A stretch of 64,000 nt of DNA from Marinobacter profundi (GTDB lineage: Bacteria > Pseudomonadota > Gammaproteobacteria > Pseudomonadales > Oleiphilaceae). Both the position numbers and the translations under genes were made by a program. Shown here one piece after another: positions 1-64,000 of the stretch. The number at the start of each line of letters is the position of its first letter. Within the stretch, counting starts at the first letter, position 1. The notes beneath the pieces are model-generated. The model had not been told where the DNA came from, did no database searches, and was given only the letters and a program-made list of their open reading frames with translations. The stretch is from positions 124,001 through 188,000 of the forward strand of contig NZ_KZ319369.1 of the NCBI RefSeq assembly GCF_002744715.1. The letters are read 5' to 3'.

Positions 1-124
1 CCACGACCGGGAAGTGCGTCGCCAGGTAACGAACGAGCTCCTCTACGTTCTCTTCGTCCAGGAAAAGGTTGGTTGAAATGCCAATTCGATTGGCCAGGCT
101 GTTCAGTTTTTTCTCGGGGGTCAT
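1..124 (-). CDS. 5' end of an unrecognised gene, cut by the window edge
   Basis: An open frame begins with ATG at 124 and reads leftwards off the window without a stop, giving about 41 residues (starting MTPEKKLNSLANRIG). A good ribosome binding site, AAAGGA, lies about 8 bases before the ATG. The gene follows the beta-propeller gene on the same strand with a 43-base gap, so the two are probably co-transcribed. The visible part is charged and helical, with no signal peptide. I do not recognise a family from so little sequence. Confidence 0.6.
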   Translation of the reverse strand, partial: MTPEKKLNSLANRIGISTNLFLDEENVEELVRYLATHFPVV

Positions 125-167
125 ATCAAAAGTCCTTTCTGTTTGCGGAATGGCAACTCCATCGCCA

Positions 168-1043
168 TCAGAGTTCCAGGGTCTCGATTACAAGGGATTG
201 GTCCAGCATGTTGGGCGCTACAACCCGGCCATCCTCCATTACCATGAAATCCGCCGGGCCACTGGCGTTGTTTCGAATGGTCTTTATCTGGCCTGACTTA
301 AGGTTGATGGTTTTGAACTCACCGGCACCGGGTTCGAATTTGCCCCAGTCAGACACAACCACGGTGTCACCATCCACGACGCTTATGCCGTCAAACAGCC
401 CGGCAGCGCCTTCTATGCGGTGGTACTTGCTGTCATTGAGCGAGAAAATACCGAGCTCGCCGTCGAGCTGGTCTGTCCCGAAGCTGGCAATGAAAAGTCG
501 CTGCTGGTCGTTATCAACGAACAAGCCATTCGGCCCGGGCAGCGGGGAGATGGGTAAAGGCACAGGGATGGAGTCATCGGAGTTCAGGTCGACTTTATAG
601 ACGACCCCGGTATCAGTAGCGCTTACGTAAAGGTTTCCGGTGCTGCTGATAGCGACGTCGTTCAGAAACCCGACATTCTCAGAAACAAAGGAGATCTGTT
701 TTACCTGGGTTTTGGTAACGAGATTGATGGCTACTAACCGGTCAATATCGGCAACATACAGGATATCGTTGTAGAGGCCCATTCCCTTGGGCGCATCCAG
801 GCGGACGTTGCCGTCGAAGGCGTCCTTGTTTATCTCTCCGTCAGGATACACCGCGCTAATGAAACCGTCCCCGTCCTTGGCTGTGGGTGCAAGAGTTGCC
901 CCAAGGTTGGAAACCAGCAGGTGATCGTTTACGGCGATCGCGGATTCCGGAAAGTTAAAGCCGTGCAGGGTATCGGTCAGTCCTGATATGGGGAGGATGC
1001 TGGCAGCAAAAAGGACCAGTCCCCGTTTTCTGAACGTGTTCAT
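168..1043 (-). CDS. Secreted SMP-30/gluconolactonase-like beta-propeller protein
   Basis: A 291-residue protein with an N-terminal signal peptide (basic NTFRKRG, then a hydrophobic stretch to about residue 22), so exported, probably periplasmic. The rest is built of repeated short beta segments with the pattern 'GLYNDILYVAD', 'NDVAISSTGNLYVSAT', 'GPNGLFVDNDQQRLFIAS' and 'FDGISVVDGDTVVVSDW'. These are typical of six-bladed propellers of the SMP-30/gluconolactonase/NHL type, where Asn and Asp in the NG/ND turns bind a metal in true lactonases. Substrate cannot be inferred; it could be a non-enzymatic propeller. It is divergent from an AraC-type regulator that may control it, and a second small gene follows at 124. 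Confidence is good for the fold and low for activity. Confidence 0.7.
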   Translation of the reverse strand: MNTFRKRGLVLFAASILPISGLTDTLHGFNFPESAIAVNDHLLVSNLGATLAPTAKDGDGFISAVYPDGEINKDAFDGNVRLDAPKGMGLYNDILYVADIDRLVAINLVTKTQVKQISFVSENVGFLNDVAISSTGNLYVSATDTGVVYKVDLNSDDSIPVPLPISPLPGPNGLFVDNDQQRLFIASFGTDQLDGELGIFSLNDSKYHRIEGAAGLFDGISVVDGDTVVVSDWGKFEPGAGEFKTINLKSGQIKTIRNNASGPADFMVMEDGRVVAPNMLDQSLVIETLEL

Positions 1044-1213
1044 AAATTTTGTAAGCTCCCCTCGGTATTTAGAGGGGGCGTATAGTAAAGTTCACGCTCC
1101 CGGCGTACTTTTCATATAAGTTCATTTTTTTGTATTTTTGGCTCTTTTTAAGCGGTTTATGACGCTCTAAGCGCATGGAAGCGTGTAACAATCACGGAAA
1201 GGAGGTGTTAGCC
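1044..1213. promoter_or_regulatory. Divergent intergenic region between propeller gene and araC-type gene
   Basis: AT-rich spacer with long T runs around 1125-1150 and an inverted repeat, CCCCTC...GAGGGG, at about 1057-1076 just ahead of the propeller gene. It probably holds both divergent promoters and the binding sites of the AraC-type regulator. No single operator can be assigned. The strong AAAGGAGGT at 1198-1206 serves the regulator gene. Confidence 0.4.
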
Positions 1214-2155
1214 GTGCCCGTCATGGTGCCCGATCATTTTTATGCAGAGTCCAGCCCTTTCGCACACTTCAAAACTCCGAGTGTGGACATCATTCGATAC
1301 CAGCATGGAGAGAGTGAACTCGTAAACGAGGTTGTCCTGAACAAGTCACTGCTGCTGTTTATCAATCGGGGTACCAAGCGGCTGCGGGTGTCTGGCGAAG
1401 AAGAGAGCCTGACATGCGCGGAAGGCGTGTTTGTGCCGAAAGGCTCCTATGTGATGACGGAGGTGGCGGCAAGTCAGAGATTCAACGGATTCGAATCTTT
1501 GATGGTGCTCATTGACGATCATTTTCTGGAAGATTTCCTGCAAGGCTACCGGCCTCCTTTATCGCTCCTGGAGTCCGGGCAGAATGTTGCCGGCACGGAG
1601 CCGGGTGCGTGGGTCCGGTTCGAGAAAACGCCATTTCTGGATAGTTCTATCGTTTCCCTGCAGGTCTTTTTTGATCATCCGGAGCAGGTGAACCGGATGT
1701 TTCTGGAGGAAAAGGTCCGGGAAATTCTTCGGTACCTGTTGACTACGGTTAGGTCACACCGGTTGTTCAATATTCTGAAGTTTGCTTCGGGAGGAGGTCG
1801 AAATGCCCGGCTTCATCAGTTTCTCGAGTCGCACTACATGGAACCTTGGACGGTAGAGCGCTTTGCGGAAAATTTCGGGCTCAGTGTCAGCACTTTCAAA
1901 CGTGAATGTTGCAACACTCTGGGCATGTCGCCCAAGCGCTGGATCAATAAAAGACGACTGGATTCGGCAAAGCAGAAGCTGCTATGCAGTGATGCGCCAC
2001 TGACCCAGATTGCCTTTGAGCTTGGGTTCAGCGATGGCAGCCATTTCTCCACCGCGTTCCGGAAAGAATTTAACTGTTCACCGTCCAGTTATCGTAAAAA
2101 CCGGCCTGGCAGGCTATTGGCTCAGCTCAACGCCGACACCCTGGTTCCTACCTGA
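1214..2155 (+). CDS. AraC-family transcriptional regulator
   Basis: DNA-binding regulator of about 313 residues. The N-terminal ~190 residues look like a sensing domain ('LLFINRGTKRLRVSGEE', cupin-like strands). The C-terminal ~100 residues carry the two AraC helix-turn-helix motifs: WTVERFAENFGLSVSTFKRE and the signature 'LTQIAFELGFSDGSHFSTAFRKEF' region ending in CSPSSYRKNR. The start is placed at GTG 1214 because a near-perfect Shine-Dalgarno (AAAGGAGGT, 1198-1206) sits 7 bases upstream; an in-frame ATG at 1175 would put that site inside the gene. It is divergent from the propeller gene, the likely target. The effector is unknown. Confidence 0.85.
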   Translation: MPVMVPDHFYAESSPFAHFKTPSVDIIRYQHGESELVNEVVLNKSLLLFINRGTKRLRVSGEEESLTCAEGVFVPKGSYVMTEVAASQRFNGFESLMVLIDDHFLEDFLQGYRPPLSLLESGQNVAGTEPGAWVRFEKTPFLDSSIVSLQVFFDHPEQVNRMFLEEKVREILRYLLTTVRSHRLFNILKFASGGGRNARLHQFLESHYMEPWTVERFAENFGLSVSTFKRECCNTLGMSPKRWINKRRLDSAKQKLLCSDAPLTQIAFELGFSDGSHFSTAFRKEFNCSPSSYRKNRPGRLLAQLNADTLVPT

Positions 2156-2274
2156 CCAGGTTTGCAGGTTATGAGTGACATTCCTTATACCCCCGATACG
2201 GCAGTGCGGGGGGAAGGTGCTACACTGGCACCCGTAATTCCAACCCCATGACTACGCCGACAGGAGAATCCACC

Positions 2275-2430
2275 ATGGCGAAAAAACGGGCCAGGCCCAC
2301 CCAGGAAAGCGCCATCAAGCGCGATCTGAAAACCCCGAAATACCAGATGCGCGTTGTCGAGGACAAAACCAGGTACAAGCGCCAGCGTGACCGGGTGGTG
2401 AGATCCGAGGACTTCCGTAAGGCTGCCTGA
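2275..2430 (+). CDS. arfA: Small basic ArfA-like alternative ribosome-rescue factor
   Basis: A 51-residue, very basic protein starting at ATG 2275 behind AGGAG (2262-2266). The central pattern, 'AIKRDLKTPKYQMRVV' followed by 'EDKTRYKRQRDR', resembles the ArfA family pattern of N-A-x4-L-x-x-P-x-F-x-x-R-V-x-x-x-K-K-G-K. ArfA recruits release factor 2 to ribosomes stalled on mRNAs lacking a stop codon, and in E. coli its own mRNA is cut or terminated inside the gene so that it is made only when tmRNA fails. A hairpin enclosing the stop codon here (2411-2449) fits that logic. Residues of the classic KGKGSY segment are not conserved, so the family call is an inference. Confidence 0.6.
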   Translation: MAKKRARPTQESAIKRDLKTPKYQMRVVEDKTRYKRQRDRVVRSEDFRKAA

Positions 2431-2449
2431 GCGGCGGATTTACGAAAGT
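2411..2449 (+). promoter_or_regulatory. Hairpin with the arfA-like stop codon in its loop
   Basis: The sequence folds as an outer stem, ACTTCCGTAA (2411-2420) with TTACGAAAGT (2440-2449, one mismatch), and an inner stem, GCTGC (2422-2426) with GCGGC (2431-2435). The apical loop is CTGA, so the TGA stop codon (2428-2430) is in the loop. In E. coli, RNase III cleavage at a 3'-coding hairpin of arfA creates non-stop mRNA; a similar role is inferred here. Confidence 0.55.
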
Positions 2450-2450
2450 C

Positions 2451-2469
2451 CCCGGTATCACCGGGTTTT
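2451..2469 (+). terminator. Rho-independent terminator after arfA-like gene
   Basis: CCCGGT (2451-2456) pairs with ACCGGG (2460-2465) around a 3-base loop and is followed by TTTT. It lies 20 bases past the stop codon, directly after the stop-codon hairpin. Confidence 0.65.
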
Positions 2470-2575
2470 GTCATCTGATTGCAACAATTCGGCGTGACCG
2501 GTCCGGTACCATAGATGGCTTTACTTCCGCGACAGGTGACTACGCCTGGCGCCGTATTTCCATTCGGGGACAGGG

Positions 2576-3316
2576 ATGAGAACAATCGCGTTTTACAGCC
2601 TGAAAGGTGGTGTCGGAAAAACCTCTGCGGCGGTGAATATTGCCTACCTGGCCAGCCAGTCCGGCCTTGCCACCATTCTGTGGGACCTGGACCCGCAGGG
2701 CGCTTCCAGTTGGTACCTGGCCGGTGCCGATCAGGTCAAGGGGCGCAAGCTCGCGGCGCTGATGGACGGCAAAACCCCCATCGGCAAGTTCATTCGCCCG
2801 AGCCCGTATCCCAACCTTGACTTCATCCCTTCACACACCAGTTTCCGCAATCTGGATGTGCGGCTCGACAAGGAAGAGGACGCCAACCTGCTGAAACAGT
2901 GGCTGGGCCCGCTCTCCGAGGAGACCGAGCTGGTGGTGCTGGACTGCCCGCCCTCCCTGTCGCGGCTTTCGGAGCAGGTGCTGGCCGCCTCCGACCATGT
3001 TTTTGTGCCGGTCGTGCCCACCTGGCTGTCACTCAACAGTTGGCATCAGTTGCGGGATTTTGCGAAGGACCACAAACTCAAGCGGTCGAGGCTGCACCCG
3101 TTCTATTCCCTCGCTGACCGCCGCAAGGCTCTGCATCGCGAGCTGGTGGATGATCAGGAGCGGCATCTGAAGGGCAGCCTGAAGACCATCATCCCCAATG
3201 CCAGCGTGGTAGAGAAAATGGGGGAGAGCGGCCGCCCGGTGGAGCTCACGGCACCGTCGTCGATCGCCGCCGATGCCTACCGCCGGCTGTGGCGGGAGAT
3301 CCGCGAACTGCTCTGA
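2576..3316 (+). CDS. ParA-family ATPase (orphan)
   Basis: A 246-residue deviant-Walker ATPase. The P-loop KGGVGKTS is at residues 10-17 with the ParA-type lysine at position 10, followed by the switch motif 'LWDLDPQGASSWYL' and the Walker B-like 'LVVLDCPPSLS'. Members of this family form nucleotide-dependent dimers on DNA and position plasmids, chromosomes or protein complexes. No ParB partner, parS-like repeat or chemotaxis gene is adjacent, so this is an orphan member rather than the chromosomal parAB system. It is preceded by the arfA terminator, with about 105 bases for its own promoter. Its cargo cannot be told from the context. Confidence 0.85.
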   Translation: MRTIAFYSLKGGVGKTSAAVNIAYLASQSGLATILWDLDPQGASSWYLAGADQVKGRKLAALMDGKTPIGKFIRPSPYPNLDFIPSHTSFRNLDVRLDKEEDANLLKQWLGPLSEETELVVLDCPPSLSRLSEQVLAASDHVFVPVVPTWLSLNSWHQLRDFAKDHKLKRSRLHPFYSLADRRKALHRELVDDQERHLKGSLKTIIPNASVVEKMGESGRPVELTAPSSIAADAYRRLWREIRELL

Positions 3317-3420
3317 AGGTCGTGGCTCCGCACTTTTACTCTTACACCCGCCTGGCTGGCTGCTGTCAGACAGGGTGGCCATGATGGTAGAGTCTGGTGT
3401 TTACAACGACCGGAGAGCCC

Positions 3421-4125
3421 ATGACTACACCCGATGCCCTTGCCCTGGATACCCTGCAACTGGATACCGGCCCGGATCCCCGAATGACCGTCATCTGGCT
3501 GCATGGCCTCGGTGCCAGTGGCCATGACTTCGAACCGGTGGTGCCGGAATTCGCCTTCGCCAGGGTGCGCCCGGTACGCTTCATCTTCCCCCATGCACCG
3601 GAGATTCCGGTAACCATCAATGGCGGCATGGTGATGCCGGCGTGGTACGACATTCTCGCCATGGACATCGACCGCAAGGTGGACGTCACCCAACTGAAGG
3701 CGTCCGCCGACCGGGTGGCCCGGCTGATCGAGACCGAGATCCAGCGCGGCGTAGCCAGCGAGAATATCATCGTGGGGGGCTTTTCCCAGGGCGGCGCCGT
3801 TGCCTATGAGCTGGCACTGAGCTATCCGCGGCCGCTGGGTGGCTTGTTTGCGCTGTCGACCTACTTCGCCACCGCCGACTCCATCGATCGCAGTGACGCT
3901 AACCGGACTATCCCGGTGTTCATCGGTCATGGTAGCTATGACCCGGTGGTGGCCGAATCCCTCGGCGAGGCCGCCTTGCAGCGTCTGCAGGGGCTCGGGT
4001 ATACCGCGGAGTATCACCGTTACGCCATGGAGCACAGTCTGTGCCTGGAGGAGGTGAGGGATCTGGACCGGTTTCTCGAATGCTGTGGTGAAGCCATCGC
4101 CGCCGGAAGTTCCAGCCCGACCTAG
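3421..4125 (+). CDS. Alpha/beta-hydrolase carboxylesterase (phospholipase/carboxylesterase family)
   Basis: A 234-residue cytosolic esterase of the type that hydrolyses short-chain esters or lysophospholipids. The oxyanion region is 'VIWLHGLGASGHDF', the nucleophile elbow is GGFSQGG (Ser about residue 123), and the acid and base lie in 'GHGSYDPVV' and 'YAMEHSLCLEE', as in the family (about 220 residues). The start is ATG 3421, with GGAG 8 bases upstream; an upstream in-frame GTG at 3397 lacks such a site. The terminal histidine lies in AMEHSLC, slightly different from the usual GHS/MGH. It is a single gene between parA and the polysaccharide operon. Confidence 0.85.
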   Translation: MTTPDALALDTLQLDTGPDPRMTVIWLHGLGASGHDFEPVVPEFAFARVRPVRFIFPHAPEIPVTINGGMVMPAWYDILAMDIDRKVDVTQLKASADRVARLIETEIQRGVASENIIVGGFSQGGAVAYELALSYPRPLGGLFALSTYFATADSIDRSDANRTIPVFIGHGSYDPVVAESLGEAALQRLQGLGYTAEYHRYAMEHSLCLEEVRDLDRFLECCGEAIAAGSSSPT

Positions 4126-4293
4126 GGTGAAAACCTGAGCGGAGCTGTCCGCCCTGCCGTTCACGGAATTGACCGGGAGCAGAGACAGCTGCCGAACACT
4201 GTGCAAGGATAACAATCAGCTATGTTGTCGTTGCGAATGCGCAGGGCATCCGAGCATTCCCGCCATGATCCTGAATTGAAGACGGAGTCGACT

Positions 4294-5283
4294 GTGCACA
4301 TTCTCGTTACTGGTGGAGCGGGTTTTATCGGCTCCCATATCACCGAGTACCATCTCGCCCGCGGTGACAAGGTGCATGTGGTGGATAACCTCAGCACCGG
4401 CTCGCTGGCCAATATTGCAGGCTTTCAGGTTACCGGCCGCTTTCATTTCGATGAAGCGGACATCGTGACCTGGGAGGGACTGGACAAGGCCGTGGCCTGG
4501 GCCGACCGGATCTATCACATGGCGGCGGTAGTCGGGGTGTACCGGGTTTTGCGTGAGCCGGTCAACACCATGGCCACCAACATTGCCGGAACCGATCGCC
4601 TGCTCCGGGCGGTAGACCGCTGCAGCTGGTCTCCGCAGGTGATTCTGGCATCCAGCTCGGAAGTGTATGGTCCGCACACCGAGCCAACCCTCAGCGAGGA
4701 CGATTCGCTGATCATCCAGTCCGGCGCGCCATTGCGCTGGAACTACGCCATCAGCAAACTGGCAGACGAAGGCTTCGGCCTCGCCTATGCCCGGGAACAC
4801 AATCTGGCGGTGCTCATTGCCCGGTTCTTCAACACCGTGGGGCCGCGGCAAACCGGACGATATGGCATGGTGGTGCCGCGATTTATCCAGCGTGCCGTGG
4901 CCGGTGAGCCGATTACCGTCTTCGGCGACGGCGAGCAGACCCGCGCCTTCTGTGATGTGCGAGACACCGTGGCGATACTCGACCGCCTGGCCTCAATGCC
5001 GGACCTGCCCAACGGCGAAATCGTCAACGTTGGTAGCGAGCGGGAAATCAGCATCAACGATCTGGCTCGTCTGGTCATCGATTGTGCGGGCAGCCAATCG
5101 GCCATTGAACACATTCCCTACGGCGAAGCCTACGGTGCCGAGTTTGAAGATATCCGCCACCGCCGGCCATCGCTGGCCAAACTGCGCCAGCTGACTGGAT
5201 ATGAGCATCGCTGGTCGCTGGAGGACACCCTGCACGACCTGATCAACCGGGCCCGGGCACAACACTCAGCAGCGGAGCGCTAA
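4294..5283 (+). CDS. NAD-dependent sugar-nucleotide epimerase/dehydratase (extended SDR)
   Basis: A 329-residue extended short-chain dehydrogenase/reductase. The Rossmann motif GGAGFIG stands at the very N terminus, 'ASSSEVYG' supplies the catalytic serine region, and YAISK is the YxxxK motif. The downstream 'NTVGPRQTGRYGMVVPRF' and 'GDGEQTRAFCDVRDTV' match UDP-glucuronate decarboxylase / NDP-sugar epimerase-dehydratases. The start is set at GTG 4294 (GGAG at 4284-4287), which places the Rossmann fold at the normal position; ATG 4222 would add 24 residues without family counterpart. The next gene begins 1 base after its stop, so it heads a three-gene operon and probably supplies an activated sugar for the glycosyltransferase. 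Exact sugar unknown. Confidence 0.85.
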   Translation: MHILVTGGAGFIGSHITEYHLARGDKVHVVDNLSTGSLANIAGFQVTGRFHFDEADIVTWEGLDKAVAWADRIYHMAAVVGVYRVLREPVNTMATNIAGTDRLLRAVDRCSWSPQVILASSSEVYGPHTEPTLSEDDSLIIQSGAPLRWNYAISKLADEGFGLAYAREHNLAVLIARFFNTVGPRQTGRYGMVVPRFIQRAVAGEPITVFGDGEQTRAFCDVRDTVAILDRLASMPDLPNGEIVNVGSEREISINDLARLVIDCAGSQSAIEHIPYGEAYGAEFEDIRHRRPSLAKLRQLTGYEHRWSLEDTLHDLINRARAQHSAAER

Positions 5284-5284
5284 C

Positions 5285-6676
5285 ATGGCCACAATGCCCT
5301 GGTTTGTCATCGGTCCGAGCACGTTGGTCTCCTTCATCGGATTGCTGCGAGGGCCGGACAAAACCCCGCCCGAGTCGGCGGAGGATCCTTCCGGCGCCAT
5401 CGTGGACCTGGTTATCCCGGCGCTCAATGAAGAGCAGAACATCCTGATGACGCTCAGCTCCATCGCGCGGCAGACCCTGCAGCCCCGCAAGGTGGTACTG
5501 GTTGACGACGGCAGTAGCGACAGAACTGCAGACTATGCCCGGGCGCTGGGCGATGAGCTCGGCCTGAACCTGCAGGTTATCCGTCGCCGGGCGCCGATCG
5601 GCAAGACGCCGACGCTGAAACGTGAATCCCGTGAGCTGGATGCCGATGTGGAAGTGATACTCGACGGTGACACTTTTCTCGAGTCGGAAAACTACATCGA
5701 ACGCCTGGTGGAAGAGCTGTACAAGGCGCCCGGCATCGCCTCGGCCTGCGGGATTGTCCAGCCCATGCGCCAGCGGGACCGCCGGGAAATCTGCCAGGCT
5801 CCGCCGCTGCGAGACTTTCTCGCCAGCCATGAGGACTTTGCGCCGCGGGAGCAGGGCGCCTGGCACCGCTTCAACCGCGCCATCACCAATTTTTACCGGG
5901 GCATTCTGTACACCTTCCTGCAGCGGTTTATCTACCGTGGCCAGATGGTGGTATTCGGCAGCATCATCAACCCGGTCGGATGCGCCGTGGCCTATCGCCG
6001 CAAGTATCTGAAGGAGCTGTTCGACCACTATGAACCCATCCTGGGGGATGATCTGACCAACTCCGAAGACATCTTCATCGGCTTTGCCATGCTCAACGAA
6101 GGCTACCGCAATGTCCAGTTGCAGGACGTAACGGTACGCTCGCTGGAACCCGAGTTCCCGCGATTGGCTCACCAGCTTTACTACTGGTCGTCCAGTTTCC
6201 TGCAGAGCTGTTACTACTTTGATGGCTTGCTGCGCAGCCCGTTCAAGGGTCTGCGCCGCTGGAAGCAGAAGCGCGAGGCCAGGCATTATGACCAGACCCA
6301 TCCGGACAGCCCGCGCCAGCACCGGCGTGGTGAGCCCTACCGTCAGCCCTGGGGCCAGGGCTATACCGGCCGCTTTGGCCGGCCCATGGGCTGGGCGGTC
6401 TTTATGTCCGCGCTGGAGAAGATCGCCTTTCCCACCACCTTAGTGATCATGCTGATATTGCAGCTGTGGGGGCCGTTGCTGATTACCTTTCTGGCTGAAA
6501 TGGCGCTGGTAATCATTATTCTGATGGCCAACGCACCCGGCCACCGGTTCCGCGCATTCTGGCAGGCTATCGCGGTAACGCCGCTACGCTACGGCAGCCT
6601 GTTGTTCGACGCCGTGAATATCGGCCGGTTTGCGACCGATCTCTGGATAACCCGCAATCGGAGGTGGCGCAAATGA
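5285..6676 (+). CDS. Membrane family-2 glycosyltransferase
   Basis: A 463-residue GT2 enzyme with a GT-A fold. The nucleotide-binding motif is DDGSSD (74-79), the DxD metal site is DGD in 'VILDGDTF' (127-129), and the catalytic ED is at 251-252 in 'SEDIFIGFAML'. The place normally taken by the QxxRW motif of processive synthases reads QLYYW (287-291), so the arginine is missing. At least two hydrophobic helices follow near the C terminus (about 380-425). It probably elongates a polysaccharide on the inner face of the inner membrane. It sits between the sugar-nucleotide enzyme and a TPR/barrel protein whose start codon overlaps this gene's stop (ATGA). Confidence 0.85.
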   Translation: MATMPWFVIGPSTLVSFIGLLRGPDKTPPESAEDPSGAIVDLVIPALNEEQNILMTLSSIARQTLQPRKVVLVDDGSSDRTADYARALGDELGLNLQVIRRRAPIGKTPTLKRESRELDADVEVILDGDTFLESENYIERLVEELYKAPGIASACGIVQPMRQRDRREICQAPPLRDFLASHEDFAPREQGAWHRFNRAITNFYRGILYTFLQRFIYRGQMVVFGSIINPVGCAVAYRRKYLKELFDHYEPILGDDLTNSEDIFIGFAMLNEGYRNVQLQDVTVRSLEPEFPRLAHQLYYWSSSFLQSCYYFDGLLRSPFKGLRRWKQKREARHYDQTHPDSPRQHRRGEPYRQPWGQGYTGRFGRPMGWAVFMSALEKIAFPTTLVIMLILQLWGPLLITFLAEMALVIIILMANAPGHRFRAFWQAIAVTPLRYGSLLFDAVNIGRFATDLWITRNRRWRK

Positions 6677-8478
6677 AACGCCTGCTTGCCGGAGTCTTGT
6701 TTACCCTCTGTGCCGGAACCCTGGCCGCTGACCCTGCAGTCCCTGACGAAGGCCTGCAGGCGGAAATGGCCGGGCAGTGGGATAGTGCCCTGGAGGTTTA
6801 CCAGGCTGTTCTGGACCAGCAACCACAGCGGGTGGATCTGTGGCTGCGCATGGCCGACATCTACCACCACCTGAACCGGGAAGACGCCAAGCTGGATGCG
6901 CTGGAGCAGGCCGCCCGCATGGCGCCGGACGATGCTGTGGTGGCGTACCGGTTGTCCCAGGCCTACGCCATGGCAAACCGGCCGGCGGATGCTGTCCAGC
7001 AGTGCCTGCGGGCGGCCGAGCTGGATCCGGGCAACGTGGAATACCTGCGCGGCTGCCTGCAACAAGCCAACTGGGCCAACAACCGGGCCGCCGCCCAGGC
7101 CAGTATTCAGGGCTTGCTGAGCGTCGCGCCAGGTGACCACGACGCACTGCTGGGGCGCGCCCGGTGGCACAGCTGGAGCGGCGACTATGGGCAGGCTGCC
7201 TCCGCCTATGAGGACTACCTCCGCTATTTCCCGGACGATCAGGACGCGGCGGTAGCTCGCATCCAGGTACTGAGGTGGGCCGGGGATGACGCCGGTGCCG
7301 AACAGGCGCTGGAGGATTACCTCCGTCGTTATGGCAACACCGACGATTACCAGCGGGAGCAGGCCAATCTCCTGCTGCAACGGGGGCATTTCTATGCCGC
7401 TTCCGCCCTGCTGGAACCCCTGGCCGATCGCTACCCGGATGACTACGACATCCAGTTCGCCCGGGTACTGGCCACCCGCTCATCCGGCCAGCCCTCGGCA
7501 GCGCTGGACGGCGTGGCGGCCATGGAGCGCCTGAAGCCGGATCAGCCAGAGACCGCGGACGTCGCCCGGGTAACCCAGGCGCCGCTGAAGTCGTTGGTGG
7601 GCATGTACGGTGACTATCAGTTCGATGCCGACGATATCCGCATCGCCAGCCTGCACACCCGGGGCGAACTGGCGCTGAGCCCGGAAACCCGGGCGCTCCT
7701 GGGCTACAACGTCCGCCGGGTAAGCACCCGCCAGGGCTCGCCCTTCATGACCGAGGAGAGCGAGCGCTCCACCATGGACCATTACGGCTGGCTGGGCGTG
7801 CGACACCAGTTGCATCGCCGCCTGAGCGTGGAAGCCCGCGCCGGTCGGGGTAGTGTGGAGGGCGGCGGTGACTACGGATACTACCTGCTCGAAGGCAGCT
7901 ATCACCCGCGCGACCACCTGATGCTGCAGCTGACCCGCGAGCGGGCACTGTACGCCATGTCGCCCCTGGCCGTATCCGAGGAAATTGTTGAAACCCGCAA
8001 CCGCCTGCGCGCCCTGTGGCAGCCGGCTCCGCTGTACCAGGTGGAGGGCTGGGTGAGCGTCTCGGATTTCTCCGACGACAACGGCCGCGAGGAAGTCTTC
8101 CTTGCCCCCAGTCGCAACGTCTATCGCCACGGGCCCTGGGGCGTGAACCTGGGGTTGTCGGCCCAGTGGTTCAGTTTCGATGACGACCTGAACAACGGCT
8201 ATTACGATCCCGATTACTTCCGCCGCTATGCCGGCACCGCGCTGCTCTACTGGAGCCCCAACGCCGACGACTGGGTAAGTCTGCGCACCAGCCTGGGCTG
8301 GCATAAAGACAACACCTTCACCAGCTACGAATTCGGCTCCGACATCGAACTGGAAGCCCTCATCGGCCGCTACCGCGACTGGCAGTTCCACGGTCGTGTT
8401 GCCTACGCGGACCGCCTGCTGGAAACCGGGCGCTATTACGGTACGTCCCTGCACCTGGGCGCATTGCGCCGGTTCTGA
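6673..8478 (+). CDS. TPR-containing outer-membrane beta-barrel protein, polysaccharide-export type
   Basis: A 601-residue exported protein. The start is ATG 6673, with GGAGG at 6660-6664 and 4-base overlap with the glycosyltransferase gene. A signal peptide (MKRLLAGVLFTLCAGTLAA) is followed by tetratricopeptide-like repeats to about residue 270 ('AAELDPGNVEYLRG', 'LLSVAPGDHDALLGRARW', 'YEDYLRYFPDDQDAAVARI'). The C-terminal ~310 residues alternate aromatic and polar residues and end in ALRRF, as in outer-membrane barrels. The architecture recalls PgaA or YaiO/BcsC-type proteins, which thread a polymer through a periplasmic TPR scaffold and an outer-membrane pore. Shorter than PgaA (about 800). 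With the two upstream genes it forms a minimal polysaccharide module; no modifying enzyme or c-di-GMP protein is visible. Confidence 0.75.
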   Translation: MKRLLAGVLFTLCAGTLAADPAVPDEGLQAEMAGQWDSALEVYQAVLDQQPQRVDLWLRMADIYHHLNREDAKLDALEQAARMAPDDAVVAYRLSQAYAMANRPADAVQQCLRAAELDPGNVEYLRGCLQQANWANNRAAAQASIQGLLSVAPGDHDALLGRARWHSWSGDYGQAASAYEDYLRYFPDDQDAAVARIQVLRWAGDDAGAEQALEDYLRRYGNTDDYQREQANLLLQRGHFYAASALLEPLADRYPDDYDIQFARVLATRSSGQPSAALDGVAAMERLKPDQPETADVARVTQAPLKSLVGMYGDYQFDADDIRIASLHTRGELALSPETRALLGYNVRRVSTRQGSPFMTEESERSTMDHYGWLGVRHQLHRRLSVEARAGRGSVEGGGDYGYYLLEGSYHPRDHLMLQLTRERALYAMSPLAVSEEIVETRNRLRALWQPAPLYQVEGWVSVSDFSDDNGREEVFLAPSRNVYRHGPWGVNLGLSAQWFSFDDDLNNGYYDPDYFRRYAGTALLYWSPNADDWVSLRTSLGWHKDNTFTSYEFGSDIELEALIGRYRDWQFHGRVAYADRLLETGRYYGTSLHLGALRRF

Positions 8479-8665
8479 GGGCCGGGGTAAATGCGCTGCG
8501 CCGCTGGTTGGCGCAGTGCATTCCGCTCCGGTTCACAAAACTGTAACCCCGATCAGTTTGAATGGCCCCGCCGAGAGAGACCTCGGCCCTGTCACGTTGC
8601 CAACGTTTCAAGTTTTCTCAGGACGAGTCGAACTCAGCTGTCACCTATTTGATCGGAGATGAGAT

Positions 8666-8932
8666 GTGTCGATCCTGAAAGACGAACTCCAGGGATTCAC
8701 CGTGCGAACCCTGTGGAAGGGGCCCGACGTCGAGCTGGTTGTCTTAGCAAAGCAGGATGCCCGAGGCTTGCTCTGCGACCAGCAGTTTGAAGTCCACATC
8801 CCCGGTGAGCCGGTGCTGTACCGCAGTACCAGCCGGAGTGCTGCGGTGCATTATCTGGAGATGCTGCTGGGAATGCCGGAATATTTTCAGGCGGGCAAAG
8901 GCTCCGGTGGGCTGGGTTATCTGGGTTATTAG
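8666..8932 (+). CDS. Small hypothetical protein
   Basis: An 88-residue protein starting at GTG 8666 with GGAG 7 bases upstream (an out-of-frame ATG overlaps at 8664). It has no signal peptide or membrane segment. It contains strand-like 'TLWKGPDVELVVLAKQD' and 'FEVHIPGEPVLYRSTSRSAA', then a helix and a glycine-rich tail GSGGLGYLGY. I do not recognise the family. It stands alone after a 187-base gap from the polysaccharide operon and just ahead of the accessory island. Confidence 0.55.
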   Translation: MSILKDELQGFTVRTLWKGPDVELVVLAKQDARGLLCDQQFEVHIPGEPVLYRSTSRSAAVHYLEMLLGMPEYFQAGKGSGGLGYLGY

Positions 8933-8950
8933 ACTGGTTGGCGACAATTA

Positions 8951-9091
8951 ATGTCGAAAGACTCGGCGCTGCTTGGAATGTTCGATCAGTATGTGTCCCA
9001 ATCCACGCTAGCACAGCGATGCCGATTGATAGCGCACTTTGGCTACGAGTCGGAAGTGGTTGCGCTTGATATTGCCTTGACGAATGCTTGA
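8951..9091 (+). CDS. Possible 46-residue small protein
   Basis: An open frame, ATG 8951 to TGA 9089-9091, encodes 46 residues (MSKDSALLGMFDQYVSQSTL, then AQRCRLIAHFGYESEVVALD and a short tail). It lies 18 bases after the preceding small gene with no strong ribosome binding site. Its stop codon overlaps the -35 box (9088-9093) of the first twin RNA. No family is recognised and it may not be translated. Confidence 0.35.
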   Translation: MSKDSALLGMFDQYVSQSTLAQRCRLIAHFGYESEVVALDIALTNA

Positions 9092-9116
9092 TTATTTTAT
9101 GCGCGGTTCATATCCT
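9088..9116 (+). promoter_or_regulatory. Sigma70 promoter of first twin RNA
   Basis: TTGATT (9088-9093), 17-base spacer, TATCCT (9111-9116). The first base of the -10 box is 13 bases before AACACG at 9124, the predicted RNA 5' end. The spacing is identical to that of the second unit. Confidence 0.6.
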
Positions 9117-9123
9117 TTCACCT

Positions 9124-9174
9124 AACACGACCCCTGCCTCTTGGCTCCGACAGGAGCTTACGCGGGGGTTTTTT
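9124..9174 (+). ncRNA. Candidate small RNA, copy 1, beside the Abi_2 gene
   Basis: A ~51-nt unit beginning AACACGACCCC and ending GCGGGGGTTTTTT. ACCCCTGC (9130-9137) can pair with GCGGGGGT (9162-9169, one G-U), enclosing a second hairpin, GCTCC (9144-9148), loop GACA, GGAGC (9153-9157). The outer stem plus six T forms an intrinsic terminator, so the whole unit is promoter, short RNA and terminator. It is the first of two similar units 108 bases apart on the + strand, convergent with the Abi_2 gene. Structured RNAs next to Abi_2 genes are known (the abiF RNA motif); whether this is one needs a covariance search. Confidence 0.6.
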
Positions 9175-9195
9175 GTAATTAGTGGTAAGCCACAC

Positions 9196-9224
9196 TTGAG
9201 TAATGCACCACTCGTGTCTATTAT
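9196..9224 (+). promoter_or_regulatory. Sigma70 promoter of second twin RNA
   Basis: TTGAGT (9196-9201), 17-base spacer, TATTAT (9219-9224), close to consensus. The predicted start is at 9231-9232, exactly at AACACG. Confidence 0.65.
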
Positions 9225-9231
9225 TTGTCGC

Positions 9232-9286
9232 AACACGGCCCCAATCGGTGGATCCGCTTTGCGGTGAAGCTGCTGCGGGGTTTTTT
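9232..9286 (+). ncRNA. Candidate small RNA, copy 2, beside the Abi_2 gene
   Basis: A ~55-nt unit beginning AACACGGCCCC and ending GCGGGGTTTTTT, the same 5' and 3' blocks as copy 1 with an almost unrelated middle. CCCC (9239-9242) pairs with GGGG (9277-9280) as the terminator base; an inner stem, CCGC (9254-9257), TTT, GCGG (9261-9264), is possible. Its T run (9281-9286) overlaps the stop codon of the Abi_2 gene on the other strand (9285-9287). Conserved ends with a divergent middle suggest a structural RNA family rather than a recent simple duplication. Confidence 0.6.
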
Positions 9287-10301
9287 ATTGCCTGCTTTTC
9301 GGGAAACACTCCCAACCTCTCCATTCATCCGAAACGCCAAAGGCGCCCCAGCCAACCCCAAGCGATTCGTTTTCTGGAAATTCTGTCAGTAATTCCGAGA
9401 GCCGTTGCCACCAGCTGGAACTTGGGTTGATGGAGCTCAACAGCGTCCGGCAGATACACAGCAACAGAAAAGGTCGGGCAAGGATATGTTCGTTGCCGCG
9501 CGCCCAGGCATTGTCAAAGTCCGGCACAACGCCCTTGGGAGGTTTTTGTGGCTGGTCTACAACGTTACGGTTCCATAAGCGGCTGTGATGGGCGCATACG
9601 TTGCGCAAATAGTTCAGACTTCGTAGCCAGGAGGCTAGAGTCCTGCCATCCTGAATCCCATATTTGTCCGCGATGGTGTCCTGGTCTTCCGGGCGCATGC
9701 CATCATAGAGCTCTGACAATGTGTTGAAATCCCATACCTCGCAGGCAATCCAGATAGGCAGAGGGTGGCCATACTTGGTTTTATTGTGCTTGATGAAGTC
9801 TTCCTTGGAGCGGGCGATTTGCGTGGCCTGCTTCTTCATCCAATCCACGTGTCTGGGTAACCCTGTTTTAGCGTCTGCCTCCTTGGCGAACCCCTCGAAC
9901 AGAATGTCCGGATTCAGGTAGGCGAATGGGTCATGCTTTCCCAGGGTGTGGGATATATCGACCCGCAATGCCACTTTGATACGCTCGAGCGCATCCAGGG
10001 CAAGAAGGCGAAGCTTTTTGTCGAATACGTAGAGGCGCACGGCCGCCTCGAAAGACGCGCTCGGCTTGAAGCTGTCCAGAACGGTGCTGGTTTCCTTTGT
10101 TTTCTTCCCTCCGGGGATGCCCTTACCGATGGGGCAAAACAACCCTGAGCGTTCACGAAACGGATGCCAGTACCCACTCAATCGGTAGTAGCCAATACGC
10201 TCCAGGTATTCCAGAGCCTTCGGCTCATCGGTAACCGCAAGTCCCCGGTTCTTTAGTTTCTCAAGCTGCTCGCGGTACCTAAGCCACGGTTTTTCGTACA
10301 C
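9285..10301 (-). CDS. Abi_2 (AbiD/AbiF-type) abortive infection protein with HEPN motif
   Basis: A 338-residue Abi_2-family protein. The typical N terminus 'PWLRYREQLEKLKNRGL' and 'YLERIGYYRLSGYW' (about 31-46) are present. The HEPN ribonuclease motif R-x4-H occurs as RNVCAH at 233-238, followed by HSRLWNR. Family members are anti-phage abortive-infection proteins, thought to be toxic RNases. The start is GTG 10301, with AAGGATGA about 9 bases upstream. It lies 21 bases downstream of the HsdS remnant on the same strand, so it may be transcribed from the restriction-modification side. Two small RNA units converge on its 3' end, a plausible RNA antitoxin or regulator. The RNase role is family inference. 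Confidence 0.85.
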   Translation of the reverse strand: MYEKPWLRYREQLEKLKNRGLAVTDEPKALEYLERIGYYRLSGYWHPFRERSGLFCPIGKGIPGGKKTKETSTVLDSFKPSASFEAAVRLYVFDKKLRLLALDALERIKVALRVDISHTLGKHDPFAYLNPDILFEGFAKEADAKTGLPRHVDWMKKQATQIARSKEDFIKHNKTKYGHPLPIWIACEVWDFNTLSELYDGMRPEDQDTIADKYGIQDGRTLASWLRSLNYLRNVCAHHSRLWNRNVVDQPQKPPKGVVPDFDNAWARGNEHILARPFLLLCICRTLLSSINPSSSWWQRLSELLTEFPENESLGVGWGAFGVSDEWRGWECFPKSRQ

Positions 10302-10322
10302 TGGGCGGTCATCCTTTTCCGG

Positions 10323-10559
10323 TTAGTTCAGGGCGTTTTCAACCACGGCGTCGGCCAACTGGCAGCGGGTTTCGCTGGCCCGGTTGACGCGTTCCTTGAG
10401 TTGGTCGCAGAGGGCCATGAGTTCATCGACTTTTTGGACGATACGGTATTGTTCTTGTTCAGGTGGCAGCCCCATCACAGTTGAGATGATTTTATCGCGC
10501 GAAATATTCGGCTGTGCTCCGCCTGCACCCATGGCGATAAATCGTGACCGGTATCCTTC
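10323..10559 (-). pseudogene. C-terminal remnant of a type I specificity subunit (hsdS)
   Basis: About 78 codons read as the end of an HsdS target-recognition domain and conserved helix: 'GAGGAQPNISRDKI', 'LPPEQEQYRIVQKVDELMAL', 'CDQLKERVNRASETRCQLAD'. The tail closely resembles the end of the intact hsdS upstream (VDELMALCDQVKERLNQASE). There is no N-terminal part; upstream the frame breaks into a fragment of another gene. The nearest in-frame ATG is 10532, without obvious ribosome binding site. It is probably the scar of a deleted second specificity gene. Confidence 0.7.
10403..10447 (-). repeat. Imperfect direct repeat shared by hsdS and its remnant
   Basis: The ~39 bases starting GGTCGCAGAGGGCCATGAGT at 10403 recur at 12956-12995 (central helix of hsdS, matching through GACTTTTTGGACGAT). 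The first 29 bases also recur at 12161-12189 (end of hsdS). All encode the conserved VDELMALCD helix of the specificity subunit. Such shared blocks can recombine to swap recognition domains. Confidence 0.7.
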
Positions 10560-10657
10560 ATTACTTGGTCTTCCAGTAGCGACTCGTCAGCGAGGGCCGC
10601 AGACTTGAGTTTTTGTGGTTGGTCTCCGATTCGCCAAATACCTTGTTCGATTGCCAT
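10547..10657 (-). pseudogene. N-terminal fragment of a DUF91/NucS-like nuclease gene
   Basis: ATG 10657 begins a frame reading MAIEQGIWRIGDQPQKL then 'ADESLLEDQVMKD', which resembles the first ~35 residues of DUF91/NucS-type endonuclease-domain proteins (typical start ...IWxxGxxPxKL...LExEKxLEDxI). After about residue 35 the match stops, and the frame continues as out-of-frame HsdS sequence to a stop at 10475. The nuclease core is missing, so this is a remnant joined to the HsdS remnant by a deletion near 10550. The family recognition is tentative. Confidence 0.5.
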
Positions 10658-10738
10658 AACGCTGCCTGTGGACAGTTAGACGTAGTTTAGAGTAACTCAA
10701 GCAAACAAGCCTTGGTGATGGCCATATCAACTGCAATC

Positions 10739-12019
10739 CTACAAACCTGAATCACTGTCCGTTTGCAGGGCAATGCCAATCGTATTGTGGTATCCATGAC
10801 TGGCTATTACGTCGAGCAGTCCGTCGTTGTTCAGGTCGGCTGCGCCGACCTGCATTGCATCAGGGGCGCCCGTATCAACTTGAGCTGCGTGCTCGAATGT
10901 TCCGTCACCCTTTCCTGTGTAAATGGTTACAGATGTCTCCTGGTTGGCCTCAGCCAATATCAGGTCATAAACTCCGTCCGAGTTAATGTCTGCTACTTCA
11001 TAATCACTCCAGACAGGGGATGAAGAAATTGCTTTGAGAGGCTCTGAAAACGTTCCATCGCCGTTGCCCAAAAAGCTGAAGATGTTGCAGCTATCCGCTG
11101 CAACAGCATCGATATTTTCGTCCCCGTTTACATCTCGCAAAACTACCAAGCCCCCATGGGAGGTAAAGCAACCGTTGTCTGGCGCCAAGTAGAGGTTTGC
11201 AGTCTCAAAAGACCCATCTCCGATACCCATAAAGACGGCGAGCGTTCTATCTCCATCGAAAGTGACCGCATCACCTGCACCATCTTTGTCTAAGTCAGAA
11301 ATAGCCAGTGCAGCTCCACTCGTTAGCCCGATGAGATCATGTGATGTGGTGAACTCACCGTCGTTGGAGGCAATATTGATATGGCCAGCGTTGGAGATGG
11401 AATCGATGACCTGGTCGTTGTTGAGGTCCTTTCCAAGAACATACCTGTTGCCACATGAGATGCTCGGCACACTTGCGAAACCGTCGAAACCGTCGGTTTC
11501 ATTCGATTGATAGTAAGCAATAGAGCAGTCTGCTCCTGTTGGAATGAAAAAGCCGATGGAGTTCTTGTTGGGAACTTCAAAAAGCGAAATCCAGCTTGCA
11601 CCGTATTCCAGGTCGGCAATAGTTGCTCGGTTGAACCCGTGGCCATCTAAATTTGAAAAGGCAGTGACGGAGTAGGTATATCCAGTCCACTGGTCGCCCT
11701 CCATCGTGGGAGCGATGATATCGCTCGCGCCATCAGTATCGATGTCGAAGATGGAAAACCAATAGGCATTATTCGCGGAGAGGAGGCTTGGGGCTGAGAA
11801 GGAGACGACTGGCTCACTCGGCTTCGGTGGTGCAGTCGGTTCACTAGGTTCCGGCGTTTCTTCGGACGCCGTTGAATCCGCTTCCTCTTGAGTTGAATCA
11901 GAGCTACTGTCGTTAGTTTCGGAAGGTTGGGGGGGCTCCGCGTCACTCCCAGAGCTGCCTCCGCAGGCGCTCAGTACGAGGGAGATCAGAATTGGTAGCA
12001 ACACATTTGCGGGTTTCAT
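10739..12019 (-). CDS. FG-GAP/VCBS-repeat lipoprotein embedded in the restriction operon
   Basis: A 426-residue lipoprotein. The signal peptide ends in the lipobox LSAC (Cys about residue 19), followed by a GGSSGSD linker and a Pro/Glu/Ser/Thr-rich spacer to about residue 70. After that come repeated calcium-binding-like FG-GAP/VCBS units: 'DIDTDGASDII', 'DLNNDQVIDSI', 'DLDKDGAGDAV', 'DVNGDENIDAV', 'DINSDGVYDLI', 'DLNNDGLLDVI', each preceding a 'GDGTF' turn. This is an integrin-alpha-like propeller on the outside of a lipid anchor. It lies between hsdS (61 bases upstream) and the HsdS remnant, an unexpected place for a surface protein. No partner is apparent; function unknown. Confidence 0.8.
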   Translation of the reverse strand: MKPANVLLPILISLVLSACGGSSGSDAEPPQPSETNDSSSDSTQEEADSTASEETPEPSEPTAPPKPSEPVVSFSAPSLLSANNAYWFSIFDIDTDGASDIIAPTMEGDQWTGYTYSVTAFSNLDGHGFNRATIADLEYGASWISLFEVPNKNSIGFFIPTGADCSIAYYQSNETDGFDGFASVPSISCGNRYVLGKDLNNDQVIDSISNAGHINIASNDGEFTTSHDLIGLTSGAALAISDLDKDGAGDAVTFDGDRTLAVFMGIGDGSFETANLYLAPDNGCFTSHGGLVVLRDVNGDENIDAVAADSCNIFSFLGNGDGTFSEPLKAISSSPVWSDYEVADINSDGVYDLILAEANQETSVTIYTGKGDGTFEHAAQVDTGAPDAMQVGAADLNNDGLLDVIASHGYHNTIGIALQTDSDSGL

Positions 12020-12080
12020 GCTTTTCCTTCCTTGTTTAGTGGTGAAAGTCGCCGTACGAGGTTGAATTTTCGAGATAGCA

Positions 12081-13754
12081 TCAACTCACTGCCTTTTGGA
12101 CAATGGCTTCGGCCAGCTGGCAGCGGGTCTCGCTGGCCTGGTTCAGGCGTTCCTTGACTTGGTCGCAGAGGGCCATGAGTTCATCGACTCTACTTAGAAT
12201 CCTCTCCTGCTCCCTGATAGGGGGCAAATCGATAGGCAGCGCCCAGAGTTTCTCTGATTTTAGCTTACAGGTGCCATGGCTAGAGCGGTCCACCAGGTCG
12301 GTCACAGTTGCTTTTCGAGCTTTAAGAAACAAAAGCAAGTACTGGGAGATGTCACTTGGCGGGACTAGCGCTTTCATGTCTTGATTGATGGTGACGGGGG
12401 CAGTTGTTATTGCGACAGGGAAGGAGTGCGCGAGTATCATCCCTCTGACAACCATAAGTAAGCTTTGTGGTGGGATTCTGCGCAGCGGGCTATTTGTAAT
12501 CGCTTCTTTAGAGACGTGGTCTTGACTGTCTGATATTTGATCAGTCTTCATGTCTTTGGGTGAAACCCACGGAATCTCTCCCTGCCAAAATTCGGGATTT
12601 TTCTTGCTCGGCGTAGCTCCGCCAATGATTTCGCCCAAATCTCCCAAGCGCACTTGAGCCCATCCAGACTGTTCGTGGTTGGTGGCATTAATATTGTGTG
12701 AGTTAAGGTAATCAATGATGGGCTCATCCTCCGCATCCTGCTCCACCAACCGCCCCATCACGGCCAGTTGCAGGATGGTCTGCTTGAGCTTGTCGATGCT
12801 CTGTTCGGTGGTGAAAAGGGTGTCGAAGTGGGCGGCGAGGCGGGCCCAATTGTCGGCCAGTTCGGTGGCGTTTTGAGATTGGGTGAGGGTGCCGAACAGG
12901 GTGTCCACGAGGGTTTCGTGGGCTTCGAGCTGGTCGCTGGTTTGCTTTTCCAGCCGGTCGCAGAGGGCCATGAGTTCATCGACTTTTTGGACGATGCGGT
13001 GTTGTTCTTCCAACGGAGGAACCGGTACTAGGCCCGAGAAAAACTGTTTGTCGTTAATCGCTGGGTAAGCAATGCCAGTTTGCGCCGATTCAACATATCT
13101 CACGAAGGCTGGGCTTCGTAGGTAGTGAAGGAAAAAGCGAGCAGGCATTCCAGCGAGTGGGTGAAGGACAGCGAATGCTGTACTGGCGATTGGCTCTGGC
13201 TCGATTTCGCTTTCGACTACAGCGATATTCTGGAGGTAGGGACGGATGGTTGAGTATATCAGCGTCCCTTCACGCACGATTTTTCTTGCTCGCGATGGTG
13301 CTTCGTCAGCTGAGAGAATACTGGGCTGGGTGGTTGCACCTCGCAGGTTATCGACAGAAGCGACATCAATATAGCTAAATTCGTTGCTTGGTGCTTTCTG
13401 ACCCCAATCTCGGCCCACATCCTCTAGCTGACCCCATTCCCAGCTTGAAGGTAAGTGAAAAGGTATGGTCATTTCCGAAAGTTCAGGGAGCTTCCTCCGT
13501 TTCTTAATCTCGCCCTGTTTCACCAAGTGAAGTTTTTCAGCTCTGACGCGCTCAAGGAGCTTGCTGGCGGGCTCGTCTGCTGGATTCTGCTCAACTAGCC
13601 TGCCCCGTACGGCCAACTCCAGAATCAACTCCCGAAGCTTCTTAATGCCAGTCAACTCAACCTTGCCATTACTCCCCCGGCCACTGCTGGACTTCTTCGT
13701 GACTGCCCCGGTCCACAAATCCAGATGCTCGGTAATCAGCTCCCGCGCACTCAC
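12081..13754 (-). CDS. hsdS: Type I restriction-modification specificity subunit
   Basis: A 557-residue DNA-recognition subunit with two target recognition domains. TRD1 occupies about 90-260 ('LPSSWEWGQLEDVG' to 'VPVPPLEEQHRIVQKVDELM') and TRD2 about 350-530 ('GWAQVRLGDLGEIIGGATP' to 'LPPIREQERILSRVDELM'). Each is followed by the conserved spacer helix. The N terminus carries 'LRELILELAVRGRLVEQ', repeated centrally as 'LKQTILQLAVMGRLVEQ', the usual internal repeat. It starts at GTG 13754, overlapping the hsdM stop by 4 bases. With two HsdM it forms the methyltransferase and with HsdR the nuclease. The target site is not predictable by eye. Confidence 0.92.
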   Translation of the reverse strand: MSARELITEHLDLWTGAVTKKSSSGRGSNGKVELTGIKKLRELILELAVRGRLVEQNPADEPASKLLERVRAEKLHLVKQGEIKKRRKLPELSEMTIPFHLPSSWEWGQLEDVGRDWGQKAPSNEFSYIDVASVDNLRGATTQPSILSADEAPSRARKIVREGTLIYSTIRPYLQNIAVVESEIEPEPIASTAFAVLHPLAGMPARFFLHYLRSPAFVRYVESAQTGIAYPAINDKQFFSGLVPVPPLEEQHRIVQKVDELMALCDRLEKQTSDQLEAHETLVDTLFGTLTQSQNATELADNWARLAAHFDTLFTTEQSIDKLKQTILQLAVMGRLVEQDAEDEPIIDYLNSHNINATNHEQSGWAQVRLGDLGEIIGGATPSKKNPEFWQGEIPWVSPKDMKTDQISDSQDHVSKEAITNSPLRRIPPQSLLMVVRGMILAHSFPVAITTAPVTINQDMKALVPPSDISQYLLLFLKARKATVTDLVDRSSHGTCKLKSEKLWALPIDLPPIREQERILSRVDELMALCDQVKERLNQASETRCQLAEAIVQKAVS

Positions 13755-15247
13755 GCCGCACCTCCGTCGGTATTCTCATCGCTGTTGTGAGAAAGCGCAT
13801 CGGCTAGGATGTCCCGCAGTTGGTTGCGGATTTCCTGGATTTCGGCCTGTTGCTGTTCGTACTTGGCCAGCAGTTCGTCCGGGTCATGGTTGACCTCTTC
13901 GCCCTGCCAGGGGTTCTTGATGTCCAGGTTGTAGTTGCGGGCCTTGATGTCGTCGATTGACACCTTCCAGGCCTGCTCGGTTTCCTCGCGGCTGGCGAAG
14001 CTGTCGGCCTCGGTGCCCCACCAGTCGATTTCGGTCTGGAACTCGGAGAACTTCATGGGCTTGGTTTTGCTATAGCTCTTGTAGCCTTCCGGGTAGGGGT
14101 GTTCGTAGTACCACACGGTTTCCGTGGGTTTGCCCTTTGTAAAGAACAGCAGGTTGGTTTTGATGCCGGTGTAGGGGTTAAACACGCCGTTGGGCAGGCG
14201 CACGATGGTGTGCAGGTTGCACTCTTCCAGCAGCTTTTCCTTGAGGCGGGTTTTCATGCCTTCGCCGAACAGGAAGCCGTCTGGTAGCACCACGGCGGCG
14301 CGGCCACCGTCCCGCAGCAGGTGGATGAACAGGGTCATGAACAGGTCGGCGGTTTCCCGGGTGCGGAAGGCGCTGGGGAAGTTGGTTTCAATGCCGTCTT
14401 CTTCCATGCCACCGAAGGGCGGGTTGGCCACGATAACGTCTACCCGCTCTTTCGGGCCCCAGCTGATGAGCGGGCGGGCCAGGGTGTTGTCGTGCTTGAT
14501 CTGGTCCGGCACTTCGACGCCGTGCAGAATCATGTTGGTGGTGGCCAGCAGGTGGGGCAGGGGCTTTTTCTCAACACCGTGGATGCTCTTCTGCAGGGTT
14601 TGTTCGTCCTGCGGGGTGCTGACGTAGTGTTTGCGCTTGTGCTCGATGGTGCAGGTAAGGAAGCCGCCGGTGCCGCAGGCCGGGTCCATCACTTTTTCGT
14701 CCAGCTTCGGGTCTATCCGGTTGACCATGAACTCGGTCACCGCCCGTGGGGTGTAGAACTCACCGGCGTTACCGGCGCTTTGCAGGTCTTTGAGGATTTG
14801 CTCGTACATATCGCCCAGCTCATGGCGCTCGGCGGATTTGTTGAAGTTGATGCCGTCTTGCAGCTTGTTGATGACCTGGCGCATAAGCTGGCCGGACTTC
14901 ATGTAGTTGTAGGCATCCTCGAACACGTTGCGGATAACCACGCCCCTGTAGTCGTCACCGGCCGGCTCCAGGTTCTGCAGGCCGGGGAACAGGGTGTTGT
15001 CGATGAAGTCTTTGAGCTCGTCGCCGGTCATGCCCTCCGGGTCGGCGGCCCAGTTGCGCCAGCGCAAGTGTTCCGGAATCGGGGATTTGTAATCGTCGTG
15101 AGTAATTGCCCACTCATCTTCCCGGTCGTCGAAAATTTTCAGGAACAACATCCATACCAGCTGGCCAATGCGCTGGGCATCGCCGTCTACGCCAACGTCT
15201 TTGCGCATGATGTCCTGGATGGATTTGATGGTGGTGCTGATAGACAT
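13751..15247 (-). CDS. hsdM: Type I restriction-modification N6-adenine methyltransferase subunit
   Basis: A 498-residue adenine methyltransferase. The N-terminal helical domain ('IMRKDVGVDGDAQRIGQLVW') is followed by 'ELGDMYEQILKDL' and 'GEFYTPRAV', then motif I DPACGTGGF (188-196) for S-adenosylmethionine and the catalytic motif IV NPPFGG (275-280). It methylates adenine in the site chosen by HsdS and protects host DNA. Length and motifs are normal, so it should be active. It lies 50 bases after hsdR and overlaps hsdS (GTGA). Confidence 0.95.
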   Translation of the reverse strand: MSISTTIKSIQDIMRKDVGVDGDAQRIGQLVWMLFLKIFDDREDEWAITHDDYKSPIPEHLRWRNWAADPEGMTGDELKDFIDNTLFPGLQNLEPAGDDYRGVVIRNVFEDAYNYMKSGQLMRQVINKLQDGINFNKSAERHELGDMYEQILKDLQSAGNAGEFYTPRAVTEFMVNRIDPKLDEKVMDPACGTGGFLTCTIEHKRKHYVSTPQDEQTLQKSIHGVEKKPLPHLLATTNMILHGVEVPDQIKHDNTLARPLISWGPKERVDVIVANPPFGGMEEDGIETNFPSAFRTRETADLFMTLFIHLLRDGGRAAVVLPDGFLFGEGMKTRLKEKLLEECNLHTIVRLPNGVFNPYTGIKTNLLFFTKGKPTETVWYYEHPYPEGYKSYSKTKPMKFSEFQTEIDWWGTEADSFASREETEQAWKVSIDDIKARNYNLDIKNPWQGEEVNHDPDELLAKYEQQQAEIQEIRNQLRDILADALSHNSDENTDGGAA

Positions 15248-15297
15248 AGATGTTCAGTTCCTGGGTGCTCGGAATGGTGTTAAATGATTAGTTCGGA

Positions 15298-17730
15298 TTA
15301 GGACGTTTGCCGGTAAAGCTCGTCTTCCAGGTCTTTCACGGCCTCGGTGTAGCCGGGCTTGCCCCCGAAGGAGTCCACCAGTTCCATGAGTGAGCCTATC
15401 TGGCTGAAGGGCGCGAGGGTGAGGATTTTAACATCTTCGATAGGCTCGATGCCGTCGTCGGTGTACTTGTCCAGCAGGGCGTCCAGAACCTCTTTGCTGG
15501 CGCCTTCGTATTTACTGAAGTAATCCTGCTTACGCACCTGCTCGGCCCGTTCCTTGCGGCTCAGAGGCGGCTGGTCGTAGACGATGTGGCAGATGACATC
15601 GAAGGGGTCGGGTTCGGCCCCCAGTTTCTTACTGACATCCTTGATGAGGTCGTCCCACATTACACCTTGCTCGGCCAGTTCTTCGATGATGGCCTGTTTG
15701 CGCTCGGCTTCGTTCCAGCCTTTGAGGAAGTCGGAGAGGGTGGCGTACTGCTCTTTCACTTGTTTGCGGGTGAAGTCTTTCAGACTTTCGGTGATGAGCT
15801 TGCCGTCCGGGCCGAGGTACTGGACGCGCTCCGCTATGACGGTGACTTCAACATTGTCTACCACGTAACGGGTTCGGCCACCGCCGGTTCCACCACCTTC
15901 GCCCGGGCCACCGGTATCTCCGCCTTGCGGGTCGTCGGTTTCCCAACCCGCTTCGGGGTCTGCTTCATAGCCCTCGGGCTCCTCGCCGCATCCATGCCCC
16001 GGCTCTGGAGTCTCCGGCGCGTCCTCGTCATCAGGATTAACGGGATCTCCGGCTCCGGGAACATAGACTTTCACAGGGTCGCCATCGAATGCTGGGTCCG
16101 CAAACAGCTCGGTGGCCTTTTTGAAGTCCAGAATGGTGAACCAGTGCTTGTTGTAGTCGTCGTTGATGCGGGTGCCACGGCCGATAATCTGCTTGAATTC
16201 GGTCATGGACTGGATGCGCTGGTCCAGCACGATGAGTTTGCAGGTTTGGGCGTCCACGCCGGTGGTCATCAGCTTGCTGGTGGTAGCAATCACCGGGTAA
16301 CGCTCTTCCGGGTTGATGAAGTTGTCCAGCTCGGCTTTGCCTTCCTGCTCATCGCCGGTGATGCGCATGACGTACTTGCGGTTCTCTTTCACTCGCTCCG
16401 GGTTCAGGTTCACGAGGGCCTGGCGCATGCGTTCGGCGTGGTCGATGTCTTCGCAGAAGACGATGGTTTTCTGGTAGGGGTCGGTTTGTTCGAGGAATTC
16501 GGTCACTTTCCTGGCGACCACTTCGGTGCGCTTCTCCAGCACGAGCTGGCGGTCGAAGTCTTTCTGGTTGTAGATGCGGTCTTCGATGAGCTCGCCGTGC
16601 TTGTCGGTCTGCCCCTTGCTGGGGCGCCAGCCCTGCAGGTCTCGATCCAGGTCGATGCGTACGACTTTGTAGGGGGCCAGAAAGCCATCTTCGATGCCCT
16701 GCTTCAGGGAGTAGGTGTAAACCGGCTCGCCGAAGTAGTCGATGTTGGAGACTTCCTTGGTTTCCTTCGGTGTGGCGGTCAGGCCGATGTGGGTGGCGGC
16801 GGAGAAGTAGTCCAGAATCTGCCGCCAGGCGGAGTCCACGGAGGCGCTGCCCCGGTGGCACTCGTCGATAACCACGAGGTCGAAGAAGTCCGGGGAGAAC
16901 TGCTTGTAAATGTTCTGCTCGTCCTCGCTGCCGGTGACGGCCTGGTACAGCGACAGGTAAATCTCGTAGGACGGGTCTACCGTTCGGTTCGTGACCTTGG
17001 TCATGGCCTGGCCGAAGGGCTTGAAGTCATTGTTCTTGGTCTGGTCTACCAGAATGTTGCGGTCGGCCAGGAACAGGATGCGTTTCTTCTGCTTGGACTT
17101 CCACAGCCGCCAGATTATCTGAAAGGCCGTGAAGGTCTTGCCGGTGCCGGTGGCCATCACCAGCAGAATGCGGTTCTGTCCGCGGGCCACGGCCTCTACA
17201 GTGCGGTTGATGGCGACTGTCTGGTAATAGCGGGGCGTTCGGCCGCTGCCGTCATCGTAGTAGGGCTGTTCGACCGTCTGCCTGGCGTTCTGGTGAATGC
17301 CTTTGTGCTGGCAGTAGAGCTCCCAGAGGGTTTCTGGGGAGGGGAATTCGCCCAGGCTTAGGGTGGTTTCGGTTTGGCCGAAGAGCCCGGTGCGGTCGTG
17401 GAACAGGAAGCCGTCGCCGTTACTGCTGAACACGAAAGGGGCGTCGAGGGCATCGCTGTAAGCCAGAGCCTGCTGCATGCCATCGCCCAGGCTGTGGTTG
17501 TTGTCCTTGGCTTCGATGATGGCAATGGGCATGTTCTTCTTGTAGCTGAGAACGTAATCCGCCCGGCGGCGCTTGCCACGGGTGTGCAGCCTGCCACGCA
17601 CGATGATGCGGCCAGCAGTGAACGAGACTTCCTCCCGCACCTGGCTGTGCATGTCCCATCCTGCTTGCTGCAGGGCAGGATTGATGTACTTGGTGCAGAT
17701 GTCCCGCTCTGTGAGCTTTTTCTTGTCCAT
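15298..17730 (-). CDS. hsdR: Type I restriction endonuclease subunit (EcoEI-like)
   Basis: An 810-residue motor-nuclease. The N-terminal nuclease motif is D58 with E73-A-K75 (IIEAK). Superfamily 2 motor motifs follow: P-loop ATGTGKT (193-199), 'ADRNILVDQ', DECH (289-292), 'GLTATP', and 'IGRGTRI' near residue 520. An acidic, Gly/Pro-rich linker (about 570-630) precedes the C-terminal HsdM-contacting part. It translocates and cuts unmethylated DNA. ATG 17730 is chosen; an upstream in-frame TTG at 17760 is less likely. First gene of the operon hsdR-hsdM-hsdS. All motifs look intact. Confidence 0.93.
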
Positions 17731-17975
17731 GCGCTCGCCGCCGTTATTTCCGGATTGCAACTATCTGACGTGAAATGATTTTGCCGCTTCAGGGTAGCCC
17801 AAATTGTCGGGTTCCAGAAGAGCTGCTTGGTTTGCTGTGTCACTAGCGCGTGGAGTGCGATGTGCGGTGTCTGACCGATATTGGGAGGTGCGCATGGTCA
17901 GTAACAGCGACATCAGAATATTTCCTGGGAAACAAGCGGTCCTATTTGCAAACCTGAAAAGAATGACAAGAGCTG

Positions 17976-18728
17976 TCACCTTTCCAAGCTTAGCCCTATG
18001 TGCCGGTCCTCGTTCCACAAGACTCCGAAAATGAGGTCTGCAGTCTGCGGCTGAACGCCAAGCACTGAGCCAGCTCCCTTGTAGATTCCGCTTTTGATGC
18101 AATTACTGACGGTCGCCTCTATTTCAAAAACACCACCTTCAACGGATGGGTCATTGAGGCTGCCGGCGTACACACATCCGGTACTATCGGATCCAGTGAA
18201 GGTGTTATCAGCATCAATCGTTAGAGTTGTTGTCACCTCATCGTAGGTTTGAGACCACGAGCCGGTCGCATCGACAGCTGCCAGACAGATGTCTTCATTC
18301 GGAACCTGATACTGGGCATGGAATTGGTAGTCGAAAATGCCAAGGTTGTAGCCCTGAATTGAGTCTCGGGCAACAAATAATCCATTGAGTGAATAATTGG
18401 TTCGCTCGGTTTCAGCGCTCCACAGGTCGACATTTCCTGACACTTGAACGCTATCGGAGAAGTAGCCTGTCACTATGCCGATACTTGAAATAACCGTAAT
18501 GCGACCTGAGGGCGTGAGGATTGCGTACGCGTCATCTGACGATTCCTCGGCTGCGATTTCGAGGAAGCCACGGTACACTCCGGCATTTTGTGCTGTTTCT
18601 TGGGAGTATTTTTGGATGGCGGGTAGGCACAATATTTCTGGTTCGGTTGTGGCGGTTTCATTTTCACTACTGCCTCCACAACCCGCGAGGGATGTCATTG
18701 CGAGTATGGTTAGAATTCCTGATTTCAT
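17976..18728 (-). CDS. Hypothetical lipoprotein
   Basis: A 250-residue exported lipoprotein: hydrophobic signal (ILTILAMTSLAGC) with lipobox LAGC at about 14-17, then GGSSENETATTEPE as a linker. The mature part is beta-rich, with patterns such as 'GVYRGFLEIAAEE', 'YAILTPSGRITVIS', 'DATGSWSQTYDEVTTTLTID' and 'GCVYAGSLNDPS' that suggest a small lipocalin-like or repeated beta domain. Four cysteines after the lipobox (in EILCLP, EDICLA, TGCVY, SNCIK) could form two disulphides. No family recognised. It lies in an AT-rich orphan-gene stretch between hsdR and tRNA-Phe. Confidence 0.65.
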   Translation of the reverse strand: MKSGILTILAMTSLAGCGGSSENETATTEPEILCLPAIQKYSQETAQNAGVYRGFLEIAAEESSDDAYAILTPSGRITVISSIGIVTGYFSDSVQVSGNVDLWSAETERTNYSLNGLFVARDSIQGYNLGIFDYQFHAQYQVPNEDICLAAVDATGSWSQTYDEVTTTLTIDADNTFTGSDSTGCVYAGSLNDPSVEGGVFEIEATVSNCIKSGIYKGAGSVLGVQPQTADLIFGVLWNEDRHIGLSLER

Positions 18729-18950
18729 TTCCGAGTCCCTCCGGATGTTGATGCACTAGGCTAACTAGCTGCAGAGATTTTGTGGATATTTTGCTATAAA
18801 CGCATACTGGAAAATGCGGTATATGAATGCATTCAAACTCATGTCCCATATCGATTGAAAGTCTAAGTTCGACCGTTCGAACATTTGATTATTAGATTAA
18901 TTCGGCAGCTAGTTTAAGCACATCTTGTCACTTACTGAAGGATCTATCCG

Positions 18951-19526
18951 TTATAACGGTTTTAATTTGACAACAGTTTCGGCTCGTGTTCTTACCAATG
19001 TTTGTGTTAATTTCTCCATGTCACCGTCGAGCTGAAAGGCGGTTGAGCAAGATTTTCCTTCGATGTAAGTGATGCTCAAGTATCTGCCTGACTTCTCAGG
19101 GCGGAATATAAGTTGTCGGCCATACCCGCAGGCTGGGGCATCGAAGCCATGCGCTTCGGATAGTTTATCGAGAGATAGCTGACTTAGCTCTGTCGCAAAA
19201 AATAATTCAAATGCTGGGCCGAGCGGCGTATCAACATCTGTGGCGCCTTCAAGTTGTTCAGGCAAATCATTGCTTCCTATAGTTAGCAGGATGAATTCTT
19301 GGTCAGATTCGCCCTCATAATCAGTATATACCCAGAATTTGCCTTTCCTGTTTTCAAGTTTCTGTCGCTCGGTGAAGCGGGAGTCAATTAGTACAGTGGC
19401 TTCTAAATCCAATAGAGTGATCCCGTGATAGCCATCGGTCACCACCGGTATTTCCTCAGTGGTTGGGGTTGAGATGCAGCCAGAGCTAAAGGTTGCGAAT
19501 AGAATAATGATAGGTCGGATCTTCAT
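18951..19526 (-). CDS. Hypothetical lipoprotein
   Basis: A 191-residue lipoprotein when started at ATG 19526 (GGGAG 9 bases upstream; an ATG 24 bases earlier lacks a site). The signal MKIRPIIILFATFSSGC has a lipobox SSGC, followed by a short Thr/Pro linker. The mature part ('FWVYTDYEGESDQEFILLT', 'ACGYGRQLIFRPEKSGRYLS', 'YIEGKSCSTAFQLDG') has two further cysteines and mixed alpha/beta composition. No known family recognised. AT-rich neighbourhood, flanked by ~220 and ~297 bases without genes. Confidence 0.65.
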   Translation of the reverse strand: MKIRPIIILFATFSSGCISTPTTEEIPVVTDGYHGITLLDLEATVLIDSRFTERQKLENRKGKFWVYTDYEGESDQEFILLTIGSNDLPEQLEGATDVDTPLGPAFELFFATELSQLSLDKLSEAHGFDAPACGYGRQLIFRPEKSGRYLSITYIEGKSCSTAFQLDGDMEKLTQTLVRTRAETVVKLKPL

Positions 19527-19823
19527 GCAATTAACTCCCATTAGAGACATCCAATTCCATCAGTAGCATAAACTATAGGTCACATGCGGTTCGCGATGAA
19601 GGCTATGCTTGTTTCGTTCAGAAATCTGGAGTAAAAGCCAATTATTACTTGTTCGAGTGGGCATGCTCACCGATGGTAGTTCCTGAAATTGTCGAGCTTG
19701 GGAAAGTTTGAATTCAGGTAGAAACCACGCTCAGCGCCCCCCCGTGGTGATGGATTTCCGATAGGAAGGGCCCGCGCGCTTATATGGACTACCGTTGATA
19801 GTTGAAGGGAAAGGGAGAGCCTA

Positions 19824-20309
19824 ATGATTGTTAATCACCATCGGAAGTGCCCAGAATGTAATGAGGTAATAGAAAAGGCTGCGCCCGGGTGTAAATACTG
19901 CGGTGAAAACTTCCGAATAAATACAGTGTATACCTGGATGGTCAATATTGGCACTCTGGTATTTGTTGGCGCGATGATGTGGGTTCTAATTAGCTGGGAA
20001 ATAGGGCATTTTTATGATCCGCCGGCATTGGTTGCAGAGCGGCCAAGCAAGAGCGTAACCGGTGAATATTATATTGGTGCTATTGCGCTGGGTTGTGTCA
20101 CCGAGGATGTATACTCTCGCGCCTTCAGCATGATGACGAATAGAGAGTGGGAAGCGTTGGCAAGAGTGGTGGAGTCAGGTCAGTGTGTTGAGCTCCCGGA
20201 AGGAATGCGCGTTCACATTGAGGATTCAACGTTTTCAATGGTGAGGATTCGACCGGCTGGAGAGGTAACGGCCTACTGGACTGGGATTGAAGTTCCCATT
20301 GAAAGGTAA
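19824..20309 (+). CDS. Zinc-ribbon membrane protein of unknown function
   Basis: A 161-residue protein with a strong ribosome binding site (GGGAGAG). The N terminus is a zinc ribbon, C-P-E-C (residues 9-12) and C-K-Y-C (about 23-26). One transmembrane helix, 'IGTLVFVGAMMWVLI', spans about 42-60. The remaining ~95 residues are predicted to be on the far side of the membrane ('GCVTEDVYSRAFSMMTN', 'GQCVELPEGMRVHIED'). The last part reads like a small SH3-like beta domain. No family recognised. The 297-base stretch before it holds nothing I can assign. It is convergent with the tRNA-Phe gene. Confidence 0.65.
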   Translation: MIVNHHRKCPECNEVIEKAAPGCKYCGENFRINTVYTWMVNIGTLVFVGAMMWVLISWEIGHFYDPPALVAERPSKSVTGEYYIGAIALGCVTEDVYSRAFSMMTNREWEALARVVESGQCVELPEGMRVHIEDSTFSMVRIRPAGEVTAYWTGIEVPIER

Positions 20310-20344
20310 AATCTGCTTACAAATTGGGGCATCAGAAACAACAA

Positions 20345-20363
20345 AGCCCGCACAAGGCGGGCT
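20345..20363 (-). terminator. Terminator of tRNA-Phe transcript
   Basis: AGCCCGC (20345-20351) and GCGGGCT (20357-20363) form a 7-8 bp stem. Read on the minus strand it is followed by TTTGTTGTTT, so it ends the tRNA transcript. It may also act on the + strand gene that stops at 20309. Confidence 0.65.
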
Positions 20364-20379
20364 TCATCAGAATTCTTAA

Positions 20380-20455
20380 TGGTGCCCGGAGGCGGAATCG
20401 AACCACCGACACGGGGATTTTCAATCCCCTGCTCTACCAACTGAGCTATCCGGGC
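20380..20455 (-). tRNA. tRNA-Phe (GAA)
   Basis: The reverse complement gives a complete 76-nt cloverleaf. It starts GCCCGGA, has the D arm AGCTCAGTTGGTAGAGC, an anticodon loop with GAA (CAGGGGATTGAAAATCCCC region), the T loop GGTTCGATTCC, and an acceptor closing to TCCGGGC with encoded CCA at 20380-20382. It lies beside yggX and mutY, as in pseudomonads and relatives. Its 3' end faces the accessory island, a position often used by integrases, but no integrase or duplicated 3' end is visible. Confidence 0.97.
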
Positions 20456-20576
20456 GTGTTGCGGTACTGCGCTGCAACGGGGCGCTATTAAACCGGTTTA
20501 GCGGTACCGAGTCAAGGCTGTGCAGAAAAAATTTGTGGATCTTTTCGGGGTTGCTCAGTCCTTGACCAGGTTGGGC

Positions 20577-20849
20577 TTATTGCTCCGGTGGAACATAGCC
20601 TTCGGCCTTGTCAAACGGCTCGTTGTCGAGGAACCGTTCCATCTGGGCCTGCAAGTATTTGCGACTGTTCGGGTCCATCATGCTGAGGTGTTTTTCGTTA
20701 ATCAGCATGGTTTGTTGTTGTTGCCATTCCTGCCAGGCTTTTTTTGACACGGTGTCATACAGCTCCTGGCCTTTCTTGCCCGGCATGGGCGGGAAGTCGA
20801 GGCCTTCGAGTTCTTCCTGGTACTTGCGACAGAATACGGTGCGGCTCAT
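20577..20849 (-). CDS. yggX: Fe(2+)-trafficking / oxidative damage protection protein
   Basis: A 90-residue protein matching YggX along its length. It begins [20 protein letters not shown] with the conserved Cys7, continues with '[19 protein letters not shown]' and '[14 protein letters not shown]', and ends '[13 protein letters not shown]' plus a short tail. YggX protects iron-sulphur proteins from oxidation and influences labile iron. The start is set at ATG 20849, the family start. It lies downstream of mutY with a 51-base gap and probably shares its transcript, the common mutY-yggX arrangement. Confidence 0.95.
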
Positions 20850-20900
20850 GTCTGCTCCTGTGGAATCGCCGGGTAGCGGGTCTGCGGGCATGATAACAGA

Positions 20901-21965
20901 TCAGAGCAGGGCGGTTTGCTCTGGTGTGGTCAGCAGGGTGCGAATCGGGGCGGGCAGGCCCAGGGCGAGGGCTTCGTCCCGGTGGACCCAGCGTTGTTCA
21001 GTCTCCTCGGCCACCCCGGTTGGTCCGGTGACGGCGAGGCGCGCCGGCTGGATGTGCAGGTGGTAGTGACTGAAGGTGTGGCGGAAGCCGCTGATCAGCT
21101 CGGCGTCACTGCAGCCGAATCCGAACTGACGCTCGCAGGCGTCGGGTAGTTCCTCGGGGCCGTAGGCCGGGTCCAGCTCCGGCAGGCTCCATAGCCCGCC
21201 CCAGATGCCGCTGGGTGGGCGCCGCTCGAGCAGGATGCGTCCCTGATGGTCTTCGAGGATGACCATCCAGGTTGTTTTCTCCGGCTTGGCCTTTTTCGGC
21301 TTGGCGCCGGGGTAGCTGGTAGTTTCCTGGCGGGCGTAGGCGGTGCAGCCAGGCTGCAGCGGGCAGCGTTCGCAGGCCGGGCGGCTGCGGGTGCATACCG
21401 TGGCGCCCAGGTCCATGATCGCCTGGGTGTAGTCCCGCACCCGGTCTTCCGGAGTGTGTTCCTCGGAATGTTGCCACAGCTGGTTCAGTACCGCGGTCTG
21501 TCCCGGCCAGCCGGGTATGGCATGGTAGCGGGCAAGGACCCGTTTGACGTTGCCATCAAGAATGGCGGCGCGGATGCCGAAGGCCTGGGCGACAATGGCG
21601 GCGGCGGTGGAGCGGCCGATGCCGCTGAGGGCTTCGAGGGTTTCCTGCTGTTGCGGGAATTCGCCGCCGTATTCCGCGACGACTTGTTGCGCCGCCTTGT
21701 GCAGGTTGCGGGCGCGGGCATAGTAACCCAGGCCGGACCAGTGGCTGAGCACGTCGTCCACCGGTGCGGCCGCCAGTGCGGCCACGTCCGGAAAGCGTTT
21801 CATGAAGGCTTCGAAGTAGGGGATGACGGTTGCCACCTGGGTCTGTTGCAGCATGATCTCAGACACCCACACCCGGTAGGCATTGCGGTCATGGTGCCAC
21901 GGCAGGTCATGCCTGCCGTGCTGGTCGTACCAGGCCAGCAGCTGGCCGGCGAAGCTGTCGGCCAT
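20901..21965 (-). CDS. mutY: A/G-specific adenine DNA glycosylase
   Basis: A 354-residue glycosylase that removes adenine opposite 8-oxoguanine. The catalytic Glu36 is in 'SEIMLQQTQV', the helix-hairpin-helix is 'LSGIGRSTAAAI', and the catalytic Asp137 is in ILDGNVKRV. The [4Fe-4S] cysteines read C-x6-C-x2-C-x5-C in 'CTRSRPACERCPLQPGC'. The C-terminal NUDIX-like domain that reads 8-oxoG spans about 235-350. The start is ATG 21965, which overlaps the asmA stop (TAATG); an upstream frame of 77 arginine-rich residues is asmA read in another frame. The oxidative-damage theme is shared with yggX. Confidence 0.95.
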   Translation of the reverse strand: MADSFAGQLLAWYDQHGRHDLPWHHDRNAYRVWVSEIMLQQTQVATVIPYFEAFMKRFPDVAALAAAPVDDVLSHWSGLGYYARARNLHKAAQQVVAEYGGEFPQQQETLEALSGIGRSTAAAIVAQAFGIRAAILDGNVKRVLARYHAIPGWPGQTAVLNQLWQHSEEHTPEDRVRDYTQAIMDLGATVCTRSRPACERCPLQPGCTAYARQETTSYPGAKPKKAKPEKTTWMVILEDHQGRILLERRPPSGIWGGLWSLPELDPAYGPEELPDACERQFGFGCSDAELISGFRHTFSHYHLHIQPARLAVTGPTGVAEETEQRWVHRDEALALGLPAPIRTLLTTPEQTALL

Positions 21966-24190
21966 TATTTGAACAGGCCTTTGAGTGCGTCCTTGACCTT
22001 GCTGCCGGCTTCCTCGCCGAGCTTTTCTTCCAGCTTCTCTTTCACTTTCTCTTCGGCCTTCTGCTTGGCTTCGTCCACTTCTTCTTTCGCCTTGGCCTTG
22101 GCGGCATTGGCGGCCATGTCCTTGAGGGTGTCGCGGAAGCGGGAGCCGTCGAACGAGCACAGGCCGGCGGGATCTTCGGTGAAGTTGCCGCGGCATTCTA
22201 CCGGAATCACCGCGTTCTTGACGTATTCGGTGACGCGGCAGGCCGGGTCGCGGTGGATCTCACCAACAATGCGCAGGCCCAGTTCGTAGTCCAGTTGCGA
22301 GGCTGCCATGTCGACCGTGCCATCACCTTCCAGCGCCATGCCGGCCAGTGAGGCGACCAGATCGGTGTTGTTGAGGGTATTGCCGTCAATCTTCAGGGTG
22401 CCGCGCATATCGTTGAACGGGGTGCTGGTGCCCCAGTCACTGGTCGTCAGGCTTTCCTGGTTGGCGAGGGCAATGCCCTGGCAGGCCATCCGGGTCAGGT
22501 TCATACGGGTGAACTGGCCTTCGGCCAGGTTGAAGCTGACCAGGCCATTGGCATTGTTACGCAGCGCCGAGATGCGGTTGCCGGTGGTTTTCACGTCCAG
22601 GTCCAGGTTGGCGCCGCCGGATAGCATGTCCATCTCCGCCAGGTCCTGCAGCAGTGGCAGGGTCTGCACGCTGTTGACTTTGGAGCCGATCACCCAGCTC
22701 GGGTTGTCGGAGCGGGCGTCCAGGGTGACGTTGGCGCCGAAGCTGCCGTCATAGAGCTTGCCGCTGAACTGGTTGACCTTGAGCAGGCCGTCGTTGGCGG
22801 TGATCTTCGACTGGATCTCGTTGATGGTCAGGTTGCTGACGATCAGCTCGCCGAGCCCCAGGTTGATGTCCATGATCAGGGCCCGCAGGGTGTCCAGCGG
22901 CAGCAGGTCGGTTTCTTCCGCCGGGGTGGCCGGGCTGCTGCTGGCGCTCTGGCTGTCACCGGCGCTGCCTTGGGCTGCGGCGTCTTCCTCGCTGGCGAGT
23001 GGCAGGTAGCGGTCGGCATTGATCTTGTCGCCCTGCAGGTTGAGGCCGATGGCGCCGTTGCTGATGCCGTAGCGGGCGTCGCCCTGGAAGGTGGTGTCGT
23101 CGAGTGTGATCTTCAGGCCGTTGAGGGCCACGGTGCCGGCCGGGCCGGCGATATCGGTGGCGAGGGCCATCCTGGTCAGTACCTCCGGATCGGCGGTATC
23201 AATCGGCGCCTGGCCGAGGGCCTCGAGCAGTTCTTTCAGGGAGAAGGCGGCGATGTCCAGCTTGCCCTGCAGCTGCGGCTGGTCGCCGAAGCCGGTCACG
23301 CTCAGGTCGGTTCTGAGCTTGAGATCGGCGAGGCTGGCGGTGAAGCCGCTGACTGTCGCCACTTCGTTTTCCAGGTTTACTTCGGCTGATCCGCCAAGGG
23401 TTGCCTGCACCGACTTGTCGCCAAACGGCTCGCCGTTCATGTCGAAGGTGCCGTCCAGGTTGGCGATGGCGAATTCGTTGAGCGCTTCGTTGGCGCCCAG
23501 CTCGGCACTGATGGCTGCATCGACGGCGAAGCGGGGCTGGTTGGTCTCCACGCGGAAGCTCAGGTCCAGCGGAAACGCCTGGCCGAGGGTGATGTCGCGG
23601 GCGTTGACGGCAAAGTTGTCGAGGGTAACGGACTGGCCAGTGGCCTGGTCGTCGTAGTGCACTCGGGCATTGCTGATCTGCACGTTCTCGACGTTGAAGT
23701 TGAGCGGCTCGGCGGCGCCTTCCTCCGCGGCTGCCGCCGGAGTGGGTGCGGTATCTCCGGCTTGGGCGCTGCCGTCGCTTGGTGTACCAGTGGCGGCCGC
23801 GTCTTCTTTCATGATGCGGGTCCAGTTGCCATTGCCCTGCTTGTCCACCGACAGGTTGGCGTCCAGGCCGTCCAGCACAAAGGTGTTGACCCGCGGCGAC
23901 ATGCTGATCAGCGACCAGAAATCGAGCTGGGCGATCAGTTGCTGCAGGCTGACAAAACTCTGGTCGTCGAGCTTAGCTTCTACGTTATTCAGTTCCAGGC
24001 CCAGCGGGATGAACGACCAGCCGATGTCCCCGTCGAGGATCAGGTCGAGGTTGGTGTTGTCCTCCACGGCTTTTTCGATCTGCGGCTTGTAGTCATTGGG
24101 ATCAATAACCGCGATGGCGATGGCAATCGCTGCCGCCACCAGTACGATAATGCCGATAATGGCCAGGATCAGATAACGTAAGGCTTTCAT
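21965..24190 (-). CDS. asmA: AsmA-family protein
   Basis: A 741-residue AsmA-like protein: N-terminal membrane helix ('LAIIGIIVLVAAAIAIAIAV'), the conserved 'DPNDYKPQIEKAV' that opens AsmA domains, and long beta-rich repeats characteristic of bridge-like lipid-transport proteins of the inner membrane/periplasm. The C-terminal AsmA part ('GLVSFNLAEGQFTRMNL') is followed by a Lys/Glu-rich coiled tail (last ~60 residues). Start at ATG 24190 (AAGGA upstream); an ATG at 24274 is unlikely. It is linked to outer-membrane lipid balance in other bacteria. It overlaps mutY by one base. Confidence 0.9.
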   Translation of the reverse strand: MKALRYLILAIIGIIVLVAAAIAIAIAVIDPNDYKPQIEKAVEDNTNLDLILDGDIGWSFIPLGLELNNVEAKLDDQSFVSLQQLIAQLDFWSLISMSPRVNTFVLDGLDANLSVDKQGNGNWTRIMKEDAAATGTPSDGSAQAGDTAPTPAAAAEEGAAEPLNFNVENVQISNARVHYDDQATGQSVTLDNFAVNARDITLGQAFPLDLSFRVETNQPRFAVDAAISAELGANEALNEFAIANLDGTFDMNGEPFGDKSVQATLGGSAEVNLENEVATVSGFTASLADLKLRTDLSVTGFGDQPQLQGKLDIAAFSLKELLEALGQAPIDTADPEVLTRMALATDIAGPAGTVALNGLKITLDDTTFQGDARYGISNGAIGLNLQGDKINADRYLPLASEEDAAAQGSAGDSQSASSSPATPAEETDLLPLDTLRALIMDINLGLGELIVSNLTINEIQSKITANDGLLKVNQFSGKLYDGSFGANVTLDARSDNPSWVIGSKVNSVQTLPLLQDLAEMDMLSGGANLDLDVKTTGNRISALRNNANGLVSFNLAEGQFTRMNLTRMACQGIALANQESLTTSDWGTSTPFNDMRGTLKIDGNTLNNTDLVASLAGMALEGDGTVDMAASQLDYELGLRIVGEIHRDPACRVTEYVKNAVIPVECRGNFTEDPAGLCSFDGSRFRDTLKDMAANAAKAKAKEEVDEAKQKAEEKVKEKLEEKLGEEAGSKVKDALKGLFK

Positions 24191-24354
24191 ATCCGAAGCA
24201 TCCTTTCGGTTGTTAGGGGCGCAAGCCCAAGGATAACGCACGAAGCACAAATTAAAAGTTGATATGTATGACAATACGCCGGTGATCAGCCAAAATAGCT
24301 CCCCTTAACAGATTAGACTGGTCCAAGACCTACAACGACAACAAGGAGCTTTTC

Positions 24355-24816
24355 GTGGCTATCACTGTATCCATTGAGCTGAACCGGGACATCGAGATTC
24401 CAGGCAGTTACGACGAGGTATTCGAGCTTCTCGCCGATGTACCCCGGTCGGCAAGCCACTTCCCCAAGGTCGACAAGCTGATCGACCTGGGTGACAACGT
24501 GTACCGCTGGGAGATGGAAAAAGTGGGTGTCGACAAGCACGCCATCCAGTCCGTCTACGCTTGTCGCTACGCCGCTGACAAAGACGCCGGCAAGATCACC
24601 TGGGAGCCGGTTCGTGGCGAGGGCAATGGTGTGGTGAAGGGAGCCTGGGTGCTCCGCGCCAACGGTGATAACGCCACGTCTGTCAAGTTCCAGACCAGTG
24701 CCGAGCTGACCGTGCCGCTGCCGGGCCTGCTCAAGCTGGCGATCAGCCCGGTGATCAAGCATGAATTCAACAGCCTGGTTGATACCTACATGAACAACCT
24801 GAAGAAGGCATTCTGA
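24355..24816 (+). CDS. SRPBCC/START-like lipid- or ligand-binding protein
   Basis: A 153-residue protein with the SRPBCC (polyketide cyclase/START) fold: an N-terminal strand-helix 'DIEIPGSYDEVFELLADV', central strands, and a long C-terminal helix 'SPVIKHEFNSLVDTYMNNLKKA'. It starts at GTG 24355 behind AAGGAG. Soluble, no signal peptide. Such proteins bind hydrophobic ligands; ligand unknown. It stands between asmA (divergent) and hisB (same strand, 116-base gap with its own promoter). Confidence 0.75.
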   Translation: MAITVSIELNRDIEIPGSYDEVFELLADVPRSASHFPKVDKLIDLGDNVYRWEMEKVGVDKHAIQSVYACRYAADKDAGKITWEPVRGEGNGVVKGAWVLRANGDNATSVKFQTSAELTVPLPGLLKLAISPVIKHEFNSLVDTYMNNLKKAF

Positions 24817-24873
24817 CGACCACGGCTATGATCGTCATAGCGGTGTTTGCGGGACGTCGGGAAAGTTAAACGG

Positions 24874-24879
24874 TATAAT
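24874..24879 (+). promoter_or_regulatory. -10 box of the hisB promoter
   Basis: A perfect TATAAT 54 bases ahead of hisB. No good -35 at normal spacing is visible (TTGCGG is 21 bases away), so the promoter is partly supported. Confidence 0.5.
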
Positions 24880-24932
24880 CGGCAGGAAATGTTTCCCGGC
24901 GCCCCGGCGCCCGATTTAACTACGGAGTCCCC

Positions 24933-25526
24933 ATGGCCGAACGTAAGGCTCGGGTTGAAAGAAATACCCTTGAAACCCAGATCACCGTCGAAATCAATCT
25001 CGACGGTAGCGGCAATGCCTGTTTTGATACCGGTGTGCCTTTCCTTGAGCACATGATGGACCAGATTGCCCGCCACGGGCTGGTGGACATTACCATCACC
25101 TCCAAAGGCGACCTGCACATCGATGACCACCACACGGTGGAAGACATCGGTATTACCCTCGGCCAGGCGTTCAAGCAGGCGGTGGGTGACAAGAAAGGGA
25201 TCCGTCGTTACGGTCACGCCTACGTGCCGCTGGACGAAGCGCTGTCACGGGTGGTGATCGATCTGTCCGGACGTCCCGGCCTGATCATGGATGTGCCCTA
25301 CACCCGTGGTTCGGTGGGCGGCTTCGACGTCGACCTGTTCGAGGAGTTCTTCCACGGCTTTGTAAATCACTCCATGGTGACGCTGCACATCGACAACCTG
25401 CGTGGCAAGAACACCCACCACCAGATCGAGACGGTGTTCAAGGCGTTTGGCCGTGCCCTGCGCATGGCGATCGAAATGGACGAGCGGATGGCGGGCATTA
25501 CCCCGTCTACCAAGGGCTCGCTGTAA
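24933..25526 (+). CDS. hisB: Imidazoleglycerol-phosphate dehydratase
   Basis: A 197-residue monofunctional HisB that converts imidazoleglycerol phosphate to imidazoleacetol phosphate (histidine synthesis). Manganese ligands are in the duplicated His motifs '[13 protein letters not shown]' and '[11 protein letters not shown]', and later in 'FFHGFVNHS' and 'KNTHHQIE'. Full length. First gene of hisB-hisH-hisA-hisF, with a 96-base gap to hisH in which I see nothing. Confidence 0.97.
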
Positions 25527-25622
25527 CCGGAACTGCGGGCGGCACGGATCGGTACTGCCTGGTATTGATCAGACCGCCGGCCGCAGTCCGTTCTCACTGC
25601 ATTCAGGAAACCTGTTCCCGAT

Positions 25623-26261
25623 ATGAAAACCGTTGCCATCATCGATTACGGCATGGGCAATCTGCACTCCGTCAGCAAAGCGGTGGAGCACGTGGCCCCG
25701 GATGTCCGGGTGCTTGTCACCGACAACCCGGACCTGATCCGTGCCGCAGACCGGGTGGTACTGCCCGGTGTCGGAGCCATCCGTGACTGCATGGGTGAAA
25801 TCCGCCGGCTGGGGGTGGATACCCTGGTGAAGGAGGTGGCTGTGGACCGCCCCCTGCTCGGGATCTGTGTCGGCATGCAGGCGCTGATGTCCCGCAGCGA
25901 AGAAAACGGCGGAGTGGACTGTATCGGCCTGTTCCCGTCGGAGGTGCGGTTCTTTGGCGACAACCTGACCGAGAACGGCGAGCGCCTGAAAGTCCCGCAC
26001 ATGGGCTGGAACGAGGTCTACCAGACCCTCGATCACCCGCTGTGGCACAATATCCCCGACGGCGACCGTTTCTATTTTGTCCACAGTTATTACGCCGAAG
26101 CCGAGCATAACCCCGACATGGCCGGCCGCACCCGCTACGGCGTTGACCTGGCTGCCGCGGTGGCGCGGGATAACATCTTTGCCGTACAGTTCCACCCGGA
26201 AAAGAGCGCCCGGGCCGGATTGCAGTTGCTGAAAAACTTTGTGCAGTGGGCGGGCAAGTAA
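25623..26261 (+). CDS. hisH: Imidazole glycerol phosphate synthase, glutaminase subunit
   Basis: A 212-residue class I glutamine amidotransferase that feeds ammonia to HisF. The catalytic Cys lies in '[11 protein letters not shown]', the His and Glu in 'AVQFHPEKS', with the oxyanion strand 'VVLPGVGAI'. Complete; starts ATG 25623. Its partner hisF is two genes downstream, the normal order. Confidence 0.97.
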
Positions 26262-26304
26262 CCGGCCCCGCCCCAGCCTGACCGAATCTACTGGAAGACC
26301 ACTT

Positions 26305-27051
26305 ATGCTGATTATCCCCGCCATTGATCTGAAAGACGGCAAGTGTGTACGCCTGCGCCAGGGCCGTATGGATGACTCCACCGTGTTCGGTGACGACCCC
26401 GTCGACATGGCCACCCGCTGGGTGGAGGCAGGCGCCCGTCGCCTGCACCTGGTTGATCTGAATGGTGCCTTTGCCGGTGAGCCGGTCAACGGTGAGATTG
26501 TGCAGGCGATTGCCCGCAAATTTCCGGACCTGCCCATCCAGATCGGCGGTGGTATCCGGTCTGCGGAAACCATTGACGCCTACCTGAAGGCGGGCGTGCA
26601 GTGGGTCATTATCGGTACCAAGGCGGTCAAGGAGCCGGAGTTCGTCACCGAGATGTGCAAGCGCTTCCCGGGGCACATCATTGTCGGCCTGGATGCCAAA
26701 GACGGCCGCGTCGCCACCGATGGCTGGGCAGAAGTCTCCGAAGTGATGGCAGTGGATCTGGCGAAGCGCTTCGCCAATGACGGCGTCGAGGCCATTGTGT
26801 ATACCGATATCGCCCGCGACGGCATGATGCAGGGGGTCAACGTGGAAGCGACCGCCGCGCTGGCGGAGCAGGGTGGCATTCCGGTGATAGCCTCCGGTGG
26901 CGTTACCAACATGGATGACCTGCGCCAGCTGGCCACCGTGGCGGATAAAGGCATTCTCGGCGCGATCACCGGTCGTGCCATCTACGAAGGTACGCTGGAT
27001 GTGGCGGAAGCCCAGGCGTTCTGCGACAGCCTCGAGCAGGCGGGGAGCTGA
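26305..27051 (+). CDS. hisA: ProFAR isomerase
   Basis: A 248-residue (beta/alpha)8 isomerase of histidine synthesis. The start is ATG 26305 ([17 protein letters not shown]), the family N terminus with the first phosphate-binding half. '[10 protein letters not shown]' and '[13 protein letters not shown]' carry the catalytic Asp residues, and 'VIASGGVTN' binds phosphate. A longer frame from 26239 would add 22 residues unlike the family. Confidence 0.96.
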
Positions 27052-27054
27052 GTC

Positions 27055-27828
27055 ATGGGGCTGGCCAAGCGCATCATTCCCTGCCTGGACGTGGATAAGG
27101 GTCGGGTGGTCAAAGGGGTAAACTTTGTCGACATCCGCGACGCCGGTGATCCGGTGGAGGTGGCCCGCAAGTACAACGAGCAGGGCGCTGACGAGATTAC
27201 CTTTCTGGATATCACTGCCAGTCACGAGAGTCGCGACACCACCTATGAGACGGTTGAGCGGATGGCGAGCCAGGTGTTCATTCCGCTGACAGTGGGTGGC
27301 GGCGTACGTACGGTGGAGGATATCCGCAAGCTGCTGAATGCCGGTGCCGACAAGGTGTCCATCAACACGGCGGCGGTCTTCAATCCGGACTTTGTCCGGG
27401 AAGCCGCCGAGCGTTTTGGTAGCCAGTGTATCGTTGTCGCCATTGATGCCAAGCGGGTGAGTGGTGAAGGCGAGGCGCCGCGCTGGGAAATTTTCACTCA
27501 CGGTGGCCGCAAGCCGACCGGGCTGGAGGTGGTCGCATGGGCCCGCAAGATGACCGAGCTGGGGGCAGGCGAGTTGCTGCTGACCAGTATGGACCGTGAC
27601 GGTACCAAGATCGGCTTCGATCTGGAGCTGACCCGTGCCGTGAGCGATGCGGTTTCGGTACCGGTGATTGCCAGTGGCGGCGTTGGCGAGCTGCAGCACC
27701 TGGCGGATGGCGTCACCAAAGGTGGCGCCGATGCAGTGCTGGCGGCTTCCATTTTCCACTTCGGCCAGCACACCATTCCCGAGGCCAAGGCGTTCATGAA
27801 GGCTCAGGGCATCGAAGTCCGCGACTGA
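27055..27828 (+). CDS. hisF: Imidazole glycerol phosphate synthase, cyclase subunit
   Basis: A 257-residue barrel starting 3 bases after hisA. The catalytic Asp is in '[14 protein letters not shown]', with '[13 protein letters not shown]', '[15 protein letters not shown]' (second catalytic Asp) and 'VIASGGVGE'. It joins ammonia from HisH to PRFAR, giving imidazoleglycerol phosphate and AICAR. Last gene of the operon, followed by a strong terminator. Confidence 0.97.
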
Positions 27829-27835
27829 GCGTTTC

Positions 27836-27869
27836 CGGCGGGGTGACTGCCACCCCGCCGTCGGTTTTT
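27836..27869. terminator. Strong terminator after hisF
   Basis: CGGCGGGGTG (27836-27845) pairs perfectly with CACCCCGCCG (27851-27860), a 10 bp stem with a 5-base loop, followed by TCGGTTTTT. It lies between convergent hisF and yibQ. Confidence 0.85.
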
Positions 27870-27882
27870 CCTTTCTTTTCCG

Positions 27883-28704
27883 CTATGGCTTGCGCGCCAG
27901 CGCCGGCGACACCGGTTGCTTGTCGCCTTCGGCAAACATCGGCTGGTTGTTATTGCGGATGGCCCACAGCCCGCTGACCGTTGCAATGGCAATGCCCTGG
28001 GCATCAAGCTCCGGCAGGTGTTTCTCCAGATAATCCACGGTGACCCGGTGGGGATGGCCAATGCCCACCGCAGTACCGTTCTTCCTGGCAGTGCGGATCA
28101 GCAGCTGGAACTGGCGATGGACAAATTCCTCGGTTTGCTCGTGGTCCAGAAAGACATCCCGGGTCATGGTGGGAATCTGGTAGGCGGTGGCCACATCCCC
28201 GGCGACGGTGTTGGCAATGGTACGGCTGTCGACAAAGTACAGCGGGTAGCGGTCCAGCTCCGACATCACCCAGTCCATAGGCTCAAGCTGCTGGGTCAGC
28301 AGGCTGCCCATATGGTTATTGACACCGCGCACGTGGGGAATGGACTGCAACGCCCGGCGCAGGGTGGTGCGGATGCTGTCCTGGTCCATGTCCGGTGTCA
28401 GGCCGCCCGGGCCGAGGCCGAAGTTGCGGGTGTTGGCCATGGGTGCGTGCAGCATGACCTCCTTGTGGTTCTGGTGGGCCTGCCGGGCCAGCTGCGAAGT
28501 GTGGCGGCGATAGGGCAGGAACGCCAGGGTAAGAGGTTGCTCGAGGGCAATCAGCCGTTCGCCCTCTACCAGGTTATGCCCCATGTCGTCGATGATGATC
28601 GCAATGGTGGGCGGCCCCTGGTGGCGACCGGTTTCCTGCGGTCCGGCCGCAAGGGTGCAGGCCGGGCCGAGCAGGAGTGCTAGTGCCAGAATACAACGGT
28701 GCAT
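27883..28704 (-). CDS. yibQ: Divergent polysaccharide deacetylase family protein (YibQ)
   Basis: A 273-residue periplasmic protein with a signal peptide (ILALALLLGPACTLAA). It has the divergent deacetylase fold: 'IAIIIDDMGHN' for the first strand, 'LAFLPYRRHTSQLA', 'VMLHAPMANT', 'GVNNHMGSLLT' and 'YFVDSRTIA'. The family lies next to envC/ctpA in many proteobacteria and is thought to act on peptidoglycan or a periplasmic polymer. Overlaps the ctpA stop (TGATG), so translationally coupled. Last gene of gpmI-envC-ctpA-yibQ. Confidence 0.9.
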   Translation of the reverse strand: MHRCILALALLLGPACTLAAGPQETGRHQGPPTIAIIIDDMGHNLVEGERLIALEQPLTLAFLPYRRHTSQLARQAHQNHKEVMLHAPMANTRNFGLGPGGLTPDMDQDSIRTTLRRALQSIPHVRGVNNHMGSLLTQQLEPMDWVMSELDRYPLYFVDSRTIANTVAGDVATAYQIPTMTRDVFLDHEQTEEFVHRQFQLLIRTARKNGTAVGIGHPHRVTVDYLEKHLPELDAQGIAIATVSGLWAIRNNNQPMFAEGDKQPVSPALARKP

Positions 28705-30098
28705 CAGTTGCTCTGGCCCTGACTGCCCCGGTCGAGAATCTTCATTCCCTTGAGCAGGTTGAGTGCGGAGCGGAGCTGGTAGTCGCGGTCCACCGGCGAA
28801 GCGTCGGCATCGCTGCCGTCTTCGGCTGGTTCGCCATCCGCCTCGCTATCGCCATTTTCGAGGTGGCCGCTGAGGTCCGCCTCGGTGAAGAACGGCTTGC
28901 CGTCGAATTCGGTCAGCCGGGCGGGTTTCACCTCGATATCGGGGGTGATGCCCTTGGCCTGGATTGAGCGACCGTCCGGCGTAAAGTAGCGGGCGGTGGT
29001 CATCTTGATGGCATGGGTTTCGTCGAGGGGGATGACGGTCTGGACGCTGCCCTTGCCGAACGACTGGGTGCCCATGACGACAGCGCGGTGGTGGTCTTGC
29101 AGGGCGCCGGCGAGAATCTCTGACGCGGAGGCAGATCCACCGTTGATCAGCACTACTATCGGCGTGCCGGCAATGTGATCGCCGGGCTTGGCGCTGAAAC
29201 GCAGCCGCGAACTCTGGATGCGGCCCTCGGTGTACACGATCAGGCCCTCGTCCAGCAGTGCATCGGCGGCTTCTACCGCCGCCTGCAGGATGCCGCCGGG
29301 GTTGTTGCGCAGGTCGATTACCACACCGTCCAGCTTGCCCTTGTTGTCTTTTTTCAGGTCGTCGAGGGCACGGACGAACTCGCTGCCGGTTTCGGCCTGG
29401 AACTGGGTGATGCGCACATAGCCGTAGCCGTTCTCGATCAGCCGGGACTTGATGCTCTTGACCTTGATGATGTCCCGCACCACGTCTATTTCAATCGGTG
29501 CACTCTCGCCTTCCCGCATGATGGTCAGGGTCAGGGTGGTGCCGGGTTTGCCGCGCATCAGCTTGACCGCCTCTTCCAGGGACATGCCTTTGACCGGCTG
29601 GTCGCCCAGCTTGATGATCAGGTCGCCGGCCTGCACACCGGCTTTCTGTGCCGGGGTGTCGTCGATGGGGGCGATTACCTTGACGAAGCCGTCCTCCATA
29701 CCCACTTCAATGCCGAGGCCGCCAAACTCGCCGCTGGTGCTCTCCTCGAGCTGCTCAAATTCCTTGGGGGCCAGGTAGGTTGAATGGGGGTCCAGGTTGG
29801 ACAGCATACCCTTGATGGCATTTTCCAGCAGGGTACGATCGTCCACTTCTTCGACGTAGGCATCCTTGATGCGGCTGAATACCTCGGTGAACTTGCGCAG
29901 GTCCTCAAGGGGCAATTGCTCTTCCGGGTCAGGGAGCCGGAGTTCCACTTGCTCGCCGTTCTGCAGGGACTCGAGGATCTGTTCCTTTGACGGTGTAGTG
30001 TCCTGTGCGCCTGCCGCCCCGGAGAGCAGGGCCAGGCACGTTGCCAGTGCCAGTGCACCACGGGGAGTGGACTGAGGGTTTCTTCCTGCCCTTATCAT
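28704..30098 (-). CDS. ctpA: S41 carboxy-terminal processing protease (PDZ)
   Basis: A 464-residue periplasmic protease. A signal peptide (ALALATCLALLSGAAGAQ) is followed by the N-terminal helical part, a PDZ domain (about 105-185, 'EFGGLGIEVGMEDGF', 'GDLIIKLGDQPVKGM'), and the S41 catalytic domain with the Ser-Lys dyad in 'GGSASASEILAGAL' and 'GTQSFGKGSVQ'. An acidic tail follows. It trims C termini of envelope proteins, possibly peptidoglycan hydrolases. Between envC and yibQ in the conserved block. Confidence 0.92.
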   Translation of the reverse strand: MIRAGRNPQSTPRGALALATCLALLSGAAGAQDTTPSKEQILESLQNGEQVELRLPDPEEQLPLEDLRKFTEVFSRIKDAYVEEVDDRTLLENAIKGMLSNLDPHSTYLAPKEFEQLEESTSGEFGGLGIEVGMEDGFVKVIAPIDDTPAQKAGVQAGDLIIKLGDQPVKGMSLEEAVKLMRGKPGTTLTLTIMREGESAPIEIDVVRDIIKVKSIKSRLIENGYGYVRITQFQAETGSEFVRALDDLKKDNKGKLDGVVIDLRNNPGGILQAAVEAADALLDEGLIVYTEGRIQSSRLRFSAKPGDHIAGTPIVVLINGGSASASEILAGALQDHHRAVVMGTQSFGKGSVQTVIPLDETHAIKMTTARYFTPDGRSIQAKGITPDIEVKPARLTEFDGKPFFTEADLSGHLENGDSEADGEPAEDGSDADASPVDRDYQLRSALNLLKGMKILDRGSQGQSN

Positions 30099-30212
30099 TC
30101 ACGTATCCTGTTATTCTGATAGTGGAATTGGTTCCTGAAGCTGTGCCTCACAGTATGGCGTCAGCTGCCTGCTTTGTCAGCACCCGTGAGGCACCGCGAT
30201 TCAGGCGGTCAG

Positions 30213-31349
30213 TCAGCGACCTGCCAGCCAGCGGCGGGGGTTGTCCGGCTTGCCCTTGTAGCGGATCTCAAAATACACTGCGGGCTCGGTGGTGCCGCCG
30301 GTCTGGCCTGAAATGGCGATCACTTCGCCGGCATCCACCCAGTCGCCGGGGCTGGTCAACAGGCTGCTGCTGTGGCCATAAAGGCTCATGTAGCCGTCGC
30401 CATGATCGATGATGGTGATCAGGCCAAAGCCCCGCAGCCAGTTGGCAAACACCACCCGGCCATAGTGGACGGCGCGTACGTCGGTTTCGTTGCCGGTGCT
30501 GATCAGCAGGCCGTTGTGGCGCAGTTTGCCTTCGGCGAGGGTTTCGCCAAAGCTGCGGCTGACCTTGCCCTTGGCGGGCCATGGCAGCTTGTTGCGCAGG
30601 GCGCGGAAAGGCTTCGATTCGTTGGGGGCGGGGATGCTGGCGATGGCCTGCTCCACTTCCCGCAGCAGTTTTTCGAGCCGCTTGCGGTCGGCATCGAGAG
30701 ACTGCCGTTCGTTCTTGCGGTAATTGATGTCTTTGTTCAGTGCGGCGAGGGTCTGCTGGCGTTTGGCCTTGCCGGCCTCCAGCTTGTCCTGGCGCTCGGC
30801 GACACCTTTCTCCAGTTCGCCAAGCCGCAGCCGGGTTGCCAGCATGTCCTTTTCGGTACGCTGCAGTTCGCGCAGGTTGCGGTTGAAAGCTTCGAGACGG
30901 GTAACGGTATCCTTGCTCAGGTACTCGTAGTAGGTCATGGTGCGGGCAATGCGATCCGGGTCGATCTCGTTGAGCAGTACCCGAATGGCCGGGGTGTCGC
31001 CCTCCATCCAGGCGGCCCGGACCTGTTGCCTGAGACTCTTGCGCTGGCTTTCCAGGGTGCGCCTGAGCTCCGCTTCCTGCTGCTGCAGCTGCGCCAGGTT
31101 CTGTTCCTGGGCGGCAATTTTGCCCCGCAGCTCCCGTCGTTCACGGGTCAGCTGGCTGATTTCCTGCTCGACATCACGAAGCTGCCGCTCCAGGCTGGAG
31201 CGGTCCTGTTCGGCTTCATTGAGCCATTGGTCGATACTGGCGATCTTGTCCTTGAGCGCTTTGACCTGGCCGGGGGTAACCTGCTCTTGCGCCAGTGCCG
31301 CCGCCGCACCCAGTAACAGTGCGGCGGTCAGCAAGGTGCGCAGGATCAA
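30213..31349 (-). CDS. envC: Murein hydrolase activator EnvC
   Basis: A 378-residue periplasmic protein: signal peptide ([16 protein letters not shown]), long coiled coil (about 25-245, heptads rich in Glu, Arg, Gln and Leu), then a LytM/M23 domain ('[15 protein letters not shown]' to '[10 protein letters not shown]'). In EnvC the LytM domain lacks zinc ligands and activates amidases at the septum. Here 'NGLLISTGN' stands where active M23 has an HxGxD-type site, consistent with a degenerate activator. Overlaps gpmI by 4 bases. Confidence 0.9.
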
Positions 31350-32893
31350 CCCAGCTTGACCAGGCTGTGGCCAGTCATTTCAGCGGGTTGGTCAAGCCCC
31401 ATCAGCGTCAGCAGCGAAGGTGCCACGTCGCTGAGGCTGCCGTCGTCACTGAGGGTTACCGGCTGCGGGCCGACATACACCAGTGGCACCGGGCCGATGG
31501 TGTGTGCGGTGTGGACCTGGCCGGAGGTGGGGTCGGTCATCTGCTCGCAGTTGCCGTGGTCTGCAGTGATCAGCGCCTGGCCACCGACCTCTTCCAGCGC
31601 CTCGCAGACCCGCCTCACGCAGGTATCGAGACATTCAGCAGCCTTGATGGCCGCATCGAGCTTGCCGGTGTGGCCAACCATGTCGCCGTTGGCGTAGTTG
31701 CACACCACCAGGTCGTACTTGCCGCTCTTGATGGCTTCCACCAGCTTGTCGGTGACTTCCGGAGCGCTCATTTCCGGTTGCAGATCGTAGGTGGCGACCT
31801 TCGGAGACGGCACCAGGATCCGGTCTTCGCCCTCGAACGGAGTTTCCAGGCCACCGTTAAAGAAGAAGGTGACGTGGGCGTACTTCTCGGTTTCGGCGAT
31901 GCGGAGCTGGGTCTTGCCCAGCTTGGAGACGTACTCGCCGAGGCCATTGCTCAGGGTTTCCGGCGGGTAGGCGCAGGCAGTTCTGATGTCGGCGGCATAC
32001 TCGGTCAGCATGACAAAGTCGGCCAGTTCCGGGTGCTTGCGACGGTTAAAGCCGTCAAAGTCACGCTCCACGAAGGTGCGGGTCATTTCCCGGGCACGGT
32101 CGGCGCGGAAGTTCATGAACAGCACGGTGTCGCCATCGTTGATGGTGCCTTCGCTGTCGCCGGCCGCGCGGATGCGGGTCGGTTTGACGAACTCGTCGTT
32201 CTCGTCGCGGGCGTAGGCCATCTCAAGACCGGCCACCGCGGTGTTGGCGGTAAACTCACCTTCGCCCAGGGTCATCAGGTTGTAGGCGGCTTCCACCCGG
32301 TCCCAGCGGTTATCCCGGTCCATGGCGAAGTAACGGCCGACAATCGAGGCTACCCGGCCGACGCCCAGTTCCGCGAGCTTGGCAGAGGCCTTCTCGAGGG
32401 AGGCCAGCGCGCTGCGGGGGGGCATGTCACGGCCGTCGAGGAAGGCGTGGATATAGACTTCCCTGGCGCCGCGGCGGGCCGCCAGTTCGGCGGCAGCGAG
32501 GATGTGGTCCTCGTGGCTGTGGACACCGCCCGGGGAGAGCAGACCCATCAGGTGGACGGCACGACCGCCGCTGACGGCCTTGTCGATTGCCGCGCACAGC
32601 ACCGGGTTTTCATTGAAGGTACCGTCGGCCAGGTCCTTGTCGATGCGGGTCAGGCTCTGGTAGACCACGCGACCGGCGCCAAGGTTCATGTGGCCAACTT
32701 CGGAATTGCCCATCTGGCCCTGGGGCAGGCCGACGAACATACCGGAGGTGTTGATCAGGGTCTTCGGCTGCTGTTGCCAGATCTGGTCCCAGTAGGGCGT
32801 GTTGGCATTGCTGATGGCGTTGTCTTCGGCCGGGTCCCGGTGGCCCCAGCCATCGAGAATAATCAGGGCAGTCGGCTTGCGCGTCGTGGTCAT
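31346..32893 (-). CDS. gpmI: Cofactor-independent phosphoglycerate mutase
   Basis: A 515-residue manganese enzyme interconverting 3- and 2-phosphoglycerate in glycolysis. The N-terminal metal site is [11 protein letters not shown], the phosphorylated Ser64 is in '[11 protein letters not shown]', and later metal ligands lie in '[13 protein letters not shown]', '[14 protein letters not shown]' and '[11 protein letters not shown]'. Start at ATG 32893 (MTTTRKP). The gene heads gpmI-envC-ctpA-yibQ and is divergent from the rhodanese gene. Confidence 0.96.
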
Positions 32894-33000
32894 CACTCGT
32901 TCCGGTATGGTTGGACTGTTTACAAGCTGGAACGCGAATTCTAACCGTTTTCGTGATCTCAGGCTATGGACGCCGCCTTCTGTCACCGGCCGCGGGTGTG

Positions 33001-33006
33001 TATAAT
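33001..33006 (+). promoter_or_regulatory. -10 box of the rhodanese/secB promoter
   Basis: A perfect TATAAT 30 bases upstream of the rhodanese-family gene. The -35 is weak (TTCTGT at 32978 with 17 bases between). Confidence 0.45.
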
Positions 33007-33035
33007 TCCGCGAAATTAATCAGTAGGGTGTTTTC

Positions 33036-33452
33036 ATGGAAAGGTTGTTCGAGTTCGTCGTCAATCACTACATTCTGGCGTCCCTGTTTGTGGCACTTCT
33101 GGCAGCGATCCTGTTGCTGGAATCGCGTCGCGGCGGCCAGAAGGTATCGGCTCAGGCGGCAGTCAGTCTGATCAACCGTGACGAAGCCATTGTGGTGGAC
33201 ATCCGTGACCGCAAGGATTTCAACGAGGGTCGGATCACCGGCTCGGTCCATATCCCGCTGAGCAGCATCAAGGAGCGCGCCGCGGAGCTCAAGAAGCACA
33301 AGGACAAGCAGATCATTGTGGTGGACAAGATGGGCCAGCATGCCGCCCTGGCGGTGAAGCAGCTGACGGCGGAAGGGTATACCAACGTGGTCCGGCTCAA
33401 TGGTGGCATTGCTGACTGGAAGGGCAGCAACCTGCCGCTGGTCCGCAAATAA
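33036..33452 (+). CDS. yibN: Membrane-anchored rhodanese-like protein (YibN type)
   Basis: A 138-residue protein: one N-terminal transmembrane helix (about 12-29, 'YILASLFVALLAAILLLE') and a rhodanese domain ('AIVVDIRDRKDFNEGRI', 'VVRLNGGIADWKGSNLPLV'). The active-site loop reads VVDKMGQHAA (about 95-104), with no cysteine where true sulphurtransferases have Cys. It cannot carry a persulphide in the usual way and is more likely a binding protein. YibN next to secB is a conserved arrangement; grxC, often between them, is absent. Confidence 0.85.
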   Translation: MERLFEFVVNHYILASLFVALLAAILLLESRRGGQKVSAQAAVSLINRDEAIVVDIRDRKDFNEGRITGSVHIPLSSIKERAAELKKHKDKQIIVVDKMGQHAALAVKQLTAEGYTNVVRLNGGIADWKGSNLPLVRK

Positions 33453-33557
33453 GCGATCGCGTCCGCCTCTTGAATTGCGCGCGAATCTGACGCACTGTTT
33501 CACATCCGTACGCGGAGCCAGGGGTTAACTGTTCCGGCCGCGCTTTAAACAATAACA

Positions 33558-33571
33558 GGGCCCGCGGGCCC
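33558..33571. promoter_or_regulatory. Perfect GC palindrome before secB
   Basis: GGGCCCGCGGGCCC is an interrupted perfect inverted repeat 24 bases upstream of secB. It could be a weak attenuator of read-through from the rhodanese gene or a protein site; no T run follows. Confidence 0.35.
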
Positions 33572-33594
33572 TACCGAGACCGAAAGGATTGAAC

Positions 33595-34095
33595 ATGGCT
33601 GAAAATCAGCAGGCCGCAGCAGGCAGTGAAAACCCGAACCAGCCGCAGTTCCACCTGCAGCGGATTTACCTGAAGGACCTGTCTTTCGAATCACCGAATG
33701 CCCCGGTGGTTTTCCAGGAGCAGTGGAAGCCGCAGGTCAACCTGGACCTGAACACCAGTCACACCAAGATCAGCGACAACCAGTATGAGGTGGTGCTGTC
33801 ATTGACGGTTACCTGCAAGCTGGGGGAAAAGGTTGCCTACCTGGTCGAGATCCAGCAGGCCGGGGTTTTCCTGGTACAGGGCATTGAAGGGCCCCAGCTG
33901 GGTCAGATGCTCGGTGCCTATTGCCCGAACATCCTGTTCCCCTACGCCCGCGAGTCCATTGACGGCGTGGTGAACAAGGGCAGCTTCCCGGCTTTGATGC
34001 TGGCCCCCGTCAACTTTGACGCGATTTACGCCCAGGCCCTGCAGCGCAAGCAGGAAGAGGCCGCAGGCGAAGCCCGGGAAGAGCAGACGCACTGA
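33595..34095 (+). CDS. secB: Protein-export chaperone SecB
   Basis: A 166-residue tetrameric chaperone that delivers unfolded precursors to SecA. Family blocks: '[16 protein letters not shown]', '[11 protein letters not shown]', '[11 protein letters not shown]', '[12 protein letters not shown]' and '[19 protein letters not shown]'. Start at ATG 33595 behind AAAGGA; a TTG 6 bases earlier is also possible. A polar Glu-rich tail ends the protein. Followed by a bidirectional terminator. Confidence 0.96.
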
Positions 34096-34125
34096 TCCCG
34101 CCAGCCCGGCAATGCCATAAAAAAA

Positions 34126-34150
34126 CCGGCCACGAATGGCCGGTTTTTTT
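34126..34150. terminator. Bidirectional terminator between secB and trmL
   Basis: CCGGCCA (34126-34132), loop CGAA, TGGCCGG (34137-34143), T7 after it on the + strand and an A run before it, so it serves both convergent genes. Confidence 0.9.
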
Positions 34151-34170
34151 ATGGCTGGGAGCAGCGCTTT

Positions 34171-34635
34171 CTACACCGCACCGTCAAATCCCAGCTGTCG
34201 CCAGGCCTCGTACACCACCAGGGCCGCTGTGTTGGACAGGTTGAGACTGCGGCTCTCCGGTCGCATCGGTACCCGCAGCCGGTGGCCCTCGGGTAGCGCG
34301 TCGCGGATATCGGCCGGCAGGCCGCGAGTCTCCGGGCCAAACATCAGGTAATCCCCCGCCCGAAAGCTGACCTCATGGTAGGGGCGGGAGCCCTTGGTGG
34401 TCAGGCCAAACAACCGGGTCGGCTGCTCGGCGGTCAGGAAGGTCGGGTAATCGCGATGCACCTTCACCCTGGCGTATTCGCTGTAGTCCAGCCCGGCCCG
34501 CCTCATCTGCTTGTCTTCGAGGGAAAATCCCAGCGGTTCGATCAGATGGAGCTGGCAGCCGGTGTTGGCGCAGAGCCGGATGATATTGCCGGTATTCGGC
34601 GGTATCTCCGGCTCGTACAGCACGACGTTAAACAC
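34171..34635 (-). CDS. trmL: tRNA (cytidine/uridine-34 2'-O)-methyltransferase
   Basis: A 154-residue SPOUT methyltransferase, the minimal length of TrmL. It methylates the ribose of the wobble base of leucine tRNAs. Motifs: '[20 protein letters not shown]' at the N terminus, '[12 protein letters not shown]', and the knot '[20 protein letters not shown]'. Six bases separate it from the upstream thiolase gene. Its convergent position opposite secB matches relatives. Confidence 0.95.
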
Positions 34636-34641
34636 CGGCGC

Positions 34642-35820
34642 TTAGCGCTCGACCGCCAGGGCGACACCCATGCCGCCGCCGATGCACAGGGTTGCCAGGC
34701 CTTTGCGGGCGTCACGGCGTGCCATCTCGTGCAGCAGGCTGACGAGAATCCGGCAACCGGAAGCACCGATCGGGTGGCCGAGGGCAATGGCGCCGCCATT
34801 GACGTTCACCTTGTCGGTGTCCCAGCCCATATCCCGGTTCACCGAGATGGCCTGGGCGGCAAAGGCTTCGTTGGCTTCGATCAAGTCCAGGTCGTCGACA
34901 CTCCAGCCGGCCCGTTGCAGACAGAGCTGGCTGGCCGGGATCGGCCCGGTACCCATGATGGTGGGGTCGACACCGGCGCTGGCGTGGGCGCGGATGGTGG
35001 CCAGCGGGGTCAGGCCCAGCTCGCGGGCTTTGTCGGCGCTGCAAACCAGCACCGCGGCCGCGCCGTCGTTCAGTGACGAGGCGTTGCCGGCAGTGACGGT
35101 GCCGTCCTTCTTGAACGCAGGGCGCAGCTTGGCGAGGCTGCCTGCGGTTACGCCATCGCGGGGGTTCTCGTCGCGGTCCACGACGATCGGGTCGCCCTTG
35201 CGCTGGGGGATGCTCAGCGGCACGATCTGGCCATCAAAATGGCCGGCCTGTTGGGCGGCCACCGCCTTTTGCTGGGATGCCGCGGCGAAGGCATCCTGTT
35301 CCTCGCGGCTGATGCCGTATTTTTCGACGACGTTCTCGGCGGTGATGCCCATGTGGTAATCGTTGAAGGCATCCCACAGGCCGTCGTTGATCATGGTGTC
35401 GATCATCGTCCAGTTACCCATGCGCTGGCCGTTGCGGCTGTTGGGAACAACGTGGGGCGACTGGCTCATGCTTTCCTGGCCGCCGGCAATCATCATCTCG
35501 GCGTCGCCACAACGGATTGCCTGGACCGCCATGTGAATGGCCTTGAGACCGGAGCCGCAAACCTTGTTGATGGTCATGGCCGGCACCGAAGCGGGTATCC
35601 CAGCGTTGATGGAAGCCTGGCGCGCCGGGTTCTGGCCGCAGCCGGCGGTCAGGACCTGGCCGAGTACCACTTCGTTGATCTGGTCCGCAGCAACGCCGGT
35701 TTCTTCCAGCAGGGCGCGGATTACGGCGCTGCCCAGCTGATCGGCGCGAAGGCTGGCCAGTGACCCGCCGAAAGCACCGACGGCGGTGCGCTTGGCGGCA
35801 ACAATTACGACGTCACGCAT
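34642..35820 (-). CDS. Acetyl-CoA acetyltransferase (thiolase)
   Basis: A 392-residue class II thiolase condensing or cleaving acetoacetyl-CoA. The nucleophilic Cys88 is in '[13 protein letters not shown]'. The second site motifs are 'NEAFAAQAI', '[14 protein letters not shown]' and '[11 protein letters not shown]' (proton-transfer Cys). It is of the AtoB/PhaA type, acting in polyhydroxybutyrate or short-chain degradation; no phaB or phaC is adjacent. It precedes trmL. Confidence 0.93.
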
Positions 35821-35930
35821 GAATCTTCTCCGGTTGAGAGGATAACGGGGGCAGCAAATTGGCTTCGTTGCCGCCCCGGGGGAATGGTTGCGTTGGCATT
35901 GTATCGGAAAGCCGTGGCTGCACCCAAGCA

Positions 35931-35964
35931 GTTGCCGGCCCCCGGAGCCGGCGGGGGTGGCAAC
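35931..35964. other. Strong hairpin between pteridine reductase and thiolase
   Basis: GTTGCC (35931-35936) pairs with GGCAAC (35959-35964), and CCCCC (35939-35943) with GGGGG (35953-35957). It lies just after the pteridine-reductase stop and lacks a T run, so it is terminator-like or protects the 3' end. Confidence 0.5.
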
Positions 35965-35971
35965 TGCAGCG

Positions 35972-36742
35972 CTACATATTCAGGCTGCGGCCGCCATCGA
36001 CTGCAAGGATCTGGCCGGTGACAAAGGGGGCGTCACAGACGAGGAAAGTGATGGCGGCGGCAATGTCATCGGGATTGCCGGTGCGCGCCAGCGGGGTTTT
36101 GGCAAGAATGCTCTGCTGGTACTGCTCGTTGATGGCGGCATCGCCGCCGGGCCAGAGGATAGCGCCGGGTGATACGCCGTTGACCCGGATATCAGGCGCC
36201 AGATCCCGCGCCCAGGAGCGGGTCAGCGCGGCCAGGCCGGCTTTGCTGGCGCAGTAGAGCGGATGGTCCGGCAACGGGCGTTCGCTGTAAATGTCGATCA
36301 GGTTGACGATGCTGCCCCTGCTGGCTCGCAGCGCCGGCAGCAACGCCTGGCCGAGGAAGAACGGCGCGCGCAGGTTGGTGTGCATGATGCGATCCCAGTC
36401 GGCAGCGGTGGCCTCGTCGGTCGGGTTCGGATAGAACACCGAGGCGTTATTGACCAGGGCATCAAGTCGTCCCCAGCAGGCGACGGCGTCCGTGGCGAGG
36501 CGGCCGAGGTCCTGGTCGCGGTCCAGTTCTGCCGCGATGGCCATTGCGCTGTCCGGGCGGCACTGGTTGAGGCTGGCAACCAGGGCCTCGGCCTCAGCCT
36601 TGCGGGCGCGGTAGTGGATGATGACGTTCCAGCCCCGCTCATGGAGCCGGCTGGCGGTGCGGGCACCGAGGCGGTGTGCGGCACCGGTAACCAGGGCGAC
36701 GGGGCTGGCGATCATTGCGGGTGACGGATGTGCGGAATCCAC
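35972..36742 (-). CDS. SDR-family pteridine reductase
   Basis: A 256-residue short-chain dehydrogenase. The cofactor motif TGAAHRLG (normally TGxxxGxG) carries the Arg typical of pteridine reductases; NNAS, the catalytic Ser region '[11 protein letters not shown]' (Asp/Tyr rather than Ser at one position) and YCASK follow. '[12 protein letters not shown]' completes the fold. It likely reduces dihydro- to tetrahydropterin using NADPH, as in PTR1/FolM-like enzymes. 10 bases after cca, so co-transcribed. ATG at codon 10 is an alternative start. Confidence 0.8.
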
Positions 36743-36752
36743 AGCGGGCTCC

Positions 36753-37886
36753 TTAGTGGGCGGTCAGAATGTCTGCAATACGACGCAAGCGCTCGTTCCG
36801 GATCGCCTCACCGAGTGCCTTGCCCTTGTGGCCCTGTGCCATCAGTTCCCGGGGGTTGACGGCGCGGGCGGCTGCCACGGCTTGCTCGAGGATATCAAAG
36901 CCGGCTGGCCGGGTGTCGGCGAGCGTGCAGCGGCAGGCCTGTAACAGCCGCTCAAAGCGCTCGGGGCGGCGCCACACATCGGCCTGTTCGAGGATGTCCA
37001 GCACGGCTTCGGCGCACTGGTCGCTCGTTTCACTATCGCCATTCCCGGTGACCCGGGCGATGGCAGGGCCCAGGGTAACGCAAAGCCGGGCAAGGTCCTT
37101 GCAGTCGTTCGGGGCCTTGAGGGCTGCCGCACGGTCAATGGCGGCAGCGGCGCCGACGGCGCTCAGCAGCGCGGCGAACCGCACCTCCAGGGGCCAGTCA
37201 TGGGCCTGGCAACACTGTAACGCGGTCATGGCCCCTGCCAGGATGGAGGGCTCCTCCAGTTCGGGAATCAGCACCGTCAGCGCTCCGCACGCCTGCAGGA
37301 CGTCAAAGAACGTGGTCGGCGACTGTTCCATCAGGGCGCGCTGGATTTCCTGCCAGACCCGCTCCGGGACCAGGTGGCCAACTTCGCCGGAGCGTACCAT
37401 GTCCCGCATCAGCGCCATGGTCTCCCCGGCCACGGTGAAGCCCTGGGGGGCAAATCGGGCGGCGAAACGGGCGGTGCGCAGGATGCGCAGCGGGTCCTCG
37501 GCGAATGCGCTGGAGACGTGGTGAAGTTGCCGGGCGGCGAGGTGGTCGCGGCCATGAAACGGATCGACCAGTTCGCCGGTATCGGATTTTGCCATGGCGT
37601 TGATGGTGAGGTCGCGACGGCGCAGATCGTCCTCGAGGGTCACGTCCGGTGCGCTGTACACCTCGAAACCGTGGTAGCCGCGGCCCTGCTTGCGCTCGGT
37701 GCGGGCGAGGGCGTATTCCTCACGGGTCTTCGGGTGCAGGAACACCGGGAAGTCCGCGCCGACCTGTTTGAATCCCCTGGCCAGCATGTCTTCGGGGGTG
37801 GCGCCGACCACGACCCAGTCCCGGTCCTTGACCGGCAGGCCGAGCAGTTCGTCCCGCACCGCGCCGCCAACGAGATAGGTTTCCAT
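36753..37886 (-). CDS. cca: CCA-adding tRNA nucleotidyltransferase with degenerate HD domain
   Basis: A 377-residue class II nucleotidyltransferase that builds or repairs tRNA 3' CCA. The N-terminal catalytic motif is 'YLVGGAVRDELLG' followed by 'DRDWVVVGATPEDM'; 'RRDLTINAMA' and the 'EDPLRILRTARFAARF' neck are intact. In E. coli the C-terminal HD phosphohydrolase reads CHDLGKG after 'DVRFATL'. Here the equivalent is 'EVRFAALLSAVGAAAA', so the His-Asp is gone and phosphatase activity is unlikely. It is about 35 residues shorter than the E. coli enzyme. Confidence 0.92.
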   Translation of the reverse strand: METYLVGGAVRDELLGLPVKDRDWVVVGATPEDMLARGFKQVGADFPVFLHPKTREEYALARTERKQGRGYHGFEVYSAPDVTLEDDLRRRDLTINAMAKSDTGELVDPFHGRDHLAARQLHHVSSAFAEDPLRILRTARFAARFAPQGFTVAGETMALMRDMVRSGEVGHLVPERVWQEIQRALMEQSPTTFFDVLQACGALTVLIPELEEPSILAGAMTALQCCQAHDWPLEVRFAALLSAVGAAAAIDRAAALKAPNDCKDLARLCVTLGPAIARVTGNGDSETSDQCAEAVLDILEQADVWRRPERFERLLQACRCTLADTRPAGFDILEQAVAAARAVNPRELMAQGHKGKALGEAIRNERLRRIADILTAH

Positions 37887-37982
37887 GAATCCTGCTGCCT
37901 TTTCTGGAGGGACAAGTCCCGTGTGCGTGGGTGAAACGGGGAGATTATCGGCGGGCAGCCGCCGGGGTGCAAACCGGGAATT

Positions 37983-38010
37983 AAAAGGCCCGTTGGGGAA
38001 CGGGCCTTTT
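37983..38010 (-). terminator. Terminator of the TraF-family gene
   Basis: AAAAGGCCCGTT (37983-37994) and AACGGGCCTTTT (37999-38010) form a perfect 12 bp stem with a GGGG loop (CCCC on the minus strand). It separates the TraF-family gene from cca. Confidence 0.85.
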
Positions 38011-38036
38011 GATAGTGTCTGATCAGTGGCGGGAGG

Positions 38037-39290
38037 TCAGAACGCAACACCGAATTCGAGTGCGGCGCCGAACTCGGCATCACTGACCAGCGCGCCGATA
38101 TCGAGACGGGCACCGAAAGGGTTCAGGCCCAGGCCCGCGGTCAGCTGGGTCGACTCTTCAACACCTTTGTTTCCGCTGTTATCCGCAAGGTTCTGCCGGA
38201 CCCCGATGCGCAGCTGGGCGTAGCGCAGGGCATCGAACTCCGCACCCAGAGCCAGCCACTGGGTGTCGTCTTCATAGCCGAAGGCCTGCTGTTTGGTCAG
38301 GTCCAGCTCTGCAGTCACCACATGGTATTCGCTGGCGTGGGCAATGCCGACGGTCAGTTGTGGATTCAGCTCCAGGGTGCGGACTTCCTCGCCCAGTTCA
38401 GGACGGGTCGCTGCCGAGTCCAGGTCCATGGGAATGATGTTGCGAACCGCCGCGCCGAGGTTCCATTGCTGTTCCGTGCCGAAACGGTAGGCGGCGCCGA
38501 TGTCGAAGTTCAGGCCGCTCTTGCTGGTTTCGTAGGTGCTGGCGTCGAAGTCGTTATCGTCGAAGCCGGAGACGGTTTCGGTGTACTGGAATGTGCGCAA
38601 CTCAACGTATTTCGGTGACACGCCCAGCTGCAAGCTGCGGTTGTCCTGCAGGGTTACCGTGCGGGCAAAGCTCAGCCCCACTTCGGCGACGGCGGAGGCC
38701 AGGATGCTGCCCCGTGACTGCAGCTGGTCGGCAAAGCCGGGATTCAGCGCGCCGTTTTCAATAGCCGCCAGCAGGGCATCGTCATTGTCATCATACTCGC
38801 CGCGCACTGTGGCCCGCAGACTGCCCTGGGTGAAAAAGCCCACCGACAGGGTGTTGTTGGGGATCGCGAGGCTGATGCCAAGACCGGCATCAACCCGCAT
38901 GGTGTCTTTATCGAAATCCTGCAGCTGGCGGCGGAGGTCTGCGGCGCCGGCCTGGGCTCCGGCGGTATCGAGGGTGTTAATGGCGTCATCGATGCGGTCG
39001 ATGGTGGTTTGCATGTCGTCAATCTGGTCGACGGTGTCCTCGTCGTCGGCAACGCGGGCATTGACGGACGGCAGGATCAGCCCGAAATCGTCGGACCAGG
39101 CGTGGTGGTCCGCCGCCAGCATGGCCGGATTGGCACTGTTGGCTGCAGCCGGGTGAGCAATGGCCACGCCGGTGCCGCCCATGGCGAACGAGCGGGCGGT
39201 CAGGAAGTTCTGGGGGGCGGCCAGGGCGGAGGTGGTAGCAGCCGACAGGCTGATGGCCAGGGCAAGCCGGGATACGGGTACAGCGCGCAT
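38037..39290 (-). CDS. TraF-family (TraF_2) outer-membrane protein
   Basis: A 417-residue exported protein with a signal peptide (LALAISLSAATTSALA) and a mature part beginning 'NFLTARSFAMGGTGVAIAHPAAANSANPA', the hallmark of the family named conjugal transfer protein TraF, related to FadL-like barrels. A short coiled segment (about 80-125, 'DQIDDMQTTIDRIDDAINTL') precedes beta-strands ending in the C-terminal Phe (FGVAF), as for outer-membrane barrels. Despite the name, no conjugation genes are nearby. It is probably a porin or long-chain-substrate barrel. Single-gene unit. Confidence 0.78.
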   Translation of the reverse strand: MRAVPVSRLALAISLSAATTSALAAPQNFLTARSFAMGGTGVAIAHPAAANSANPAMLAADHHAWSDDFGLILPSVNARVADDEDTVDQIDDMQTTIDRIDDAINTLDTAGAQAGAADLRRQLQDFDKDTMRVDAGLGISLAIPNNTLSVGFFTQGSLRATVRGEYDDNDDALLAAIENGALNPGFADQLQSRGSILASAVAEVGLSFARTVTLQDNRSLQLGVSPKYVELRTFQYTETVSGFDDNDFDASTYETSKSGLNFDIGAAYRFGTEQQWNLGAAVRNIIPMDLDSAATRPELGEEVRTLELNPQLTVGIAHASEYHVVTAELDLTKQQAFGYEDDTQWLALGAEFDALRYAQLRIGVRQNLADNSGNKGVEESTQLTAGLGLNPFGARLDIGALVSDAEFGAALEFGVAF

Positions 39291-39445
39291 GAAAAGGGTC
39301 TCTCCTGGTTATGAAAAGCGGCGACATTATTAAATCAGTCAGTTATGTCGCCAAAGACACGTTCAGGAGATTAATAGAGTTCCGCCGGGCCGGCATGGGG
39401 TAACTGGTAACGGATTGTTTACCAACTGTTAATGTCGGGGAGGTT

Positions 39446-39461
39446 CGGCCCGGCGGGGCCG
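39446..39461 (-). other. GC hairpin downstream of sufE
   Basis: CGGCCC (39446-39451), loop GGCG, GGGCCG (39456-39461), about 32 bases past the sufE stop. No T run; possibly a 3'-end stabiliser of the suf transcript. Confidence 0.35.
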
Positions 39462-39492
39462 GGCTGAGGGCAGCGGCAAGTGATACGAGGGC

Positions 39493-39954
39493 TCAGGCCT
39501 GGCCGGTCAGCGCTGCAAGGTCGCGAATCTTGCCCACCATGGCGCGCAGGCCGTTGCCGCGGGTCGGCGAAATGTGGCGGAACAGGTCCAGCTGCTCGAA
39601 CAGTTCGTCGATGTCGGTAGCCAGCAGGTCCCGTGGGGTCTTGCCGTTGAGTGCCACCAGGATGATCGCAGCCAGGCCGCGGACAATCATGGCGTCGGAG
39701 TCGATCAGCAGATAGAGTTTGCCGCTGGCCTCATCGTAGTGATGAATCAGCCACACCTGGCTCTGGCAGCCGTGGACGTAGTTTTCCTCGACGCGGGCGT
39801 CGTCCGGAAACGCCGGCAACTGCTTGCCCAGGTCAATGATGTAGGCGTAACGCTCCTCCCAGTCGTCGAGGAACTCGAAGGCATCGAGCACGTCTTCCAG
39901 GCGGGTGTCCTTGCCGAGCGGGTTGTTCAGAAAGTCCTGTACACTGGCGGTCAT
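39493..39954 (-). CDS. sufE: Cysteine desulphuration protein SufE
   Basis: A 153-residue sulphur acceptor that takes the persulphide from SufS and passes it to the SufBCD scaffold. The active Cys63 is in 'VHGCQSQVWL', followed by 'LLIDSDAMIVRGLAAIIL' and 'RGNGLRAMVGKIRDLA'. Full length. Last gene of the suf operon, starting immediately after the sufT stop. Confidence 0.95.
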   Translation of the reverse strand: MTASVQDFLNNPLGKDTRLEDVLDAFEFLDDWEERYAYIIDLGKQLPAFPDDARVEENYVHGCQSQVWLIHHYDEASGKLYLLIDSDAMIVRGLAAIILVALNGKTPRDLLATDIDELFEQLDLFRHISPTRGNGLRAMVGKIRDLAALTGQA

Positions 39955-40497
39955 TTACAGCATTCCCAGTTCAAGCTTGGCTTCGTCGGTCAGCATGTCG
40001 TTGCTCCAGGGCGGATCGAAGGTCAGCTCGACGGTCACCTTGTCCACGTTGGGAACATGCTCGAGTTTGCGTCGGACATCTTCGGTGATGACCGGGCCCA
40101 TGCCACAGCCGGCGGCTGTCAGGGTCATCTTGACGAAGACCTCGTTGCCGGCGTCGGTACCGTTGCGCACGTCGCACTCGTAGATCAGGCCGAGATCCAC
40201 CACATTGACCGGGATTTCCGGGTCGTAGCAGTTGCGCAGGGCTTCCCAGACCTGGTTTTCGTTGACGGAACCGTCTTCCGGGGTTTCGAAGCTGCTTTCC
40301 AGGGGCTGCTTGCCGAGGGCGTCGGCGTCGTGGCCCTCGATGCGGGCCAGGTTGCCATTGACGGCCACGGTAAACGTGCCCCCGAGTGCCTGGGTGATGG
40401 TCACAAAGGTATCCGACGGAATCATGATCTCGGTTCCGGACGGTACAAGGCGGGCTTCCACCTCACGTTTGGTCAGCACCACTTCCCGTTCTTGCAT
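39955..40497 (-). CDS. sufT: Iron-sulphur maturation protein SufT
   Basis: A ~180-residue protein ending in a MIP18/DUF59 domain: 'CYDPEIPVNVVDLGLIYE', 'VKMTLTAAGCGMGPVITE' with the conserved Cys, 'VELTFDPPW'. The N-terminal ~75 residues are the SufT extension ('VPSGTEIMIPSDTFVTI'). It aids Fe-S assembly and maturation under high demand. Started at ATG 40497; a TTG at 40503 is also in frame. Confidence 0.93.
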   Translation of the reverse strand: MQEREVVLTKREVEARLVPSGTEIMIPSDTFVTITQALGGTFTVAVNGNLARIEGHDADALGKQPLESSFETPEDGSVNENQVWEALRNCYDPEIPVNVVDLGLIYECDVRNGTDAGNEVFVKMTLTAAGCGMGPVITEDVRRKLEHVPNVDKVTVELTFDPPWSNDMLTDEAKLELGML

Positions 40498-40555
40498 GCC
40501 CAAGCTGGCCTCGCTGTTGACTGTTGATTACCTGACTGCCGTTGACCGGCCCGGT

Positions 40556-40909
40556 TCAGGCAACCGTGAAACTTTCTCCGCAACCACACTCCGCCGTGGC
40601 GTTGGGGTTACGGAACTGGAACATGGAATTCACGCCTTGGGTGACAAAGTCGATCTCGATGCCATTAACCAGCGGCAGGTGTTCTTCCCTGACGAACACA
40701 TCCACGCCGTCGATGTGGAAGATGCGGTCATCACTGCCCGGTTCTTCCACCCATTGGGTTTCATACTTGAAGCCGGAGCAGCCGCTCTTGCGGATTGCCA
40801 GGCGGATGCCTTTGGCTTCCGGCTTCTTGTCGAGTTGTTTGCGCACGTGCTTGACCGCGGCGGGTGTCATCGACACTCCCACGGTCGGCGTAAAGACTTC
40901 GGCTGTCAT
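40556..40909 (-). CDS. sufA: A-type iron-sulphur carrier (SufA/IscA family)
   Basis: A 117-residue A-type carrier: 'MTPAAVKHVRKQLDKKP', then the three cluster cysteines in 'KSGCSGFKYE' and the C-terminal 'ECGCGESF'. It receives clusters from SufBCD and gives them to apo-proteins. Start at ATG 40909 behind GGAGG; an upstream frame of 23 residues is not family-like. 13 bases from sufS. Confidence 0.93.
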   Translation of the reverse strand: MTAEVFTPTVGVSMTPAAVKHVRKQLDKKPEAKGIRLAIRKSGCSGFKYETQWVEEPGSDDRIFHIDGVDVFVREEHLPLVNGIEIDFVTQGVNSMFQFRNPNATAECGCGESFTVA

Positions 40910-40922
40910 TGAACCACCTCCA

Positions 40923-42176
40923 TCAGGCAAACAGACGCTGGATTTTTTGCAGAGCGGTGAACAACTGGTCCACCTCATCTAACGTATTGTAGAACGCAAA
41001 GGAGGCCCGGGCTGTACCGGGAACTCCGTAGAAGTCCATCAGCGGCATGGCGCAATGGTGACCAGTGCGGATGGCAATGCCCTGCTGATCCAGCAGGGTG
41101 CCGATATCACTGGGGTGCAGGCCGGCAATCTTGAACGACATCACCGGCACCTTGTGGCTGGCGGTGCCGATGATTTCCATGCCGGGCACGGATTCAACCA
41201 GCTGGTTGGCGCGGTCCAGCAGGGCGTTTTCGGCGGCTTCAACGGCTGGCCGGTCAAGCTGGCCAAGGTACTTGATGGCAGCGCCCAGGCCGACCGCTTC
41301 GGCGATGGCTGGTGTGCCCGCCTCGAATTTGTATGGCAACACGTTCCAGGTGGTGCCGCTAAAGGACACCCGCTCGATCATTTCACCGCCGCCCTGGTAA
41401 GGGGGCATGGCTTCCAGCAGCGCAGCCTTGCCATACAGTGCGCCAATGCCGGTGGGGCCGAACACCTTGTGGGACGAGAACGCGTAGAAGTCGCAATCCA
41501 GCGCCTGAACATCGGGCTGGAAATGGGGCACCGCCTGGGCGCCATCGACCAGGGTGATCACCCCGCGGGCCTTGGCCCGGGCAATCAGCTCGGCAACCGG
41601 ATTGACGGTACCCAGTACGTTGGATACATGGGTGATGGCCAGGACCCGGGTGCGGTCACCCAGCAGGCTGTCGAAAGACTCCAGGTCAAGCTCTCCCCCG
41701 GGGGTGACCTGTACCGGCACCACCCGGGCGCCGGTACGCGCGGCAATCATTTGCCAGGGCACGATGTTGGCGTGGTGTTCCATCTGGCTGACCAGAATCT
41801 CGTCGCCTTCCCGCAGTTGCGGTGCCAGGCCGTTGGCCACCAGGTTAATGGCCTCGGTGGTGCCGCGGGTCCAGATGATTTCGCGGGTGCTGGCGGCATT
41901 GAGAAAGTCGCGGACAATCTCCCTGGCTCCTTCAAAGGCCGCGGTGGCGCGGTCTCCCAGGGTGTGGGCACCGCGGTGGACGTTGGAGTGCATCTCCCGG
42001 TAATAACGATCCATGGCATCCAGGACGGCCAGCGGCTTCTGGGCCGACGCTCCGTTATCCAGATACACCAGCGGCTTGCCATTCACCTGTTGCGCCAGGA
42101 TCGGAAAGTCCCGGCGGATGGCTGCTGCGTCGAACGCCGGCTTGTTGGCGGAATTTGCCACGGACAGGTCAGTCAT
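40923..42176 (-). CDS. sufS: Cysteine desulphurase SufS
   Basis: A 417-residue PLP enzyme (class II desulphurase). Features: 'YLDNGASAQKPL' and 'NVHRGAHTLGDRAT' at the N terminus, the PLP lysine in 'FSSHKVFGPTG', and the active Cys in 'IRTGHHCAMPLMDF'. It releases sulphur from cysteine for SufE. 6 bases from sufD. Confidence 0.96.
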   Translation of the reverse strand: MTDLSVANSANKPAFDAAAIRRDFPILAQQVNGKPLVYLDNGASAQKPLAVLDAMDRYYREMHSNVHRGAHTLGDRATAAFEGAREIVRDFLNAASTREIIWTRGTTEAINLVANGLAPQLREGDEILVSQMEHHANIVPWQMIAARTGARVVPVQVTPGGELDLESFDSLLGDRTRVLAITHVSNVLGTVNPVAELIARAKARGVITLVDGAQAVPHFQPDVQALDCDFYAFSSHKVFGPTGIGALYGKAALLEAMPPYQGGGEMIERVSFSGTTWNVLPYKFEAGTPAIAEAVGLGAAIKYLGQLDRPAVEAAENALLDRANQLVESVPGMEIIGTASHKVPVMSFKIAGLHPSDIGTLLDQQGIAIRTGHHCAMPLMDFYGVPGTARASFAFYNTLDEVDQLFTALQKIQRLFA

Positions 42177-42182
42177 AACCGG

Positions 42183-43463
42183 TCAGGCCTCCTGGAATGT
42201 CTGGTCAAAGAAGTCGCTCAGCCGGGCCTGGGCGGTTTCTTTCACCGCCTCGACCGGAATCTGATCAACCAGCTCGTTGATAAATGCCATGGTCAGCAAA
42301 ACATTAGCGTCGCGGCGGCCGATGCCGCGGGATACCAGGTAAAACAGTGACGTTTCGTCGAGCTGGCCGATGGTGGCGCCGTGGGCACACTTGACGTCGT
42401 CGGCGTAGATCTCGAGCTCCGGCTTGGTGTCGATTTCGGCACCGTTGTTGAGCAGCAGGTTCTTGTTGTTCATATCCGCGTTGGACTTCTGGGCGTCCTG
42501 GTGGATGTGAATCCGGCCGTTGAACACTGCGTGGGACTCGCCGGCGGCAATGTTGCGATAGGTTTCTTCACTGTTGCAGTGGGGCGCAATGTGCTCGATG
42601 GTGGTGTGGTTGTCGTAATGCTGCTTGCCCTGGGTGACGACCACGCCGTTGAGCTTGCACTCCGCGCCCGGTCCTTCCAGGCGCACCTGGAGGTCGTGCC
42701 GGCGCAGCGGTCCACCGAAGCCGACACAGTGGCTTTCAAAGCGGGCATTGTCCAGCAGGCGAACGCCGGTAGCGCCCAGGTGCTGGACGTTCTGCTCTTC
42801 CATCGCCAGGCGGACGCTGGTGATGCTGGCGCCATCGCCGAGGGTGAACTCGGTGACGGTGTTGGTCATGGCCACCGCCGTCCCGCTGGAGGTGTACTCC
42901 TCGACGATGGTGGCTTTGCTGTGGCGCGCCGCGTCCACATAGATCCGCGGGAAGGCGGAGCCGCTGCTCTCGGCACCGGTCTCGTGGATGATGAACAGTG
43001 GCTGGTCGAGAACCGCCTCCGGCTCCAGGGTAATCAGCAGGCCATCTTCGAAGCGGGCGGAATTGAGCCCGGCCAGCTGCACGGCCTGGCGGTCCAGGGT
43101 GCCGTCGAGGCGCTGGGCCAGCGTGGCCGCCTCGTCGTCGGACAGCTCGCTGAAGCGGCGGACGCGGATGCCGGCTACTGCCGGCAGGTTACTGGCATCA
43201 CTGACCAGCACCCCATTACGCAATACCGCACAGTAGCCAGGTGCCGCGGCGGCCGGAGTTCCGCTCACCGGCAGGGTGGCGGCAATCTCGTCGGTCAGCT
43301 TCAGGTACTTGCTGGAGTATTTCCAGTTTTCGGTCTTGCGGGTTGGCAGTGGCAGGTCGGCCAGTGCGGTACCCCGTTGTTGGCGCAGCGCAAGCAGGGC
43401 CGCGGGCAGGGTCTGCCCGGGCGGCTGCAGGAAGGCGCTGGAAAGCGTTGGTGCCGGTTTCAT
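42183..43463 (-). CDS. sufD: SufD subunit of the SufBCD scaffold
   Basis: A 426-residue beta-helix protein paralogous to SufB: 'RKTENWKYSSKYL' at the N terminus, 'HCVGFGGPLRRHDLQV' in the core, 'NKNLLLNNGAEIDTKPELEI' and 'DDVKCAHGATIGQLDE' with the conserved Cys-His pair near the C terminus. It forms SufB-SufC2-SufD and helps load iron. Confidence 0.95.
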   Translation of the reverse strand: MKPAPTLSSAFLQPPGQTLPAALLALRQQRGTALADLPLPTRKTENWKYSSKYLKLTDEIAATLPVSGTPAAAAPGYCAVLRNGVLVSDASNLPAVAGIRVRRFSELSDDEAATLAQRLDGTLDRQAVQLAGLNSARFEDGLLITLEPEAVLDQPLFIIHETGAESSGSAFPRIYVDAARHSKATIVEEYTSSGTAVAMTNTVTEFTLGDGASITSVRLAMEEQNVQHLGATGVRLLDNARFESHCVGFGGPLRRHDLQVRLEGPGAECKLNGVVVTQGKQHYDNHTTIEHIAPHCNSEETYRNIAAGESHAVFNGRIHIHQDAQKSNADMNNKNLLLNNGAEIDTKPELEIYADDVKCAHGATIGQLDETSLFYLVSRGIGRRDANVLLTMAFINELVDQIPVEAVKETAQARLSDFFDQTFQEA

Positions 43464-43477
43464 TCCGCGACCTCCTG

Positions 43478-44239
43478 TTATTGGGCTGCTACTTCGTCTT
43501 TGATGCCGAGCCAGCCGTAGCCGCGCTCTTCCAGTTCCAGGGCCAGTTCACGGCCGCCGGATTTGATAATCTTGCCGCCGGCCAGCACGTGGACATGATC
43601 CGGCACGATGTGGTTCAGCAGGCGCTGGTAGTGGGTCACCATCAGGATCGCACGGTCAGCCGAACGCAGGGCGTTGACGCCATCGGACACCACTTTGAGG
43701 GCGTCGATATCGAGGCCAGAATCGGTTTCGTCGAGAATCGCCAGTTTCGGCTGCAGCAGCAGGGCCTGCATGATTTCATTACGCTTTTTCTCGCCACCGG
43801 AGAACCCTTCGTTCACCCCGCGCTTGAGAAATGCCGGGTCGAGGTCTACCTGTTTGGAGACTTCCCGGGCCAGCTTCATGAATTCGGCGGCGTTCATTTC
43901 CGGCTCGCCCTTGTGCTTGCGCATGGCATTCACTGCGGTCCGCAAAAACTGCAGGTTACTGACGCCGGGGATTTCCACCGGGTACTGGAAGGCCAGGAAG
44001 ATGCCTTCGCGGGCGCGCTCCTCGGTTTCCAGCTCCAGCAGGTTGTCGCCGTTGAGGGTGACTTCGCCTTCGGTCACTTCAAACGCTTCGTTGCCTGCCA
44101 GCACCTGTGACAGGGTGCTCTTGCCGGAACCGTTCGGGCCCATGATGGCGTGGACTTCCCCGGCCTTGATCTCCAGGTTGATGCCTTTGAGGATCTCTTT
44201 GCCCTCGACGGAGGCGTGCAGGTTTTTGATACTCAGCAT
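43478..44239 (-). CDS. sufC: SufC ATPase of the SufBCD scaffold
   Basis: A 253-residue cytosolic ABC-type ATPase. Walker A is GPNGSGKST, the Q-loop 'FLAFQYPVEIPG', the signature 'FSGGEKKRNE', Walker B 'LAILDETDSGLD', and the switch His in 'MVTHYQRLL'. ATP binding remodels SufB-SufD. Complete. Confidence 0.96.
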   Translation of the reverse strand: MLSIKNLHASVEGKEILKGINLEIKAGEVHAIMGPNGSGKSTLSQVLAGNEAFEVTEGEVTLNGDNLLELETEERAREGIFLAFQYPVEIPGVSNLQFLRTAVNAMRKHKGEPEMNAAEFMKLAREVSKQVDLDPAFLKRGVNEGFSGGEKKRNEIMQALLLQPKLAILDETDSGLDIDALKVVSDGVNALRSADRAILMVTHYQRLLNHIVPDHVHVLAGGKIIKSGGRELALELEERGYGWLGIKDEVAAQ

Positions 44240-44281
44240 TTGTAGCGTCTCTCTGTATTCTGGAATTCTGTTGTGAATGAT

Positions 44282-45730
44282 TTAGCCAACGGAACCTTCG
44301 AGGCTGACCTCAAGCAACTTGCCGGCTTCTACGGCAAACTCCATCGGCAGCTCCTTGAACACTTCCTTGCAGAAGCCGTTCACAATCATGGATACCGCCT
44401 GCTCCGGGTCGATACCACGCTGACGGCAGAGGAACATCTGCTCGTCGCTGACCTTGGAGGTGGTGGCCTCGTGCTCGACGATGGCGGATTTGTTCTTGCT
44501 CTCGATGTACGGGAAGGTGTGGGCGCCGCAGCGGTCGCCGATCAGCAGCGAATCGCACTGGGTGAAGTTACGCGCACCTTCGGCACCGGGGCCGAATTTC
44601 ACCAGGCCGCGGTAGGCATTGGAGCTGCGGCCGGCGGAGATGCCCTTGGAGATGATGGTGCTTCGGGTATTCTTGCCCAGGTGGATCATCTTGGTGCCGG
44701 TGTCCGCCTGCTGGTAGTTGTGGGTCAGTGCCACCGAGTAGAACTCGCCGACGCTGTTCTCACCGCGCAGCACGCAGCTCGGATACTTCCAGGTGATGGC
44801 GGAGCCGGTCTCGACCTGGGTCCAGGAAATCTTGGAGTTCTTGCCGATGCAGGCGCCGCGCTTGGTGACAAAGTTGTAGATGCCACCTTTGCCGTTCTCG
44901 TCGCCCGGGTACCAGTTCTGCACGGTGGAGTACTTGATCTGGGCATCGTCGAGCGCGACCAGCTCAACCACCGCCGCGTGCAGCTGGTTCTCGTCCCGCA
45001 TCGGGGCGGTGCAGCCTTCCAGGTAGCTGACGTAGCTGCCTTCTTCGGCAACAATCAGCGTACGCTCGAACTGGCCGGTATTGGCGGCGTTGATGCGGAA
45101 GTAGGTGGACAGCTCCATCGGGCAGCGGACGCCTTTCGGGATGTACACGAAGGAACCGTCGGAGAAGACGGCAGAGTTGAGGGCGGCGAAGTAGTTGTCA
45201 CCGGCCGGAACCACGCTGCCGAGGTATTTCTTCACCAGCTCCGGATATTTCTGTACGGCCTCGGAGATCGGGCAGAAGATAACGCCGGCTTTCTCGAGAG
45301 GTTCCTTGAACGTGGTGGCGACGGAAACCGAGTCGAACACCGCATCAACCGCAACGCCCGCCAGCTTGGCACGCTCGTGGAGAGGGATGCCCAGCTTCTC
45401 GTAGGTTTTCAGCAGCTCGGGATCGACCTCGTCCAGGCTCTGGGGCATGTCTTCCTTTTTCTTCGGCGCCGAATAGTAGGAGATGGAATTGTAGTCCACC
45501 TTGGGGAAGTCCACGTGGGCCCATTCCGGCTCTTCCATTTCGAGCCAGCGACGATAGGCTTTAAGCCGCCATTCGAGCATGAACTCCGGTTCCTGCTTGA
45601 TCTCGGACAGGCGGCGGATTACATCTTCATTGAGGCCGGGCTCGAAGGTGTCGGATTCGATTTCGGTGACGAATCCGTGCTCGTATTCCCGTTTGATCAG
45701 CTCTTTCACCTCTTTGTCGGTGGTCGCCAT
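44282..45730 (-). CDS. sufB: SufB cluster-assembly scaffold
   Basis: A 482-residue scaffold on which the nascent [Fe-S] cluster forms. Blocks: '[16 protein letters not shown]', '[15 protein letters not shown]', '[17 protein letters not shown]', '[18 protein letters not shown]', '[20 protein letters not shown]', 'CDSLLIGD' and '[17 protein letters not shown]', including the acceptor Cys in the SYLEGC region. Start set at ATG 45730 (GGAG 9 bases upstream) rather than 45754. First gene of the operon, directly behind the IscR-type promoter. Confidence 0.96.
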
Positions 45731-45937
45731 GATCGTCGCTCCGTATTCTCTCATCTGGGGCTTGTGGCCCTGTGTGTCGCCGGCAACACCTCTGCGGGGT
45801 TGTGGCGGCGGATGTCATCAGTTCGGGTGTTGCAGTCGTCGCTCCACTGATGGATACGCTCTGCAATCGGTTTTTGGTTGACGGGCAGGAGTGGCCTGCT
45901 GAAGATGCGATGCCTGTCCCGTTGAATCTGGCGAGTG

Positions 45938-45943
45938 ATTATA
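45938..45943 (-). promoter_or_regulatory. -10 box of the suf promoter
   Basis: A perfect TATAAT on the minus strand. With CTGACT 17 bases upstream as -35 it forms a sigma70 promoter about 205 bases ahead of sufB. Confidence 0.65.
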
Positions 45944-45945
45944 CA

Positions 45946-45970
45946 ATACCATACTAAAATAGTCAGGTAT
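45946..45970 (-). promoter_or_regulatory. IscR type 1 operator over the suf promoter
   Basis: The minus strand reads ATACCTGACT-ATTTT-AGTATGGTAT in 25 bases. Against the E. coli IscR type 1 consensus ATASYYGACTRWWWYAGTCRRSTAT, all but two positions agree. It covers the space between the -35 and -10 boxes, so a repressor bound there would block sigma70. No iscR gene is in the window. In the 378-base gap between sufB and trhP this is the only element I can name. Confidence 0.7.
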
Positions 45971-46108
45971 TAAATCGGTTGTGTAGGGATTATACCTTAA
46001 TCGGCCTTTGGGGTACCAAGGGGCGGGTAATTGCCTTGTCAGACTTTGGTTTGCTGCGAGGCTTACCCGCCCGGCGCTGCCTGGCAGTGTGCAATTGGCC
46101 CGGCTATT

Positions 46109-47434
46109 TTAGTCCGCCGTTGCTTCGGGGAAGATTTTGGTCAGGTAACTGAAGTTCAGCGTCTCCGGCAGGTGTTCCGGCTTCGGGATCTTCACGATGT
46201 GACCGCTGCCGGGGGCGTATTCGATCGTTTCGCCGTGGCGGTTTTCCATGGTCGCCGCAGAGAAGCGGAGGTTGCCGGCCGGCGTGATGAGTTCGAGCTG
46301 GTCGCCGGGAGCGAATTTGTTCTTGACGTCGATGGTCAGCCAGTTGTCATCCTGGTCCGTTATGGTGCCAACCACCTGTTGGGTGCCGAGGTAGGAGGAG
46401 CCCTGTTCGTAGGACTGGTACTCCTGGGGTAAATGGCGGCGCAGGAAACCTTCGGTGTAGCCCCGGTTGGAAAGGGCTTCGAGCTCGTTCATCAGGCCCA
46501 TGTCGAACGGCTTGCCGTGCACGGCCTCGTCGATGGCGCGCCGGTACACCTGGGTGGTGCGGGCCACGTAGTAGGTGCTTTTGGTACGGCCTTCGATCTT
46601 CAGGGAATGGACGCCCATCCGGCAGAGTTCGGCCACATGCTGCACGGCACGCAGGTCCCTGGAGTTCATAATGTAGGTGCCGTGCTCGTCCTCGTAGGCC
46701 GGGATGAAGCTGCCCGGGCGATTCGGCTCTTCCAGCAGGATTTCTTTCGGCTCGAATGCCTGTACGCCCCCTTGGGCTGAGGTGGCAATCAGGTCGCCGG
46801 TCTGGTCGTGGCTGTGGGCCACTTCCTTGTAGTTCCAGCGGCAGGCGTTGGTGCAGGCACCCTGGTTGGCGTCGCGGTGATTCATGTAACCGGACAGCAG
46901 GCAGCGCCCGGAGTAGGCCATACACAGCGCCCCGTGGACGAAGACTTCCAGCTCCATCTCCGGTACCTTGTCGCGAATTTCGCGGATTTCATCGAGGGCC
47001 AGTTCGCGGGACAGGATGACCCGGCTGATGCCCTGGCGTCGCCAGAATTCCACGGTGGCCCAGTTGACGGCGTTGGCCTGTACCGACAGGTGGATGGGCT
47101 GGTCCGGCCATCGTTCCCGGACCAGCATGATGAGGCCGGGATCCGACATGATCAGGGCGTCCGGCCGGAGTTCCAGCACCGGCTCGAGATCCCGCAAATA
47201 GGTGCGCACCTTGCTGTTATGGGGCGCGATATTGGAGACCAGATAAAACTGTTTGCCCAGTGCGTGGGCGTACTCAATGCCTCCGCCTAAAGCCGCAATG
47301 TCTTTGAAACTGTTATTGCGTACTCTAAGCGAGTATCGGGGCTGGCCGGCATAGACGGCATCCGCACCATAGGCAAAGGCGGTCTCCAGGTGTTCAGGAG
47401 TGCCGGCCGGGGCAAGTAACTCGGGGGCTTTCAT
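46109..47434 (-). CDS. trhP: U32-family tRNA hydroxylation protein (YegQ/TrhP)
   Basis: A 441-residue U32-family protein that helps make 5-hydroxyuridine at tRNA position 34. Signatures: 'PELLAPAGTPEHLETAFAYG', 'GADAVYAGQPRYSLRVRNN', 'FVHGALCMAYSGRCLLSGYM' and 'NQGACTNACRW' with cluster-type cysteines, and 'LKIEGRTKSTYYVA'. Start at ATG 47434. An SH3-like C-terminal part follows (about 350-430). Divergent from the short AraC-type gene. Confidence 0.92.
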   Translation of the reverse strand: MKAPELLAPAGTPEHLETAFAYGADAVYAGQPRYSLRVRNNSFKDIAALGGGIEYAHALGKQFYLVSNIAPHNSKVRTYLRDLEPVLELRPDALIMSDPGLIMLVRERWPDQPIHLSVQANAVNWATVEFWRRQGISRVILSRELALDEIREIRDKVPEMELEVFVHGALCMAYSGRCLLSGYMNHRDANQGACTNACRWNYKEVAHSHDQTGDLIATSAQGGVQAFEPKEILLEEPNRPGSFIPAYEDEHGTYIMNSRDLRAVQHVAELCRMGVHSLKIEGRTKSTYYVARTTQVYRRAIDEAVHGKPFDMGLMNELEALSNRGYTEGFLRRHLPQEYQSYEQGSSYLGTQQVVGTITDQDDNWLTIDVKNKFAPGDQLELITPAGNLRFSAATMENRHGETIEYAPGSGHIVKIPKPEHLPETLNFSYLTKIFPEATAD

Positions 47435-47602
47435 CAGGACTCCGCGGGATTTGTTTGGGGGAGCGGTATTTTGCCCTGATCGGGCGGTCAGTGAATTGAC
47501 CGGCCTCAAAGTTAGGGTTGGCAAGTTTCAGCTAACATCTGTACGCTGATGTTTTTCGGGGGCGAGCGAATATCGCCTCCGCTAATTGGGAGGTTTTTGA
47601 TA

Positions 47603-48112
47603 ATGGGAGCTGATCCAATGGGAGCCCTCGTGGCTGCCATGATCAAATATCTTCAGTCGTCGGGCGTTTCCCGCAAGGAGCTGGCCCGCTACGCAGACCT
47701 GTCCCTGGAAGATCTGGCGGCGGCCGAATCCCGGCTGTCACCATCCCAGTTACAGCGCCTGTGGCAACTGATTCAGTCGCGCATCCTGCCGACGCTGTCC
47801 TTCAGTGTTCAGGTCCGTCCGCTGATCGCGGACCAGCTGGCCCGTGGCCGGGTCCGGATCGAGGTGGTGGCTGCCCAGCTCAATATGAGCCGCCACACCC
47901 TCTACAAGAAGCTGAAGGAAGAAAACCTGACCTTCGCCGCCTTGCTGGAAGATGTCCGTCGCGAGCGCGCCCTGACGTATCTGCAGGACCGCTCCAAGCC
48001 GCTGGTGGAAATCGCCGAGCAGCTGGGGTTTTCCGAGCTCAGCGCCTTCAGCCGGGCGTTCAAACGCTGGATGGGCACTTCGCCGGCAGAATACCGGGCC
48101 GCTGCGGCCTGA
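47603..48112 (+). CDS. Short AraC-type regulator
   Basis: A 169-residue regulator, roughly half the usual AraC length. GGAGG at 47589-47593 supports ATG 47603. The N-terminal ~75 residues hold only the end of an arabinose-binding-type domain ('IKYLQSSGVSRKELARYADL', 'LSPSQLQRLWQLI'). The C-terminal ~95 residues have two helix-turn-helices, 'VAAQLNMSRHTLYKKLKEE' and 'VEIAEQLGFSELSAFSRAFK', ending in 'GTSPAEYR'. It lies between trhP and fabB; target and effector are unknown. Confidence 0.82.
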   Translation: MGADPMGALVAAMIKYLQSSGVSRKELARYADLSLEDLAAAESRLSPSQLQRLWQLIQSRILPTLSFSVQVRPLIADQLARGRVRIEVVAAQLNMSRHTLYKKLKEENLTFAALLEDVRRERALTYLQDRSKPLVEIAEQLGFSELSAFSRAFKRWMGTSPAEYRAAAA

Positions 48113-48136
48113 CAGGCAGGCCGCAGCACCGCCTGG

Positions 48137-49348
48137 TTACGCCTTCTTGAAGACCAGGGTCGCGTTGGTGCCACCGAAGCCAAAGCTGTTGCTCATGACC
48201 AGGTCCAGGTTCTGGTTTTCCCGAACTTCCCGCACGATGGGGTAGCCTTCGGCGCCCTCGTCCAGGGTTTCGATGTTGGCGGACGGGCTGATGAAGCCGT
48301 CGCGCTGCATGATCAGGCTGTAGATGGCCTCATGCACACCGGCGGCGCCCAGGGCATGACCGCACAACGGTTTGGTGGAGCTGACCGGCGGGATCTTGTC
48401 GCCAAAGGTTTCCCGGAGGGCCTTCAGTTCGGTGATGTCACCGGCCGGGGTGCTGGTGCCGTGGGTGTTGATGTAGCTGATCTCGCCGTCAATGTTCTTC
48501 ATGGCCTGCTGCATGCAGCGCACGGCACCCTCACCGCTGGGGGCGACCATGTCGGCGCCGTCAGAGGTGGCGCCGAAGCCGACCAGCTCGGCAATGATGT
48601 TGGCGCCGCGGGCTTCGGCATGCTCCAGGGCTTCCAGTACCAGAATGCCGCCACCACCGGAGATGACGAAGCCGTCGCGGTTGGCATCGTAGGTGCGGGA
48701 TGCCGTGTGCGGAGCATCGTTGTACTTGGTGGACAGCGCGCCCATGGCGTCAAACAACAGGCTCAGGCTCCAGTGGATGTCTTCGCCGCCGCCGGCAAAC
48801 ATGACATCCTGGCGACCCCAGGCAATCAGATCGGCAGCGTGGCCGATGGCGTGGGCGCTGGTGGCGCAGGCCGAGGTAATGCCGTAGTTGACACCGGTAA
48901 TGCCGAATGCCGTGGCCAGGGAGGCGTTGATGGCGCTGCCCATGGTGCGGGGTACCCGGTAGGGGCCGACCCGGCGGATGCCTTTTTCCCGGTGGGTGTC
49001 GATGGCATCAAGCAGTTCCACCGTGGAGGCGCCGCCGGTACCGGCAATCACCCCGGTGGTGTGGGCGCGAATCTGCTCGTCGGTCAGTCCTGCCTGTTCG
49101 ATGGCTTCACGCATCGCCAGGTAGGTGTAGCCGGACGCCGGGCACATGAAGCGCCACAGCTTGCGGTCAATCAGTTGCGGAAGATCGAGATTGATCTGGC
49201 CGCAGACATGGCTGCGCAGACCGTTATCACGGGCTTCTTCGCTGAACCCGATGCCGGACTTCACTTCCCGCAGGGAGCGGGTAACTTCTTCTTTGTTGGT
49301 GCCAAGGCTGGAGACAATCCCCATTCCGGTTACGACAACACGGCGCAT
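48137..49348 (-). CDS. fabB: 3-oxoacyl-ACP synthase I
   Basis: A 403-residue condensing enzyme for fatty-acid elongation, essential for the unsaturated branch. The catalytic Cys is in '[14 protein letters not shown]', His residues in '[14 protein letters not shown]' and '[13 protein letters not shown]', and the C-terminal '[14 protein letters not shown]' is present. It follows fabA by 11 bases. Convergent with the short AraC-type gene. Confidence 0.95.
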
Positions 49349-49359
49349 TTCAGTAACTC

Positions 49360-49869
49360 CTAAAAATCGTCAGTAGAAGTGAACAGGCCGACCCGCAGGT
49401 CCTTGGCGGTGTAGATTTCGCGGCCATCGACTTCCATACGGGCATCGGCGATCGCCATGGTCAGCTTGCGCTTGATCAGGCGTTTGATGTCGAGGTGATA
49501 GCGGACCACTTTGTTCTGCGGCAGTACCTGGCCGAAGAACTTGACCTCACCGGCACCCAGGGCGCGGCCCTTGCCTTCACCGCCGGTCCAGGCCAGGAAA
49601 AAGCCCACCAGTTGCCACATCGCGTCCAGACCCAGGCAGCCGGGCATCACCGGATCGCTGTCGAAATGGACCTTGAAAAACCACAGGTCCGGATTGATGT
49701 CCAGTTCCGCCACCACGCTGCCCTTGCCATAGAGGCCATCGCTGTCACTGATGTGGGTGATGCGATCCATCATCAGCATTTCATCGATGGGCAGACGCAT
49801 GGCGCCCGGGAACAACTCCCCGTGGCCACACCGGATCAGGTCGGCTTTGTCAAAATGGTCTGGATACAT
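49360..49869 (-). CDS. fabA: 3-hydroxydecanoyl-ACP dehydratase/isomerase
   Basis: A 169-residue enzyme that introduces the cis double bond in anaerobic unsaturated fatty-acid synthesis. The catalytic pair is His68 ('[14 protein letters not shown]') and Asp82 ('LGLDAMWQL'), equivalent to E. coli His70/Asp84. Complete. It leads the fabA-fabB operon; a perfect FNR-type box lies 105 bases upstream but fits the opposite strand better. Confidence 0.96.
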
Positions 49870-49973
49870 GATGCCTGTGTCTCTGTTACAAAATGGTTTC
49901 CTTTACTTTAGCAGAGCCTGACCACTTGGCGATTGACCTTTGGTTGGCTTTTTTTGACAGGTGGTTGATGGTT

Positions 49974-49987
49974 TTGATGGTCATCAA
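49974..49987 (+). promoter_or_regulatory. Perfect FNR/ANR box
   Basis: TTGATGGTCATCAA matches the consensus TTGAT-N4-ATCAA exactly. Centred at 49980.5, a class II start would be at 50022 on the + strand, with TAGTCT (50010-50015) as a weak -10. It lies in the 348-base gap between fabA and the SRPBCC gene. For fabA no -10 is visible at matching distance. Confidence 0.65.
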
Positions 49988-50021
49988 AGACTTCAGTGCA
50001 GTCGCTGCGTAGTCTGGATTC

Positions 50022-50200
50022 TGGCCCCTGAGCAGGCGTCGGGTTCGTCAGAACCGGTAACCGGATTCGGGCAGCAGTGCCCGGGGAAATGTGCGCTCCG
50101 GTCTGGATTTACTGTTGGATCCGGCACTCCAGGGACATCAAGACCGTCTGGTCAGGGGCAATTTTCTTCAGTAATCCGCGGTGTTATGACCGCGGATGGA
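50022..50200 (+). ncRNA. Structured leader or small RNA downstream of an FNR box
   Basis: Five stems can be drawn: P1 GCCCCTGA (50024-50031) with TCAGGGGC (50152-50159); P2 GGTTC (50042-50046) with GAACC (50051-50055); P3 CGGGCA (50068-50073) with TGCCCG (50078-50083); P4 CGGTCT (50099-50104) with AGACCG (50141-50146); P5 ATCCGCGGT (50174-50182) with ACCGCGGAT (50189-50197). P1 encloses P2-P4 as a multi-arm junction and starts at the predicted transcription start. P1 is followed by AATTTTC, a weak T run; P5 sits just before the ribosome binding site of the next gene. It could be a small RNA ending near 50166 or a regulatory 5' leader. I do not recognise a known riboswitch. Confidence 0.45.
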
Positions 50201-50217
50201 AGACAGTGGAGTGAATT

Positions 50218-50730
50218 ATGACGACCACAGAACAGCCATGGGGAACACTTCGCCGTGACGGTGACCGCGTCCGCGCCAGCCTGCAGCGTCGGCTGGACCA
50301 TGATCCTGCCAGAGTCTGGGAAATGCTGACCGACTCGGTTTGCCTGGCCAACTGGCTGGCACCGGGCGTGATCGAGCCGCGCAAGGGCGGCATCGTCAAG
50401 CTTGATTTCGGTCGCAGTGGCACGCCGATTGACTGTCGGGTACGGGCCATCCGGGCACCGGAACTACTGGAATACTCCTGGAGCGCCGCCGGCGATCCGG
50501 AGCGTCCGATTCGCTGGGAACTGATCCCCGAGGGCTCCGGAACCCTGCTGCAACTTACCCTGTTATTACCGGATGACGAGCTGGTGGCCATTTCCTGTGC
50601 CGGCTGGGATGCCCACCTGGAAATGCTGACGGCGTCACTGGAAGGTATCCATATCCACTTCCCGGCCGACCGTTTCCGCCAGGCCCGCTGTGCCTTCGGT
50701 GAGATGGTGCGGGCCCGCCTCGCAGCCTGA
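50218..50730 (+). CDS. AHSA1-type SRPBCC protein
   Basis: A 170-residue protein with the SRPBCC fold of the AHSA1 type: 'RRLDHDPARVWEMLTDSVCLANWLAPG' is the usual opening (helix then W-x-x-P), followed by strands ('ELLEYSWSAAG', 'IRWELIPEGSGTLLQLT') and a C-terminal helix. 'GWDAHLEMLTASLEG' is the conserved helix start. Ligand unknown. The gene follows a 348-base non-coding stretch with an FNR box and a structured region, so it may respond to low oxygen. Convergent with nnrS. Confidence 0.82.
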   Translation: MTTTEQPWGTLRRDGDRVRASLQRRLDHDPARVWEMLTDSVCLANWLAPGVIEPRKGGIVKLDFGRSGTPIDCRVRAIRAPELLEYSWSAAGDPERPIRWELIPEGSGTLLQLTLLLPDDELVAISCAGWDAHLEMLTASLEGIHIHFPADRFRQARCAFGEMVRARLAA

Positions 50731-50794
50731 GTCCCTTGTTCAGAGTGCCAGCACCGGCGGAGGCCGGTGCTGTGTCGATCCTCCCGCCGGCATC

Positions 50795-51979
50795 CTAGCC
50801 GGCTTTGCCGTCCGGCCGCGGGCTGGCGAGGATGCCGGTATAACGGATCAGGAACGCGGCATAGGCGCCCATCCACAGCAAGCTGCTGATACCGATACCG
50901 CTATGCCAGGGCAGCAGCTCAAAGGCCGTGATGACTCGCACCAGGGCGGCCAGGTGGATGGCCACAAAGGCCGCTACCATGCCTTTTGGGAGCACCAGTG
51001 GCCGCCCGGTATGGCCTAGGGATACCCGCGCAATCACACCAAGAATCAGGCAGCCGACCGCGCCGGTACCGGCAGCATGGGACCAGGCGTTGGACGGCCA
51101 GCCCAGGGTCAGGCTACCGGCGAGCAGGATCAGGGCGACCGGTACCCACAGAATGGACAGGTGCAGGATCCACAGTAACGGTTCGCTTCGTACCAGCCAG
51201 CCTTTCCAGTTATACAGCCTTACCAGCATCAGGAGGGCGGCAATGCCGGCCAGCACCGCCGTTATGGTCTGCCAGCCCGTCACCAGGGAAAGCATCAGCA
51301 GAATCATGCTGGCCAGTACGGCCATATCCAGCGCAGGAACCATTCGGATGGCGCTGGTATCGCGGCCCCGTTGCCGCAGCCAACCCATGGAAAAGGCCGG
51401 CGTGATGCGACCGCCAATGATACTGATCAGCGCCATTGCCATGATCAGGGCGCCGTGACTGAATCTCATATCAAGGCCGGTGACGAAGCCGACCTGCATC
51501 GCCCAGAGCAGTCCCAGCACCACCAGGATCATCAGCTGGCGCAGCTGGCGGGCGTGCCAGATGCGCCAGCCGGCATCGATCATCACCAGCGGCAGGAACG
51601 CCAGGTTCACACCCTGTACCAGCCAGTCCGGCAGGCCTTCCCCAAGCCCGAGTAGCAGACGTCCCCCCAGCCAGACCAGCCAGAGCAGCACCAGGCGCCA
51701 GCCATGGGTACGCTCGGTCTGGGTCCAGACACATACTGCTGTCAGCAGGAAGCCGGCAATGGCAGCGGTCAGGAAACCGAACAGCATCTCATGCTGGTGC
51801 CACAACAGGCCGGGCATCGCCAGTGGAAGGTGCACGGTGCCGGTGACTTCCAGCACCCACAGGGGGATCGCGGTCAGTGCCAGCACTGTCATTGACAGGA
51901 AAAAGATCCGGAACGGATAGGAGAACAGCTGGCGTGTGCTGGCCGCCCGGGTCTGGTTGGTGGTAGGTATCGCCTGCAT
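50795..51979 (-). CDS. nnrS: NnrS family protein
   Basis: A 394-residue polytopic membrane protein with about 12 hydrophobic helices. Metal-binding type histidines and the family sequence 'LLWHQHEMLFGFLTAAIAGFLLTAV', 'GLGEGLPDWLVQ', 'GGRITPAFSMGWLRQRG' and 'HAAGTGAVGCLILGVIARVSLGHTGR' identify NnrS. These heme- and copper-containing proteins relieve nitric-oxide stress in denitrifiers. An NsrR-like palindrome lies 36-58 bases upstream of the ATG. A second NnrS-type gene is 9 kb away. Divergent from sirB2. Confidence 0.88.
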   Translation of the reverse strand: MQAIPTTNQTRAASTRQLFSYPFRIFFLSMTVLALTAIPLWVLEVTGTVHLPLAMPGLLWHQHEMLFGFLTAAIAGFLLTAVCVWTQTERTHGWRLVLLWLVWLGGRLLLGLGEGLPDWLVQGVNLAFLPLVMIDAGWRIWHARQLRQLMILVVLGLLWAMQVGFVTGLDMRFSHGALIMAMALISIIGGRITPAFSMGWLRQRGRDTSAIRMVPALDMAVLASMILLMLSLVTGWQTITAVLAGIAALLMLVRLYNWKGWLVRSEPLLWILHLSILWVPVALILLAGSLTLGWPSNAWSHAAGTGAVGCLILGVIARVSLGHTGRPLVLPKGMVAAFVAIHLAALVRVITAFELLPWHSGIGISSLLWMGAYAAFLIRYTGILASPRPDGKAG

Positions 51980-52014
51980 GGAATGGCTCCGTTCAGGTGG
52001 GGGTGTTTGGCTTT

Positions 52015-52037
52015 AAGATTTATTTTAGATAAATGTT
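52015..52037. promoter_or_regulatory. NsrR-like palindrome upstream of nnrS
   Basis: AAGATTTATTTTAGATAAATGTT resembles the NsrR operator of gammaproteobacteria (AAGATGCATTTTAAATGCATCTT) at about 17 of 23 positions and contains the inverted repeat ATTTAT-TTTAG-ATAAAT. NsrR is a nitric-oxide-sensing repressor known to control nnrS genes in relatives. It sits between nnrS and the divergent sirB2. Confidence 0.5.
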
Positions 52038-52113
52038 ATCGGAGTTAACATACCCAGTTGTCGGTATGTTTGCGTACAATGCGTGACTGATTTATCTGAC
52101 AACAGGATTGTGA

Positions 52114-52494
52114 ATGAGTGCCTACCTGATTCTCAAGCATCTGCACATGACAGCGGCCTACCTTACAGTAACGCTGTTTGCCCTGCGCCTGCTGCTGGAC
52201 GCCGTGGGCCGGCCGGGCTGGCGCCAGACGCCGCTGCGCTGGATTCCCCATGCCAACGATACGGTGTTACTGGTGGCGGCCATCAGCCTGCTGTTCGTGA
52301 CACCCTGGATGCCATTTGTCCACGGCTGGCTGACGGCCAAGATCTTCTTGCTGGTGGGCTACATCGTTGCCGGCCTGTTCGCCCTCAAGCCGGGGCGCAG
52401 CACCCCGGTGCGGGTCACGGCGGCCATCCTGGCACTGGTGCAGGTGGCGGCAATCTTCCATCTGGCTATGGCCAAGCCCGTGTTCGGGGCCTGA
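52114..52494 (+). CDS. SirB2-family membrane protein
   Basis: A 126-residue inner-membrane protein with four hydrophobic helices: 'LILKHLHMTAAYLTVTLFALRLLL', 'DTVLLVAAISLLFV', 'KIFLLVGYIVAGLFAL', and 'AAILALVQVAAIFHLAMAK'. The N-terminal K-H-x-H and the 'WLTAKIFLL' segment match SirB2. Histidines at helix starts may bind heme; role unknown. Divergent from nnrS across the NsrR-like site. Confidence 0.8.
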   Translation: MSAYLILKHLHMTAAYLTVTLFALRLLLDAVGRPGWRQTPLRWIPHANDTVLLVAAISLLFVTPWMPFVHGWLTAKIFLLVGYIVAGLFALKPGRSTPVRVTAAILALVQVAAIFHLAMAKPVFGA

Positions 52495-52530
52495 GGGCCC
52501 CGCCGGCCGGGCTGAGGGCCGCCAGCCACG

Positions 52531-53361
52531 TCAGGTGTCGCGGCGGTTCTCAGCCAGCTGCCGCGTCAGTTCCGCCAACTGGTGTTGTACCCCCGCCAAC
52601 TGACGGGCAATGTCTTCCCGCTCGTCATGGGCCTTCTGGGCCTGCTTGGCGTTCTGCTCTTCGCTCATGACCTCCAGAATGGCGCCGATCATCATGTTCA
52701 GGAACACGAAGGCGGTCAGGAAAATGAACGTCAGATAGTAAATCCAGCTCAGCGGGTAGGATTCCATGGTGGCGTACATCACGTCGGTCCAGTCCTCGAA
52801 GGTCGCGACACGGAACAGCGTCAGCATGGCAATCGCCACGTCACCCCAGAGCTCTTCATCGATGCCGGCAAAGAACATCGAGCCCATGGCGGCGTAGATG
52901 TAGAAGATGATGAACATCAGCAGGGCAATGTAGCCCATGCGCGGAATGGCTTTGAGCAGCGAATTGATCAGAAAGCGCAGCTCCGGCACGACCGAAACCA
53001 GACGCAATACCCGGAACACCCGCAGCAGCCGGCCCAGCAGGACCGCCTCCGAGTTGTCCAGCGGGATCAGGCTGCCGATGACCACGATGGTGTCGAACAG
53101 GTTCCAGCCGTCAAACAGAAAGCGCTTCTTGTTCTCGCAGACCCCGAAGCGGAACAGGATCTCCACCAGGAAAAACAGGGTGATGGCGTTATCCAGAACC
53201 GTCAGGACATTCTCCACCAGCGGTGGCACGTCGTAGGTTTTCGCACCAATGGTGAGGGCGGACAGGATGATGATGGCGATCACCGCGCCCTGGAACAGCT
53301 TGCTGGATTCGATACGACGCAGCTGGCTGAATCCGGAAACCGGACTGAGTTCGGATGACAT
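52531..53361 (-). CDS. Voltage-gated cation channel, BacNaV/NaChBac type
   Basis: A 276-residue single-domain channel subunit, expected tetramer. S1-S4 span about 25-135, with S4 'LLGRLLRVFRVLRLVSVVPELR' carrying arginines at every third position. S5-pore-S6 follow, with the filter region 'LTLFRVATFEDWTDVM'; the TFEDW segment corresponds to TLESW of NaChBac, keeping Glu and Trp. A C-terminal Gln/Glu/Arg coiled coil (about 230-270) fits tetramer assembly. Bacterial members conduct Na+ or Ca2+; selectivity here is uncertain because the filter differs (Phe-Glu-Asp). Confidence 0.88.
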   Translation of the reverse strand: MSSELSPVSGFSQLRRIESSKLFQGAVIAIIILSALTIGAKTYDVPPLVENVLTVLDNAITLFFLVEILFRFGVCENKKRFLFDGWNLFDTIVVIGSLIPLDNSEAVLLGRLLRVFRVLRLVSVVPELRFLINSLLKAIPRMGYIALLMFIIFYIYAAMGSMFFAGIDEELWGDVAIAMLTLFRVATFEDWTDVMYATMESYPLSWIYYLTFIFLTAFVFLNMMIGAILEVMSEEQNAKQAQKAHDEREDIARQLAGVQHQLAELTRQLAENRRDT

Positions 53362-53457
53362 GGTGGAAATCGGCTCCTGATGGCTGGGGGAGCCGCGATT
53401 TTAAGGGGCAATCCGCAGGAAAGGTAGTGGGTAGAACTCGCAGCCCGGCGCCGGGGC

Positions 53458-53913
53458 TCAGCCGGCTGCCAGAATGATCTGCCATTCTTCGTCGCTGACC
53501 GGCATCACCGATAGACGGTTGCCCTTGCGCACCAGGGCCAGGTTATCGAGCCCCGGCTGTGACCGGATCCGGTCCAGCGGAATCAGCCGTGGCAGTTTGC
53601 GGACAAACATCATATCCACCGCTTGCCAGCGGGGGTTGTCCGGCGTGCTTTTGGCGTCGAAATAGGGCGACTCCGGGTCAAACTGGGCCGGGTCGGGATA
53701 GGCGCTGCGGGCAATCCGTACGATGCCGGCGACGCCGATGTCCTTGCAGCTGGAGTGATAGACCAGCACCTCGTCCCCCACCGCCATGTCCTTCAGGAAA
53801 TTGCGGGCCTGGTAGTTCCTCACGCCATCCCAGGGAATGGTTTTGTCAGGCGCAGCCGCGAAATCATTAATACCGCATTCGGAGGGTTCGGTTTTTACCA
53901 GCCATTTCGCCAT
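53458..53913 (-). CDS. EVE domain protein
   Basis: A 151-residue EVE (PUA-like) protein: 'WLVKTEPSECGINDFAA', 'WDGVRNYQARNFLKDMAVGD', 'VLVYHSSCKDIGVAGIVRIA', 'YPDPAQFDPESPYFDAKS' and 'WQAVDMMFVRKL'. EVE domains bind modified bases in nucleic acids. Start at ATG 53913 with AGGTGA upstream; an earlier in-frame start at 53961 is less likely because it adds 16 residues. No restriction gene is adjacent. Confidence 0.93.
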   Translation of the reverse strand: MAKWLVKTEPSECGINDFAAAPDKTIPWDGVRNYQARNFLKDMAVGDEVLVYHSSCKDIGVAGIVRIARSAYPDPAQFDPESPYFDAKSTPDNPRWQAVDMMFVRKLPRLIPLDRIRSQPGLDNLALVRKGNRLSVMPVSDEEWQIILAAG

Positions 53914-53959
53914 CAGGTCACCTGCCGGGAAGTTGTTGTGCGAGGCCATCATTGTAACC

Positions 53960-53982
53960 AAAAAAAGCCCCCGACCGGGGGC
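53960..53982 (-). terminator. Terminator of the narK-type gene
   Basis: On the minus strand GCCCCC (53977-53982) pairs with GGGGGC (53967-53972) through loop GGTC, followed by TTTTTTT. It ends the nitrate/nitrite transporter gene at 54019. Confidence 0.85.
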
Positions 53983-54018
53983 AAAGCTACGTGCAGATCA
54001 TCCGTCTGGCGCGCCCGG

Positions 54019-55383
54019 TCAGCGCCGTTGTTGCGGGGGCTTGCCGGAGGTGCCGGTGGCAGGTCCGGACTTGCGGTTCAGCGGGTAGAACAGTTGTGGC
54101 GAGGCCAGCTCCGGCAGGTCGGTGCGTTCCTCGTTGGCGGCCCACTCCACGCGCTCGGCCGAGCGGATGGCGTAGTGCATCCAGGCCAGGGCGGCGGCCA
54201 CGATCACGAACATCAGCATGAAGCAGCTTTGCCAGACACCGGTCAGGTCGTTCAGCACCCCGAAAGTCAGTGGCAGGATGAAGCCGCCGAGACCACCAAT
54301 CATGCCCACCACACCCCCCACCGCGCCGACATGAAGCGGGTAGTAAACCGGGATGTGCTTGTACACCGCGGCCTTGCCCAGGGACATGAAGAAGCCCAGG
54401 GTGAAGATCAGCAGAATGAACAGTGGCAGGCCGACGGTCAGGGTAAAGCGGATATCGCCCTCGATGCCATGGACCACGTATTCCGTAGGGGGGTAGCTGA
54501 GCAGGAAGGTGCAGACCACCGAGGCGATGAAGGTCCAGTACATCACCCGCCGGGCGCCGTAACGGTCAGACAGCCAACCGCCCAGGATACGGAACAGCGA
54601 GGCGGGAATGGTGTAGAGCGCGGCGATGATGCCGGCGGTTTTGATGTCGAGGCCGTACACCCCGATCAGGAAATGCGGTAGCCACAGGGCCAGTGCGACG
54701 AACGCGCCGAACACGAAGAAATAATACAGCGCGAAACGCCAGACCCGCAGCTCCTTCAGGGGTGCCATCTGTTCGGCAAACGACTTGGACTGGGCCTCGG
54801 CGCGGCTGGCGGCCAGCGGATCTTCCTTGGCCAGGATGATGAAGACCACCCCCATGATGGCGAGCACGGTGGCGTAAACCTGCGCGGTGCTTTCCCAGCC
54901 GATGGCGACCAGCAGGAAGGGCGCACCGAAATTGGTCACCGCGGCGCCAACGTTGCCTGCACCGAATATGCCCAGTGCTGTGCCCTGGCGTTTCGGTTCG
55001 AACCAGGCGGCGGTGTAGGCCACCCCGACAATGAAGGCACCGCCCGCCAGGCCCACCCCCAGTGCGCCCACCAGCAGCATCGGGTAGGTGGTGGCGAAGG
55101 TGAGCAGGTAGACGCAGAGGGCCGTGGTCAGCATCAGGATGCCAAACACCCAGCGTCCGCCATAGCGATCGGTCCAGATACCCAGAAACAGCCGGCTGAT
55201 GGAGCCGGTAAGAATCGGCGTTGCCATCAGCAGACCCAGTTGGGTGTCGGACAGCCCGAGATCCTCGCTGATGCGGATGCCGATGATCGAGAAGATGGTC
55301 CACACCGCGAAGCACAGGGTGAACGCAAATGTGGACAGACCAAGCGCCCGGTACTGCTCGGGTCTGGACGGGACATTGACCAT
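54019..55383 (-). CDS. NarK-type nitrate/nitrite porter (MFS), first copy
   Basis: A 454-residue, 12-helix major facilitator of the nitrate-nitrite porter family. The helix 5 signature is 'GLAGGAFIVGVAYTAAWF' followed by 'GTALGIFGAGNVGAAVTNFG', the alternating Gly-rich motif of NNP proteins; helix 11 has 'GGVVGMIGGLGGFILPLTFG'. 'GIWTDRYGGRWVF' is the loop 2-3 motif. The short N terminus is typical of NarK1-like nitrate/proton symporters. A 313-base gap separates it from the divergent usp gene. Confidence 0.88.
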   Translation of the reverse strand: MVNVPSRPEQYRALGLSTFAFTLCFAVWTIFSIIGIRISEDLGLSDTQLGLLMATPILTGSISRLFLGIWTDRYGGRWVFGILMLTTALCVYLLTFATTYPMLLVGALGVGLAGGAFIVGVAYTAAWFEPKRQGTALGIFGAGNVGAAVTNFGAPFLLVAIGWESTAQVYATVLAIMGVVFIILAKEDPLAASRAEAQSKSFAEQMAPLKELRVWRFALYYFFVFGAFVALALWLPHFLIGVYGLDIKTAGIIAALYTIPASLFRILGGWLSDRYGARRVMYWTFIASVVCTFLLSYPPTEYVVHGIEGDIRFTLTVGLPLFILLIFTLGFFMSLGKAAVYKHIPVYYPLHVGAVGGVVGMIGGLGGFILPLTFGVLNDLTGVWQSCFMLMFVIVAAALAWMHYAIRSAERVEWAANEERTDLPELASPQLFYPLNRKSGPATGTSGKPPQQRR

Positions 55384-55594
55384 GGTGTCCTCCTTGTCTG
55401 GCCGGTTGGCGGCCTGCGTTGCGGACCGCCTCTCCGGCTCGGATTGTTAGCTAAAACCATATCAAAAACCGGGTTTTTCCATGCGGGGCATTGGAGGTAC
55501 TCCCAGAGGGTGCCGAGGTGGTAGCTGAAGGAGCGCCAAAGCGAGGTGAAGGGATAGCTGGCGGATTGCCCTGGTGGGGTATGCGATAGCGGCG

Positions 55595-55608
55595 TTGATA
55601 TACGTCAA
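55595..55608 (+). promoter_or_regulatory. FNR/ANR box upstream of usp
   Basis: TTGATATACGTCAA, one mismatch from TTGAT-N4-ATCAA. Centred 41.5 before about 55643, with TAATGC at 55633-55638 as a possible -10. Apart from this the 313-base gap between the transporter and usp holds nothing I can name. Confidence 0.55.
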
Positions 55609-55696
55609 ATATCGGCTTCGGGGGCTGTGGGGTAATGCTGACAGATATCAATCCGTGCCCGGTCCCGGGCGCAGACTACCGTGTCTGGAGATCGCC

Positions 55697-56158
55697 ATGA
55701 AAATCATGATTGCCTACGACGGTTCGCGGAACGCCAGGCTGGCGCTGGTGCAGACCATCACCATGTTCCGTGACCTAAAACCACAGCTCACCCTGGTGGC
55801 GGTGGCCGAGAACCCCCGCGACATCACGTCCGGCAACGAGGAACTCTTCCAGCAGGAAGTGGACGAGCTCAAGCAGCACCTGGAAGAAGCCCTGGCTGTG
55901 TGCCGGCAGGAGGAGATCGCCGGCGAGACCATGCTGCTCGAGGGCGATGCCCGCAAGATGCTGCTGTATGCCGCCGAGAAAAAAGTCCATCCGGACATGC
56001 TGGTCATCGCCCGCCACAGTCACGAGCCGGATGGTGGCTTTATTGCCCGCTCGCTGACCTATTTCGTGGATGAACTGGATTACATGACCTTTGGCAGCGT
56101 GAGTTCCTTCCTCGCCCGCCGCATCCAGTGTCCGTTGCTGATTCTGCCCAGCCGTTGA
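55697..56158 (+). CDS. Universal stress protein
   Basis: A 153-residue UspA-fold protein. 'KIMIAYDGSRNARLALVQTI' is the N-terminal strand and helix; 'LAVCRQEEIAGETMLLEGDARKMLLYAAEKKVHPDMLVIARHSH' would be the middle, and 'SFLARRIQCPLLILPS' the C-terminal strand. The usual ATP-binding G-x2-G-x9-GS segment is replaced (DELDYMTFGSVSS), so ATP binding is doubtful. Start at ATG 55697. It lies behind an FNR box and before a NarK-type gene (42-base gap); Usp genes under ANR control are known in pseudomonads. Confidence 0.85.
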   Translation: MKIMIAYDGSRNARLALVQTITMFRDLKPQLTLVAVAENPRDITSGNEELFQQEVDELKQHLEEALAVCRQEEIAGETMLLEGDARKMLLYAAEKKVHPDMLVIARHSHEPDGGFIARSLTYFVDELDYMTFGSVSSFLARRIQCPLLILPSR

Positions 56159-56200
56159 GGCGGCACCGAGTTTTGTCTTTGATAGCCCCGGGAGGCTGAC

Positions 56201-57706
56201 ATGAAAGTCGCAGATGTTTTCCATTTCAAGAATGCCGAGATCAGGGCCCTGCACCTGACCTGGATTGCGTTCTTCATTACCTTCTACGTGTGGTTCAACA
56301 TGGCCCCGCTGGCGTCCAGCATGCTCAAGAGCGTGGACTGGCTGACCTCCGATGACCTCCGCCTGTTTGCCATCTGCAACGTGGCACTGACCATTCCGGC
56401 GCGCATTATCGTGGGGATGGCGCTTGACCGGTTTGGCCCGCGGCGGGTGTTCTCCGTGCTGATGGTCGTCATGTCGATTCCTGCACTGGTGTTTGCCTTC
56501 GGTAACACCATGACCCAGTTACTGGTCAGTCGCCTGGTACTCAGCTCGATCGGTGCCAGCTTTGTGGTGGGTATCCACATGACCGCCATGTGGTTCAAAC
56601 CCAAGGACATCGGCTTTGCCGAGGGCTTCTATGCCGGCTGGGGTAATTTCGGTTCTGCAGCGGCGGCCATCTCGCTGCCAACCATCGCCCTGCACATGTA
56701 CGGTGGAGACGATGGCTGGCGCTGGGCAATTGCCCAGAGCGCTTTCGTGATGGCGGCTTACGGGGTTTACTACTGGTTCGCCATTACCGACGGCCCTGTG
56801 GGCTCCGTGCACCGCAAGCCCCGCAAGGCGGTGGCGCTGGAAGTCAGCTCCTGGGGTGACATGATCAAGCTCATCCTGTGGACCATTCCTCTGGTGGGCG
56901 TGCTGGCCATTCTGGTCTGGCGGATCCAGAACATGGGGTACCTGAGCATCACCGGTGCGGTGATCTGTTACGCGGTGATTGTTGCCATCGTCTGCTACCA
57001 GATTGTCCAGATCCTGCGGGTGAATGTGCCGATTCTCCGCAAGGGTGTACCGGAGGACGACAAATACCCGTTCAACAGTGTGGCGGCGCTCAACAGCACC
57101 TACTTCGCCAATTTTGGTGCGGAACTGGCGGTGGTTTCCATGTTGCCCATGTTCTTCGAGGAAACCTGGAGCCTGAGCGCCACCGCCGCCGGCCTGATCG
57201 CGGCGTCCTTTGCCTTCGTCAACCTGGTGGCACGCCCGATGGGTGGCCTGGTTTCGGACCGCATGGGTAACCGCCGGTTCGTCATGCTCAGCTACATGTT
57301 CGGCATCTCCGTGGGTTTCGCCCTGATGGGACTGATGAATTCCAACTGGCCGCTGATCATTGCCGTCGGCATTACCGTGTTTACCTCGTTCTTTGTGCAG
57401 GGTGCGGAAGGTGCCACCTTCGGCATCATCCCCTCCATCAAGCGTCGTCTCACCGGCCAGATTTCCGGGATGGCGGGTGCCTACGGCAACGTCGGGGCGG
57501 TGGTGTACCTCACCATCTTCACCTTTGTCACCCCCACCCAGTTCTTCTATATCATCGCCGGTGGTGCGTTCGTCAGCTGGCTGCTGTGCATGATGTGGCT
57601 CAAGGAGCCGGAGAGCGGGTTCTCGGACGAGTACCACGTCTCCTCGGTGGATCGCCAGATCGAGGAAGAAGAGCGCCTCCGTCAGGCGGCAGCGCCCGCC
57701 AGCTGA
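56201..57706 (+). CDS. NarK-type nitrate/nitrite porter (MFS), second copy
   Basis: A 501-residue, 12-helix major facilitator. 'MALDRFGPRRVFSVLMV' is the loop 2-3 motif. 'GASFVVGIHMTAMWF' with 'GFAEGFYAGWGNFGSAAAA' and 'EGATFGIIPSIKRRLTGQISGMAGAYGNVGAVVYL' (quoted for position) are the two NNP-type Gly-rich signatures. The central loop (about 200-220) is basic. It follows usp by 42 bases and probably shares the FNR-dependent transcript. Ends in a Glu-rich tail. Confidence 0.86.
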   Translation: MKVADVFHFKNAEIRALHLTWIAFFITFYVWFNMAPLASSMLKSVDWLTSDDLRLFAICNVALTIPARIIVGMALDRFGPRRVFSVLMVVMSIPALVFAFGNTMTQLLVSRLVLSSIGASFVVGIHMTAMWFKPKDIGFAEGFYAGWGNFGSAAAAISLPTIALHMYGGDDGWRWAIAQSAFVMAAYGVYYWFAITDGPVGSVHRKPRKAVALEVSSWGDMIKLILWTIPLVGVLAILVWRIQNMGYLSITGAVICYAVIVAIVCYQIVQILRVNVPILRKGVPEDDKYPFNSVAALNSTYFANFGAELAVVSMLPMFFEETWSLSATAAGLIAASFAFVNLVARPMGGLVSDRMGNRRFVMLSYMFGISVGFALMGLMNSNWPLIIAVGITVFTSFFVQGAEGATFGIIPSIKRRLTGQISGMAGAYGNVGAVVYLTIFTFVTPTQFFYIIAGGAFVSWLLCMMWLKEPESGFSDEYHVSSVDRQIEEEERLRQAAAPAS

Positions 57707-57723
57707 TCCCTGCCGCTGAACCA

Positions 57724-57757
57724 GGCCCGCCCGGAGCAATCCCGGCGGGCCTTTTTT
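57724..57757 (+). terminator. Terminator after second narK-type gene
   Basis: GGCCCGCC (57724-57731) pairs with GGCGGGCC (57744-57751), followed by TTTTTT. Confidence 0.85.
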
Positions 57758-57861
57758 GTTATCTGCCCGGTACACCTCCCGATCAAAGCGCTGCTATTCT
57801 GAAACGGTTAGCCGGCCGATCGAGTGGGGATCCACGAGTTGATTGCCGGTGGGAGGAGACG

Positions 57862-58359
57862 ATGAAGACACTGCAGATTCGTTGGCAACGCCTGGTGAAC
57901 CAGCAGGGCGAGACCTGTGACCGTTGCGGGATGACCGAGGCCGCGGTGACAGCAGCCGTGCACCAGTTAAAGCAGGCTTTGCAGGGGCTGGGTATCGACG
58001 TTACGGTGAGCAAGGAAGCCCTGAGCTCCGCTGAATTCCACGAGGGACCACTGGAATCCAATCGTATCTGGATCGGTAACAAGCCCCTCGAGCAATGGCT
58101 GTCGGCGACAACCGGCCAAAGCAGGTGTTGTGCCGCGTGCGGCAATGCCGATTGCCGTACCTTGACCGTCGATGGCCAAACCTTCGAAGCCATCCCGGTG
58201 GAGCTGATTATCCGGGCCGGATTAATGGCCGCTGCCGAGCTGTTGCAGAACTCGTCCGGCGAGACGTGCTGTGAGCCGGAGGCGCCTGAACCATCGTCCG
58301 GCGGGTGTTGCCCGGCGCCATCCGCGGCAGTGGGTTGTGGTAAGGCTGGCGGCAGCTGA
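57862..58359 (+). CDS. DUF2703 cysteine-rich protein
   Basis: A 165-residue protein with the DUF2703 pattern: 'IRWQRLVNQQGETCDRCG' at the N terminus (C-x2-C), 'LKQALQGLGIDVTVSKEAL', 'ESNRIWIGNKPLEQWL' and 'CCAACGNADCRTLTVDG' (four cysteines). The C-terminal tail adds 'TCCEPE', 'GGCCPAPS' and 'VGCGKAGG'. Start at ATG 57862 with GGGAGGAG upstream. Many cysteines suggest metal or metalloid binding; relatives are found near arsenic and nitrate genes. No catalytic motif is recognised. Confidence 0.8.
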   Translation: MKTLQIRWQRLVNQQGETCDRCGMTEAAVTAAVHQLKQALQGLGIDVTVSKEALSSAEFHEGPLESNRIWIGNKPLEQWLSATTGQSRCCAACGNADCRTLTVDGQTFEAIPVELIIRAGLMAAAELLQNSSGETCCEPEAPEPSSGGCCPAPSAAVGCGKAGGS

Positions 58360-58368
58360 TACAAAAAA

Positions 58369-58392
58369 ACCGGCTTCATTGCTGAAGCCGGT
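58369..58392. terminator. Bidirectional terminator
   Basis: ACCGGCTTCA and TGAAGCCGGT (58369-58378 and 58383-58392) pair around TTGC. A seven-base A run lies before it, giving a T run for the minus-strand transporter gene that ends at 58405. Confidence 0.85.
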
Positions 58393-58404
58393 TGCCGGTA
58401 TGGG

Positions 58405-59997
58405 TCAGGGATTCTTGATGTAGGCGTCCTTGCGCAGGTAGAACCACCAGTTGACGAAGAGGCAGACGGCGTAGAACACCGCAAAGCCGTACATCGCCAC
58501 TTCCGGAGTGCCAGCCTGGATTTGCTGGCCCATGACCCGTGGCGCAATGAATGCACCGTAGGCGGCGATGGCAGAGGTCCAGCCAAGCACCGGTCCTTTC
58601 TGTTGCTGGTCGAAGATGAAGCCGATGCTGCGGAAGGTGGAGCCATTACCAATGCCGCTGGCGGCGAACATGATGATGAACAGGATCAGGAACAGGGCAA
58701 AGTAGCTGTTCGGGTCGGTGGAGTTGTAGGCCAGCATCATCACGTAACCGGTCGCTACGGAGGCGACAACCATCACCACCGAGATAATCTGGGTCACAAT
58801 CGAGCCGCCCATCTTATCGGATATCCAGCCACCTACCGGGCGGATCAGCGCGCCCACGAACGGTCCCATCCAGGCCCAGGTCAGGGCGCTTGGGGCGTCC
58901 GGGTTGACTACCCGGGTCATGGTGCCATCTGCGGCGACTTCCATCATGTTGCCAAAGATAACGCTGATGGACAGCGGCAGTGCGGCGGAGAAGCCGATGA
59001 ACGAGCCGAAGGTCAGGATGTAAAGCACCGTCATTGACCAGGTGTGCTTGTTGCCGAAGATCTCAAACTGCTTCTTGATATTGGGCTTGATGTCGCCGGG
59101 AATCAGCCGCAGCAACACCACGGTCAAGATGATGGTCAGCGGCAGGGCCAGCCACATGTTCATGATCGACAGCGCCCATACGCCGGCAATGGAGGTCAGG
59201 ATGCCTACGCCATAAAGGCCAAGGATCTTGCCGAAGGCCGACATCGGATTACCCGGGTTGGGGGTGACTACTTTGAGGTTGTTCATGCCGAACCAGCCGG
59301 CAAAGGCCAGCGGAATCAGGAAAACCAACCAGATGAAGCCCGCGTTCTGGATCCAGGTGTTGGTGCCGGCTTCGATGCGGCCGATCAGGGTGCCGCTCGG
59401 GCTTTGCAGGGCCAGCGGATCGCCGGCGATGGCGCCAAAAATGCCGACGGTCATCACCAGCGGAATCAGGATCTGCATGGTGGTAACACCAAAGTTGCCC
59501 AGGCCGGCATTCATGCCGAGGCCATAACCCTGCTTGCTCTTCGGGTAGAAGGCGCTGATGTTGCTCATGGAGCAGGCAAAGTTGCCGCCGCCGATGCCGG
59601 AGAGCAGGGCGAGGGCCTGGAACACGATGAACGGCGTCTCGGGATTCATCAGGGCAATGCCGGTGCCCAGCGCCGGGATCATCAGTAATGCGGTGGTCAG
59701 GAATACCGTGTTGCGGCCGCCGGCGATCTTGATCATGAACGACGCCGGGATCCGCAGCGTGGCACCGGACAGGCCGGCAATCGCTGACAGGGTAAAGAGC
59801 TGCTCAACGGAGAACGGGAAGCCCAGGTTTTTCATCTGGGTGGTGATCATTCCCCACATCAGCCAGATGGCAAAACCCATCAGCAGGCTGGGTATGGAAA
59901 TCCACAGGTTGCGGGTGGCAACGCGCTTGCCTTCCCGTTCCCAGAAATCTTCGTTTTCGACATCCCAGTGTTCAATGTCGGCGTTGGTTTTAGCCAT
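58405..59997 (-). CDS. NarK-type nitrate/nitrite antiporter (MFS), third copy
   Basis: A 530-residue member of the NNP family. It contains the signature 'GIGGGNFACSMSNISAFYPK' followed by 'GYGLGMNAGLGNFGVTTMQ', and a second Gly-rich motif, 'GIGNGSTFRSIGFIF'. The long inter-domain segment (about 210-310) and charged N terminus ('ENEDFWEREGKRVATRNL') resemble NarK/NarU nitrate/nitrite exchangers. A terminator lies just past its stop and an FNR box about 98 bases before its start. narGHJI is not in the window. Confidence 0.9.
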   Translation of the reverse strand: MAKTNADIEHWDVENEDFWEREGKRVATRNLWISIPSLLMGFAIWLMWGMITTQMKNLGFPFSVEQLFTLSAIAGLSGATLRIPASFMIKIAGGRNTVFLTTALLMIPALGTGIALMNPETPFIVFQALALLSGIGGGNFACSMSNISAFYPKSKQGYGLGMNAGLGNFGVTTMQILIPLVMTVGIFGAIAGDPLALQSPSGTLIGRIEAGTNTWIQNAGFIWLVFLIPLAFAGWFGMNNLKVVTPNPGNPMSAFGKILGLYGVGILTSIAGVWALSIMNMWLALPLTIILTVVLLRLIPGDIKPNIKKQFEIFGNKHTWSMTVLYILTFGSFIGFSAALPLSISVIFGNMMEVAADGTMTRVVNPDAPSALTWAWMGPFVGALIRPVGGWISDKMGGSIVTQIISVVMVVASVATGYVMMLAYNSTDPNSYFALFLILFIIMFAASGIGNGSTFRSIGFIFDQQQKGPVLGWTSAIAAYGAFIAPRVMGQQIQAGTPEVAMYGFAVFYAVCLFVNWWFYLRKDAYIKNP

Positions 59998-60094
59998 GGT
60001 ATTGACTCCCTCGGTTAACGTGCCCGGAGCCGCCGGTCAGAGCGGATCTTGGGCTTCACCTGCTCATTGTGCAAAGGCAGGGGAGGGGTCAATC

Positions 60095-60108
60095 TTGATA
60101 TAACTCAA
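60095..60108 (-). promoter_or_regulatory. FNR/ANR box of the third narK-type gene
   Basis: TTGATATAACTCAA (read + strand), one mismatch from TTGAT-N4-ATCAA. On the minus strand a class II start would be near 60060, with CACAAT (60066-60071) as -10. Confidence 0.6.
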
Positions 60109-60271
60109 GGAAAATGATGGTTGGTTAAGGTGCCGTTTTTCGGTGTGGGCAGGGTCTTGCGGGGATCGATTTTTGTCTTTTAAAAACATAGAGATGCGAC
60201 GGTAATATCCCCAATTGGGTAGCTCTGGGGCTGGCAGGGGCAGTGGAGGTAGCCAATCATTGCCGGCGGCG

Positions 60272-61402
60272 TTACGCCCGCCGGATCAGGTTGATAAGGT
60301 CGAATGTCACCGCAAGATAGGCGACGCTCCAGAGCCCGGCCGACAGCCACAGCAGGGCGGGTTCGGCGAATGGCGTCGCACCGGCCAGGTAACGGGTGAT
60401 GCCGGCGCCGGACAGCGCAGCAGCCAGCGGCAGTACCCGACTGGCGGGGGGGAAACAGCGTTGCGAGCGCTGCCAGGCCAGCCGCAGCATGACGCTGGTG
60501 GACAGGGTGCCAAGGGCGGCCACCGTGATGAGGTGCAGCGCCGGCGCCAGCGGCGCCGCGGTCAGCAGGGCAATGCCAGTCAGCAGGCTGCCCGCGGCCA
60601 GCCACAGGTAACCGATACCGAAAACCAGCAGGTCCGGGCGTTCCGGACAACGCCACAGCTGCCAGCGCAGGGTGCGGGCAACGATCAGGGCTGCTGCCGC
60701 CACCAGTAACGCCCCGGCCAGCGGCCGACCTGGGGAAATCAGTGTCAGGGCCAGGGCCCCGCTCAGCAGTACCAGTAGCGCACCCTCAAGCCGTGGCTGC
60801 ACCCGGGCTTCGAGGGCAATGCCCTTCTTTTCCAGGGTACCCGCCACCGCCGGGGCGATGATCCGGCCCCCCATGAACGTCATCAGCAACAGCAGGCCGA
60901 GCACGGTGCCCTGCATCAGCTGTCTCTGGTCCGGCAGCAGGCCGCCGGGGCGCCAGTCAACGAGCCCGATCAGCCAGTAGCCGGCGGCAAGCAGGCAGAT
61001 CAGCAGGATCAGCGGTCCGGTGAGTTTGTTGCGCCACTTCTTGGCAGCATTGAATCTAGGCACCACCAGCCAGGCGAGGGTGAGGGCAAAGGCCGGGCTC
61101 AGTATCCCGGCGGCTGTGCTGCCCGGTAGTACCAGCCAGCTCATCCGGGCCAGCAGCCAGAGCCCGAACAGTGGCAACAGGATCCTGCGGGGTTGCGGGC
61201 CGAGGGTGTAGCCGGCCACCAGGGCCAGGGCGAAGCCGAAGATCAGCTCGTGGCCATGACCGGCACCCAATAAACCCGGCGGCCAGCCACTGCCGGAGCC
61301 ACCCGACCATACCGACAGCGGCACAAGGAGGGCGGCCAGCAGGCTGGCGGCGGGGAAAAACCAGTAGAAAGCCGGCTGTTTAGTCGGCGCGCGGGTTGTC
61401 AT
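60272..61402 (-). CDS. Second NnrS family protein
   Basis: A 376-residue polytopic membrane protein with about 12 helices and NnrS-like histidines ('GAGHGHELIFGFALALVAGY', 'MTFMGGRIIAPAVAG', 'ALHLITVAALGTLSTSVMLR'). It is more divergent than the nnrS at 50795. Started at ATG 61402 with AAGGAGAGGC upstream; the frame continues to 61489 but enters the MarR gene. Its first 23 bases overlap the end of the MarR-type gene, so they are one transcript. Role in nitric-oxide tolerance is family inference. Confidence 0.8.
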   Translation of the reverse strand: MTTRAPTKQPAFYWFFPAASLLAALLVPLSVWSGGSGSGWPPGLLGAGHGHELIFGFALALVAGYTLGPQPRRILLPLFGLWLLARMSWLVLPGSTAAGILSPAFALTLAWLVVPRFNAAKKWRNKLTGPLILLICLLAAGYWLIGLVDWRPGGLLPDQRQLMQGTVLGLLLLMTFMGGRIIAPAVAGTLEKKGIALEARVQPRLEGALLVLLSGALALTLISPGRPLAGALLVAAAALIVARTLRWQLWRCPERPDLLVFGIGYLWLAAGSLLTGIALLTAAPLAPALHLITVAALGTLSTSVMLRLAWQRSQRCFPPASRVLPLAAALSGAGITRYLAGATPFAEPALLWLSAGLWSVAYLAVTFDLINLIRRA

Positions 61403-61925
61403 CTGCCTCTCCTTCTGCCTCCCGCCCTGGCATAGCGTTACCCGATGGCGGCGGGGAAGCCGGCCAGCCGGGCAGGCTGAACTCTTCACGCAGATAGTTC
61501 AGCTCCGGTTGGTGCAGCTCGGCAATCCGTTCGGTCAGCTGCGCCCCCCTGGGCAGCAGATGAACCTCGATGCGCCGGCGGTCGTGGCGGGAAGAGCGCC
61601 GCTCCACCAGCCCTGCGTCAACACAGCGGTCTATCAGCATCACTGTGCCATGGTGTTTGGCCTGAAGTTTTTCGGACAGCTCACCCACCGTCGCCCACTC
61701 ACGCTCCGCGAAGCCTTTCAGGTGCAGCAGTAACTGGTACTGCAATGCCGTCACGCCGTGATCGCGGCAAATGTCCTCGCTCTGACGCAGAAAACAGCGC
61801 AGCCGGTGGCGAAAGTGGGACAGTCGCTCAAAATCGCTTTTCGCCAGCGTTGTGACTGGCTGGTCAGGGGCGTCCTGATCCTGGGGGACGAGGTGGGGTT
61901 TAAGTGGAGAGTTGCGCGAGGTCAT
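61380..61925 (-). CDS. MarR-family regulator
   Basis: A 181-residue winged-helix repressor: 'FERLSHFRHRLRCFLRQSE' (dimer helix), 'GVTALQYQLLLHLKGF', the recognition part 'TVGELSEKLQAKHHGTVMLIDRC', and the wing 'LVERRSSRHDRRRIEVHLLPRG'. A Pro/Gly/Glu-rich tail of about 40 residues follows. Its own upstream region has a perfect inverted repeat (61978-61992). It overlaps the second NnrS gene by 23 bases. Effector unknown. Confidence 0.9.
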   Translation of the reverse strand: MTSRNSPLKPHLVPQDQDAPDQPVTTLAKSDFERLSHFRHRLRCFLRQSEDICRDHGVTALQYQLLLHLKGFAEREWATVGELSEKLQAKHHGTVMLIDRCVDAGLVERRSSRHDRRRIEVHLLPRGAQLTERIAELHQPELNYLREEFSLPGWPASPPPSGNAMPGREAEGEADDNPRAD

Positions 61926-61977
61926 CCGGGCTTCCTTGACAGTCCGCAGCGGCCGAACTAAAAATTAAAAGAAAACA

Positions 61978-61992
61978 TATCATAATATGATA
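61978..61992. promoter_or_regulatory. Candidate MarR operator
   Basis: TATCAT-AAT-ATGATA, a perfect inverted repeat in an AT-rich gap between the divergent MarR-type and Yip1-type genes. It is the natural target for autoregulation. Confidence 0.55.
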
Positions 61993-62051
61993 GAAAATTC
62001 GTTGTCCCTGACCGATGACAACGACAACCTGATTACCGCGGGGGCAAGGTC

Positions 62052-62615
62052 ATGAACGTAACGAATCTAATCAAAATGCCGTTTACCACCAAGGGGGGCT
62101 GGGAGGAGTTGCAGCGCCGGCAATTGTCCATTCCGATGCTGGCGTGGCTGATTGTGGTGCCGATGTCCCTGTTGCCTCCGGTGTTGCTCTATTATGCCGG
62201 AACCCACTACGGCGATGAGTTCATTGCCGGGTTTGGTGGCAAGGAATGGCGCTTCATCACCACCATCCTGTTTCTCGCGGAGCTGCTGACGTTCTTCGTG
62301 ATGGGATGGCTGATCCATGCGGTGGTCGAGGGCCACAACCTGACCATCAGCTACCCCGATGCCTATTTGCTGGCCGCCGTCGCCCCGTTGCCCCTGTGGC
62401 TGTCATCGCTGGCACTGCTGGTGCCGGCACTGGCGGTGAGCGTGATTGCCGTGGCAGCGGCGCTGGTGCTTTCATGCACCCTGGTTTACCAGGGGCTGCG
62501 AGCCCTGTGTGAGCGCAGCGACAATGATGTGGTGGCCATGTCGGCGACCTACACCGTGATGGCCGCCTCGCTGCTGGCATGGGGCGTGCTGATGGCGATG
62601 GTCTGGGCGTTCTGA
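62052..62615 (+). CDS. Yip1-family membrane protein
   Basis: A 187-residue protein with about five hydrophobic helices after a short charged start ('MPFTTKGGWEELQRRQLSI'). Blocks such as 'LAWLIVVPMSLLPPVLLYY' and 'LTISYPDAYLLAAVAPLPLWLSS' are of the bacterial Yip1 type. Function unknown. Divergent from MarR across a palindrome, so it may be in the same regulon. Confidence 0.75.
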   Translation: MNVTNLIKMPFTTKGGWEELQRRQLSIPMLAWLIVVPMSLLPPVLLYYAGTHYGDEFIAGFGGKEWRFITTILFLAELLTFFVMGWLIHAVVEGHNLTISYPDAYLLAAVAPLPLWLSSLALLVPALAVSVIAVAAALVLSCTLVYQGLRALCERSDNDVVAMSATYTVMAASLLAWGVLMAMVWAF

Positions 62616-62653
62616 CGTCGGCACCGGGAACGTGGCGGGCCCGACCGGGCCGG

Positions 62654-64000
62654 CTAGTCCTGCGGTCGGGTCATGCCCAGGTCGTCCAGCATCACGTACA
62701 GCGCCGGTAACGCCAACAGCACCAGCACCGTAGACGCCAGCAGCCCGAACACCACCGAAATCACCAGCGGAATCACCGCCATGGCCTGGGTGCTGGTTTC
62801 CGCCAGCAGGGGCAGCAGCCCGGCAATGGTGGTACCGGAGGTGATGAAAATAGCGCGGAAACGATCGCGGCTGGCCTGGCCGGCAGCCTCGCGGACCGAT
62901 AACCCCTGCCGGCGGTAGGCTTTGATGAACTGCACCAGCAGGATGGCGTTATTGACCACGATCCCCGCCAGTGAGGCGGCGCCAATCAGCGACGGCATCG
63001 ACAGGTTGTAGCCCATCAGCACATGCCCCCATACCGACCCGAGCAAGGCCAGCGGAATCGACAGCATCACGATCAGCGGCTCGACGTAACTGCGGAACTG
63101 GAAGGACAGGATCAGGAAGATCCCCAGTAATCCGATCAGCAGTCCCCGGGCAATGGACTTGCCGGTTTCTTCCGAGCGGGCGACCTGGCCTTCGATAACA
63201 ATCTCGAGCCCCTCGAAGCGGTCAGCCAGTTGCGGAAATACCTGCTTACGAAGGTCAGCCACGATGGCAGCGGCATTGCTGGTGCGGCTGTCTATGTCCG
63301 CAGTAACGGTTACCGTACGGCGGCCGTCAATGCGGGTAATCTGGGCCCAGTTGCGCCGCTCGGTCACTTCGACCACCTCGGTCAGCGGTATGGCGGTGCC
63401 GGTGCGGCTGGTAATGCTGGTATCCCGCAGGAAATCGCGGGTGCCACGCTCTTCTGCACTCTGGCGCACCAGCAATTCGATGTGCTGGTCATCAATCTGG
63501 ATGGTGTCAACGATCTCGCCCAGTAACCCGGTGCGCAACTGGTTGGCCACGTCAGCGGCATTGAGCCCGGCTTCGAGGGCGCCCTCCCGCAAAGTCAGGA
63601 TCCGCTGGGGTTTGCCGGGACGCAGATCGTCGAGGACATTAAACGTGCCATGGTACGCAGCCAGTTCGGCGGTCAGCAGCTGAGCTGCCTGTTTGAGCTC
63701 TGTCAGGTCGTTGCCATGCAGGCGCAGTTCGATGGGGATGCCGGCGGGGCCGAATCCCGGTTCCTGGATATTGAGGCTCAGGATGCCGGGAATATCGCCG
63801 GCCGCCTGGTACCAGAGGCGGGTCAGTTCGGCCAGGGTGGTTGCCCGGTTTTCGGCGGTCAGCAGATCCACCAATACTGTTGCGACGTGGCCCCCGGTTT
63901 CATTGGCGGAAGGATTGTGGTTGAAGCGGATCTGCAGATTTTCTACCAGCGGTTGCTGGCCGGGTTGCTGCGGGCTGAGTTGCTCATTGAGCCGGCCCAT
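62654..64000 (-). CDS. C-terminal part of an RND efflux pump inner-membrane protein
   Basis: About 448 residues of an AcrB/MexB-like RND transporter whose N-terminal half lies beyond the window (minus strand; the frame stays open at 64000). Visible: periplasmic porter domain ('NIQEPGFGPAGIPIELRLHG', 'GLNAADVANQLRTGL'), then the helix-rich part 'FRSYVEPLIVMLSIPLALLGSVWG', the motif 'SLAGIVVNNAILLVQFI' and 'TSGTTIAGLLPLLAE'. 'GNDLTELKQAAQLL' fits the second porter repeat. The partner membrane-fusion protein is presumably upstream. Substrate unknown. Confidence 0.9.
   Translation of the reverse strand: MGRLNEQLSPQQPGQQPLVENLQIRFNHNPSANETGGHVATVLVDLLTAENRATTLAELTRLWYQAAGDIPGILSLNIQEPGFGPAGIPIELRLHGNDLTELKQAAQLLTAELAAYHGTFNVLDDLRPGKPQRILTLREGALEAGLNAADVANQLRTGLLGEIVDTIQIDDQHIELLVRQSAEERGTRDFLRDTSITSRTGTAIPLTEVVEVTERRNWAQITRIDGRRTVTVTADIDSRTSNAAAIVADLRKQVFPQLADRFEGLEIVIEGQVARSEETGKSIARGLLIGLLGIFLILSFQFRSYVEPLIVMLSIPLALLGSVWGHVLMGYNLSMPSLIGAASLAGIVVNNAILLVQFIKAYRRQGLSVREAAGQASRDRFRAIFITSGTTIAGLLPLLAETSTQAMAVIPLVISVVFGLLASTVLVLLALPALYVMLDDLGMTRPQD

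What the first reader, a model, noticed from the sequence alone, without database searches (positions are those of the whole stretch)
9088..10301. Abi_2/HEPN gene convergent with two tandem promoter-hairpin-terminator RNA units
Seen: two + strand units 108 bases apart, each with TTGA(T/G)T-N17-TATNNT, a start 13 bases from the first -10 base at AACACG(A/G)CCCC, and an end of GCGGGG(G)TTTTTT. The ends agree and the middles differ, as in a structural RNA family. The second unit's T run overlaps the Abi_2 stop codon. Known: Abi_2 proteins are abortive-infection HEPN RNases, and structured RNAs near Abi_2/abiF genes have been reported (the abiF RNA motif). Inference: the RNAs are an antitoxin or regulator of the Abi_2 protein; two separately promoted copies would be a notable arrangement.
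Basis: partly seen in the sequence, partly recalled or inferred. Interest (0 to 1): 0.82.

Follow-up and report, generated by a model that had tools for sequence, protein, structure and literature searches.

The report
Abi_2 toxin with convergent RNA antitoxin
Next to a bacterial self-poisoning anti-virus gene lie two small structured RNAs: one is very probably the gene's own antidote, the other looks like the antidote of a related, missing toxin, and some bacterial viruses carry look-alikes of both.

Summary
In detail: two promoter-RNA-terminator units (RNAs 9124-9174 and 9232-9286, +) converge on an Abi_2/AbiF HEPN gene (9285-10301, -) in a Marinobacter type I restriction island. They are not two copies. 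Unit 2 belongs to a ~55-nt RNA family that lies convergent at the 3' end of the Abi_2 relatives of at least 52% identity that I examined. It covaries, and I read it as the cognate RNA antitoxin (type III-like), as reported for other AbiF systems. Rfam's abiF model detects neither unit, but unit 1's model finds abiF sites at other Abi_2 genes, so the RNAs look homologous to abiF RNA. Elsewhere abiF RNA lies upstream in sense; in this clade it lies downstream and convergent. Unit 1 is the RNA type of a second Abi_2 subfamily that this genome lacks; it is conserved as an orphan beside several defence cassettes. Boldest lead: 15 viral contigs carry such RNAs, 14 without Abi_2 in the record, one with both types in tandem; they may be phage antitoxin mimics. 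Nothing functional was tested, and most viral copies lack a recognisable promoter and could be terminators. New variant of a known kind.

The parts
9285..10301 (-). Abi_2 / AbiD-F HEPN ribonuclease gene, 338 aa, GTG start; RNVCAH at residues 233-238
   Evidence: PF07751 189.6 bits; PADLOC AbiD 202.3 bits; PDB 8vz6_A (Abi family protein) E 5e-31 with RNVCAH aligned to RNSCCH; motif position
9232..9286 (+). Unit 2: ~55-nt structured RNA (family fam2), probable cognate RNA antitoxin, with its own intrinsic terminator
   Evidence: Convergent at the Abi_2 3' end in relatives; covariation; fam2 labels one tree clade
9196..9224 (+). Unit 2 promoter TTGAGT-N17-TATTAT
   Evidence: 9 of 12 matches; promoter score kept across 28 loci
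9124..9174 (+). Unit 1: ~51-nt structured RNA (family fam1), RNA type of the Abi_2-B subfamily, orphan in this genome
   Evidence: R2 79.4 bits, by construction high since it is in the model; fam1 adjoins Abi_2-B in L007, L008, L009, L103; one Abi_2 only in own genome; covariation
9088..9116 (+). Unit 1 promoter TTGATT-N17-TATCCT
   Evidence: 8 of 12 matches, p 0.056 alone; fam1 set above all 300 shuffled means
10323..10532 (-). HsdS C-terminal fragment whose stop lies 21 bases before the Abi_2 start codon (context)
   Evidence: PADLOC Specificity_I C-terminal match, 70.7 bits; ORF
12081..15247 (-). hsdS (12081-13754) and hsdM (13751-15247), type I restriction genes of the same island (context)
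   Evidence: Pfam Methylase_S, N6_Mtase, HsdM_N

Best explanation
A type III-like toxin-antitoxin module. The Abi_2 protein is a HEPN RNase, probably made from the restriction operon's transcript. Unit 2 is its RNA antitoxin, made from its own promoter on the opposite strand and ended by its own terminator at the toxin's stop codon; the ~55-nt RNA would bind the Abi_2 dimer and keep it inactive until phage infection upsets the balance. Because the RNA is not co-transcribed with the toxin, the ratio would be set by two separate promoters and not by terminator readthrough. Unit 1 is the homologous RNA of a second Abi_2 subfamily, kept here without its toxin; the likeliest use is protection against an incoming or formerly resident Abi_2-B. 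Shown by comparison: conservation, covariation, promoter positions, clade specificity, homology of the two families, and a weaker link to abiF RNA. Inferred: operon transcript, binding, neutralisation, RNase activity, induction by phage, the role of unit 1.
For: Unit 2-type RNA lies convergent at the Abi_2 3' end in 20 of 21 loci found with the window protein, all but the 36%-identical one (in L028, L037 and L038 the gene is interrupted or partial), at both class-sample hits outside the own genome (one, G309, is the same sequence as L021) and in 4 of 10 plasmid relatives fetched, the four of at least 55% identity. In a tree of 50 Abi_2 rows fam2 is one clade (100/98) and all 25 rows with a convergent 3' RNA lie in one 26-row clade (100/100). 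Covariation: fam2 5 of 13 pairs and 32 cells with both-side changes, fam1 10 of 14 pairs and 32 cells, 0 of 500 shuffles as high. The fam1 model recognises the fam2 RNA in all 23 further fam2 loci tried, at 20-26 bits. The protein matches 8vz6; [quoted passage not shown] Orphan state of unit 1: one Abi_2 in the own genome. Unit 1 is 90.3% identical over 5 tandem loci and 93.5% over 4 PDC-M04 loci, against 43.2% and 57.9% just upstream and 75.5% and 88.2% in the adjacent gene. No minus-strand promoter-like site was listed between 9122 and 11714.
Against: No expression, toxicity or binding data. Rfam's abiF model gives no hit to either unit. Unit 2's folding energy is not unusual. Unit 1's promoter is weak by consensus. 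fam1-like hits also occur away from Abi_2: L079 at the 3' end of a Vsr-like ORF, L081 near a KilA-N-like ORF (both names by eye). The only Abi_2-B relic seen near a unit 1 (L017 in G004) is not in the partner position. A second RNA-like stretch beside the PDC-M04 genes means that unit 1 could have other partners.
Confidence: 0.75

Rival explanations
1. Both RNAs serve the one Abi_2 protein as redundant or graded antitoxins, a two-gene dose-control arrangement.
For: The tandem order and 108-110-base spacing recur in 6 Marinobacter genomes; the two families are homologous (R2 scores unit 2 at 20.5 bits).
Against: fam1 stands alone beside another Abi_2 subfamily (L007, L008, L009, L103); 23 other fam2 loci have no separate fam1 unit; unit 1 is present in genomes without an Abi_2 hit.
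Confidence: 0.15
2. The units are only transcription terminators or insulators at a convergent gene pair and a defence-island edge.
For: Both end in a G+C-rich stem and a T run; most viral copies show no promoter signal; in 5 named jumbo phages the SSB-UvsX gap that holds fam2 in metagenomic contigs holds a plain hairpin.
Against: The AACACG leader, the internal-loop sequences and a second helix are conserved and covary; promoters are kept at fixed spacing in the genomes; scans of viral contigs with the motif letters permuted found 0.
Confidence: 0.07
3. Unit 1 is an anchor or boundary element through which defence cassettes are exchanged by recombination.
For: Unit 1 sits before different cassettes: fam2+Abi_2-A in 5 genomes (two of these Abi_2 genes broken), PDC-M04 in 5 plus 1 remnant, fam2 and a HipA-like gene in 1; its other neighbours differ.
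Against: Promoter elements and paired bases are kept, which a recombination anchor would not need.
Confidence: 0.1
4. The RNA is an activating or guide component of an Abi_2 ribonucleoprotein, Cas13-like, and not an inhibitor.
For: AbiF is reported as ancestral to Cas13 (PMC12737573 passages).
Against: The two characterised AbiF RNAs inhibit; the RNAs are short and mostly conserved, the variable part being a paired stem, so no guide-like stretch is evident.
Confidence: 0.08

Closest known systems
AbiF-Cd / RCd22 of Clostridioides difficile prophage phi027 (PMC12373285)
   Same: Abi_2 family toxin with a catalytic R/H pair, partnered with a structured abiF-type RNA that neutralises by direct binding.
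   Different: RCd22 lies upstream, in sense, co-transcribed, with two abiF motifs in one RNA; here the RNA is downstream, convergent, separately promoted, one motif per unit, and outside the RF03085 model.
PbAbiF / AbiFr (PDB 8VZ6; Zilberzwige-Tal et al., seen only as cited in PMC12373285 and PMC12737573)
   Same: Protein homologous over most of its length (E 5e-31) with the catalytic pair aligned.
   Different: AbiFr's sequence could not be compared; gene order of that system not seen.
abiF RNA motif, Rfam RF03085
   Same: GCCUCU directly after the first helix strand is shared with unit 1; unit 1's model recovers 4 RF03085 sites, weakly.
   Different: RF03085 finds neither unit; the 13 loci with RF03085 hits found here have it upstream in sense.
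ToxIN type III and pseudo-ToxI of phage PhiTE (described in PMC5449768, passages)
   Same: RNA antitoxin of an RNase toxin; precedent for an antitoxin-like RNA carried and expressed by a phage.
   Different: Different toxin family; ToxI comes as tandem repeats (PMC12373285); the PhiTE case is an expansion in escape mutants, here the RNA sits in 15 metagenomic viral contigs and is untested.

Membership tests
Abi_2 / AbiF (AbiD-F) HEPN toxins | Abi_2 domain over the family cut-off | tested here: met
   189.6 bits against a cut-off of 25.6
Abi_2 / AbiF (AbiD-F) HEPN toxins | HEPN RxxxxH with R and H at the catalytic positions of PbAbiF | tested here: met
   RNVCAH 233-238 aligned to RNSCCH of 8vz6; that these are R210/H215 I worked out by counting along the printed alignment
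Abi_2 / AbiF (AbiD-F) HEPN toxins | Toxic RNase activity | not testable with these tools
   no experiment
abiF RNA (RF03085) | Match to the Rfam model at its gathering score | tested here: not met
   no hit in the window or the own genome at E up to 10
abiF RNA (RF03085) | Homology to abiF RNA | tested here: met
   the unit 1 model, built without RF03085 hits, gave 7 hits at E up to 10 in 20 other Abi_2 loci; 6 lie upstream in sense (L095 E 1.3e-5, L102 E 0.004), 4 of them on RF03085 hits, 1 lies elsewhere; the four overlapping hits are individually weak (E 0.026-0.39), the support is their place. RF03085 in turn does not find L134, L136, L137 or L140
abiF RNA (RF03085) | Upstream, sense position beside Abi_2 | tested here: not met
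   convergent at the 3' end; 13 of 20 other Abi_2 loci have RF03085 hits upstream in sense at E up to 1, 5 of them over the gathering score
Type III toxin-antitoxin system | RNA antitoxin binds and neutralises the protein toxin | not testable with these tools
   inferred from homology
Type III toxin-antitoxin system | Antitoxin repeats upstream of the toxin, co-transcribed, terminator between | tested here: not met
   promoter-like sites of its own, opposite strand, RNA downstream

The most novel reading that the evidence does not exclude
These RNAs are the currency of an antitoxin arms race: one Abi_2 clade moved its antitoxin RNA to a separate convergent gene, which made the RNA mobile without the toxin. 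Bacteria keep orphan RNAs (unit 1) as immunity against missing Abi_2-B toxins, and phages carry one or both RNAs, in one contig as the same fam1-fam2 tandem, as ready-made inhibitors of Abi_2 defence.
Probability: 0.35. Interest if true: 0.85.

Novelty: new variant of a known kind. Interest (0 to 1): 0.62.

Why it matters
AbiF-type systems are reported as ancestors of Cas13, and how their RNAs are arranged, matched to toxins and escaped by phages is little known. Here the toxin-RNA matching can be read from the tree, the RNA has changed strand and side of the gene, and RNAs of the same families sit in viral contigs without the toxin. That makes RNA-based escape from Abi_2 defence directly testable with short RNAs.

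Tried and rejected
Rejected: that the units are RF03085 members by score; that they are two copies of one RNA; the plain-terminator reading as sole explanation. Not favoured: PDC-M04 (DUF3800) genes as direct partners of unit 1, because a further conserved promoter-RNA-like stretch lies between them; this is not excluded.

Led nowhere: Rfam scan of 16 loci, most of them unit 1 loci (no hit); BLASTN of the units and of two viral copies against named phages (none); model searches in nine named-phage loci (only short plain terminators, best 19.0 bits); search for the same chromosomal flank in 100 Marinobacter genomes to find an empty site (2 genomes besides the own one, not pursued); window protein against viral contigs (none, although L124 holds a 55% relative, so that tool's reach is limited); DUF3800 RNA-motif literature (one paper listed, not opened).

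Mended on checking: the first fam1 pair count contained five fam2 rows; I repeated it without them, and the result stands.

Rows dropped: my script settled no frame for L093 and L100; L101 and L109 were also left out of the tree as doubtful; L012, L013, L014, L017, L018, L011, L016, L037 and L038 as partial, broken or too distant; L019, L020, L022, L028 and L033 as near-copies; L124 and L131-L140 were fetched later. The tree holds 50 rows. The genus and class searches with RNA models used stricter filters that lose weak matches (stated).
Full report
Observation. The gene at 9285-10301 (-) is Abi_2 (PF07751, 189.6 bits; PADLOC AbiD). Its only match among solved structures at E up to 1 is the Abi family protein 8vz6_A (E 5e-31), and its RNVCAH (233-238) aligns with that protein's RNSCCH. 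PMC12373285 (section 13) states that PbAbiF R210A+H215A is inactive; counting along the alignment puts R233/H238 at those positions; that 8vz6 is PbAbiF is from PMC12737573 (passages). The neighbourhood is a type I restriction island: hsdM and hsdS by Pfam, an HsdS C-terminal fragment just before Abi_2, and an HsdR-like ORF at 15298-17760 named by eye. The one Abi_2 match in the own genome is this gene.

Unit 2. Of 21 loci that encode relatives of the window protein, 20 (52-95% identity) carry a unit 2-type RNA (fam2) convergent at the Abi_2 3' end; the exception is the 36%-identical Verrucomicrobia locus L039. In L028 the gene is interrupted, in L037 and L038 partial, and in L038 the RNA overlaps the end of the frame. 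The hosts include Marinobacter, Halomonas, Halospina, Marinomonas, Vibrio, Shewanella and a Rugamonas MAG. Of ten plasmid relatives that I fetched, the four with at least 55% identity (Methylomonas, Methylobacter, Rhizobium, Sinorhizobium) have it convergent at the 3' end; I fetched 10 of the 67 records, and three further listed ones at 55.6% were not looked at. In 369 genomes of the class, 37 have Abi_2 and 3, the own one included, have a fam2 hit; both others lie at an Abi_2 3' end, one being the same sequence as L021. The consensus is AACACGGCCCC-n-WTCRGT-hairpin-CTGCT-like-GGGGTTTTTT. On 40 distinct rows, viral ones included, 97.4% of cells pair, 5 of 13 pairs have changes on both sides (32 cells), and no shuffle of 500 is as high; that alignment was fitted to the model's own structure, which flatters the count.

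Unit 1. The unit 1 type (fam1) stands alone and convergent at the 3' end of a different Abi_2 subfamily (Abi_2-B) in L007, L008, L009 and L103, the first three 43-45% identical to the window's protein. A model from eight fam1 sequences (R2) hits 19 of 100 Marinobacter genomes at E up to 0.1, the own one included; 16 copies in 15 genomes score at least 44 bits. Of these 16, three adjoin Abi_2-B (G005, G063, G083), six stand 108-110 bases before a fam2 unit (G000, G004, G032, G043, G085, G062), five stand before a PDC-M04 pair (DUF3800 gene plus a ~170-aa gene; G015, G019, G067, G074, G089; family searches were run on the genes of G074 and G019, the others were matched by eye), one before what looks like a remnant of that pair (second copy in G083), and one (G096) in a context I did not resolve. 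No Abi_2 hit was found in G015, G019, G074, G089 and G096; in G085 a truncated Abi_2 is visible that the family search missed. In the PDC-M04 loci a further conserved promoter-RNA-like stretch lies between unit 1 and the genes. Unit 1 is more conserved than what surrounds it: 90.3% over five tandem loci against 43.2% upstream, 79.3% in the spacer and 75.5% in the Abi_2 3' part (unit 2: 93.5%); 93.5% over four PDC-M04 loci against 57.9%, 78.1% and 88.2%, though the stretch behind it is 95.9%. These are small samples and do not exclude recent spread. On 24 fam1 rows, 10 of 14 pairs have changes on both sides (32 cells), 0 of 500 shuffles as high, with the same caveat as above. A decayed Abi_2 piece in G004, about 2.5 kb to the left of unit 1, matches Abi_2-B best (45% over 122 residues, 89 bits, against 53 bits for Abi_2-A), but not in the partner position.

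fam2 copies also outlive their toxin: of ten fam2 copies over 60 bits in nine Marinobacter genomes, six adjoin an open Abi_2 (G000, G002, G004, G032, two in G080), one an interrupted one (G043), one a truncated one (G085), and two have no recognisable Abi_2 beside them (G052, with a few Abi_2-like end codons by eye, and G062, with a HipA-like gene below Pfam's cut-off).

The two families and abiF RNA. R2 recognises the fam2 RNA in all 23 further fam2 loci tried (20-26 bits, E 9e-5 to 0.004) and finds no separate fam1 unit there, so the families are homologous and the tandem is not general. RF03085 finds nothing in the window or genome and nothing at E up to 1 in 16 loci of this clade (L007, L008, L009; 13 loci). 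As a positive control, 13 of 20 other Abi_2 loci (20 of the 25 unlabelled tree rows were given) have RF03085 hits at E up to 1, 5 of them over the gathering score, all on the gene's strand and before a plausible start codon. R2, built without any of these, gave 7 hits in the same 20 loci; 6 lie upstream in sense (L095 at 27.3 bits, L102, and four that overlap RF03085 hits), one does not. Two plasmid relatives have fam1-like RNA upstream in sense (L134 39.9 bits, L140 25.8 bits). RF03085's consensus carries GCCUCU after the first helix strand and unit 1 carries GCCUCUU there. I conclude that both families are divergent abiF-class RNAs and that the sense-upstream position is the common one.

Tree. 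In a maximum-likelihood tree of 50 Abi_2 proteins, fam2 bearers are one clade (100/98), fam1 bearers are two lineages next to it, and L095 (upstream-sense RNA by R2) is sister to both within a 26-row clade (100/100). This fits one relocation of the RNA from the 5' sense to the 3' convergent position, with fam1 the older type. It is not proved: fam1 as one group has 5% of bootstrap trees, the fork that sets L095 apart has 91/87, and the one between the fam1 lineages 88/44.

Promoters. At the fixed position before the RNA start, fam2 loci average 9.18 of 12 consensus matches (n 28; shuffled mean 5.66, highest shuffled mean 6.61), fam1 7.2 (n 15; 5.41, 6.2), viral copies 5.73 (n 15; 5.39, 6.27, so no signal). 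Four viral sites in three contigs (both of L123, L125, L130) have TACAAT or TATAAT 12 bases before the RNA start.

Viral copies. Exact-pattern scans of IMG/VR found fam2-type RNA in 12 contigs (a second fam2 pattern found 7 of the same) and fam1-type in 2, then 3 with a second pattern: 15 records in all. Two scans with permuted motif letters found none. Bit scores are 41-72 (fam2) and 57-66 (fam1). The whole records, up to 261,806 bases, were searched for Abi_2: 1 of 15 has it, L124, beside its fam2 RNA; the records are fragments, so absence is not shown for the viruses. L123 carries fam1 then fam2, 65 bases apart start to start. Of ten flanking proteins tested, phage families were found for SSB and UvsX on either side of the RNA in L119, a helicase in L123, tail sheath and tail terminator in L125, DNA ligase in L126 and terminase in L129, and phage families of unknown function for one protein each of L120, L123 and L130. 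In L118, L121, L127 and L128 the RNA stands before the same UvsX-like start as in L119; in L122 the held piece ends behind the RNA, which differs there by a paired C-G to U-A change (neighbours by eye). Against: most of these copies have no promoter signal, five named jumbo phages have a plain hairpin in the SSB-UvsX gap, and nine named-phage loci gave no real hit. So phage antitoxin mimicry is a lead, not a result. A precedent exists in type III systems: PhiTE escape mutants expand a pseudo-ToxI (PMC5449768, passages).

Literature. Nine searches of the held library on Abi_2/AbiF with RNA or antitoxin terms, DUF3800 RNA, and phage RNA mimicry listed no paper whose title or shown abstract describes a convergent 3' RNA, heterotypic tandem RNAs, or a phage-borne abiF-type RNA without toxin. 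I read PMC12373285 in its outline, abstract, passages and sections 12 and 13, and passages only of PMC12737573, PMC12804078 and PMC5449768. The two papers likeliest to bear on this, Zilberzwige-Tal et al. 2025 and Weinberg et al. 2017, are not held under the identifiers I recalled, so their gene arrangements are unknown to me; AbiF covariance models by the former authors exist (PMC12804078) and may include these RNAs.

Verdict. Unit 2 is very probably the RNA antitoxin of this Abi_2 (about 0.85); unit 1 is probably an orphan antitoxin-type RNA of Abi_2-B (about 0.5 for that role). The system is a new variant of the known AbiF/type III-like kind, with a changed architecture and a testable lead on phage escape.

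Noticed in passing
window 10323-13754: hsdS is followed by an FG-GAP repeat gene (10739-12019) and then a second, C-terminal HsdS fragment, as if a gene was inserted after a partial duplication.
   Followed up: no
L042, L045, L047, L051 (about 55-170 bases 3' of unit 1) and L046, L049: A conserved stretch with TTGAAA-N17-TATAGT and hairpins (in L046 and L049 another, TTGCTT-N17-TAATAT in L046) lies convergent with the PDC-M04 (DUF3800) genes and in the first four is more conserved (95.9%) than the gene beside it; possibly a further RNA partner of a candidate defence system.
   Followed up: partly
L034 2144-2197, 2606-2662, 3998-4051 (-): Marinomonas rhodophyticola has three fam2 RNAs in one locus; one is convergent with a second, very divergent Abi_2 gene (216 aa, 34.5 bits).
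   Followed up: partly
G083 contig C33, 12100-15079 (L049, L008): Serial cassettes: fam1 orphan, apparent remnant of a PDC-M04 cassette, an HTH-type gene (named by eye), then fam1 with its Abi_2-B; both RNAs on one strand and the genes on the other.
   Followed up: partly
L079 214-264 (-): A fam1-like RNA (42.1 bits) overlaps the 3' end of a Vsr-like ORF (named by eye) with no clear promoter.
   Followed up: no
L053/L060 (G062) and L054/L073 (G096): fam1-like or fam2-like RNA hits, some weak, lie on both sides of a HipA-like/HIRAN gene region.
   Followed up: no
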